Assembly (NCBI GenBank): GCA_014378495.1
Contig: JACMNP010000188.1
Location: forward strand, 1 to 38,130
Length of the DNA stretch: 38,130 nt
Direction of reading: 5' to 3'
Source of the DNA: Methylotenera sp.
GTDB lineage: Bacteria; Pseudomonadota; Gammaproteobacteria; Burkholderiales; Methylophilaceae
Positions 1-38,130 of the stretch are shown piece after piece; positions within the stretch are counted from its first letter, which is position 1; each line of letters starts with the position of its first letter. The translations under genes and the position numbers were made by a program. A model generated the notes under the pieces. The model did not search any database and was not told the DNA's origin. It worked only from the letters and a program-made list of their open reading frames with translations.

Positions 1-300
1 TGCCATTAATATCGAAAGCACAACTGCCACTATGGCTAAATAAAGCAAACTTAAGCCATGTTTCTTGAGGTCTATTAATCTTAATTCTAGTGAGTCGGAG
101 ATCAATAAAATAGGCAATAAAAATAAGACTAATGTTGAAAAACTAATAGGATCACCTGTCATCACAGGGATTTTTCTAGAGGCATAATGGGCTAGAAATG
201 ATAAGGAAATTAAGCCTAATGGAGAGGGTACTCTTAATTTATCTTCAAGCTGTAAAGCTGTGTACAAAATAATAGCTACAATTATGAGCGTCGTAATCAT
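1..300 (-). CDS. CPA1-type Na+/H+ antiporter, N-terminal part (cut by window edge)
   Basis: This reading frame is open on the minus strand from an ATG at 300 to base 1 and is absent from the ORF track, probably because it has no stop inside the window. The 100 residues visible are strongly hydrophobic with a short charged stretch, LQLEDKLRVPSPLG, between two membrane segments, followed by LFLLPILLISDSLELRL. That pattern (helix, short loop, helix, LFFLP-like motif, then an acidic/Arg stretch) is the usual start of CPA1 (NhaP-like) cation/proton antiporters. A stop lies 28-30 bases upstream of the ATG, so the start is fairly firm, although no clear Shine-Dalgarno sequence is seen. The core and C-terminal regulatory domains lie outside the window. 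Family call by pattern recognition only. Confidence 0.6.
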   Translation of the reverse strand, partial: MITTLIIVAIILYTALQLEDKLRVPSPLGLISLSFLAHYASRKIPVMTGDPISFSTLVLFLLPILLISDSLELRLIDLKKHGLSLLYLAIVAVVLSILMA

Positions 301-530
301 AACTACAATTATCGCACAGTGATAAAGCTAAACTCGACATAACTAATTTAATATTGATATCCAAAGGCTGCTTAAGAACATTGTCCTTAGTACTACAATG
401 ATGCGTATTATATGAATTAAATAGAGCCTTAATCATAAATTATGAGTTGACTTTAGAAGCATCGAATAATTAAGACATTATGTCCACTTTGGGCCGTAAT
501 TGACTACTTACTACATGGCACTTTCCGGCC
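301..530. other. Intergenic stretch left of the IS element
   Basis: No convincing gene. The 63-residue minus-strand ORF at 245-436 has no family resemblance and overlaps the antiporter start. From about 480 the sequence changes to a GC-richer palindromic repeat half (tgtccactttgggccg) that is interrupted at 530/531 by the IS element. Confidence 0.5.
480..530. repeat. Left half of an interrupted palindromic intergenic repeat
   Basis: The stretch begins tgtccactttgggccg, which resembles the ends of the MITE-like element at 11946-12052 (agtccgctttgggccg). The other side of the IS (2177 onward) reads gacccattccagacactcg, whose reverse complement also has a TGTC...TGGGYCG pattern. Joining the two flanks restores a roughly 75-bp element with imperfect inverted ends. 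The shared end motif is seen directly; the inference is that the IS landed in an existing repeat. Confidence 0.45.
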
Positions 531-546
531 GAGCCTGTGTCAAAAC
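531..546 (+). repeat. IS left terminal inverted repeat (IRL)
   Basis: gagcctgtgtcaaaac, the exact reverse complement of 2161-2176. Confidence 0.85.
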
Positions 547-590
547 ACCCATAAATTCAATCTAAAATAAGCACATTAATCTAGATATTG

Positions 591-596
591 TATAAT
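591..596 (+). promoter_or_regulatory. Candidate -10 box of the transposase promoter
   Basis: A perfect TATAAT 34 bases before the transposase ATG and just inside the left end of the IS. No convincing -35 box is seen at 16-18 bp upstream, so this is a weak promoter call. Confidence 0.35.
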
Positions 597-629
597 GTAA
601 CTATCTGATTACATTGTTTTTATTTAAAG

Positions 630-2060
630 ATGAAACGATTTATACAAGGTCAAGATAGAACACAAAGTACTCTGCTTCCAGTGCTACTGGATGAATATAT
701 CGCAGAAGATAACCCAGTCCTCGTGATTGATGTCTTTGTCGATCAGTTAACGTTATCAGAATTAGGCTTTAAAGGCGTGAACCCAGCCCAGACGGGTCGG
801 CCGTCTTATCATCCTGCCGCCATGCTCAAACTCTATATCTACGGCTATCTCAATCGTATTCAATCCAGTAGGCGCTTGGAAGCAGAAGCGAATCGGAATG
901 TTGAACTCATGTGGTTGATTGCAAGACTCAATCCTGACTTCAAAACCATTGCCCGATTCAGAAATGAGAATGGCCCTGCCATACGCAAGGTGTGCGGCCA
1001 GTTTGTTGAGTTGTGCCGTCGTTTGAATTTATTTACTGATGCCATGATTGCCATTGATGGCAGCAAGTTCAAAGCCGTCAACAGCTCTGATCATAACTAC
1101 ACGCAAGCAAAGATTAAAAGCCGCATGCAAGCGGTCGAGAAAAACATTCAACAATATCTTGATGATTTAGAGGCGGCTGACATCAGCTCCCCTAAACAAT
1201 CAACACCCCATCAAGTACGCTTAACCGAACGTATTGCCATGTTCCAAGCGCACATGAAAGCACTGGAAACGATTGAAGCTGAGGTGCAGTCATGCCCAGA
1301 CAAGCAACTCTCACAAACGGACCCTGATGCACGGGCTATGCAACATCGTGGTGGTGGCATGGTGGGTTATAACGTACAAGCCGCGGTGGATACGCAACAT
1401 CATCTCATTGTGGCACACGAGGTCACGACAGTTGGGCATGACAGAGCGCAGTTATCGAACATGGGTAAGCAGGCCAAGGATGCCTTGCAAAAAGAGGCGC
1501 TGACCGTGGTGGCGGATAAAGGCTATTACAAAGGTGAAGAAGTGGTCGCTTGTGTTGAGAACGGCATTACGCCCATCATGCCGAAATGCTTAACCTCAGG
1601 CAACAAAGCCAATGGTTTATTTGATAAGCACCACTTTGTGTACGACCCCAAGACTAATACTTATCAATGTCCAGCAGGTGAGTTATTGATTGAACGTTTC
1701 CGCTCCCTTGAGAAAGGTAAACAACTCACCACCTATTGGAGTTCAAACTGCAAGTCGTGCACATTGAAGTCCAGTTGCACGACCAGTAATCAAAGCCGCA
1801 TTAAACGTTGGGAGCATGAAGCAGTCTTGGATCAAATGCAATCGAACCTAGAAAGCATGCCTGACGCTATGAAGATTCGGCGATGTACCATAGAACACAC
1901 CTTTGGTACCTTGAAACACTGGATGGGTGCTTCGCACTTTCTGATGAAAACCAAAGCGCATGTCAGTACGGAAATGAGTTTACATATTCTGGCATACAAC
2001 ATGAAAAGAGTAATGAGCATCATGGGAAGTGTGGCATTGATAAAGGCGATGGCTACATAA
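630..2060 (+). CDS. IS1182 family transposase
   Basis: A 476-residue DDE transposase that catalyses cut-and-paste or copy movement of its IS. It has the N-terminal helical DNA-binding (DUF772-type) region at about residues 15-110, including GRPSYHPAAMLKLYIYGY, and an RNase H-like core split by an insertion. Likely catalytic residues are D143 (AIDGSKFKAV), D296 (VVADKGYY) and E422 (CTIEHTFGTLKHW). A Cys cluster (CPAG...CKSC...SSC, residues ~347-383) between the second Asp and the Glu is typical of the family. Length is normal and no frameshift is present. The gene is the only one between the terminal repeats. Confidence 0.93.
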   Translation: MKRFIQGQDRTQSTLLPVLLDEYIAEDNPVLVIDVFVDQLTLSELGFKGVNPAQTGRPSYHPAAMLKLYIYGYLNRIQSSRRLEAEANRNVELMWLIARLNPDFKTIARFRNENGPAIRKVCGQFVELCRRLNLFTDAMIAIDGSKFKAVNSSDHNYTQAKIKSRMQAVEKNIQQYLDDLEAADISSPKQSTPHQVRLTERIAMFQAHMKALETIEAEVQSCPDKQLSQTDPDARAMQHRGGGMVGYNVQAAVDTQHHLIVAHEVTTVGHDRAQLSNMGKQAKDALQKEALTVVADKGYYKGEEVVACVENGITPIMPKCLTSGNKANGLFDKHHFVYDPKTNTYQCPAGELLIERFRSLEKGKQLTTYWSSNCKSCTLKSSCTTSNQSRIKRWEHEAVLDQMQSNLESMPDAMKIRRCTIEHTFGTLKHWMGASHFLMKTKAHVSTEMSLHILAYNMKRVMSIMGSVALIKAMAT

Positions 2061-2160
2061 GGTCTGTGGCCTTACTTTGCACCAAAGTTGTATAACAAAA
2101 TTCGGTCTAAACAGTTGCTACTTGTGCGGCGCAACATGATTACAATTCATTGATCCTAGC

Positions 2161-2176
2161 GTTTTGACACAGGCTC
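2161..2176 (-). repeat. IS right terminal inverted repeat (IRR)
   Basis: gttttgacacaggctc, the exact reverse complement of 531-546. It lies about 100 bases past the transposase stop. Confidence 0.85.
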
Positions 2177-2200
2177 GACCCATTCCAGACACTCGAATAT
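2177..2200. repeat. Right half of the interrupted palindromic repeat
   Basis: Reads gacccattccagacactcg directly after the IS right end. Together with 480-530 it would form one element with inverted ends of the type TGTCNNNNNTGGGYCG. Confidence 0.4.
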
Positions 2201-2227
2201 GCAAAATAACTAGGTGGATTCGAGCAT

Positions 2228-2503
2228 TTATTTTAAATATGAACGCAAAACGCTTACCACTTGCTCCAAGTCCTGTTGACGCTGCTCTGGAATTACGACT
2301 TCTGTGCCTAGATGCTCTCTGATGTGTTTTTCAAGTACTTCTGCCATTAGACCATTCACCGCCCCTCTTATAGAAGCAATCTGTTGAAGTATGGCAGCAC
2401 AATCAATATCGTCATTTAACGCTTTTTCCATGGCTTCGGCCTGCCCTTTAATGCGGCGGATTCGAGTTAATATCTGCTTTTTATCATGAACTAAATGCAC
2501 CAT
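2228..2503 (-). CDS. RcnR/DmeR-like metal-sensing repressor (CsoR/FrmR family)
   Basis: A 91-residue all-helical repressor of the CsoR/RcnR/FrmR family, full length. Family positions seen directly are H3, C35 (IDCAAILQQIA), H60 and H64 (EKHIREHLG). In RcnR the set His3-Cys35-His60-His64 binds Ni(II)/Co(II); CsoR Cu(I) sensors carry Cys at the last position, and FrmR formaldehyde sensors lack His64. The protein is therefore most likely a Ni/Co sensor of the DmeR/RcnR type, not a Cu sensor, despite the copper genes downstream. It is divergent from a CDF exporter, with 73 bp between the two starts, and should repress that gene and itself. The start ATG follows a purine-rich gcgggga. The exact metal is inferred. 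Confidence 0.85.
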   Translation of the reverse strand: MVHLVHDKKQILTRIRRIKGQAEAMEKALNDDIDCAAILQQIASIRGAVNGLMAEVLEKHIREHLGTEVVIPEQRQQDLEQVVSVLRSYLK

Positions 2504-2530
2504 ATTAAATCCCCGCTTATTTTATTGGAA

Positions 2531-2566
2531 CGTATACTGGAGTATACTATATTTATAATATACTCT
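2531..2566. promoter_or_regulatory. Operator-like overlapping palindromes between the repressor and the CDF exporter
   Basis: Two overlapping inverted repeats fill the divergent promoter region: GTATAC-TGGA-GTATAC (2532-2547) and GAGTATA-N12-TATACTC (2540-2565). A TATAAT at 2554-2559 could be the -10 box of the exporter gene, which would put transcription start only about 10 bases before its ATG. The TATAGTATAC core resembles the FrmR-type operator arrangement known from enteric bacteria. Binding by the 2228-2503 repressor is inference. Confidence 0.6.
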
Positions 2567-2576
2567 GATCCCAATT

Positions 2577-3512
2577 ATGACACAATCAATTACCCTGGAT
2601 AGCCTTAAACATTCGCATAAATTTGATGAAGGTAATCCCCTAGCTGAGAAAAACACATTGCGTGTCGCTATCCTTACTGCCGTCATGATGGTGGTTGAGA
2701 TTGCCGGCGGCTGGTATTACAACTCAATGGCTTTGCTCGCCGATGGCTGGCATATGAGTTCTCATACGGTCGCACTAGGCTTATCTGTGTTGGCTTATTT
2801 TTGTGCTAGAAAATATGCACACGATCCACGCTTTTCTTTTGGTACTTGGAAAATAGAAGTATTAGGCGGCTATACCAGTGCTATTTTTTTAGTGATGGTG
2901 GCAGGGTTAATGATTTTTCAATCTATTGAAAGGTTAATAGCGCCTAGTCCCATTCACTATAATCAAGCGATTGGTATTGCAATCGTTGGTCTCCTAGTCA
3001 ATTTAGCTTCGGCATGGTTACTCAAAGATGGCCATCATCATGACCATGAACACAGCCACGATCATGGACACGAGCACCACGGTCATCATGACTTAAATTT
3101 ACGTTCTGCTTATATCCATGTGATTGCAGATGCAGCCACATCTGTATTAGCTATCATTGCATTATTTGGCGGCAAACTATGGGGCGCAAATTGGTTAGAT
3201 CCAGTGATGGGTTTAGTAGGCGCTGTCATGGTTTCTATATGGGCCTATGGTTTGCTACGCGATACTGGTCGCGTTTTATTGGATGCAGAGATGACGGCTC
3301 CTGTCGTGGAAGAGATTCGTGAAGTGATCGCGGAGTCACCGATAAAAGCTAACATTAGTGACTTGCATGTCTGGCGAGTGGGGCAAGGGAAATATGCTTG
3401 TATTCTGAGTCTCGTTACAGACAATAATGCATCGCCAGAGTATTTCAAAAATCAGTTACGTATTCACGAAGAGTTGGTTCATATCTCTGTTGAGATTAAC
3501 CAAATGGCTTGA
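2577..3512 (+). CDS. dmeF: CDF-family Co/Ni(/Zn) efflux transporter, DmeF-like
   Basis: A 311-residue cation diffusion facilitator that exchanges divalent metal for protons across the inner membrane. Six transmembrane segments are visible. The metal-site pair in TM2 and TM5 appears as ALLADGWHMSSH and YIHVIADAATSV, so both His/Asp motifs are present. A His-rich cytoplasmic loop (HHHDHEHSHDHGHEHHGHHD, about residues 152-171) lies between TM4 and TM5, and the C-terminal ferredoxin-like domain contains SDLHVWRVGQGKYACI. The N-terminal HSHKF motif and the paired RcnR-like regulator point to DmeF (Co/Ni) rather than a Zn-specific CzcD. The ATG has no strong Shine-Dalgarno sequence. Substrate is inferred. 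Confidence 0.82.
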   Translation: MTQSITLDSLKHSHKFDEGNPLAEKNTLRVAILTAVMMVVEIAGGWYYNSMALLADGWHMSSHTVALGLSVLAYFCARKYAHDPRFSFGTWKIEVLGGYTSAIFLVMVAGLMIFQSIERLIAPSPIHYNQAIGIAIVGLLVNLASAWLLKDGHHHDHEHSHDHGHEHHGHHDLNLRSAYIHVIADAATSVLAIIALFGGKLWGANWLDPVMGLVGAVMVSIWAYGLLRDTGRVLLDAEMTAPVVEEIREVIAESPIKANISDLHVWRVGQGKYACILSLVTDNNASPEYFKNQLRIHEELVHISVEINQMA

Positions 3513-3603
3513 AATCTATCCAGAGGTATTGACTCTATATTTAATCAATCGCATGAGGAGTATCTCAATCAGTATTCAAGATAACCATGAAGTTTGAAGA
3601 AAA

Positions 3604-3648
3604 CTGTACGGCTTCAGTTCTAATTTTTAAATGTTAGTTAGCGTACAG
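3604..3648. promoter_or_regulatory. Inverted repeat upstream of the copper island
   Basis: CTGTACG (3604-3610) and CGTACAG (3642-3648) form a perfect 7-bp inverted repeat with a 31-bp spacer, ending 54 bases before the first DUF305 start. It lies in the only sizeable gap at the head of the cluster. It could be an operator or only a chance repeat; it does not match a CueR-type site that I recognise. Confidence 0.3.
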
Positions 3649-3702
3649 ATCAAGGCGTTTTAATGGCTTACAGTTAAATCCTAACTTATCGAGGGAAATA
3701 TC

Positions 3703-4053
3703 ATGAAAATCATGCCTATTCATTTTTTTAAAGTCTGTATAGCCTCGGTACTCCTTACTACCTTTCTTGGCATAGCCAACGCTGATGAGCACAGAGATAT
3801 GAAAGGTTCAGACAGTATTATGCATTCCATGAAGGATGGGATGAAGAAAATGGAAGCTATGAAAATGACAGGCGATGTGGATAAAGACTTCGCTATGATG
3901 ATGAAAATGCATCATCAGCAAGCACTGGACATGGCGCAGATAGAGATTGCCCAAGGCAAATCGCCCGAAATGAAAGAAATGGCAAAGAAAATCGTTTCAG
4001 CGCAAAAAAAGGAAATCGCCGAGTTCGAAGCTTGGTTATCAAAACAAAGGTAA
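3703..4053 (+). CDS. DUF305 periplasmic protein (CopM-like)
   Basis: A 116-residue exported protein with a signal peptide (about residues 1-27, ending GIANADEH) followed by a Met/His/Lys-rich helical DUF305 domain. The family signature MMKMHHQQALDMAQIEI is clear, as is the C-terminal AKKIVSAQKKEIAEFEAWL helix. DUF305 (ferritin-like four-helix) proteins such as CopM bind Cu(I) in the periplasm through Met and His residues, and the Met-rich run MKDGMKKMEAMKM fits this. The start is supported by gaggga six bases upstream of the ATG. It heads a group of same-strand genes for copper handling, so a periplasmic copper-buffering role is likely. Confidence 0.82.
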   Translation: MKIMPIHFFKVCIASVLLTTFLGIANADEHRDMKGSDSIMHSMKDGMKKMEAMKMTGDVDKDFAMMMKMHHQQALDMAQIEIAQGKSPEMKEMAKKIVSAQKKEIAEFEAWLSKQR

Positions 4054-4096
4054 TATTGATTTAATCCATTAGCTTGAAATGGCAGAAAGTTAAATC

Positions 4097-4555
4097 ATGA
4101 AAGAAATGATGCATAAGCAACCTTATCTCAAGCTTTTATACATGACCCTGTTGTCCTTTGCTTCCATGTATATCTTCATGTATGCCATGGTCAACCAGAT
4201 CAGCAATGTGATTCCCAACATTAACCAGTTTTATATGGCAGGCTTAATGACCATGCCCATGGTATTGATTGAACTGTTGGTCATGAATGCTATGTATATG
4301 GATAAAAACATCAACAAACTTATCATCATCCTGTCTGCTATTGCATTGGTAGCATTTTTCTTATTGATTCGATTTCAAGGTGGGGTATCAGATAAGCAAT
4401 TCTTGAAATCAATGATCCCACATCACGCTTCTGCAATTCTAATGTGTAAGGAAACTGGGATAAAAGACCCTGAGATTAAAGCATTGTGCAGCAACATTGT
4501 TTCCGGCCAACAAAAGGAAATAGACCAGATGAAAGCTTTATTGGATAAAAAATAA
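4097..4555 (+). CDS. Membrane-anchored DUF305 protein
   Basis: A 152-residue protein with about three transmembrane segments in the first 95 residues (LYMTLLSFASMYIFMYAMV, MAGLMTMPMVLIELLVM, IIILSAIALVAFFLLI) and a C-terminal DUF305-type domain (KSMIPHHASAILMCKET ... IVSGQQKEIDQMKALL). The HHASAI and QQKEI motifs match those of the preceding gene, so the two look like soluble and membrane-tethered versions of the same metal-binding fold. It has Met-rich membrane helices and an added MCKET cysteine. It lies 43 bp after the first DUF305 gene, probably co-transcribed. Likely role: metal binding at the outer face of the inner membrane (inferred). Confidence 0.78.
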   Translation: MKEMMHKQPYLKLLYMTLLSFASMYIFMYAMVNQISNVIPNINQFYMAGLMTMPMVLIELLVMNAMYMDKNINKLIIILSAIALVAFFLLIRFQGGVSDKQFLKSMIPHHASAILMCKETGIKDPEIKALCSNIVSGQQKEIDQMKALLDKK

Positions 4556-4595
4556 TGTTGATTGAAATTTACTTTAATTAATATAAACTAGGACT

Positions 4596-4973
4596 ATGCA
4601 ATTCAAACAGCTACGATCATTTCGTATATTTATCTTCCTGCTAGTAACAGTATTCTTTACAGATACTGTTTACGCTAGCGGCATGATGGTGGCTGACCAA
4701 CTGTGTAACAATCACACAGCTGTTGCTGAAAGTCATGCTCATGAAGGTCATGACATGAATCAACATGACAACCACAAGCACGATACAGGGCAGAAACAAT
4801 CTGCTAATGACCACTGCTCTAAATGCGGTCATTGCATGGCTTGCTTTACCATTTTACCCCCTAGTCAATTACACAATATGCAATCCCAGGTTCAAGCAAT
4901 CGAAGTCAGCTTGTTTGAACCAAGTTATCACTCGCACATCAGTGCACAGCCTCAAAGACCTCCCATTTCATAA
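4596..4973 (+). CDS. Small exported His/Cys-rich protein (CopL/DUF2946-like)
   Basis: A 125-residue protein with a signal peptide (about 1-27, ending TVYASG), a His-rich middle (HAHEGHDMNQHDNHKHD, ~48-64) and a CSKCGHCMACF cluster with four Cys near residue 74-84. The arrangement recalls the small His/Cys proteins found in copper-resistance loci (CopL- or DUF2946-like), but I cannot assign it to a family with confidence. It sits 40 bp after the membrane DUF305 gene. A copper-binding or copper-sensing periplasmic role is inferred from composition and neighbours. Confidence 0.6.
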   Translation: MQFKQLRSFRIFIFLLVTVFFTDTVYASGMMVADQLCNNHTAVAESHAHEGHDMNQHDNHKHDTGQKQSANDHCSKCGHCMACFTILPPSQLHNMQSQVQAIEVSLFEPSYHSHISAQPQRPPIS

Positions 4974-4993
4974 ATAAATCGATGGATTCAATT

Positions 4994-5022
4994 TCAGCAA
5001 CACACTATTAGCTTGTTGCTGA
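4994..5022. repeat. Stem-loop between the His/Cys protein and the DUF2231 fusion gene
   Basis: TCAGCAACA (4994-5002) pairs perfectly with TGTTGCTGA (5014-5022) around an 11-nt loop. No U-run follows directly, so it is not a classic terminator; it may be an mRNA processing or attenuation element inside the operon. Confidence 0.4.
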
Positions 5023-5054
5023 TTCACCACATTTATTTTTGAAATGAGATTTCG

Positions 5055-6368
5055 ATGAAACTATTCAACTTATCGTTGTTTATTCTTTCTCTTGCTATAG
5101 GAATATCTGCGCCAGTCTGGGCAGCAGATGCCCCACAAGAGGCCAATCCCTACCAATCATCCTTTGATGATTACAAACCCTTATCTGATGACAATTTATC
5201 AGATTGGAAATCTATAAATGTGCCTTCAAATGGTGGCGGTCATGCCGGACACTCCATGGCAGGTATGCAACACAAAATGAGCCCGGAACAGATGGCTAAT
5301 ATGTCTTCCGACAACAAGAAAATGCCTGCAATGGAGGGTATGGACCATAGCAATATGGCAGGCATGGCAGATATGAACCAAGGCAGTATGAAAGGCATGG
5401 ATCATAGCCAAATGAAGCACGACCATGCAATGTCACCAATGGCAGGTATGGACCATTCTAAAATGGCTGGTATGGACATGGATCATGGCAGCATGAAATC
5501 CATGCCTGATAACAAGCAAGCAATACAGCCAATGAAAAAAGACGATATGCCAGAGATGAGTCACGACCAAATGGCGGGGCATGATCACGGTGGGTCTGAT
5601 ATGAAAGCAATGGATCACTCGATGATGAATGATTCAAAGGCAGATGAGATGCAACATAGTCATGAAAGTGCAGCGCAAGATGAATCTCAACCACATGAGC
5701 ACGCATCTGAGCAAGGAGCTGAACACGCAGGCATGGCAATGCCATCTATGGCAGCTACTACAACGCAACCCTCAGCATGGCAGGTAATTCCTAACTTTCA
5801 TCCGATTGTTGTGCATTTCCCAATTGCCTTAACTATCATCGCGTTTCTATTAAGTATCGCAGCTTATGCACGTCGTAGTCATCCGATCTCGGCACAGCTT
5901 GCAGCCGCTGGGCACTTTACCCTTTGGATCGCGGCTATCGGAGCTACTACAGCCGTATTATTTGGCTGGTTGGCTTATAACTCGGTCAATCATGATGATG
6001 CAGGGCATGCTGCCATGCTATTACACCGTTCTTGGGCTGTTCCAACGGCGATAGGATTAATCTTGCTGGCTAGCTGGGATGCCTGGAAGTATCGCGTCAA
6101 TGAATTGATATCTGTACCTATGTTATTTGTACTTTTTTTGCTTTCTCAATCGATCGCAGTGACTGGCTGGCTAGGCGGTGAAGTAGTTTATCGTCATGGT
6201 ATTGGCGTGTTATCGCTGCCAGCCAGTGAAGGTGCTGGACATAGTCACCATCATGAGCATGGCACTACTGAAACCACAGCTCATTCACATGAAGAGAATG
6301 CAAAAGAACCGGAAGCCGCTTCTGGGCATCATCACGACGATGAAGAAGGAGAATCCCATGAACACTAA
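5055..6368 (+). CDS. Met/His-rich periplasmic domain fused to a DUF2231 membrane domain
   Basis: A 437-residue protein in four parts: a signal peptide (1-23); a short conserved-looking segment NPYQSSFDDYKPL...DWKSI (31-54); a low-complexity Met/His/Asp-rich region (about 62-230) with repeats of the type GMDHS(N/Q/K)M at ~95, ~114 and ~131 and AMDHSMM at ~186; and a DUF2231 membrane domain (about 245-388, HPIVVHFPIALTI and GWLGGEVVYRHGIGV). A His-rich tail (~396-437) ends it. Met/His repeats of this kind bind Cu(I)/Cu(II) or Ag in periplasmic copper proteins such as CopB/PcoB and SilE. DUF2231 has no established biochemical role. The gene overlaps the next start by 11 bases, so the two are translationally coupled. 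Expected to store or pass on periplasmic copper (inferred). Confidence 0.75.
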   Translation: MKLFNLSLFILSLAIGISAPVWAADAPQEANPYQSSFDDYKPLSDDNLSDWKSINVPSNGGGHAGHSMAGMQHKMSPEQMANMSSDNKKMPAMEGMDHSNMAGMADMNQGSMKGMDHSQMKHDHAMSPMAGMDHSKMAGMDMDHGSMKSMPDNKQAIQPMKKDDMPEMSHDQMAGHDHGGSDMKAMDHSMMNDSKADEMQHSHESAAQDESQPHEHASEQGAEHAGMAMPSMAATTTQPSAWQVIPNFHPIVVHFPIALTIIAFLLSIAAYARRSHPISAQLAAAGHFTLWIAAIGATTAVLFGWLAYNSVNHDDAGHAAMLLHRSWAVPTAIGLILLASWDAWKYRVNELISVPMLFVLFLLSQSIAVTGWLGGEVVYRHGIGVLSLPASEGAGHSHHHEHGTTETTAHSHEENAKEPEAASGHHHDDEEGESHEH

Positions 6369-7743
6369 TATTCCCTATGCAATGAAACATCGCACTTTAA
6401 TTGCGTTAATGGGCAGCGCTTTTGTGCTTGGTGGCTGCGCTACTTTCTCAAAAGATGGTGGCTTTGGCAGCGTGCAGGAAATAACACAGCAGCATATCAA
6501 GCAAGAAGTTGTTTGGCCAAAAACGGCAGATGAACAAGCAAAAGTTGCTGATCGCGTAAATGAGTTGCTGCAGCAACGCATGGATGTGAATAGTGCCGTT
6601 CAGATCGCATTGCTTAATAACAAAGGCTTGCAGGCCTCCTTTTATGAGCTCGGTATATCTGAAGCTGATGTAGTACAAGCAGGTCGTTTTCCAAACCCAC
6701 GCTTTTCCATGCTGTATACCAAGAATGGCGGCGAATACAACATCGAGCAAACGCTGACCTTCAATATCTTTTCGCTTTTAACGATACCGAAGATGAAAGA
6801 AATTGAACGTCAACGCTTTGAACAGACCAAGCAGGCTACTGCACTCGAGGTTCTACGATTAGCGAATCAAACTCGGTTAGCTTATTTCAATGCTGTAGCG
6901 GCTACCGAGCAAGTGCGTTACAGCGAGCAAGTGAAAGACTCTGCGGAAGCCAGTGCGGAATTAGCCAGACGGATGGTGAAGGCAGGCAATTTCAATAAGC
7001 TCGAACAAGCCCGTGAACAAAGTTTTTATGCCGAAGCTGCTCTTGATTACGCTAATGCTAAAAATACACAGGTAAGCGCGTATGAAGCTTTATCCCGCTT
7101 GTTGGGCGTGTCAGCAGATGATCTTACTTTGCAAGAGCGCCTACCAGATTTACCCAAATCCATCACTGATCTTCAGCCGTTTGAAAAAACCGCTTTTGAA
7201 CAAAGACTGGATTTGAAGGCTATGAAAACTGAAACCCAAGTTCTGGCTAAACAGCTAGGTCTCACCAAAACTACGCGCTTCATCAATGTGCTTGAGATTG
7301 GACCAGCACGAGTGCTTGAAGGTCGTAGAAGCTCTGGATATAAGAATGGTGTAGATATCTCATTAGAACTGCCTTTATTTGATTGGGGTAGCGCTCGCGT
7401 CGCACGTGCAGAAGCAATCTATATGCAATCAGTGAACCGTGCAGCGCAGATGGCCGTCAATGCCCAATCCGAGGTCAGGGCAGCCTATAGCAGTTACCGA
7501 GCAAACTATGACATTGCCAAGCATTACCGGGATGAACTCGTGCCTTTGCATAAGAAGATCCTCAATGAAAACCAACTGCGCTATAACGGCATGCTGGCCA
7601 GTCCATTTGAGTTATTAGCTGACGCACGTGCGCAAGTTACCAGCGTTAAAAGCTATATCGAATCACTAAAACAATTCTGGCTCTCGGAGAGTGCGTTACA
7701 CATGACGCTGACTGGCAGCGCAAATATGATGGGAGGCAATTAA
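6358..7743 (+). CDS. TolC/CusC-family outer-membrane efflux lipoprotein
   Basis: A 461-residue outer-membrane factor. I move the start from the track's 6196 to the ATG at 6358, which follows a perfect AAGGAG six bases upstream and gives a lipoprotein signal peptide ending VLGGCATF (lipobox LGGC). Two OEP repeats are visible: about residues 55-240 (NNKGLQASFYELGISEADV) and 265-455 (RLDLKAMKTETQVLAKQLG ... ISLELPLFDWGSARVA). The LPLFDWG motif before the second coiled-coil is typical of CusC/TolC proteins. It overlaps the upstream DUF2231 gene and is one base from the oxidase gene. No RND pump or membrane-fusion protein gene lies beside it, so its inner-membrane partner is unknown. Export of copper or a copper-bound molecule is inferred. 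Confidence 0.85.
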   Translation: MNTNIPYAMKHRTLIALMGSAFVLGGCATFSKDGGFGSVQEITQQHIKQEVVWPKTADEQAKVADRVNELLQQRMDVNSAVQIALLNNKGLQASFYELGISEADVVQAGRFPNPRFSMLYTKNGGEYNIEQTLTFNIFSLLTIPKMKEIERQRFEQTKQATALEVLRLANQTRLAYFNAVAATEQVRYSEQVKDSAEASAELARRMVKAGNFNKLEQAREQSFYAEAALDYANAKNTQVSAYEALSRLLGVSADDLTLQERLPDLPKSITDLQPFEKTAFEQRLDLKAMKTETQVLAKQLGLTKTTRFINVLEIGPARVLEGRRSSGYKNGVDISLELPLFDWGSARVARAEAIYMQSVNRAAQMAVNAQSEVRAAYSSYRANYDIAKHYRDELVPLHKKILNENQLRYNGMLASPFELLADARAQVTSVKSYIESLKQFWLSESALHMTLTGSANMMGGN

Positions 7744-7744
7744 C

Positions 7745-9151
7745 ATGGATTTTTCTAAATTTGGTAAAGATATTACCAGGCGCAATTTTATCAAACTGGC
7801 AGGGGCCGGCATTGCTGCATCCACTGTAAGCAAAGTCGCCATGGCTGCATTACCTGAAATCGTGTCGACTGAACAAGCTACTACTCAAGCACCTTTACAT
7901 CCTAATACAGGTCGGCCATACAACCCAGTTGTGACACTAAACGGCTGGAGCCTGCCGTGGCGCATGAATAATGGTGTGAAAGAATTTCACTTAGTCGCAG
8001 AGCCTGTATTGCGCGAAATTGCACCCGGCATGAAAGCGCATTTATGGGGTTATAACGGTCAAAGCCCAGGTCCGACCATTGAAGTAGTTGAAGGTGATCG
8101 TGTACGGATATTTGTCACCAACAGATTGCCCGAACAGACCAGTATCCACTGGCATGGACAACCAGTACCTAATGGTATGGATGGAGTGAGTGGGTTAACA
8201 CAGCCAGCAATACAACCCGGTAAAACTTTTATGTATGAATTTGTAGCCAAGCGTGCTGGCACCTTTATGTATCACCCACATGCGGACGAAATGACGCAAA
8301 TGGCAATGGGCATGATGGGGACTTGGATCACGCATCCCAAGAATACCAAATTCATGCCGGTTGACCGTGACTTTGTATTTTTGCTTAATTCTTATGATAT
8401 CGATCCTGGTAGTTACACACCTAAAATCAATACCATGCTGGATTTCAATCTATGGACATTCAATAGCCGTGCTTTCCCTGGCATTGATCCGATGGTAGTG
8501 CGCAAGAATGATCGTGTACGTATTCGGTTTGGTAACCTGACCATGACCAACCATCCTATTCATTTGCATGGTCATGAGTTTCAAGTAACCGGTACTGACG
8601 GTGGTTGGGTGCCGCCAACTGCACGTTGGCCAGAAGTGACTACAGATGTTGCTGTAGGGCAGATGCGTGCGATTGAGTTCATTGCTGATAATCCTGGTGA
8701 CTGGGCGTTCCATTGTCATAAAAGCCATCACACCATGAATCCTATGGGGCATCAGGTGCCAACATTACTTGGTGTAAAACAAAGTGATCTTGTAGGAAAA
8801 ATCAGTAACCTAGTACCCGATTACATGGCAATGGGTGAAACTGGCATGGCAGAAATGACAGAAATGAAAGCCATGATGGATATGCCACTCCCTGAAAATA
8901 CCTTACCGATGATGTCAGGCACAGGTCAGTATGGGGCTATCGATATGGGTGGGATGTTTACAACGGTAAAAGTACGTGAGGGTTTAGCGCGTAACGACTA
9001 CAAAGATCCAGGACCTTACAATCACCCTCAAGGTACGGTTGCACGTGAGGTGGTGAATGACCTACCGCCGGTTGAAAGACCAGCCATGAATGATTCAGAG
9101 GGTGGCATGGAAATGTCTGTACGCAAACCTATGGGACATATGGAGCATTGA
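7745..9151 (+). CDS. Tat-exported multicopper oxidase (cuproxidase type)
   Basis: A 468-residue oxidase, predicted to oxidise Cu(I) to less toxic Cu(II) in the periplasm. The N-terminus carries a twin-arginine signal (ITRRNFIKLAGAG, cleavage near AMAA, ~35). Copper ligand motifs are all present: HWHG (135-138), HPH (177-179), HPIHLHGH (270-277) and HCHKSHHTMNPM (323-334), which supplies the type 1 Cys, His and Met ligands. A Met-rich region follows (~355-405, MAMGETGMAEMTEMKAMMDM), as in Cu-tolerance oxidases such as CueO, although here it follows the last ligand set. It is shorter than classical CopA/PcoA (~600 residues) because only two cupredoxin domains plus linkers are evident. The start is backed by gggagg. 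Co-transcribed with the outer-membrane factor. Confidence 0.88.
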   Translation: MDFSKFGKDITRRNFIKLAGAGIAASTVSKVAMAALPEIVSTEQATTQAPLHPNTGRPYNPVVTLNGWSLPWRMNNGVKEFHLVAEPVLREIAPGMKAHLWGYNGQSPGPTIEVVEGDRVRIFVTNRLPEQTSIHWHGQPVPNGMDGVSGLTQPAIQPGKTFMYEFVAKRAGTFMYHPHADEMTQMAMGMMGTWITHPKNTKFMPVDRDFVFLLNSYDIDPGSYTPKINTMLDFNLWTFNSRAFPGIDPMVVRKNDRVRIRFGNLTMTNHPIHLHGHEFQVTGTDGGWVPPTARWPEVTTDVAVGQMRAIEFIADNPGDWAFHCHKSHHTMNPMGHQVPTLLGVKQSDLVGKISNLVPDYMAMGETGMAEMTEMKAMMDMPLPENTLPMMSGTGQYGAIDMGGMFTTVKVREGLARNDYKDPGPYNHPQGTVAREVVNDLPPVERPAMNDSEGGMEMSVRKPMGHMEH

Positions 9152-9159
9152 TTTAAGTT

Positions 9160-9193
9160 AACGCCAGCTATAAAAATTAGTATGGCTGGCGTT
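9160..9193 (+). terminator. Stem-loop after the multicopper oxidase gene
   Basis: AACGCCAGC (9160-9168) pairs perfectly with GCTGGCGTT (9185-9193) around a 16-nt loop, nine bases past the oxidase stop. Only short T stretches follow (gttgtt), so it is a weak intrinsic terminator or an attenuator separating the 5055-9151 unit from the copZ-copA pair. Confidence 0.5.
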
Positions 9194-9307
9194 GTTAATC
9201 CATTGCATGTTTTACGTCTAAGTGCGTTGTCGAACAGACTGTGAGCGTCAACTGAAAGATGATAAATTTCCAAGCTTTTGCTTGAATATAATGAAAAGGA
9301 TTTCACC

Positions 9308-9559
9308 ATGCAAACAGAACAGTTAAAAGTAACAGGAATGACCTGCGGAGGCTGTACAAGTAGGGTTACAAGCGCATTAAAGGCCGTTAATGGAGTAAGT
9401 GATGTCGCTGTTTCTTTATCCGACAGTCAAGCAACAGTGCAATATGATGAAAAGTTAACCTCACCCGAACAATTAAAATCAGTGGTATTAGAAGCTGGTT
9501 ATGGAGTAGGTACATCTGATAACACACAGCAACCTGAAGGTAAAGGCTGTTGCGGATAA
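9308..9559 (+). CDS. copZ: CopZ-like copper chaperone (HMA domain)
   Basis: An 83-residue heavy-metal-associated domain protein that binds Cu(I) in the cytoplasm and hands it to the CopA ATPase. The motif GMTCGGC (residues 10-16) and the ferredoxin-like pattern (VAVSLSDSQATVQYD, LKSVVLEAGYGV) cover about residues 5-68. A C-terminal tail ending GKGCCG adds two Cys that could give an extra metal site. The track's start (9278) is replaced by the ATG at 9308, which follows aaaagga at proper spacing. It is 28 bp upstream of the ATPase gene. Confidence 0.88.
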   Translation: MQTEQLKVTGMTCGGCTSRVTSALKAVNGVSDVAVSLSDSQATVQYDEKLTSPEQLKSVVLEAGYGVGTSDNTQQPEGKGCCG

Positions 9560-9587
9560 TGGCTTTAATATTTAGGAGTGAAATGTC

Positions 9588-11918
9588 ATGACTGTGAGTA
9601 GCCTAGTACTGCAAGAGCTGAAAGATCCTGTCTGCGGCATGAAGGTGACCGAACAATCTCCTAACGTATTCAATTACAAAGGTAAGCCAGTTTACTTTTG
9701 TAGTGCTGGTTGCAAAGCTAAGTTTGTGGCTGATCCAGCAAAATATTTAGTAGCAGATTTAAGCGCCAGCAACACAGTTTTAGAATCAAAACCCACTCAA
9801 TCCGAACTTACTTCAACAGGTACAATTTATACCTGCCCGATGCACCCAGAAGTTCGCCTTGATCATGCTGGGGTATGTCCTAAATGTGGCATGACACTAG
9901 AGCCAGAAATGCCTACTCTGGATAATGGTGAAAGCCCAGAGCTAATGGATTTTAAGCGTCGTTTTATTTGGACGCTACCACTGACTATTATTGTTACATT
10001 CTTAGCTATGCTAGGTCACCGTTTACAGTGGTTTGAAATGGCTACGCAAAGCTGGATAGAGCTCCTACTGTCATTACCTATTGTATTATGGGCAGGCTGG
10101 CCATTCTTTGAGCGTGGTTTTCAATCTGTAGTGAATCGCAGCCCTAATATGTGGACGTTGATTGGATTAGGCACTTCTGCAGCATTTATTTACAGCGTTG
10201 TCGCCACAATCATACCAAATGTTTTTCCTGCATCGTTTATGGCGATGGGTCGTGTCTCCGTTTACTTTGAAGCAGCCGCTGTAATTATTTCCTTAACGCT
10301 GCTTGGCCAAATTTTAGAACTCAAAGCACGATCACAAACTTCTGCTGCGATTAAATCATTACTTGGCTTATCCCCTAAAACAGCTCGTAGAATTAATGCA
10401 GATGGTATTGAAGAGGATATTCCTCTCACGCACGTCCATGTAGGCGACCTGCTACGTATACGACCAGGAGAAAAAATCCCTGTCGATGGTGTGGTGACAG
10501 AAGGTAGTAGCGCAGTAGATGAATCCATGCTTACTGGTGAACCGATGCCAGTCACTAAAAGCATTGGTGATAAGCTCATTGGCGCAACACTTAATACAAA
10601 CGGCGCATTGATCATGCGCTCAGAAAAAGTAGGTTCGCAAACGGTGTTGGCCAGTATCGTACAGATGGTCATTCAAGCTCAACGCTCTAAAGCACCTATG
10701 CAACGCATGGCGGACCAAGTGGCCGGCTACTTCGTTGTCACTGTCGTTAGCATTGCACTCATCACTTTCTTTGTTTGGGGCTTCTTAGGACCAGAGCCAA
10801 GCTGGGTCTATGGTCTGATTAATGCTGTGGCGGTGCTTATTATTGCCTGCCCATGTGCATTAGGGCTCGCAACACCTATGTCCATCATGGTCGCCACCGG
10901 TAAAGCCGCAACGCAGGGTGTGTTATTCCGAGACGCAGCAGCTATCGAAAACTTCCGTAAAGTAGATACATTAATCGTAGACAAGACTGGCACGCTAACA
11001 GAAGGAAAGCCGCGATTTAATCTAGCCATAGCATCGTCAGGTTACACGGAAGACGAAGTGTTACGTTTAGCAGCCAGTCTTGATCAAGGAAGTGAGCATC
11101 CATTAGCAGATGCTATTGTTAAGGCAGCACATGAACGAAGCCTAATACTTGATAAGGTAGATGGTTTTGAGTCCAGCACAGGCATAGGTGTACGTGGTAG
11201 TGTCGGTAGCAAACAATTAGCTTTAGGTAATACGGCTCTCATGACTCAGCTCAATGTGCAAATCGAATCATTAAAACTAACGGCAGAAGAATTACGTACC
11301 ACAGGGGCTAGCGTTATGTATCTAGCTGTCGATGGTAAGCCAGCAGGTTTGCTATCTGTCTCAGACCCAATTAAGGAAAGCACGACTGAAGCATTGACTA
11401 CTTTAAAATCATCTGGCATGCGTGTCATCATGGCGACAGGTGATGGTTTACTCACAGCGAAATCAGTTGCAGCCAAGCTGGGGATTGATGAATTTTATGG
11501 CGAGGTTAAACCTGCCGACAAATTAGCATTGGTAGATAAATTGCAGCGCGAAGGCCGGATTGTGGCAATGGCAGGCGATGGTATTAATGATGCACCTGCT
11601 CTTGCTAAGGCGAATGTAGGTGTGGCAATGGGTACTGGCACTGATGTGGCGATGAATAGTGCTCAGGTAACACTCGTTAAGGGCGACTTGCGCGGCATTG
11701 CACAAGCTCGCGAGATTTCTGTACAAACCATCGCAAATATGAAACAGAATTTAGGCTTTGCCTTCGTATATAACGCACTAGGAGTGCCACTGGCTGCGGG
11801 AGTTCTTTACCCATTCACTGGTTGGTTACTCTCACCTATGATTGCCGCCTTAGCAATGAGTTTAAGTTCAGTTTCTGTGATTACTAATGCATTACGTTTG
11901 AGAAACTCTCACACATAA
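9588..11918 (+). CDS. copA: Cu+-exporting P1B-1-type ATPase
   Basis: A 776-residue P-type ATPase pumping Cu+ (or Ag+) from cytoplasm to periplasm. The N-terminus has a YHS domain (KDPVCGMKV ... [11 protein letters not shown], ~12-52) and a heavy-metal-binding YTCPMHPEV...CPKCGM segment (~81-102) instead of HMA repeats. Core motifs are complete: TGE (316-318), [10 protein letters not shown] (421-430), DKTGTL with phospho-Asp D465, HP locus SEHPLA (502-507) and GDGINDAP (663-670). The P1B-1 signatures YN (728-729) and MSLSS (757-761) support Cu+ specificity. The chaperone role of the missing N-terminal HMA domain is supplied by the adjacent copZ gene. The start follows aggag; another upstream ATG (9583) runs straight into a stop. 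Confidence 0.95.
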
Positions 11919-11945
11919 AATGGAGCTTTATAAGTTTAACTTGAA

Positions 11946-12052
11946 TTCACAGTCCGCTTTGGGCCGTTAGCTCCAGATTAGATCGTCTGCATTTGGGAAG
12001 CATATAAGCGGAATATTCAATTTTGATAAAACGGCCCAAAGCTGACTGTGAA
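11946..12052 (-). repeat. MITE-like element, copy A (inverted relative to copy B)
   Basis: A ~107-bp element with terminal inverted repeats of about 23 bp and one mismatch: the left end begins ttcacagtccgctttggg and the right end is its near-exact complement. No ORF. Its interior matches, in reverse complement, the stretch at 15082-15180 (shared blocks include ggccgttttatcaaaa and taatctggagcta). As RNA it would fold into a long hairpin and may also terminate transcription between the convergent copA and GGDEF-EAL genes, whose stops lie 28 and 5 bp away. Confidence 0.75.
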
Positions 12053-12056
12053 AGGT

Positions 12057-14906
12057 TTAAGCAAATAATTTTTGAATCAATTCATGAATAGGAACAGGCT
12101 TAGAAAAGAGATAGCCTTGACCATAATCACAACCTGAATTGATTAAAATCTTTTTTTGCTCCTCTGTTTCTATGCCTTCAGCAATCACTTTGATGCCCAG
12201 TTTATGAGCCATGACGATAATGGCCTCACAGAGAATGGCATCATTGGAATCTTCAGATAAATTTGAAACAAATGATCGATCGATTTTCAAGTAATCAATA
12301 TCATATTTTTTTAAATAGGATAAGGAAGAATATCCTGTACCAAAGTCGTCTAGCGATAACTCTATGCCAGCATTTTCAAAATCTACCAATAACTTGTTAG
12401 TAGCATTACTGTTTGACATCAACAAGCCCTCAGTAATTTCTATGACCAGACTGTTACCAGGCAAGCCTAACCCTTTGAGATGATCGAACCAATTGGTATG
12501 TGAATGCTTCACTTTTTGAAACTGCACTGGCGATTTATTGATACTGATTTTAAATTCAGGATCGTATTGATTTCTGATGATTGCTAACTGCTTTGTGGCT
12601 TCGCGAAAAACCCAATCACCGACATCATGAATTAAACCCGTCTCTTCAGCTAGTTTTATAAAGTCAACTGGGCTGACCATGCCATGTATAGGATGTAACC
12701 AACGAATCAATGCTTCTGCCTTTTGCACATGACCTGTGCTTAATTCCACAATAGGTTGATAATGCAGACTAAATTGCTGCTTTGTAATAGCGGAGTGCAA
12801 GTCATTTAACATGCTCATTCTGGCTTTTGCTAAGGATTGCATGATAGGCGTAAAGTAGCTTGAACGATTACGCCCTTCTTTTTTAGCGTTATACATCGCC
12901 TGGTCAGCATGCTTAATCAAATCATCAGCAACAGTCGCATCTTCAGGGAAAAACGCGATACCAATACTAGCTGAAAGATGCACCACTTCATCATTAAGAT
13001 TAAATGGCTTAGATATTTGATATAGTATTTCCTGTACTACACGCTCTACACTTTCGATATCATTAAGCTCAGAAAGTATTATGACGAATTCGTCACCACC
13101 CAATCTGGCCACCGTGTCTGTTAGCCTGACAATCCTTGTTAGACGAGTACTCGTCTCTTTGAGTAGTGCATCACCTATATTATGCCCAAGCGTATCGTTA
13201 ACGGTTTTGAAATAATCAAGATCTAAAAAAAGTAAAGCAAGCTTGGAGTTTGATCGGGTTACAAGTTTTATATCTTGTATCAATCGATCAATCAGTAAAC
13301 GACGATTTGGCAACCCTGTTAATTCGTCGTAAGAAGCCTGTTGCAACAACAGATCTTCAGCAGCTTTCTTTTGCGTTATATCTGAAAAGATAGATACGTA
13401 ATGGTGTACTGAGTTTTCTTTATCAAAGATCGTATTAATAGTCAGCCATACAAAATATAACTCGCCATTCTTGTGCTGCAGTTTCATTTCCCCCTGCCAT
13501 TGACCTAGGGTAGTAAAGTCTTGAAGCATCGGTTGGTAGGTAGTTTTATCCAGATGATTGAAACTAAATTCACTATAGTGTTTAAAAGCGACATCTTCTA
13601 GTTGATATCCTGAAATTTTGGTAAATGCTGGATTGATGCTGATGATGAGGCCCTGATGATCCGTGATGATGATTCCCTCACTGGTATTTTCATATACCAT
13701 TGCAGAAAGTTGCATTGAATCTGCGATCTGCCTAGAGGCTGTGATATCTTCAATGATAGACCATATACTCTCTACCCCAAATTCATCAGTGATGATTGCG
13801 CCATTTAATCTGAAGGGGATCAGTCGACCATCTTTATGAATATATTCTTTTTCATAGGGGCCATACTTACCTATTTTCTTCAAAGATACTAGCTGCTCAT
13901 CTTCTTGATCAGTATATTTTTTTGGTGTGATATCCCAATAACTTAGCTCTTTGATTTCCTCTAACGTATAGCCTACCATGTCTAAAAATGCTTGGTTCGC
14001 CGTCATATAAGTGCCCTCCATAGAGGTGCGCAACATCCCTAATGGCGATAGGGTGAACATGGCATTGAATTTTTCTTGGATGGTTTCTTCCCAAGATTTT
14101 CGGATTGTAATATCTCGCTCAGTTCCCGCTATAGCTTCAATTTCACCAGATGCATCTACAATGGGAGTTAATATGTATTCATAAAATAAGGTCGAGCCGC
14201 CATTAAATTTATATTGAGTCTCTCCACGTATTTCATTTTTTTCTTGAATGACTTTTTTAAACGCTAAATCCCATTCATTGCCTTTTATTTCCTCAAAATC
14301 TGTAATGCTCTTACCCAATATGTTTTTTGGATCCTGCCTTAATTGATCTGCCATTGCTTTGTTCACAAATATGATATTGCCGTCTTTATTAAGAATGTAA
14401 TTATGGTCAGGTGAGATTTCTAATACAGTTTCAAACAATTTAATTTGTTGATTTTTATGATTGGCAAATACATCCACTGACTCCGCAAGAACCTGATCAA
14501 TACTTTCATTGAATCGATTAATTTCATTAATGTTGGTTGATTTGGCAAGTTGGGGATGTTTCTCCCATTGTTTAAGTACACTGGCTCTTAAAGCTCGAAA
14601 CTCAGAAACCACTTCCTGAACGCTAAACCCTGATTTAAATCTAGCCTCACCATGGCTAGTTCCTTTTTCATTCATTTTTGTTGATTCAGCTCCAGGATTA
14701 TCCGACTTTCCTACTGATTTATTTTGTTGTTGCTTTTCAGATTGGGGGGACATCAGGTCTTTTGATATGGTAATAAGCATTTCTTTGGCATGATCTCTTA
14801 ATTCTTCTTTATTAAGCTCTTTGGTACCTTCTAGAGAGTTTGCAAATTCTTCCCACTCCTGAAGAATGGGTTCCATATTTTGGGTAATAAAATCGGCTAA
14901 ATTCAT
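12057..14906 (-). CDS. RsbRD_N-PAS-GGDEF-EAL cyclic-di-GMP signalling protein
   Basis: A 949-residue cytoplasmic protein without transmembrane segments. Domains in order: RsbRD N-terminal-like helical domain (~1-150, with HGEARFKSGFSVQEVVSEFR), three PAS domains (~155-270, ~275-390, ~395-515), GGDEF (~520-690) and EAL (~700-945). The cyclase motif is intact (GGDEF, 603-607) with an inhibitory RxxD site (RLTD, 594-597). Phosphodiesterase motifs are also intact (EAL 731-733, DDFGTGYSSL 853-862, LKIDRSFV ~873, AEGIETEEQ ~909), so both activities are possible. C-di-GMP could link it to the exopolysaccharide genes further right (inferred). It stands alone between two MITE-like repeats. Confidence 0.93.
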   Translation of the reverse strand: MNLADFITQNMEPILQEWEEFANSLEGTKELNKEELRDHAKEMLITISKDLMSPQSEKQQQNKSVGKSDNPGAESTKMNEKGTSHGEARFKSGFSVQEVVSEFRALRASVLKQWEKHPQLAKSTNINEINRFNESIDQVLAESVDVFANHKNQQIKLFETVLEISPDHNYILNKDGNIIFVNKAMADQLRQDPKNILGKSITDFEEIKGNEWDLAFKKVIQEKNEIRGETQYKFNGGSTLFYEYILTPIVDASGEIEAIAGTERDITIRKSWEETIQEKFNAMFTLSPLGMLRTSMEGTYMTANQAFLDMVGYTLEEIKELSYWDITPKKYTDQEDEQLVSLKKIGKYGPYEKEYIHKDGRLIPFRLNGAIITDEFGVESIWSIIEDITASRQIADSMQLSAMVYENTSEGIIITDHQGLIISINPAFTKISGYQLEDVAFKHYSEFSFNHLDKTTYQPMLQDFTTLGQWQGEMKLQHKNGELYFVWLTINTIFDKENSVHHYVSIFSDITQKKAAEDLLLQQASYDELTGLPNRRLLIDRLIQDIKLVTRSNSKLALLFLDLDYFKTVNDTLGHNIGDALLKETSTRLTRIVRLTDTVARLGGDEFVIILSELNDIESVERVVQEILYQISKPFNLNDEVVHLSASIGIAFFPEDATVADDLIKHADQAMYNAKKEGRNRSSYFTPIMQSLAKARMSMLNDLHSAITKQQFSLHYQPIVELSTGHVQKAEALIRWLHPIHGMVSPVDFIKLAEETGLIHDVGDWVFREATKQLAIIRNQYDPEFKISINKSPVQFQKVKHSHTNWFDHLKGLGLPGNSLVIEITEGLLMSNSNATNKLLVDFENAGIELSLDDFGTGYSSLSYLKKYDIDYLKIDRSFVSNLSEDSNDAILCEAIIVMAHKLGIKVIAEGIETEEQKKILINSGCDYGQGYLFSKPVPIHELIQKLFA

Positions 14907-15317
14907 TTTTATGTTTATAGACTTTCATAGTTCATATTAGAGTTTTCTTTATGATTCTAATATCGAACAATTACTATTTAAATTCTGTACGTTATCGTAC
15001 AAATATGATGAGATAGAGTTGATATGTGTCATAAAGACATCAGGCCATCAATTTTTAGAATAAAAATGGGCTTACTTCAAATGTCTGCTCAGGGCCGTTT
15101 TATCAAAAATGAATCGTCCGCTTCTATGCCTTTAAAAAGTAGACTGTGTAATCTGGAGCTAGCAGCCCCTTTGCGGTCCTTCCTGGATTGCTTAGTAAAA
15201 CCATTCTTTCAGTAAATCATTTCTTGTGAAGTTGGATGATGTGTATGTTCGTTTTCTCACATACATCAGTAATAACAGCACGTATATATCTGTAGGTTAA
15301 CAATTTGGAGTTGTACC
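14907..15317. other. Intergenic region with repeat copy B
   Basis: No credible gene in 411 bp. The 63-residue plus-strand ORF at 15024-15215 mostly translates the repeat and is rejected. Otherwise AT-rich sequence that must hold the GGDEF-EAL promoter (minus strand) and the promoter of the gene at 15318. Confidence 0.6.
15082..15180 (+). repeat. MITE-like element, copy B
   Basis: About 99 bp that align over their whole length with the reverse complement of 11946-12052 (for example ggccgttttatcaaaa, ccgctt-tatgc, taatctggagcta). The terminal repeats are degenerate (gctcagggccg / cagcccctttgcgg), so this is an older or decayed copy. Together with copy A it brackets the GGDEF-EAL gene in inverted orientation. 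Confidence 0.65.
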
Positions 15318-15852
15318 GTGAAAAGTTTATTTTTAAAAGTTTTTTTTCAGCCTGATTACCTTATTTACTCAGGTTGCTGTCGCTGGCTCAGTCGCTAAGG
15401 TAATGGTGTTGGACTTCCCACTTAACGACCTCACAGACTTACCGAATCCTCCGGAAGAGCTGGCCAGAATTTCAAGTTTCAATATCGCATTTAAGCAGAA
15501 GCTCGTTGATGATGGCGCAGAAATTGTGCCAGTGAGTGACCAGATTATTGCAATGGCGGCAGAACAGTCTGCCACTTATTTATTTGATCATACCGATATT
15601 GCGGCAGACCTAGCTAAGAGTAGCGGAGCTGATTATATACTGATAGGTGTGGCTATGAAGCCCACCTATTTGTTTGTCTACCCAAGATTATTGCTTGTAG
15701 ATGTTAAAACAAATCGCAAGGCATTTACCGCTTACGTACAGATGGAGGGATCCTGGTTAGATAAACACACCACAGAAAGCAGCGCAAAAAGACTCGCAGG
15801 CAAGGTAAGCGAAGAACTTAAGAGATTATTAGCTAAAAAGAATAATACTTAG
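15318..15852 (+). pseudogene. Small secreted protein (DUF2380/DUF3280-like) with a one-base frameshift in a T8 run
   Basis: The ORF track gives only residues from 15403, with no signal peptide. The better start is GTG at 15318, preceded by tggag at 7-bp spacing; it reads VKSLFLKVFF and then enters a run of eight T (15340-15347), after which its frame fails. With seven T it would continue into SLITLFTQVAVAG-SVAKVMVLDF, a textbook signal peptide joined to the 149-residue body. The body (VMVLDFPLNDLTDLP ... SGADYILIGVAMKP) resembles DUF2380/DUF3280 exported proteins of unknown function, about 170 residues in full. The frameshift may be a sequencing error, a real mutation, or slippage-based phase variation. 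Function unknown; the gene is monocistronic. Confidence 0.65.
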
Positions 15853-16235
15853 CATTTAGAATGCGCAATTGAAACTTCCAACAGCAAAATAACTTTACTA
15901 AAGTAACGCAAATGAACGTCTGCTAGGGGCGATACTCGCCTCATAATCATTTAATTAGCTCGCCACAAAGCTGCCCTTGGCAAAATCAAGATATATTTAA
16001 ATCCCTGTTTTTCCCTGTTCCAAAATTCATAGTTTTAACTAATATGGAATATTTACGCACTAGGATGAGGGGTTTCATTGAATTTTTAGCTGAATTTAAT
16101 TGGAATAACCTGTAAAATTCGCTGTTACCAGGGAAAGACAACCTTGCTGTAGACTCACAGCACCGCCAATACTAAAAAAGCCCTATAAGCCAACAGCTTA
16201 TAGGGCTTTTTTACTTTTTAGTCTGGTAGCAAATT
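15853..16235. other. Intergenic region upstream of the integrase remnant
   Basis: No gene recognised in 383 bp. A stretch near 15909-15990 (aacgtctgctaggggcg) loosely recalls the intergenic repeats but is too diverged to call. The main structure is the perfect hairpin at 16174-16212. Confidence 0.5.
16174..16212 (+). terminator. Very strong intrinsic-terminator hairpin
   Basis: A perfect 17-bp stem (aaaaaagccctataagc at 16174-16190 and gcttatagggctttttt at 16196-16212) with loop caaca. The A-run before and T-run after make it bidirectional. It lies 24 bp before the integrase remnant. What it terminates is not clear, since the nearest upstream gene ends 320 bp away; an unrecognised small RNA could end here. 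Confidence 0.8.
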
Positions 16236-16909
16236 ATGCTGAAACTTCCAGTTTATGCTAGTAATGGTATGTACTACTTTCATACTAGATATGAGTATCA
16301 CCAAGTCAAACGGTCATTGAGCACTAGAGACCCTACAATTGATATGATTAGAGCCTTAGAGCTTCTAAAAGTGATTGATATGACCATTGCCTCAAGAAAA
16401 TCAAAAAATACGAGATAAACCTTGCTAGAGGTGTATTCAAATCAAATGGTAGAGAAGACCATGCCGATATGATGGATGCCCTAGCCAACATAGATAGAAT
16501 TGGTTTAAAAGTCGAGCATACCAGCCCCCCGCTCCACATGCATAGGGAAGAATCATTGAAATCACCTATTGGTCTACGACTCCCTGAAGTGGTAGAAAAG
16601 TGTTTCAATCTCAAAAAACAATTGAAACAAGCTACAGCTATGTCATATAAAAAGATTGTGAATGACTTTGCTGGCTAAGCAGGTAATCAATACATCAGTG
16701 AATATGATAGTTCCGACATTACTAGATATATGGACCACCTAGCTACTTTTAATGACCCTAGAACCATAGATAAAAAAGTTGGCATAAACCCCAGTCATTT
16801 CTTTAGTTTCGATTCCAGCGTTTGCGGAAAAATGGTCGAAGTCCCAATTACTTTTACTTCATATACAGATAAACGTGAAATTAAATATGCTATTAGTAGC
16901 AAAGAGTAG
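16236..16909 (+). pseudogene. Decayed tyrosine recombinase (phage-type integrase), N-terminal part
   Basis: Pieces of one protein are spread over two frames. The first (16236-16418) reads MYYFHTRYEYHQVKRSLSTRDP, the N-terminal arm-binding pattern of integrases. A frameshift near the A-run at ~16405 leads into the second frame (from ~16406), which continues LRLPEVVEKCFNLKKQLKQA and, past an in-frame TAA at 16676-16678, SSDITRYMDHLAT and DPRTIDKKVGINPSHFF. These segments resemble the SAM-like core-binding domain. The frame ends at 16907-16909. The catalytic domain (Arg, His-x-x-Arg, Tyr) is missing. The remnant shows that an integrating element was once here; it is not functional. Confidence 0.7.
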
Positions 16910-16935
16910 TCATTGTATTAATCCTAAGCTTAAAT

Positions 16936-16967
16936 AAAAATGGCGCATCATAAGATGCGCCATTTTT
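16936..16967 (-). terminator. Bidirectional terminator
   Basis: A perfect 14-bp stem (aaaaatggcgcatc / gatgcgccattttt) with a 4-nt loop, 19 bp past the stop of the minus-strand PEP-CTERM gene. Its A- and T-runs allow it to act on both strands, closing the integrase remnant and the PEP-CTERM gene. Confidence 0.85.
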
Positions 16968-16985
16968 ATTTGTACTAAATAATGC

Positions 16986-17687
16986 TTAAGTATTTTTTCT
17001 ATTACGGCGTGATGCTACACCCACTAGACCTAGCCCAGAGAGCAATAATGCATATGTTTCAGGTTCTGGCACGGCGGCTACAGTAGCAATATTAATATTG
17101 TCATATAGTTTTCCACCGCTCAATATAATTCCACTGACCCCGTTTACAGAGCCTGACGTGATGATTGCGCCTGGATTAGCGTAGCTGTCGAAACTAACGG
17201 TAGATAAAGTTTTACCTGATACATCCAAAAATATAAACGAAGCATTATAAATGCCGAACTGGCTATTATCTAATTGGGCAGAGAATGAAGTTAGATTTTG
17301 TGCAGTATCAAATTTAATGAATACTTGATCGAATAATGCATTTAGCGCGTTAGTGCCAGAAGGTGCAACGCCGTGATTAAAAGATAATGGATTATTTACT
17401 TTAATATTACTATCGGAATAGGCTTCCCAATGCGTTTGGCCTGGAATTGGCTGATTAGTATTGATATCCAAAATCTCATAGCCATCTGCATCTAAGTCAG
17501 CAGTTAAAAAGCCACTCAAAAATGATACATTTGCATAAGGATTCACAGCTGAATCATTGGCAGAAGTGCCGCTCGCTACTCCATCAAAATTAAAATTATA
17601 ATCTGCATGTGCTTGTACTGAGAAAATACTCAAAGCTAATATTGCTGAGGTTGTAGCGTTACGTAATATGTTGATGTTTTTAATCAT
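16986..17687 (-). CDS. PEP-CTERM sorting-domain protein
   Basis: A 233-residue secreted protein with an N-terminal signal peptide (~1-28, ending VQAHA) and a C-terminal PEP-CTERM tripartite signal: VPEPETYALLLSGLGLVG followed by an Arg/Lys cluster (SRRNRKN). Such proteins are recognised by an exosortase (EpsH/Xrt) and processed at the cell envelope; they are typical of bacteria that make exopolysaccharide. The central region (~29-205) is Asn/Ser/Gly-rich with no family I recognise. No exosortase gene is present in the window. It lies downstream of the phosphatase gene on the same strand, separated by 82 bp with a hairpin. Confidence 0.88.
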   Translation of the reverse strand: MIKNINILRNATTSAILALSIFSVQAHADYNFNFDGVASGTSANDSAVNPYANVSFLSGFLTADLDADGYEILDINTNQPIPGQTHWEAYSDSNIKVNNPLSFNHGVAPSGTNALNALFDQVFIKFDTAQNLTSFSAQLDNSQFGIYNASFIFLDVSGKTLSTVSFDSYANPGAIITSGSVNGVSGIILSGGKLYDNINIATVAAVPEPETYALLLSGLGLVGVASRRNRKNT

Positions 17688-17716
17688 TTTAAACTCACTT
17701 TTAGGTAGTTAGAACT

Positions 17717-17746
17717 GCTGCTTAACATCACTAGATGTTAAGCAGC
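17717..17746 (-). terminator. Stem-loop between the alkaline phosphatase and PEP-CTERM genes
   Basis: A perfect 13-bp stem (gctgcttaacatc / gatgttaagcagc) with loop acta. It lacks a U-run on the minus strand, so it may reduce rather than stop read-through from the phosphatase gene or stabilise the mRNA end. Confidence 0.5.
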
Positions 17747-17769
17747 TTATTCAATTATTTAAGATGGTT

Positions 17770-19764
17770 TTATTTAACTCCACCAATAGCTGCTTGTCCG
17801 AATTTAAAGAACACATCAGTGTTATCCATCAAACCCGTAAATAATGCAGAGCCACGACCAAATGCTGACAAAGGGATGTCTGTCGCTGTATGTACTGCAG
17901 TATCACCAGGTACTTGGCCAGTAACAAGGTAGCCAGTGCTGCTATTACGAACAGCTACAAGTGCTGGATAAGTATTTAATGGTGCAGAACCTATGAACGG
18001 CTGTTGACTATCTTGCACTGGAGTCGTGTTAGATACCCAAGCTTCATAACGATCAGCATTTGCTCCATAACCAATCAACATCTTGCCATCTACGTCTGTA
18101 GTTGCTGGATAACCATCAGCAGCAATTGTATATTTAGGAAATTTTGCTGCTTGATATGTTCCGACAACACTGTCGCGCATGCTGGCAGTTGTATTGGATT
18201 TACCACGCAATACGGAGTCAGTCACTGTAGATGCACCGATAATTGAAGCACCACCCGTTTCATGGTCAGCTGTTACAATTACTAAAGTATCAGGATTGGC
18301 AGTTGCATAATCCTTTGCAACCTGAACGGCACGATCAAACTCAATCACTTCTTCAATCCAGCGGTCTGAATCCATGTTGTGAGCTTGTTTATCAATTGAG
18401 GCACCCTCAACCATTAAGACAAAACCAGCTGGGTTTTTGGCCAATACATTGATTGCTTTGCTCGCCATTTCGTCTAACATCGGTTGATCAGGAAAGCCAT
18501 AGTCATTTACAATTGAAGTTGCACCACGGCGACCATTGATTTTGTCGAAGGATACATTCATGTTTGAATAGGCAAACAAACCTAGCAACTTATCTGGTGT
18601 ACCAGCGCTTTGCAATGAAGCGTTATCTGAAACATAAGTAAAACCTGCCGTTTGAAAGTCTGTAATCAAATCACGCGCTGGATCTAAAGCACCAGGTGCT
18701 GTACCCCAACCGCTAATAATATCGCTAGATAATTTATAGTCGTTGGCATTACGACGTTGTGAGCCATTAGCTGCTTGTGGGCTAACACTGTTAGAGGCGT
18801 TTGGTAAGAACCATTTACGACCACCACCCATTAGTACAGTGAGGCCAGTTAAACCACTGTCATCTAAATATTGGTCAGCAATACCAGTACCATTACCTCG
18901 GTTTGAAGTGTGTACCGCATTTGCCGCCGGTGTTGCATCAAAGACATCGGCAGTACTAACAATACCTAGTGATTTGCCTTGAAGGCGATGTAAATATTCT
19001 GATAAGTATTCCATACGTGGGTTATCAAAAGCATCAACAGTATCATCTGGCCATACACCTTCCTGTCCTGAAGCTTGTTTATTACCGTTTACATAGTTTG
19101 CCATACCAGGTGCTGAGTCAGTCACAATTGTATCTAATGATGCTGTCATCACCATGCCTGTCACAGGAAATGTATCCATTGCTAAACGGCCTTTTGCCTT
19201 ACCTTGGGCATAACCTTTAGCCATAATGCGGGCCGCAGTGCGATGAGCAGCGCCCATGCCATCACCTAACATCACGATAATGTTTTTAGCAACGCGACCT
19301 TGATTGGTAATGCCAACCACTTCAAAACTGCCTGTAGCTGTTGCTGCTTGACCATCGCTCTGAGTAGCGGTAACCGTAAGAGTGTGAATACCAGGTACAT
19401 TGTTTGAATATGCACGTTTTGAAACTACTGCTGTACCTGCGATTAAGCCTGTATTTAATCCTGTTGTTACAATGCCAGATGTGCTTGCTGTAACAGGTAG
19501 TGCAACCCCATCTACTGCAAATTGAAAGCTAGTAAAAGTAGCACCAGCATCAGGACGTAGTGTTGCTTGCAAATCAAAACGTTGTCCAGGTAGAAAACGC
19601 GCAATCATTGGTGCTGCAGCGTCATTCACACCAGTGGCGAAGCGCTCACTTGGTGGCGTAAGACGAGTGACGGTAGGTGCGGCTGTAGCAACTGTAACTC
19701 CACTAGTGAATGTTACTGCCATTAATGCACGAATACAGTTTAGAGCAAATTTCTGAGATTTCAT
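17770..19764 (-). CDS. PhoA-type alkaline phosphatase with N-terminal Ig-like domain
   Basis: A 664-residue exported phosphomonoesterase. I use the ATG at 19764 (MKSQKF), which follows ggag six bases upstream, rather than the track's 19776. A signal peptide (~1-29) is followed by a ~125-residue Ig-like beta domain and the catalytic domain. Metal and nucleophile motifs are present: MLGDGMG (~165-171), TDSAPG with the phospho-Ser (~S217), MVEGASIDKQAH (~451) and TADHETGG (~498-505). It is longer than E. coli PhoA (471 residues) because of the N-terminal domain and insertions. Its promoter region holds a partial Pho-box-like sequence. It releases phosphate from organic phosphate outside the cytoplasm, and may be a T2SS or envelope-anchored exoenzyme (inferred). 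Confidence 0.93.
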   Translation of the reverse strand: MKSQKFALNCIRALMAVTFTSGVTVATAAPTVTRLTPPSERFATGVNDAAAPMIARFLPGQRFDLQATLRPDAGATFTSFQFAVDGVALPVTASTSGIVTTGLNTGLIAGTAVVSKRAYSNNVPGIHTLTVTATQSDGQAATATGSFEVVGITNQGRVAKNIIVMLGDGMGAAHRTAARIMAKGYAQGKAKGRLAMDTFPVTGMVMTASLDTIVTDSAPGMANYVNGNKQASGQEGVWPDDTVDAFDNPRMEYLSEYLHRLQGKSLGIVSTADVFDATPAANAVHTSNRGNGTGIADQYLDDSGLTGLTVLMGGGRKWFLPNASNSVSPQAANGSQRRNANDYKLSSDIISGWGTAPGALDPARDLITDFQTAGFTYVSDNASLQSAGTPDKLLGLFAYSNMNVSFDKINGRRGATSIVNDYGFPDQPMLDEMASKAINVLAKNPAGFVLMVEGASIDKQAHNMDSDRWIEEVIEFDRAVQVAKDYATANPDTLVIVTADHETGGASIIGASTVTDSVLRGKSNTTASMRDSVVGTYQAAKFPKYTIAADGYPATTDVDGKMLIGYGANADRYEAWVSNTTPVQDSQQPFIGSAPLNTYPALVAVRNSSTGYLVTGQVPGDTAVHTATDIPLSAFGRGSALFTGLMDNTDVFFKFGQAAIGGVK

Positions 19765-19788
19765 CGCAAACTCCATTTAGATTTAAAT

Positions 19789-19806
19789 TGTTATATTTAT
19801 GACACT
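19789..19806 (-). promoter_or_regulatory. Partial Pho-box-like sequence upstream of the alkaline phosphatase
   Basis: On the minus strand, gtgtcataaatataacaa matches the first half of a PhoB site (CTGTCAT) at six of seven positions with a loose second half. It is 25-42 bases upstream of the start codon. Phosphatases of this family are usually PhoB-regulated; the site itself is weak. Confidence 0.3.
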
Positions 19807-19850
19807 ACTGATTGATACAAACTTCAAAAAACACTGAGAAACTAGGTAAG

Positions 19851-20411
19851 TTATGGATATTTTGCCGCAAGACCAGATGGTTTTCGATCTAATGTTTTAG
19901 GGTCGAGTTGTATCCTTACATAAGAGATACGACCGTCAGCCTCACTAGTATTTCCAACACTTAGTACGCCGGTTAGATTAATTAGCCCGGGTACATAATT
20001 AACAAGTACATTTGAATCATTGAGATGAATAAAAATGGAATTTGCAGGCATATCATCTGCAAATTTGTCATCTTCATCACCCATATTGACTGGTAAGGGA
20101 GACAAGATGAATAAGCCAGGTGTTGGTGATTCTTGCTTAGCCATATAGCCAATAATGCGTACTCGTTTATTATCTAAAGATAGTAATTTGTCGGAGGGCT
20201 CCATTCCACGTGGGCCTACTGGCAATTTAAATATTTCATTAAATTTAAGGTCAGTAGCGCCATTGGTAAGCACAGGTAATTGACCCTCTAATTGAAGCGA
20301 TTGAATTGGTAACGATTTGCTAGAGTCTATTTCGTGAGCTTGGGATTGCATCGAATTGCAAAGCATGAAAGCACTCAATATTACTGAAACCTTTAACTTG
20401 GTTGTCTTCAT
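19851..20411 (-). CDS. Small exported protein, DUF3299-like, upstream of the phosphatase
   Basis: A 186-residue protein with a signal peptide (~1-25, ending SQAHE). The pattern of a beta-rich OB-like domain (VRIIGYMAKQESPTPGLFILSPLP, then a short acidic stretch and INLTGVLSVG...DGRISYVRIQL) resembles DUF3299-type periplasmic proteins. The start is supported by aaagga at good spacing. It sits 86 bp upstream of the phosphatase gene on the same strand and could be co-transcribed with it. A substrate-binding or chaperone role for the phosphatase is a guess; no function is known to me. Confidence 0.55.
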   Translation of the reverse strand: MKTTKLKVSVILSAFMLCNSMQSQAHEIDSSKSLPIQSLQLEGQLPVLTNGATDLKFNEIFKLPVGPRGMEPSDKLLSLDNKRVRIIGYMAKQESPTPGLFILSPLPVNMGDEDDKFADDMPANSIFIHLNDSNVLVNYVPGLINLTGVLSVGNTSEADGRISYVRIQLDPKTLDRKPSGLAAKYP

Positions 20412-20756
20412 AAAAATCCTTTTAATTTATGAAGAAATATTAAAACTCTAAGATTTCATAATAAAGATATGCATATAGTCTTTAAGGACTATAAATCGCA
20501 AAATCTTGTGACAGACATTAACAATATTGCTGTGTAAATATTCAATCTGTTAACTGCAGCATATAAATTATTAAAACTAGTAAATTATTAAAACTAGAAG
20601 ATATTCAATTTCTAGTTTTAATCATGTCATTTACATAATTTTAACTAGTTATTTCGGCTCATATAAATCAAATTATTCTTCATAAGTTTGCAACTTACCT
20701 GATACATCATGCTGAGTAAAATAAATACTAATACTTAGTAATGAGGAGATGGTTAA
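20412..20756. other. Intergenic region between divergent phosphatase and exopolysaccharide units
   Basis: No gene in 345 AT-rich bp. Contents: ATAGTC/GACTAT arms around TTTAAG (20475-20492), a Pho-like CTGTCAC on the minus strand (20508-20514), a direct repeat of taaattattaaaactag in tandem at ~20564-20597, a perfect 13-bp inverted repeat (20587-20622) and ATGTCATTTACAT (20624-20636). It must contain promoters for both directions. Confidence 0.5.
20587..20622 (+). promoter_or_regulatory. AT-rich perfect inverted repeat upstream of the exopolysaccharide genes
   Basis: attaaaactagaa (20587-20599) and ttctagttttaat (20610-20622) are perfect 13-bp arms around a 10-nt loop, preceded by a tandem copy of the left arm. 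Could be a regulator-binding site or transcript hairpin; function unknown. Confidence 0.4.
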
Positions 20757-22157
20757 GTGAGCTTTCTAATTAAATCGCTAAATAAGTTATTACAGTTAAA
20801 TGTGTTTAACCATTTTTTTAAAACTATTAATGAGCTACTTTATGATGTGCATTCACCTGTTTCTAATCACTTAAGTTATGTTCAACATAAATCTAATGTA
20901 TTAAAGAAATATGATAATTACTTAGAGTTTTCGACTGGTTTTGGAAGTAATAAAAGCTTTAAACTGGATACTGTAGTTTCAATTCCTAGGTTTAGTCCAC
21001 ATTCGCATTATCCAGAGTCCTCATTAAAAAATCATGCTCAGCCTAAGCGATTAAAAGTCATGATGTTGGGATTAAGAGGCTTTCCAAATGTACAGGGTGG
21101 AATCGAAGCGCATGCAGAAAAACTAGCCCCTCTGCTAGTTGACTTAGGATGTGATTTGGAAGTTATAGTGAGGTCACCCTACCAAGATGTGAGTACTGGA
21201 AAAAAATGGTGTGGCGTTAAGTTTACCCGTATTTGGGCACCAAAATCTAAAGGGCTAGAAGCAATTATCCACACTTTTTTAGGTGTACTTTACGCTGCCG
21301 TTAAGCGGCCTGATTTATTACACATACACGCAATTGGACCGGCTTTGATGACTCCTTTAGCTAGGCTTTTGGGTTTACGAGTAGTTGTTACGCATCACGG
21401 GGCCGATTATGAAAGACAAAAATGGGGTGGTTTTGCGCGTAGTATATTGTTACTAGGGGAATGGTTGGGAATGCGTTTCTCTAAGGGTAGAATTGTTATT
21501 TCAAATGTTATTCGTGAGTTAGTGGTAAATAAGCACTGTATGCATTCTGAGCTTATCTTTAACGGAGTCGTAATCCCAGATCTTGATATATCAGAGGACT
21601 ATATTCAAAAGTTTGGCATTCATAAAAATAAATATATCTTATTAGTAAGTCGATTAGTGCCAGAAAAGCGACATCTAGATTTGATAACTGCCTTCAATGT
21701 AGCGAATCTAGAAGGTTACAAATTAGTGATTGTTGGTTCCTCAGACCACCCTGATCAGTATGCTCAGTCAGTTATTATTGAAGCCTCAAAAAATAAAAAC
21801 ATTGTTATGACAGGTTTTCAAACAGGCAATAATCTACGTAGTTTGTATACCCATGCCGCGCTATTTGTACTACCTTCATCCCATGAAGGGTTATCTATTT
21901 CTTTGCTGGAAGCACTAAGTTATGGGTTGCCAGTCATTGCAAGTAATATTCCCTCTAATTTAGAGTTAGGACTTAAACAAAGTAGCTATTTTGAATTAGG
22001 TAATATACAAGCGCTCGCAAAGTTAATGATTACAACACTTGATCAGCCAATTTCTGTGGAGGCTAGAATGAATCTTAGAGCGTGGGTAAGTAGTAATTAT
22101 AATTGGAAAAATATTGCTGAAAAAACCTACAAAGAATATCGAGTTGCGTTGCACTAG
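20757..22157 (+). CDS. GT4-family glycosyltransferase (exopolysaccharide assembly)
   Basis: A 466-residue glycosyltransferase that adds sugars to a lipid-linked exopolysaccharide unit at the inner face of the membrane. Start is GTG, preceded by a strong gaggag at eight bases; an overlapping ATG at 20749 stops after three codons. The GT-B fold begins near residue 98 with MMLGLRGFPNVQGGIEAHAE, the DUF1972-type signature. The donor-binding E-x7-E motif (HEGLSISLLEA, ~375-385) is intact. The first ~95 residues form an unusual N-terminal extension with hydrophobic and Ser/Asn/His-rich segments that I do not recognise. It stands as a single gene with its own upstream control region. Confidence 0.85.
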   Translation: MSFLIKSLNKLLQLNVFNHFFKTINELLYDVHSPVSNHLSYVQHKSNVLKKYDNYLEFSTGFGSNKSFKLDTVVSIPRFSPHSHYPESSLKNHAQPKRLKVMMLGLRGFPNVQGGIEAHAEKLAPLLVDLGCDLEVIVRSPYQDVSTGKKWCGVKFTRIWAPKSKGLEAIIHTFLGVLYAAVKRPDLLHIHAIGPALMTPLARLLGLRVVVTHHGADYERQKWGGFARSILLLGEWLGMRFSKGRIVISNVIRELVVNKHCMHSELIFNGVVIPDLDISEDYIQKFGIHKNKYILLVSRLVPEKRHLDLITAFNVANLEGYKLVIVGSSDHPDQYAQSVIIEASKNKNIVMTGFQTGNNLRSLYTHAALFVLPSSHEGLSISLLEALSYGLPVIASNIPSNLELGLKQSSYFELGNIQALAKLMITTLDQPISVEARMNLRAWVSSNYNWKNIAEKTYKEYRVALH

Positions 22158-22212
22158 ATAGTTTCTGATTAAATTAGTATACAAATTTACCTTTTCAGTA
22201 ATATGCATTTCT

Positions 22213-22225
22213 ATGTAATTTACAT
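22213..22225 (+). promoter_or_regulatory. Palindrome ATGTAATTTACAT upstream of the sugar transferase
   Basis: A 13-nt palindrome (ATGTAA-T-TTACAT), 61 bases before the WcaJ-like gene. The same motif with one change (ATGTCATTTACAT) lies at 20624-20636 upstream of the glycosyltransferase. Possibly a shared operator; no regulator assigned. Confidence 0.35.
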
Positions 22226-22285
22226 CTAGCTGTCATACTGCAATCTTAAAATTATGAATTAATATTAAAATTTATTGATGTTTGC

Positions 22286-23680
22286 ATGATGAAATTTAAG
22301 CAGCAAGTCAGTTTTAATAGGGCATTGAGTCTTCATAAATTAATTAAAATACTGATAGATCCAATATTAATGATTGCTACGCTTTTTGTGATAGCAATTT
22401 ATTTTGAAGATAGGCTTACCTCTCGATACGTCGTACTCTCAATCATGTTGTTTGCACTTAGTTTCCCTGGGTCATGGGAAAATTCTAAAGTTTTTGTTAA
22501 AGAAGTGAGTAAGACTTTTTGCTCGTGGTTTTTAATTTTTGGTATTTTGCTGTTTTTTGGCTATGCGACCGACTACTTAGAGCAGTTTTCTCATCAAATA
22601 ATAATGCTTTGGGCTGTGGTTACTCCGCTCATTCTCATTGTTGCTCATTGGTTAGCAAGCACTTATTTATCTAGTAAGCACTATATTGCTAGCGTAAAAA
22701 AAAATGCAGTTATTGTTGGAGTGAATGAGTTAGGCAAGCAACTCCAAGACAGAGTTAAAGCTAATGCAGAGCTTGGTATTGAGGTTAGAGGTTTTTTTGA
22801 TGTTATCAATAATTCGCAGTCTCCAGAGTCATTAGCAAATAATTTCAGATTGCTAGGAAATGTCACAGAATTACCAAGCTATGTTAAGTCTAATGCGATA
22901 GATACAATTTACATCGCATTGCCACCATCACTACACTCAGAAACAATGATGTTACTTGATGATTTAAAAGACACAACAGCTTCTATTTATTTTGTGCCTA
23001 ACTTCTTTATTGCTGATTTAATTCAGGCAAGAATTGATGAGATTGATGGAATGCCTATTGTTGCTTTGTGTGACACCCCATTTTCAGGATTTAATGGCTT
23101 TATTAAGGCTTTAAGTGATTTCATTTTATCAAGTTTAATTTTATGCTTAATATCACCTATATTAATTTTACTAGGATTGGCAGTTAAACTGAGTTCGCCT
23201 GGACCTATATTGTTCAAACAAAGACGTTATGGATTGGATGGATATGAAATTGTCGTGTACAAATTTAGATCAATGACGGTTACCGAAGATGGCGAAAATG
23301 TAACGCAAGCGACAATCAATGATAAAAGAGTAACTAGGTTAGGAAAATTTATTCGTAAAACATCCTTAGATGAGTTGCCTCAATTTATCAATGTATTGCA
23401 GGGGAGGATGAGTATTGTTGGTCCGAGACCACATGCGACCAGTCACAATGAAATATATCGTAAATTGATCAAAGGTTACATGGTCAGGCATAAAGTTAAG
23501 CCTGGGATTACTGGCTGGGCGCAAATCAACGGTTTTAGAGGCGAAACTGGTTCCGTAGATAGTATGAAGTTACGTATTGATTATGATTTAGAGTATTTAA
23601 AAAAATGGTCTTTAACTTTTGATATGAAAATTATTTTGAAGACGGTTCTATTGATATTCAAAGATTCAAAAGCATATTAA
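22286..23680 (+). CDS. Undecaprenyl-phosphate glucose phosphotransferase, WcaJ-like
   Basis: A 464-residue membrane enzyme that starts exopolysaccharide synthesis by moving a sugar phosphate (usually glucose-1-phosphate) from UDP-sugar to undecaprenyl phosphate. About four N-terminal transmembrane segments (~20-130) are followed by a Rossmann-like domain (~137-250, AVIVGVNELGKQLQDR), a re-entrant hydrophobic segment (~268-300) and the bacterial sugar transferase domain. The latter carries the usual motifs LFKQRRYGLDG, YKFRSMTV, RKTSLDELPQ, VGPRPHA and KPGITGWAQINGFRGET. Size and order match WcaJ-type enzymes. The double ATG leaves the exact start open by one codon. Confidence 0.92.
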   Translation: MMKFKQQVSFNRALSLHKLIKILIDPILMIATLFVIAIYFEDRLTSRYVVLSIMLFALSFPGSWENSKVFVKEVSKTFCSWFLIFGILLFFGYATDYLEQFSHQIIMLWAVVTPLILIVAHWLASTYLSSKHYIASVKKNAVIVGVNELGKQLQDRVKANAELGIEVRGFFDVINNSQSPESLANNFRLLGNVTELPSYVKSNAIDTIYIALPPSLHSETMMLLDDLKDTTASIYFVPNFFIADLIQARIDEIDGMPIVALCDTPFSGFNGFIKALSDFILSSLILCLISPILILLGLAVKLSSPGPILFKQRRYGLDGYEIVVYKFRSMTVTEDGENVTQATINDKRVTRLGKFIRKTSLDELPQFINVLQGRMSIVGPRPHATSHNEIYRKLIKGYMVRHKVKPGITGWAQINGFRGETGSVDSMKLRIDYDLEYLKKWSLTFDMKIILKTVLLIFKDSKAY

Positions 23681-23716
23681 ATATATAAAAGTAATACAAA
23701 TTCAATTATATTTGTA

Positions 23717-23730
23717 GCCCGTTCGGGCTA
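23717..23730 (+). repeat. Short perfect hairpin after the sugar transferase
   Basis: AGCCCG-TT-CGGGCT, a compact 6-bp GC-rich stem, 37 bp past the stop. No U-run follows, so it is a weak or partial terminator. Confidence 0.4.
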
Positions 23731-23835
23731 ATCTAGTCTTAAAGAACTACTTTTTAAGTAGCTATTAAATCTGCTTGTAATAATTGCCCTTTAATCTGAA
23801 ATTCTAATTTTAGAGTATCTTTAAGGAGCATTAAA

Positions 23836-24405
23836 GTGAGATTATTTAATATTGTTTCAGTGTTTTTATTAGTGGTTTTGTCCACATCAGCAATAGCTAC
23901 AGAAAATAAACATGCACAGTTTGCAGATACATCTATAGATAATCTATATGTTGCAAATGATGGAGAAGTGTTCCTTACATTTCTATCAAAAGAGGCGGGT
24001 TATTCAGATGACCTTTATTTAGTAGGTACAGCAGGTAAAATTTTAAATAATCAAACGGCAATGCTAAATCAGCAGTTTTCAATTGGTAGTTTTAAAGCGG
24101 GCACAGAGCTAATATTTAGTTTATTTGCAAATGATATTAGTACTGCTTTTTATAGCGGTAAGGCCCAATATAACTTAGATGGTATTTCACATACTGCGTA
24201 TAAAACTGAATCTAACAATTCTGTGATTGTAGGATTTGAAGATCTTTTTAACGGTGGTGATAAAGACTATGATGATTTAGTGTTTTCTCTAAGTAATGTC
24301 AGCGCGAACAAATTAGTCATAACTCAAGTTCCAGAACCTGAGACTTACGCAATGTTTTTGGCAGGTTTATTTTTGCTTGGTCTTATTAGACGTCGTAAAA
24401 GTTAG
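23836..24405 (+). CDS. PEP-CTERM protein with a DUF4114 domain
   Basis: A 189-residue secreted protein. Start is GTG with aaggag seven bases upstream. It has a signal peptide (~1-21), a beta-rich body, a DUF4114 acidic motif VGFEDLFNGGDKDYDDLVF (~136-154) that in this family binds calcium, and a C-terminal PEP-CTERM signal VPEPETYAMFLAGLFLLGLI followed by RRRKS. It lies among exopolysaccharide genes and is closed by a strong terminator, so it is transcribed alone. Likely an exosortase substrate displayed in or released into the polysaccharide matrix (inferred). Confidence 0.9.
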   Translation: MRLFNIVSVFLLVVLSTSAIATENKHAQFADTSIDNLYVANDGEVFLTFLSKEAGYSDDLYLVGTAGKILNNQTAMLNQQFSIGSFKAGTELIFSLFANDISTAFYSGKAQYNLDGISHTAYKTESNNSVIVGFEDLFNGGDKDYDDLVFSLSNVSANKLVITQVPEPETYAMFLAGLFLLGLIRRRKS

Positions 24406-24418
24406 TTTTAATTGCTTT

Positions 24419-24446
24419 AAAAAGCGGCTTCCTACAGCCGCTTTTT
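24419..24446 (+). terminator. Intrinsic terminator of the DUF4114 PEP-CTERM gene
   Basis: aaaaagcggct / agccgcttttt, an 11-bp stem with a 6-nt loop, followed by more T, 13 bp after the stop. Confidence 0.88.
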
Positions 24447-24546
24447 TTATTGCATGAATAGTACACAAGTTTAGCTACTATTCATGAATGTTTAATAATC
24501 CATGTCTATAGTTCGTTAAACACTAATTATTTTGAAAGAATTTGCA

Positions 24547-25686
24547 ATGAAAGCTATGATTTTGGCTGCCGGTAAAGGTACTCGTGTTAGACCTTTGACT
24601 TATGAGTTGCCTAAGCCAATGATTCCAATTTTAGGCAAACCTGTGATGGCTTACCTGATTGAGCATTTAGCAAAGCATCAAGTAAATGAAGTGATGATTA
24701 ATGTAAGTTACCTTCACGAAAAAATTCAGCAATATTTTGGTGATGGGCATCGTTTTGGTATCAATATTGGATATTCTTTTGAAGGGGACATTAGTAATGG
24801 GAAAATTATTCCTAGCCCAGTTGGCTCTGCAGGGGGAATGCGTAAAATTCAAGATTTTGGTGGGTTCTTTAACGAAACTACCATTGTAATATGCGGTGAT
24901 GCCATTATTGATTTGGATATTCTTGCTGCGGTCGCAGAGCATAAGAAAAAAGGTGCTTTAGTAAGTTTGGTCGCTAAAGAAGTGCCTATGGATAAAGTGT
25001 CCGGGTATGGCATTGTGGTGACAGATGAATTTGGAAAAATAACTTCGTTTCAAGAAAAGCCCACTCAGTCACAAGCGCTTTCTAATTTAGCCAGTACAGG
25101 TATCTATATTTTTGAGCCTGAGGCTTTAAGTTTAATTCCGTCCGGTTGTATGTTTGATATCGGCGCTGATTTATTCCCGTTGCTTGTAGAAAAGAATTTA
25201 CCATTTTATGCCATCAATCAGCACTTCAATTGGATTGATATTGGGCTAGTGTCTGACTATTGGGAGGTAATGCAACAAGTGATGCGAGGTGAAGTGCCGT
25301 CAATGAAAATTCCAGGGAAAGAAGTGAAACCTGGCGTTTGGGTGGGCTTAAATGTACATATTGATTGGGAAAACACCAAAATACAAGGACCTGTCTACGT
25401 AGGCTCGGGTACTCGCGTGGATAAAGGTGCAGAAATTATTGGCCCAACATGGATTAGCGATTGTTGCCATGTCCAACGAGGAGGTCGTGTGGTCAAAAGT
25501 GTGTTATTTGAGTACACGCGAGTTGGACAAGACTATAGTTTTGAAGAGATGATTGTTTGTGGCGAGTACTGTGTTGATCGGCATGGAAAAATGATGCACG
25601 TAGACGATGATGCTTGTGATTTAATTTGGTCAGATGCCCGAGAAAAAGTGATTTATCCAATGAACTACACGCAGGCAAGATTGTAA
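24547..25686 (+). CDS. Sugar-nucleotidyltransferase with left-handed beta-helix tail
   Basis: A 379-residue nucleotidyltransferase that makes an NDP-sugar from sugar-1-phosphate and NTP; mannose-1-phosphate guanylyltransferase or glucose-1-phosphate nucleotidyltransferase are the closest types. I use the ATG at 24547 (MKAMILAAGKGTRVRPLT), because the track's TTG at 24532 adds five unneeded residues. The N-terminal Rossmann-type domain carries AAGKGTRVRPLTYELPKPM (~6-24), CGDAIIDLD (~117-125) and FQEKP (~171-175). The C-terminal region (~255-330) has hexapeptide-like repeats (GPVYVGSGTRVDKGAEIIGP). It is the third exopolysaccharide gene, supplying donor sugar. The precise substrate cannot be read from the sequence. 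Confidence 0.82.
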   Translation: MKAMILAAGKGTRVRPLTYELPKPMIPILGKPVMAYLIEHLAKHQVNEVMINVSYLHEKIQQYFGDGHRFGINIGYSFEGDISNGKIIPSPVGSAGGMRKIQDFGGFFNETTIVICGDAIIDLDILAAVAEHKKKGALVSLVAKEVPMDKVSGYGIVVTDEFGKITSFQEKPTQSQALSNLASTGIYIFEPEALSLIPSGCMFDIGADLFPLLVEKNLPFYAINQHFNWIDIGLVSDYWEVMQQVMRGEVPSMKIPGKEVKPGVWVGLNVHIDWENTKIQGPVYVGSGTRVDKGAEIIGPTWISDCCHVQRGGRVVKSVLFEYTRVGQDYSFEEMIVCGEYCVDRHGKMMHVDDDACDLIWSDAREKVIYPMNYTQARL

Positions 25687-25836
25687 TTACTCATAAAATT
25701 CTGCGTAATTACACTCAGGATTTATTTACTAGCTGCTTAATTTAGTTTATGACAAAAGTGTCACAAATTTGAAATTTTACTGCAAACAACATTGATTAAA
25801 ATTGACACCTAATTTAAGTCAGGTGCAATTGGCGCT
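25687..25836. promoter_or_regulatory. Control region of the type II secretion operon
   Basis: 150 bp with no gene. It includes tgaca-aaag-tgtca (25750-25763) and a later cacct...aggtg pair near 25806-25824 directly before the gspG start. The first is 74 bp upstream of the ATG. These are candidate regulator sites; none matches a known operator I recognise. Confidence 0.35.
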
Positions 25837-26274
25837 ATGTCATACTCAAGTAAATTCAATCGCGCAACTACTAAATATCAAGGATTTACACTTCTTGAAT
25901 TGTTAGTAGTGATGGTTATTATTGGCCTATTAGCTGGATATGTAGGTCCTAAATATTTTGAACAAATTGGTAAATCAGAAACCAAAACGGCACGCGCACA
26001 GATTGATTCTCTAGGTAAAGCGCTTGATCAATACAGAATAGATGTAGGTCAGTATCCAACTACTGAACAAGGATTAGCTGCACTCAATAAAAATTCATCG
26101 AATGATCCTAAATGGTCAGGACCATATCTAAAAAAGAATGTACCGAATGATCCATGGAATAAAGCCTATCTTTACAAGTCACCAGGAGAGCATGGTGACT
26201 TTGATCTTTACACACTAGGCAAAGATGGACAAATAGGCGGTGTTAAAGAATCTGAAGATGTAGTGAATTGGTAG
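25837..26274 (+). CDS. gspG: Type II secretion major pseudopilin
   Basis: A 145-residue pseudopilin, the main subunit of the periplasmic T2SS pseudopilus. The prepilin peptidase site is G16|FTLLELLVVMVIIGLLAG, with the required Glu at +5. The C-terminal globular domain has the GspG pattern (YPTTEQGLAAL, WSGPYLKKNVPNDPWNKAYLY, DFDLYTLGKDGQIGG), including the acidic residues that bind calcium in this family. Length is normal. First gene of the operon; gspF follows after 13 bp. The prepilin peptidase GspO/PilD must be encoded elsewhere. Confidence 0.94.
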   Translation: MSYSSKFNRATTKYQGFTLLELLVVMVIIGLLAGYVGPKYFEQIGKSETKTARAQIDSLGKALDQYRIDVGQYPTTEQGLAALNKNSSNDPKWSGPYLKKNVPNDPWNKAYLYKSPGEHGDFDLYTLGKDGQIGGVKESEDVVNW

Positions 26275-26287
26275 CACAACGGCACTC

Positions 26288-27481
26288 ATGGATTTTCAAG
26301 TTAAAGCAGTTCGGGGCAGAGAGGTTGTACTTTTAAGTATTACTGCAGCGCATGCCGATGATGCTATTGCTCAAGCCCAAGCCCGTGGTTACATAGCCAT
26401 AGGGGCAACCACTAAGACAAATAGTTTAGCTAATACATTATCTAGTAACCAAAATAAAAAATTCCCCTTAGCCCTCTTTAGCCAAGAGTTATTAGCTTTA
26501 CTTGAAGCAGGGCTCAACTTAGTTGAAGCCATTGAAACGCTTGCAGAAAAAGAACAACGATTAAATATTAAACATACGTTGGACTCTGTATTACAGGCGC
26601 TGTATCAAGGCCAAACATTCTCATCTGCGCTTGAGTTACAGCGCAGTACTTTCCCTATTTTATATATAGCTACAGTGCGAGCTAGTGAAAAAACAGGGGA
26701 TTTATCTGAAGCATTGAGCCGTTACGTGAGCTATGAATTGCAATTGGGGTTAGTGAAGAAAAAGATAATCAGTGCATCTATTTATCCAGTTTTGTTGATG
26801 GCAGTTGGGGGGCTGGTCATTTTATTTTTGCTTGGATTTGTAGTACCGAAATTCAGTAGAATTTATGAAGGTACTGGTGGAAATTTGCCATTTTTATCAC
26901 AGGTGTTGTTGGCTTGGGGTGTATTTTTAGAAAGTCATGGTCGAGAGTTACTAATTGCGGTTGTTATAGGTTTAGTTGCTTTAGTTTATGGGTTATCTCG
27001 CGCTTCATTAAGAAAATGGTTAGTGGAATTATTGTGGCGTATTCCTGCTTTGGGCGACCGATTACGCGTATTTCAACTAGCACGATTTTATAGGACATTG
27101 GGCATGCTATTGAAAGGTGGCACGCCGATTATCGCTGCCTTGGAATCTGTATCAGGTTTACTCGATATTTCTTTGCGAACAAAAATGAAATCTGCTTCGG
27201 CAGCCATTAGTGAGGGACAGCCTTTTTCTGTGGCAGTAGAGCAAGTGGGTTTAGCAACTCCCGTTGCACTACGTATGCTTCGAGTTGGCGAGCGTAGTGG
27301 AAAAATAGGCGACATGATGGAGCGCATTGCTGCTTTTTATGACGAAGAGTTATCACGTTGGATAGACTGGTTTACCAAGCTTTTTGAACCTATTTTAATG
27401 TTGTTAATTGGTTTAGTGGTAGGGGTAGTAGTGCTATTGCTTTATATGCCAATTTTTGAACTAGCGGGGAATATCCAATGA
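26288..27481 (+). CDS. gspF: Type II secretion inner-membrane platform protein
   Basis: A 397-residue polytopic protein of the GspF/PilC family that connects the ATPase to pseudopilus assembly. Two T2SSF helical domains are visible (~62-185 with FSQELLALLEAGLNLVEAIE; ~265-385 with FYRTLGMLLKGGTPIIAALE) and three transmembrane segments (~165-190, ~215-235, ~365-390). Size and motif order are typical. Its stop overlaps the gspE start (ATGA), indicating translational coupling. Confidence 0.94.
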   Translation: MDFQVKAVRGREVVLLSITAAHADDAIAQAQARGYIAIGATTKTNSLANTLSSNQNKKFPLALFSQELLALLEAGLNLVEAIETLAEKEQRLNIKHTLDSVLQALYQGQTFSSALELQRSTFPILYIATVRASEKTGDLSEALSRYVSYELQLGLVKKKIISASIYPVLLMAVGGLVILFLLGFVVPKFSRIYEGTGGNLPFLSQVLLAWGVFLESHGRELLIAVVIGLVALVYGLSRASLRKWLVELLWRIPALGDRLRVFQLARFYRTLGMLLKGGTPIIAALESVSGLLDISLRTKMKSASAAISEGQPFSVAVEQVGLATPVALRMLRVGERSGKIGDMMERIAAFYDEELSRWIDWFTKLFEPILMLLIGLVVGVVVLLLYMPIFELAGNIQ

Positions 27482-29241
27482 GCGCCTTGTTAAATAACCA
27501 AGAAAATTTTTTAGGTGAAGTTAATCTAAAAGAAGTCCATATCAGTGAAATGGACTCTATTAAATTAATGCCAGATTTAATAATAGCCTCGCAAATAAAG
27601 CAGGCTAAATTACAAGCTCAGCTACAGCAACGTCGCACAATTGAGGTGTTAGAAGAACTTACAGGATATGACCAAGAGTCATTCTTAATCGCACTTAGCC
27701 GGACATTACATTTTTCTGCAGTGAGTATGAAAGAGCTCAATGACTTGACTGCAGATTTCGAGACTGTTTCATTTTCAGCGGCACAAAAGAAAGAGTGTTT
27801 AGCTTTTAATTCTACAAAAAATGATTTAATTATCGCCTTTGCAGACCCTTTTAATGAAAGTCTTCAAGAGTGGGTGATTGAAAATATAAAACGCCCATTT
27901 ACCTGGCGGCTAGCGCATCCTAAAGACATTGCTGCATTTTTAGCTCGATTTGAAGAAACTATGCGAGCTATGGATGATTTGCATGACAGTTCAAATAATA
28001 TTGCTACAGAGGCAGATGAAACCGTAGTGAATTTATCGTTAAAATCGATAAATGAAGATACAAACCCAATAGTAAAGCTCATCAACTCTACACTTTATGA
28101 TGCGTTAAAAGTGGGTGCCAGTGACATTCATCTTGAATGTTCAAGTACAGGTTTATCAGTGAAATACCGTATTGATGGAGTGATGGCAAGCGTAGGTGGG
28201 ATGCAGGGCTCAGATAGTGCCGACCAAGCAATATCCCGTGTGAAAGTCATGGCGCAATTAGATATTGCAGAGCGACGAATCCCACAGGATGGCCGTTTTA
28301 AAGTGGTTATACAAGGTCGCGAAGTGGATTTCCGTGTCTCGATTATGCCAAGCGTGTTTGGTGAAGATGCTGTGCTGCGGGTCTTAGACAGAAAAGCATT
28401 GTCAGAAGAAGCGCAGGGCTTGAGCCTGCAAGCATTAGGATTTGACGCAAAAATAATTAGCCAGTTTCGTCGACTTGCCAAAGAGCCTTATGGCATGGTT
28501 CTGGTGACAGGGCCTACAGGCAGCGGTAAAACTACTTCATTGTATGCAGCAATTTCTGAAGTCAATACTGGACACGACAAAATAATCACAATTGAAGACC
28601 CTGTTGAATACCAATTACCAGGCGTCTTACAAATTCCTGTGAATGAAAAGAAGGGCCTGACTTTTGCACGTGGTTTACGCTCTATTTTGCGTCATGACCC
28701 AGACAAAATTATGGTGGGTGAGATTCGTGACTCAGAAACTGCACAAATTGCTGTACAAGCGGCACTGACAGGCCATTTAGTTTTTACTACCGTACATGCC
28801 AATAGCGTTTTAGATGTGATTGGTCGTTTTATGCACATGGGTGTAGACCCATATAACTTTGTTGCGGCAATGAATGGCATCATGGCGCAAAGGCTCATTC
28901 GTACCATTTGTCCACATTGTGCTGAAGACTATCAGCCAGATGATCAATTGCTTCTTGATTCAGCCATTACACCAGAACAGTCTAATCATATGCACTTTAA
29001 GTTTGCCAAGGGCTGTGGGCATTGTCGTGGAACGGGTTATCGCGGCCGCAAAGCAGTTGCGGAATTACTGATTCTAAATGATGAGCTTCGCGAAATGATT
29101 GTAGCTCGTGAGCCTATTCGTAAATTAAAAGAGGCTGCAAAAAGAAGCGGTATGCACACAATACGTGAAGCAGCACTTGAAGCTGCTGGAAACGGCCTTA
29201 CTACTTTACAAGAGATTAATCGTGTTACGTTTATTGCCTGA
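27478..29241 (+). CDS. gspE: Type II secretion ATPase
   Basis: A 587-residue cytoplasmic hexameric ATPase powering pseudopilus assembly. It has an N-terminal N1E/MshEN-type domain (~50-170), the central ATPase core with Walker A GPTGSGKTTSLYAA (~344-357), Asp box and Walker B-region residues (HDPDKIMVGEIRDSETA, ~404-420), a His box (GHLVFTTVHANS), and a Zn-binding pair of CxxC motifs (CPHC ~478, CGHC ~512). The latter distinguish GspE/PilB from retraction ATPases. Length fits GspE/PilB. Overlaps gspF by four bases; the next gene starts four bases after its stop. Confidence 0.95.
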   Translation: MSALLNNQENFLGEVNLKEVHISEMDSIKLMPDLIIASQIKQAKLQAQLQQRRTIEVLEELTGYDQESFLIALSRTLHFSAVSMKELNDLTADFETVSFSAAQKKECLAFNSTKNDLIIAFADPFNESLQEWVIENIKRPFTWRLAHPKDIAAFLARFEETMRAMDDLHDSSNNIATEADETVVNLSLKSINEDTNPIVKLINSTLYDALKVGASDIHLECSSTGLSVKYRIDGVMASVGGMQGSDSADQAISRVKVMAQLDIAERRIPQDGRFKVVIQGREVDFRVSIMPSVFGEDAVLRVLDRKALSEEAQGLSLQALGFDAKIISQFRRLAKEPYGMVLVTGPTGSGKTTSLYAAISEVNTGHDKIITIEDPVEYQLPGVLQIPVNEKKGLTFARGLRSILRHDPDKIMVGEIRDSETAQIAVQAALTGHLVFTTVHANSVLDVIGRFMHMGVDPYNFVAAMNGIMAQRLIRTICPHCAEDYQPDDQLLLDSAITPEQSNHMHFKFAKGCGHCRGTGYRGRKAVAELLILNDELREMIVAREPIRKLKEAAKRSGMHTIREAALEAAGNGLTTLQEINRVTFIA

Positions 29242-29245
29242 TTTT

Positions 29246-30115
29246 ATGAGGCCTATTTTTTTATCATCTACCAAGATTTTGGTAGGGTTAAGTGCAAACA
29301 GTCTTGCTGTCATCAAGCAATCAGGTGTTTTACAAAAACGTATAATTGATCAGCAGCACGCATTACTTGCCTCTACAAATGATGCACAAATCTGGCAACG
29401 TGCAATTAACGCGCTTGATAGCCTGCTTGCCACAATGCAAGTGAAACCAAATGATGAGATTCATATAGTCTTAGCCAGTAATCTTGTACGTTATTTGGCA
29501 TTGCCTACTCAGCAAATATTAATGAACTCGTCTGAAAAGCTTGCTTATTCAATTGCTGCGTACCGTGAAGTCTATGGTTCAGTAGTGGATGAGTGGAAAA
29601 TTCAACTTGATGATGCGCCACCACATCAAGCCACTATAGTTGCTGCTATCGATAAAAATTTATTGGTAGCGCTTACACAAGTATCACTCAAGTATCAGCT
29701 TAAATTGATTAGTATTAGTCCTTACCTAATGTCTGCATTTAACTTTCTAGCAAATCAAATCGGTAAAGCAAGTGGCTATCTAGTCATTGTGGAATCTGAA
29801 CGTTTGTTATTGATTAGTTTGCATAAAGGGCAATGCGAAAATTTGAAAGCTTTTGCAGTGGATGTCGATTGGCAAATTGAATTAAATCGTTTGTTATTAC
29901 GTGAAGCATTACTACAAGAAAATAACTATCGCGATGTTTTAGTTTATGCGCCAGCACAAAAAAATATTGTTTTAAATGAGGTGAAAGGCTGGAAAGTTAA
30001 GCGCATTGACTCAGTGCGCATAAATCAACGACAAAACAGTATATTCACTAACAAAACAGTATCTAAAAAAACTATAGATAATCCTCACTTTTCTATACTT
30101 GAGGCATCAATATGA
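29246..30115 (+). CDS. PilM/GspL-cytoplasmic-like protein
   Basis: A 289-residue protein, with start moved from the track's 29165 to the ATG at 29246, which is four bases after the gspE stop and avoids overlap. It has an actin-like fold pattern (KILVGLSANSLAVIK at the start, EKLAYSIAAYREVYGS, then TIVAAIDKNLLVALTQVS and SGYLVIVESERLLLISLHKG) as in PilM and the cytoplasmic half of GspL. No transmembrane segment is present. It probably docks the ATPase to the inner-membrane proteins encoded next. Sequence conservation is low, so the call rests on position and fold pattern. Confidence 0.7.
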   Translation: MRPIFLSSTKILVGLSANSLAVIKQSGVLQKRIIDQQHALLASTNDAQIWQRAINALDSLLATMQVKPNDEIHIVLASNLVRYLALPTQQILMNSSEKLAYSIAAYREVYGSVVDEWKIQLDDAPPHQATIVAAIDKNLLVALTQVSLKYQLKLISISPYLMSAFNFLANQIGKASGYLVIVESERLLLISLHKGQCENLKAFAVDVDWQIELNRLLLREALLQENNYRDVLVYAPAQKNIVLNEVKGWKVKRIDSVRINQRQNSIFTNKTVSKKTIDNPHFSILEASI

Positions 30116-30666
30116 CTCAAAAGCTGAATTTAGCATTTATCCAGCAGCCTCTTTTTTCCTTATATTCATGGACTGGATTAGGAGTACTGGTTTTAATCGT
30201 GAGCTTAATCGTTGCTAATTTAACGTGGCAATCTTATCAAGATAATCAAACTATCTATCAAGAGATTACAGCGAAACTAAATCTGCACAATCACTATAAA
30301 AAAAATGTAGCTAAAGTGGTTGTAATCAATATTCCAACAGAAAAAATAAAAGAGGTTCAAGAAGCTGTGAATTTTCTGATTATTCCTTGGAGTTCTTTAT
30401 TATTAAATATTGAACAATCTAATATTCCTGATATTGCATTACTTGGCTTGGAACCAAGCATAAAAAAACAACAAGTATTAGTGACAGGTCAGGCTAAAAA
30501 TCTAGAGACAGTATTCAGTTATGTTAAACAGCTAGAGACGCAACCTGTGCTATCGCAAGTGTATTTGCAAAAGCATAGTATTGACGAGGCCGATGTTTCA
30601 AAGCCTGTAAATTTCACTATTTTAGCTAAATGGCAAATGTCTCAAGAAAAGCATAGCCATGAATAA
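30112..30666 (+). CDS. PilN-like inner-membrane protein of the secretion platform
   Basis: A 184-residue bitopic protein: one transmembrane segment near 18-38 (WTGLGVLVLIVSLIVANLTW), a coiled-coil (~40-85) and a small periplasmic ferredoxin-like domain (~95-180). This is the layout of PilN or the periplasmic half of GspL. It overlaps the preceding gene by four bases (ATGA) and the next by eight. The separated pilM + pilN arrangement replaces a fused GspL. Confidence 0.68.
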   Translation: MTQKLNLAFIQQPLFSLYSWTGLGVLVLIVSLIVANLTWQSYQDNQTIYQEITAKLNLHNHYKKNVAKVVVINIPTEKIKEVQEAVNFLIIPWSSLLLNIEQSNIPDIALLGLEPSIKKQQVLVTGQAKNLETVFSYVKQLETQPVLSQVYLQKHSIDEADVSKPVNFTILAKWQMSQEKHSHE

Positions 30667-31318
30667 GCTAAATTTACATTATTGTTATTGGCTATCAGGT
30701 AAATTTGCAGAAAAGCTCAGTGTATGGGGTATTTTAGGATTTCTTATATTCATGAGTTGTGTAATTTTTTATCTAGTACAAGTCGTGCCATTAGAACAAA
30801 AAATTAAATATGCACAGCAAAATATGTTTGCTCAAAATCTATTACAGGATGAATTAAGCAATTCAGAAAATAGAAAAATAGCTTTAAAAAACAGAAATAC
30901 AGTGGTGAATGAAAAAAAACTCACTGATAGCCAAACTCAATCTCAATTAGCAGACCCTGCACAAGAGTTGATCAAGTTTAATGAGATGCTTCCCAATGGC
31001 GCTAGCCTACCTAATTGGTTAAGCTTGATTGATAAAGCTGCAATAAAACAACATTTGATATTAAACCGTGGGGATTACAAGCTAACCCAAATTAAGCAAG
31101 ATAAAACCAAAAAAAATCAGTCATCTCGTTATGAAATTGTATTGCCAGTGACAGGGCAATATACGCAAATACGGCAGTTTATTGCCAATGTCTTGCAGCT
31201 TCAGCCTGCACTTGCGCTAAGTGATTTACAAATTAAACGTGAAAATACACTCGCACCATTGGTTGAAGCTAGATTGGTATTCGTGTTATTTTTGAAAGAT
31301 AACTCATGGGCAAAATGA
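30659..31318 (+). CDS. PilO/GspM-like inner-membrane protein
   Basis: A 219-residue bitopic protein with a transmembrane segment near 23-45 (GILGFLIFMSCVIFYLVQVV), a coiled-coil (~50-95) and a C-terminal ferredoxin-like domain (~100-215). This is the usual shape of PilO or GspM, which dimerises with the preceding PilN-like protein. The gene overlaps both neighbours, so the platform genes are made together. Family assigned from topology and position. Confidence 0.65.
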   Translation: MNKLNLHYCYWLSGKFAEKLSVWGILGFLIFMSCVIFYLVQVVPLEQKIKYAQQNMFAQNLLQDELSNSENRKIALKNRNTVVNEKKLTDSQTQSQLADPAQELIKFNEMLPNGASLPNWLSLIDKAAIKQHLILNRGDYKLTQIKQDKTKKNQSSRYEIVLPVTGQYTQIRQFIANVLQLQPALALSDLQIKRENTLAPLVEARLVFVLFLKDNSWAK

Positions 31319-31902
31319 TTCAAGCCAATGCTAGTCCCAAATCATCTAATAAATGGTTAATTAGATTACTGTTAATCACAGTGATGCTTACTGTTTGGAT
31401 GGCGTTAAGAACTAACCCCACCAATGACGAAGCAAATGAGCTTGAAGTCAAACATAACGATTTGCCAAGAAAAATTCAACCGTTAATGACAGGGGAATTA
31501 AATATAGCAATTAATCAAAATAATCTGATTCCTTGGCAAGAGCTTAAACGTGAACCATTAACAGATAAGGCCAATAATCTATTTAAGATTCATTCCTGGC
31601 TCGTTATTCCACCGGTAAAAAAAATAAAACCATTACCTCCGCCACCCCCTGTAGCACCGCAAGCGCCATTTACTTACTTTGGAAAATTAGAGGATTCTCC
31701 AAAGGGTACCCTGATATTTTTGATGGCGAGCGACAAACTATATTCAGTGGTTAAAGGTGAAAATATTAACCAGCAATGGCGGCTAGATAATGAAGAGGAA
31801 AATATTTTAAGGCTTACTTATTTGCCACTAAACCTACCTCAAGTCGTATCAAAACTTACAAAAACATTAGCGGCGCCTGCTCTTGCAGACATGAATCAGT
31901 AA
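31306..31902 (+). CDS. PilP/GspC-like protein linking platform to secretin
   Basis: A 198-residue protein with one N-terminal transmembrane segment (~17-34), a Pro-rich linker (PPPPPVAPQAPFTYFGKLED, ~102-121) and a small beta domain (~115-175, GTLIFLMASDKLYSVVKGE). GspC and PilP proteins use this kind of beta (HR) domain to contact the secretin's N0 domain. It overlaps the previous gene by 13 bases and is followed at 13 bp by the secretin gene. It lacks a PDZ domain. Role inferred from position and domain pattern. Confidence 0.65.
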   Translation: MGKMIQANASPKSSNKWLIRLLLITVMLTVWMALRTNPTNDEANELEVKHNDLPRKIQPLMTGELNIAINQNNLIPWQELKREPLTDKANNLFKIHSWLVIPPVKKIKPLPPPPPVAPQAPFTYFGKLEDSPKGTLIFLMASDKLYSVVKGENINQQWRLDNEEENILRLTYLPLNLPQVVSKLTKTLAAPALADMNQ

Positions 31903-31915
31903 AAAGGATTTACCA

Positions 31916-34000
31916 ATGATATTTACCAATAAGATGCATCACCTTAAACAACGATACCGATGTCGATTGCTTATTACGATGCTTATTACACAAATTGCCA
32001 GTTGTGCTTTTGCACCATGGGATAAATCTGTAGACAAAAATAAAACACCAGAAGTGCAAGTGGCAGAGGCTCAAGATAAGATAAGTAAGCATCCCGAAGT
32101 AACTGTTAACCGTAAAAATCTACTAGTCACGAATGAATTAGCCTCAACTAAATTACTTCGCCAGGCAGAGCAAGCACGTTCTAAAGGCCTATATGACCAA
32201 GCTAATACACTATATGATCGCGTGCTTGATTTTTTACCAGATGAGCCTTCTGCAATTAGTGGAAAATTATTAGTTGAGCGAGAGAAATCACAATTAAAAC
32301 GACTGGATAAAGCTATTGAGCTTGCGGACAATAATAAACTAGAAGATGCTAAAGAGATTGTCCACGACATATTATTGGAAAGCCCGCAGCAAATCCAAGC
32401 GTTGAATTTACAGCAACGTATCAACGAAAAATTAGCACCAACTAAAGCACAACCGCCACAACTCAAACCTCAGTTTGATAGGCCCGTCACTTTAGAACTA
32501 CGTGACGCGAATATTAAAGTGGTATTTGAAGCTTTATCACGTGCTACAGGCATTAATTTTATTTTAGACAAAGATATTAAGCCAGAAACAAAAGCAACAA
32601 TTTTTGTTAAGAAAGCGCGTATTGAAGATGCTATTGAAATGGTACTTTCAAGTAACGGCTTACAAAAAAAGGCATTGTCAGAAAATTCGGCATTAGTGTT
32701 TCCTAGCACACAGGCTAAATTAAAAGACTATCAAGATTTAATGATCCGTAGTTTTTATTTTACAAATACAAATGCTAAGCAAGTTTCCACTTTACTTAAA
32801 ACAATGCTCAAAACAAAAGACATTTTTGTAGACGAGCGTTTAAATATGCTGGTGATGCGAGATACTCCTGAGATCATTCGAATTGCAGAAAAGTTAATTG
32901 CGGCAAATGATTTAGAAGAGCCAGAAGTGATGCTGGATATTGAAGTGTTAGAAGTTAGCCGAAGTCGTTTGCAAGAACTAGGGGTTGAATTTCCAAATCG
33001 TATTGCTGTAAATAGCTTAATACCAATTACCACTGTTACCTCAGCAACCGGGGTAGTGGCAAGTTCAACAGTCAACACAGCATCACAATTGACTTTAGGA
33101 GGACTGCTCCATCTCAATCAAAATAGATTTGATGTATCTCCAAATCCGGCTGTGAATTTTAGAAAAATCACTGGGGATGTCAATTTACTTTCTAACCCTA
33201 GAATTCGTGTGAAAAATAACGAAAAAGCTAAAATATTAGTGGGTGATAAGGTGCCTATCATTACAACTACTTCTACGGCCAATGTAGGGATTTCAGAAAG
33301 CGTGCAATATGTTGATGTAGGTTTGAAGCTTGATGTTGAGCCTCGTGTGACACTCGATGATTATGTCAATATTAAAATTGGTCTAGAGGTTAGCTCGCTT
33401 GGTGAAAAAACCATTACTAAAAATGGCGCAACGGTTTATACAATCGGTACTCGCAATGCAAACACTGCATTACGGTTGAAGAACGGTGAAACACAAGTAT
33501 TGGCTGGTTTAATTTTAGATGATGAACGGAAAAACGCTAGTAAGTTACCGGGTTTAGGTGATATTCCATTATTAGGCAGATTATTCGCTAATCAAGAAGA
33601 TAAAAAAAGCAAAACAGAAATTGTATTGGCTATAACGCCAAGGATAATCGGCAATATAAGACTACCCGAAGCAGAAGTAGCCGAGTATTGGTCGGGTACA
33701 GAAAATTTAATCACTAATAAACCATTAGTAAACTTACCTGTAACTGCTTCGCCTTTAAGCCCTCAGGACAAATTAAAAGAGCAAATCCGTTCACGACAGT
33801 CTCAAACCAATGCAGAGTTAGTGCCGCCGGATGCAACGCAGGAAGCCCCTACAAGCCAACCACCGGTAGCAACCCCAGCGGAGACTTCAAAATCGCAAAA
33901 TGTACCTGAGGCAAGTCCTTCGGCATTACCTCAACAGGGGGAGTTGCAAGATTTACCACCTCCTCTGATAGATCCATCAAATCCACCGTTAGCACCATGA
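31916..34000 (+). CDS. gspD: Type II secretion secretin (outer-membrane channel)
   Basis: A 694-residue outer-membrane channel. The N-terminus is a lipoprotein signal ending TQIASCAF (lipobox IASC, C30), so it may be a self-piloting lipoprotein secretin. It continues with a TPR-like helical segment (~70-165, LLRQAEQARSKGLYDQA), an N0/STN domain (~185-265), an N1 domain (~270-340) and the secretin core (~345-590) with VNLLSNPRIRVKNNEKAKI, VGLKLDVEP and LPGLGDIPLLGRLF. A Pro/Gln/Ser-rich tail (~620-694) ends it. The TPR-like segment before N0 is unlike classical GspD and resembles secretins of Pil/T2SS hybrid systems. Overlaps the next pseudopilin by four bases. Confidence 0.93.
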   Translation: MIFTNKMHHLKQRYRCRLLITMLITQIASCAFAPWDKSVDKNKTPEVQVAEAQDKISKHPEVTVNRKNLLVTNELASTKLLRQAEQARSKGLYDQANTLYDRVLDFLPDEPSAISGKLLVEREKSQLKRLDKAIELADNNKLEDAKEIVHDILLESPQQIQALNLQQRINEKLAPTKAQPPQLKPQFDRPVTLELRDANIKVVFEALSRATGINFILDKDIKPETKATIFVKKARIEDAIEMVLSSNGLQKKALSENSALVFPSTQAKLKDYQDLMIRSFYFTNTNAKQVSTLLKTMLKTKDIFVDERLNMLVMRDTPEIIRIAEKLIAANDLEEPEVMLDIEVLEVSRSRLQELGVEFPNRIAVNSLIPITTVTSATGVVASSTVNTASQLTLGGLLHLNQNRFDVSPNPAVNFRKITGDVNLLSNPRIRVKNNEKAKILVGDKVPIITTTSTANVGISESVQYVDVGLKLDVEPRVTLDDYVNIKIGLEVSSLGEKTITKNGATVYTIGTRNANTALRLKNGETQVLAGLILDDERKNASKLPGLGDIPLLGRLFANQEDKKSKTEIVLAITPRIIGNIRLPEAEVAEYWSGTENLITNKPLVNLPVTASPLSPQDKLKEQIRSRQSQTNAELVPPDATQEAPTSQPPVATPAETSKSQNVPEASPSALPQQGELQDLPPPLIDPSNPPLAP

Positions 34001-34482
34001 CAGAGCGAGCTGATAAAGGTTTTACCTTGATTGAATTAGTGGTTACTGTCGCGATATTGGCTATTTTAGCGAGTGCTGCGATGCCTATGTTGCAAGTAAG
34101 TGTGCAACGTGTAAAAGAAAGTGAATTACGTGCAGATTTGCGCCAAATTCGAGATGCGTTAGATGCTTATAAAAAAGCATCTGATGAAGGTCATATTAAA
34201 AAAACTATTGAGCAAACTGGATACCCACCGAATTTAGATGTTTTGGTGAATGGTGTCACAGATGAAAAAGACCCGAATAAGCATAAACTTAAATTCTTGC
34301 GTAAAATCCCAGTAGACCCGATGAATAGTGAGTTTATCACTATCGATAAGCCTGAGACTAACTGGGGATTACGAAGTTATATTAGCGAAGCGGATAACCC
34401 AGCTGATGGTGATGATGTGTATGATATTTATTCACGTAGTCAGCAAATAGGCACCAACGGGATTCCTTATGCAAAATGGTAA
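33997..34482 (+). CDS. Type II secretion pseudopilin (second)
   Basis: A 161-residue pseudopilin with short leader MTERADKG|FTLIELVVTVAILAIL; Glu +5 is present. The C-terminal domain is small with LRQIRDALDAYKKASDEGHI and ends KIPVDPMNSE...ISEADNPADGDDVYDIYS, close to GspG but shorter in its loops. The start overlaps gspD's stop (ATGA). It could be a minor pseudopilin (GspH/I-like) or an extra GspG-like subunit. Confidence 0.85.
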   Translation: MTERADKGFTLIELVVTVAILAILASAAMPMLQVSVQRVKESELRADLRQIRDALDAYKKASDEGHIKKTIEQTGYPPNLDVLVNGVTDEKDPNKHKLKFLRKIPVDPMNSEFITIDKPETNWGLRSYISEADNPADGDDVYDIYSRSQQIGTNGIPYAKW

Positions 34483-34897
34483 ACATCTTGTTTTAAGGGA
34501 TTCATGCCAACTCAAAAAAAAGTGGTTAATTCTGAAAGGATTTACGCTAATAGAGTTACTGGTTGTTTTAGCTATTTTGGCGCTACTGCTCACTTTAGCT
34601 GTGCCAAAATATTTTAACAGTATAGAACGCGCAAAAGATGCGACGTTAAGGCATGACCTCAGTACCTTACGTGAAAGCATAGATAAATTTTATGCGGATA
34701 ATGGTCAATATCCTAAAACTTTAGATGACTTAGTAGACCACAAATATATTCGCCAAGTACCTGTAGATCCTATTACTGATAAAAGTACGACATGGATAAT
34801 TATTGCCCCAGAACCGCCTTTAGAGGGCGATATCTATGATATTCATAGTGGAGCGACTAGTCTTGCTAAAGATGGAAGTCGCTATGCTGACTGGTAA
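34469..34897 (+). CDS. Type II secretion pseudopilin (third)
   Basis: A 142-residue pseudopilin in the frame given: a 24-residue leader then G|FTLIELLVVLAILALLLTLAVPKYF, and a GspG-like globular domain (NGQYPKTLDDLVDHKYIRQVPVDPIT). The start overlaps the previous gene by 14 bases and has no strong Shine-Dalgarno sequence. A better-placed ATG (34504, after aaggga) is in another frame and would give the leader MPTQKKWLILKG only if the A8 run at 34514-34521 had seven A. See findings. Confidence 0.8.
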   Translation: MQNGKHLVLRDSCQLKKKWLILKGFTLIELLVVLAILALLLTLAVPKYFNSIERAKDATLRHDLSTLRESIDKFYADNGQYPKTLDDLVDHKYIRQVPVDPITDKSTTWIIIAPEPPLEGDIYDIHSGATSLAKDGSRYADW

Positions 34898-35408
34898 GAA
34901 AACACTTAATCTTGATTATAAAAATAAAGGTTTTACATATATAGGCCTATTAGCAATTATTGTGATTGCAGGAATAGGTTTAACAGGTGTCAGTGTAGTG
35001 TGGCACCAAGATATGCAGCGTGAGCGTGAAAAAGAGCTTTTATTTATCGGTGAGCAATTTCGACTAGCTATTGGACATTACTATGAGGATACCCCTAGTG
35101 GCGTAAAGCAATTTCCAAAAAAGTTGGAGGATTTAGTCATTGATAATCGCTTTCCAGTCGTTAGGAGACATTTACGTAAGCTTTATTCAGACCCCATTGG
35201 TCGTAATAAGCCATGGGGTCTAGTAACGCAGCAAGGTCAAATTATTGGTGTTTATAGCTTATCAGTACAAACTCCCACTAAGAAGTCTGGTTTTGAACCT
35301 ATGTATGAATCTTTTAAAACAGCAAGTGAATACAGCGATTGGAAGTTTATTTATAGCCCCGGCACTATTACTTCAAATACGCTAATAACTAGCCAGTCTG
35401 CTGAATAA
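34884..35408 (+). CDS. Type II secretion pseudopilin (fourth, lacking Glu5)
   Basis: A 174-residue pseudopilin-like protein. I choose the ATG at 34884, six bases after ggaag and overlapping the previous stop by 14 bases, rather than the track's 34836. The hydrophobic segment follows the pattern NKG|FTYIGLLAIIVIAGIGLTG, in which the usual Glu at +5 is a Gly, as in tip-type subunits such as GspK. The body (REREKELLFIGEQFRLAIGHYY ... FPKKLEDLV ... LRKLYSDPIG) belongs to a family often found last in betaproteobacterial T2SS operons. It ends the operon. Confidence 0.8.
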   Translation: MLTGKKTLNLDYKNKGFTYIGLLAIIVIAGIGLTGVSVVWHQDMQREREKELLFIGEQFRLAIGHYYEDTPSGVKQFPKKLEDLVIDNRFPVVRRHLRKLYSDPIGRNKPWGLVTQQGQIIGVYSLSVQTPTKKSGFEPMYESFKTASEYSDWKFIYSPGTITSNTLITSQSAE

Positions 35409-35420
35409 TTTAAATAATAT

Positions 35421-35440
35421 CAGTATTGCTATAAATACTG
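35421..35440. terminator. Small hairpin between convergent genes
   Basis: CAGTATT / AATACTG, a 7-bp stem with a 6-nt loop, between the end of the pseudopilin operon and the minus-strand transglycosylase. It overlaps the transglycosylase stop codon. Weak terminator at best. Confidence 0.4.
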
Positions 35441-36088
35441 CCTGTAATATTTAAGTACTTTTGGAACATAGTTCAGCGTTTCAGAGTAGGGCGGAATACG
35501 ATCTCCATATTTTTGGACGGCGGCTGGCCCTGCATTGTATGCAGCCAATGTTAATTGTAAATCACCTTTAAATAAATCTAGTAGTTCACGAAGATATTTT
35601 GCACCCGCTAAAATATTTTGTTTTGGGTCGTTTTTATTTAATACTTTAAAGCGTCTTGCTGTGGACGGCATCAGTTGCATCAATCCATATGCACCTCTGT
35701 TAGAGGTGGCATGCGGATTATGTTTAGATTCAACGGTGATGACTGCATGAATTAATGCAGGATCTACAGCAGTTTCGTTTGCAGCGAACATTACCTCCCT
35801 GTTAAAGGGTAACTTTCTTGCGCTCATAATGTTTTCTGATAAAACATCAGTAACTGATTGCGCATCAACTTGTTCTTCAATTTTTACCGTATAGGATTGT
35901 TCAGACCGAATATTGTTAATACTAATTTCGTCTGTTTTGGATAAGTCTATGTAAACATCCGCCTGTGCTGAATTGCATGTAATGACTGCTAAAAAGACCA
36001 ACATATTTAATATCAATATCTCAGGTGATTTTTTTTGAGAGTCGCCTAAAAATTGGATGAAAACTTTATGCATGTGCAAAGTGTGCAT
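35429..36088 (-). CDS. Lytic murein transglycosylase (SLT family)
   Basis: A 219-residue exported enzyme that cleaves peptidoglycan between MurNAc and GlcNAc with formation of 1,6-anhydro ends. The SLT domain covers ~96-215 with catalytic Glu ~E120 in VITVESKHNPHATSNRGAYG, the GLMQLMPSTA motif and AAYNAGPAAVQKYG. The start is uncertain: the track's ATG gives a 28-residue leader before a more signal-like MLVFLAVITCNSAQADV starting at 36004. It lies convergent to the T2SS operon, whose envelope assembly needs gaps in peptidoglycan, but a functional link is inference. Confidence 0.88.
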   Translation of the reverse strand: MHTLHMHKVFIQFLGDSQKKSPEILILNMLVFLAVITCNSAQADVYIDLSKTDEISINNIRSEQSYTVKIEEQVDAQSVTDVLSENIMSARKLPFNREVMFAANETAVDPALIHAVITVESKHNPHATSNRGAYGLMQLMPSTARRFKVLNKNDPKQNILAGAKYLRELLDLFKGDLQLTLAAYNAGPAAVQKYGDRIPPYSETLNYVPKVLKYYRQYL

Positions 36089-36152
36089 CAGAAATGTTAC
36101 AAATTTTATTTTTAATCTGATAAAAATCTATTGTAAGTCTAAGCGCTATTCA

Positions 36153-36178
36153 CATTTGTTGATGATTATCAACAAATG
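36153..36178. promoter_or_regulatory. Perfect palindrome CATTTGTTGAT-N4-ATCAACAAATG
   Basis: Two perfect 11-bp arms with a 4-nt centre (gatt), in the divergent region between the transglycosylase and the heme-binding gene, 65 bases from the transglycosylase start and ~160 from the other. Very likely an operator or transcript hairpin; unidentified regulator. Confidence 0.6.
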
Positions 36179-36231
36179 CTAAACAACTAGTCTTAACGGG
36201 CTATGCAAGTAATATAACAATGTCATTTTCA

Positions 36232-36256
36232 TTATCAACACTATTGTTGTTGATAA
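36232..36256. promoter_or_regulatory. Second inverted repeat with the same half-site
   Basis: TTATCAACA (36232-36240) and TGTTGATAA (36248-36256), perfect 9-bp arms with a 7-nt spacer. The half-site TATCAACA/TGTTGATA is shared with the palindrome at 36153-36178, suggesting paired sites for one regulator. Confidence 0.55.
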
Positions 36257-36336
36257 GCCATGATGCCTGCCGATTCATTGAGGAAAAGGTGTTTGTTTTA
36301 GCAACAGTCAATCAATCTATTTTCTAAAAGGATGAA

Positions 36337-37158
36337 ATGATGCAAAAAACAACACTTATTCAAATTTTGGCGACTAGTACAATACTTCTTTCAGCATTAA
36401 GTGTACATGCGGAGTCAGACGGCAACCGTGGCTACGTTGGAAGAAACGCAAATGGTTGCAAAGGTTTACCAAGCTATGAACAACTTAAGTCTGCATTAGT
36501 TAGTGCTGTTGCAGCAGATTCAACAGGATTTAATTTGAATATGTGGGCAACAATTGTTGATCGCGATGGCGTAGTTTGTGCAGTTGCTTTTTCAGGTGCT
36601 GACAGAGGATCACAATGGCCAGGCAGTCGCGTCATTTCAGCGCAAAAAGCCAACACTGCAAATGCATTTAGTTTAGATGGCTTAGCATTGTCTACAGCTA
36701 ATTTATATTCTGCAGTACAAGGAACATCAGATGCTAGCCCACTCGGAGGAAGTTTATATGGCTTGCAGTTTAGTAATCCTGTAGATACTGCAGTGGCTTA
36801 TGGTGGGAACCCCGCAGCAGTTGGAACTAAATTCGATCCTATGGTTGGTAATCGCGTAGGTGGAATTAATGTATTTGGTGGAGGGTTAGCACTTTATAAC
36901 AGCTCTAAAAAAGTAGTTGGTGCGTTAGGTTTATCTGGAGATACTTCATGCGCAGATCATAATCAAGCTTGGTTGGTACGTAAAAATTTAGGCCTAGATA
37001 ATCTGGCTGGTATTGGCGGAGTATCAGGAGATGCAACGCGTCCCGATAATATTGTGTATGACAGCATTAATGGGAATAGCAATAATATTACCGATGGTTG
37101 GGAGCAGCCAATTTGTGCCAATACTAGCAACCCAACTAGCTTGCCAGCAGTAAAGTAG
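36337..37158 (+). CDS. GlcG/HbpS-like heme-binding protein (exported)
   Basis: A 273-residue secreted protein with a signal peptide (~1-25, ending VHAES) and a GlcG/HbpS-like domain (PF03928 type): NMWATIVDRDGVVCAVAFSGADRGSQWPGSRVISAQKA (in short pieces) followed by a Gly-rich segment GGINVFGGGLALYNSSKKVVGALGLSGD. Members bind heme or corrinoids and occur in the periplasm or surface. Four Cys are visible (~42, ~80, ~205 and ~260), suggesting disulfides. The start follows aaaagga at 8 bases. It is preceded by two related palindromes and followed by an inverted repeat. Role here unknown. Confidence 0.78.
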   Translation: MMQKTTLIQILATSTILLSALSVHAESDGNRGYVGRNANGCKGLPSYEQLKSALVSAVAADSTGFNLNMWATIVDRDGVVCAVAFSGADRGSQWPGSRVISAQKANTANAFSLDGLALSTANLYSAVQGTSDASPLGGSLYGLQFSNPVDTAVAYGGNPAAVGTKFDPMVGNRVGGINVFGGGLALYNSSKKVVGALGLSGDTSCADHNQAWLVRKNLGLDNLAGIGGVSGDATRPDNIVYDSINGNSNNITDGWEQPICANTSNPTSLPAVK

Positions 37159-37181
37159 CTAGTAATTCAGCATAAAGTAAG

Positions 37182-37228
37182 TCTGTGCGATATTAATACC
37201 CATAAACAAAATTATTTTATCGCACAGA
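37182..37228 (+). terminator. Long-loop inverted repeat after the heme-binding gene
   Basis: TCTGTGCGATA (37182-37192) and TATCGCACAGA (37218-37228), perfect 11-bp arms with a 25-nt loop, 24 bp past the stop. Possible terminator or an operator for epsA. Confidence 0.4.
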
Positions 37229-37444
37229 TATCTAATAAAAAAAATTAAATAGAACTAGTTTTTCTGTAAAAGTTGTTACAAAACTGTAAGAAAAATACAA
37301 CTTAACCTTAATACTCATGTAACTAAACAAGTTAAAAATGATGCAACTTTTGAGATAAGAAGAAGAGTCATCATTACTTACGTCGATAACGATATACAGT
37401 CGAACAACGATACAGGCCTAACTACAGAACAAAGTGTAGTTTTT

Positions 37445-38130
37445 ATGGATGTAATCGCTGATTCACTGCGTGTATCCCAACGTTCACATCTGTTTAATTG
37501 GCTTCAGGGTAGCTTTCAATATTTGCTCGGCCATGAAGTAATGATTTGCGGCGTCAAACTATCTGATCATGATGCTTATCATTATGAATACTTTACCAGC
37601 ACACGCTATTTTAAAGATACTCATTTCAATGAAGTGATCAAACAAGATGTTGGTATTGTAAGTAAAGCAGTTAATTTATGGAACGCTACTGCATTACCTG
37701 TATTTATCAATGATCAATCAAAAACAGCTAATTACAATAATTATTCAGTATTTACTTTTGCTGAAGCTGATTTAAAAAACTCAGAACTTAATAGTTTTGT
37801 CGCACATGGTTTTGGTGATAATCACAGCAAAATATCAAGTGTGGTTATATTTGCTAGATTACACAAACAACTCAATTCAAATCGTGCTCATATTTTAGCG
37901 CTTATTATGCCGCATCTTCACAGCGCTTTAATACGTGTAACAAGTAATAGGACTAATACTGTGATGAACGCTAACCAAGTCACTATTAATATTACAGGCA
38001 GAGAGTCAGAAATATTACAGTGGATGCATATGGGCAAAACTAATTGGGAAATTTCTACCATTCTTGATATCAGTCCACTTACAGTTAAAAACCATGTGCA
38101 AAATATTTTACGCAAGTTAGATGTTCAAAA
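37445..38130 (+). CDS. epsA: EpsA-type LuxR regulator (3' end cut by window)
   Basis: An open frame, missing from the ORF track because it runs off the right edge without a stop. About 228 residues are visible. The N-terminal sensor part contains SLRVSQRSHLFNWLQGSFQYLLGHEVMICG, the signature I recognise from XrtB/PEP-CTERM-associated transcriptional regulator EpsA of methylotroph exopolysaccharide (methanolan-type) loci. A LuxR/GerE helix-turn-helix begins near residue 182 (ITGRESEILQWMHMGKTNWEIS ... SPLTVKNHVQNILRKLDVQ, in pieces). The ATG at 37445 lacks a Shine-Dalgarno sequence; the frame is open ~40 codons further upstream without any ATG/GTG/TTG, and family members usually begin ~20 residues earlier, so the true start is unsettled. 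It probably controls the exopolysaccharide and exosortase genes (inferred). Confidence 0.8.
   Translation, partial: MDVIADSLRVSQRSHLFNWLQGSFQYLLGHEVMICGVKLSDHDAYHYEYFTSTRYFKDTHFNEVIKQDVGIVSKAVNLWNATALPVFINDQSKTANYNNYSVFTFAEADLKNSELNSFVAHGFGDNHSKISSVVIFARLHKQLNSNRAHILALIMPHLHSALIRVTSNRTNTVMNANQVTINITGRESEILQWMHMGKTNWEISTILDISPLTVKNHVQNILRKLDVQ

Follow-up and report, generated by a model that had tools for sequence, protein, structure and literature searches.

The window, a 38,130-nt stretch of contig JACMNP010000188.1, comes from a Methylophilaceae-like MAG (2.12 Mb, 79% complete) with a single DUF2231 protein. An ORF of 437 aa at positions 5055-6368, on the forward strand like the other genes of the cluster described below, was found to combine a signal peptide, a YQS module, a Met/His-rich region, a DUF2231 domain and a His-rich tail. 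An earlier reading of the sequence alone (the sequence-only reading) had already placed Met/His repeats, DUF2231 and a His-rich tail in one ORF, which we confirmed; beyond it, we recognized a conserved 40-residue module (residues 31-70) and a conserved set of Met, His and Asp residues in the DUF2231 part. Reading of the sequence predicted a Sec signal peptide at residues 1-24 (MKLFNLSLFILSLAIGISAPVWAA; 5055-5126), with a hydrophobic segment at residues 3-21, followed by the YQS module (NPYQSSFDDYKPLSDDNLSDWKSIN...GGHAGH; 5145-5264). The Met/His-rich region (residues 62-230; 5238-5744), a predicted periplasmic copper-binding tract, contained 19.5% Met and 10.7% His, with DHSxMxGM-type repeats (DHSNMAGM, DHSKMAGM and two near-copies). 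Its top 150-residue stretch reached 30.7% Met+His, versus 18% for the neighbouring multicopper oxidase, which came second among the window genes compared. In tblastn, this part was similar to proteins annotated as CopB on Cupriavidus plasmids. Low-complexity Met/His tracts are common among copper proteins and do not fix the role of the protein. The DUF2231 domain (residues 248-385; 5796-6209) comprises four predicted membrane helices, with both termini predicted to be periplasmic based on hydropathy, AlphaFold2 and loop charges, and precedes a C-terminal tail with 25% His (residues 390-437; 6222-6365).

A ribosome-binding site, AAGGAG (6346-6351), precedes the start codon of the next gene, which encodes a TolC-like outer-membrane factor (OMF) with an LGGC lipoprotein signal (6358-7743; PF02321, E 4.8e-32). 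Its ATG at 6358 lies 10 nt ahead of the end of the DUF2231-gene stop codon, so that the two genes overlap by 11 nt (6358-6368; whole junction, 6346-6368). A Tat-exported multicopper oxidase (7745-9151; PF07732/PF07731) starts 1 nt past the OMF stop. Further downstream are a CopZ-like cytoplasmic copper chaperone (9305-9559; PF00403, E 6.5e-17; NF033795 below cut-off) and a Cu-exporting P1B ATPase (9588-11918; TIGR01511 over cut-off). Upstream, we found a small His/Cys-rich CopL-like protein (4596-4973; NF033807, E 8e-7, below cut-off) and two DUF305, CopM-like genes (3703-4555; PF03713; NF049983 below cut-off).

Two other elements were observed beside the cluster. At 2228-3512, genes for a CsoR/FrmR-family regulator and a DmeF-type Co/Ni efflux protein (the latter with NF033827 over cut-off) are divergently oriented, a pair also found near the fused cluster in two other loci (L008 and L050). 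A transposase adjoins the copper cluster at 630-2060. In another locus (L004, 12928-13281), the start of a closely similar transposase comes right behind the Cu-ATPase gene, at the opposite cluster end, which suggests that the cluster may move with this element.

The DUF2231 domain was well recognized by PF09990 (E 6.7e-15; 55.8 bits versus a gathering score of 26.4). Across 53 non-redundant sequences of the subfamily, residues H249, P250, H254, H313, D314, H318, M321, H324, W341 and E376 were invariant, with no exception. In 14 other DUF2231 proteins, H249 and H324 were kept; H313, D314, H318 and M321 were not conserved. We define here a His-tailed copper-cluster subfamily by H313, D314, H318 and M321, a His-rich tail and a copper neighbourhood, and the window protein shows all of these. 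The subfamily-specific cluster, H313, D314, H318, M321 and H324 (5991-6026), lies in helices 2-3 at the end predicted to face the periplasm. The AlphaFold2 model, for which two plasmid-record rows were left out of the input, showed four long helices and a core that mostly exceeded a pLDDT of 90. The periplasmic side was assigned from loop charges and the signal peptide. In this model, H249, H254, H313, D314, H318, M321, H324 and E376 are all predicted near the periplasmic ends of the helices, and we infer that they lie close together in space. A fold search of the PDB with DUF2231 gave no significant resemblance, the best matches (E 0.17 at best) being generic helical bundles. As a candidate solved relative by sequence, the best match was a viral rhodopsin (E 0.048), which we did not accept as real.

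A single scan across 84,980 species genomes retrieved 14 full-length relatives of the fused protein; most were labelled Methylotenera or Methylophilus, and three (L004, L005 and L009) had only broad or other MAG labels. Additional fused relatives were present in a 150-genome sample of the family. The sequence-only reading had proposed that the gene is coupled to that of the OMF and had asked whether homologues with the same fusion always precede a TolC-like gene. In all 24 fused loci examined (one genome entered twice), the OMF reading frame came next, its ATG was at the identical offset with the same 11-nt overlap, and a multicopper oxidase was present. The DUF2231 parts of the fused proteins formed one Methylophilaceae clade (SH-aLRT 99); because all fused loci belong to this clade, the conservation of the operon is not independent evidence. 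No other Met/His-DUF2231 fusion of this type was seen among 274 genomes of the class, 300 of the order and 399 of the phylum, with reading frames checked for part of the weaker matches. Among the genomes sampled, a long periplasmic N-terminal part on DUF2231 was limited to Methylophilaceae.

Residues 31-70 ("YQSxFxDYK..DW..N") were kept in all fused proteins. A single-sequence query with this module gave zero matches against plasmids; with a ten-row profile, we matched 13 loci in further genomes of this order. In the 11 loci examined (L227-L237), from seven other families of the order, the module is part of a small protein whose gene immediately precedes that of an OMF 35-52% identical to the window OMF; in most of these loci, the two genes overlap by about 4 nt. 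Profile comparison of the window module with the small YQS protein gave a probability of 97.8% (E 1.2e-12). The window protein also shares the features of this family, namely a signal peptide, a YxSxFxxY...W..N module and an overlap directly ahead of the OMF gene. None of the Pfam or NCBIfam models exceeded its cut-off for the examples of the small YQS protein that were scanned; this putative small periplasmic protein (YxSxFxxY..W..N) is found, unannotated, ahead of the OMF across many Burkholderiales. In three of the 11 loci, the module was itself fused to CusF (L233, E 1.7e-24; L235, E 1.5e-11; L236, E 7.9e-14), and these YQS-CusF fusions occupy the identical place ahead of the OMF. One Methylophilaceae locus (L064) has separate, adjacent genes for the small protein, OMF, multicopper oxidase, DUF2231 and DUF411, in that order. 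Since its DUF2231 falls in the other Methylophilaceae clade of the tree, this locus is an example of the separate arrangement and not a direct ancestor. As the module is a separate small protein elsewhere and the parts are separate in L064, the window protein is best seen as two cluster components that have been fused.

Separate DUF2231 proteins are usually 175-250 aa long, start at the first helix and carry a His-rich tail. Their neighbours included CusC, CusB, CusA, multicopper oxidase, Cu-ATPase, MerR regulators, CusRS and DUF411. In the class sample, copper genes were found within five genes of 25 out of 30 His-tailed DUF2231 genes versus 4 out of 13 others (Fisher p 0.0014), and of 21 out of 30 versus 1 out of 13 when P-type ATPases were excluded (p 2e-4), these p-values being merely indicative because the loci are related. 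Overall, no recognized copper gene lay within five genes in 5 out of 46 His-tailed loci. The association between His-tailed DUF2231 and copper genes was also observed on plasmids of Legionella, Simkania and Criblamydia, so that this subfamily occurs in copper clusters of several phyla. On the Legionella fallonii plasmid, a multicopper oxidase-CopB fusion (L047, 7588-10953; PF05275, E 2e-22) lies directly after the DUF2231 gene. In another family of the order, DUF2231 was fused ahead of a CusB adaptor (L155/L216; PF16576, E 1.8e-74), in a gene followed by CusA and a 466-aa gene. A second genome of that family contains a 603-aa frame matching DUF2231 and the linker at 56%, so an assembly error is improbable; the DUF2231-CusB fusion is thus present in at least one genome and probably in two. 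Fusions of DUF2231, a His-rich linker and SnoaL_3/DUF4440 were also found in two other genomes (L211, 6506-7576; L212, 6500-7579); a stand-alone NTF2-family gene lies behind CopD in an OMF-oxidase operon of Massilia (L244).

The sequence-only reading had considered that its copper hypothesis would fail if the domains occurred separately or without copper genes in most relatives. The domains are indeed separate in most relatives, yet copper genes accompany them. Together, the fused loci and the separate DUF2231 genes in copper clusters provide good contextual support for the putative copper-binding and copper-defence role that it had claimed.

Cytochrome c genes were observed near DUF2231 in five loci (L013, L112, L124, L129 and L143). 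Such genes, together with the conserved His in the membrane helices and the iron reductase and cytochrome c3 family genes in a neighbourhood on a Legionella plasmid, would suit a heme- or quinone-linked redox module accepting electrons from Cu(I) in the periplasm, with or in place of the multicopper oxidase. For Cupriavidus, a comparable idea has been advanced about its Gig system (PMC10304878). We consider this function of DUF2231 unlikely: the invariant residues are predicted near the periplasmic helix ends, with no pair across the membrane, and the structural comparison gave no significant match to a known cytochrome.

The OMF-oxidase pair itself is widespread. In nine plasmid loci, the OMF was followed by the copper oxidase in every case, and on to CopC-CopD in six; no DUF2231 was listed beside the pair in the stretch shown of these loci, for which the gene table is incomplete. 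The same OMF family and a multicopper oxidase, with no annotated DUF2231, were found in Burkholderia, Massilia and Bradyrhizobium. In Bradyrhizobium, Tn5 mutants of tolC and of a multicopper oxidase (copA) were copper-sensitive (PMC5057107), although these genes may differ from the OMF-oxidase pair described here. No CopC or CopD was present near the 24 fused loci; elsewhere in the window genome, there was one weak CopD-family match, and no match to CopB (PF05275). Homology between DUF2231 and CopD was rejected, with an hhalign probability of 0.8% against four CopD sequences and no PF05425 match in the window protein.

A CusBA pair was located at the end of another contig of the window genome. 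Its CusA shares 94.5% identity with one whose gene lies just upstream of the fused cluster of a relative (L011), and CusBA adjoins the fused cluster in some relatives. The possibility that the cluster OMF is the missing CusC of this system was weakened, because one locus (L058) encodes, besides the cluster OMF, its own 421-aa OMF-like protein (recognized by eye) upstream of CusB. The sequence-only reading had also suggested that the window protein might be the missing inner-membrane partner of the OMF. The overlap of the genes, and an inner-membrane domain adjoining a TolC-like protein, would agree with such a pump or channel partner, but we find this role very unlikely, as the protein is predicted to have just four helices and lacks any energy-coupling or adaptor domain, the OMF-oxidase pair occurs elsewhere without DUF2231 and with a small soluble protein alone ahead of the OMF, and a CusBA system is available.

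The constant presence of the oxidase beside the fused gene, starting just behind the OMF, might instead indicate a metallochaperone that loads the cofactor into the co-translated oxidase rather than a detoxification sink. This also seems improbable, since many DUF2231 relatives lie beside CusCBA with no oxidase in view, and the OMF-oxidase pair exists without DUF2231.

We return to the reservoir suggested in the sequence-only reading, which we prefer in a membrane-anchored form: from sequence and context, the window protein is probably an inner-membrane-anchored periplasmic copper sink that donates to oxidase or efflux proteins. Copper binding, membrane topology and transfer direction are likewise deduced. 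The N-terminal part and the tail would be in the periplasm, with DUF2231 as the inner-membrane anchor. The Met/His tract and the tail may collect Cu(I)/Cu(II) that enters the periplasm or is expelled by the neighbouring P1B ATPase, and it may be held by the invariant His, Met and Asp residues clustered on the periplasmic side of DUF2231. The recipients of this copper would be the co-translated multicopper oxidase, which would oxidize Cu(I) to Cu(II), or the efflux proteins (the OMF and CusBA), or both. The protein would take the place of CopC-CopD in related operons. More tentatively, His-tailed DUF2231 may represent a new class of inner-membrane copper site that extends across phyla, operates alongside multicopper oxidases and CusCBA, and offers an alternative to CopC-CopD or CusF; in Methylophilaceae, its fusion with the small OMF partner would have produced a single membrane-anchored sink and donor.

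Two proteins of copper defence that are separate in other bacteria appear to have been merged in the methanol-eating Methylophilaceae. The fusions (with the YQS module and with CusB), the neighbourhoods and the subfamily residues link one branch of DUF2231 to copper handling, and the invariants provide residues to mutate in a domain with no assigned function. Moreover, an unannotated small protein is revealed as the companion of a widespread OMF-multicopper oxidase pair.

Among known systems, the nearest described idea is CusD of Cupriavidus metallidurans, proposed to hold Cu(I) near the inner membrane and to pass it to CusF and CusCBA (PMC10304878). By description, CusD and the window protein are both membrane-attached, Met/His-rich periplasmic proteins of copper operons; however, CusD is a Tat-exported lipoprotein, whereas the window protein has a Sec-type signal, DUF2231 and the YQS module. 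YQS-CusF fusions use the same N-terminal module, but the window protein has no CusF domain (PF11604). By analogy, our best reading is that it may function like CusD or CusF. The octapeptide repeat is carried by Pseudomonas CopA and CopB, and the DHSxMxGM-type repeats are common to CopB/PcoB, CopA and the window protein, which, unlike CopB/PcoB, does not match the outer-membrane domain PF05275. CopC-CopD likewise combine a periplasmic copper binder and an inner-membrane protein beside the OMF-oxidase pair, but their profiles are unrelated to DUF2231. The HlyD_D23 barrel-sandwich domain of CusB-type RND periplasmic adaptors is absent from the window protein and present in the L155 fusion. Finally, the window protein is a member of DUF2231 (PF09990), but of a His-tailed copper-cluster subfamily with extra invariants. 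The open literature searched, with most subscription journals outside its scope, contained almost nothing on DUF2231 and no description of the fusion, of a copper-linked DUF2231 subfamily or of a module common to CusF fusions. Each ingredient of the protein is of a known kind; new against this literature are the fusion, the copper-linked DUF2231 subfamily with its residues and the small module shared with CusF fusions.
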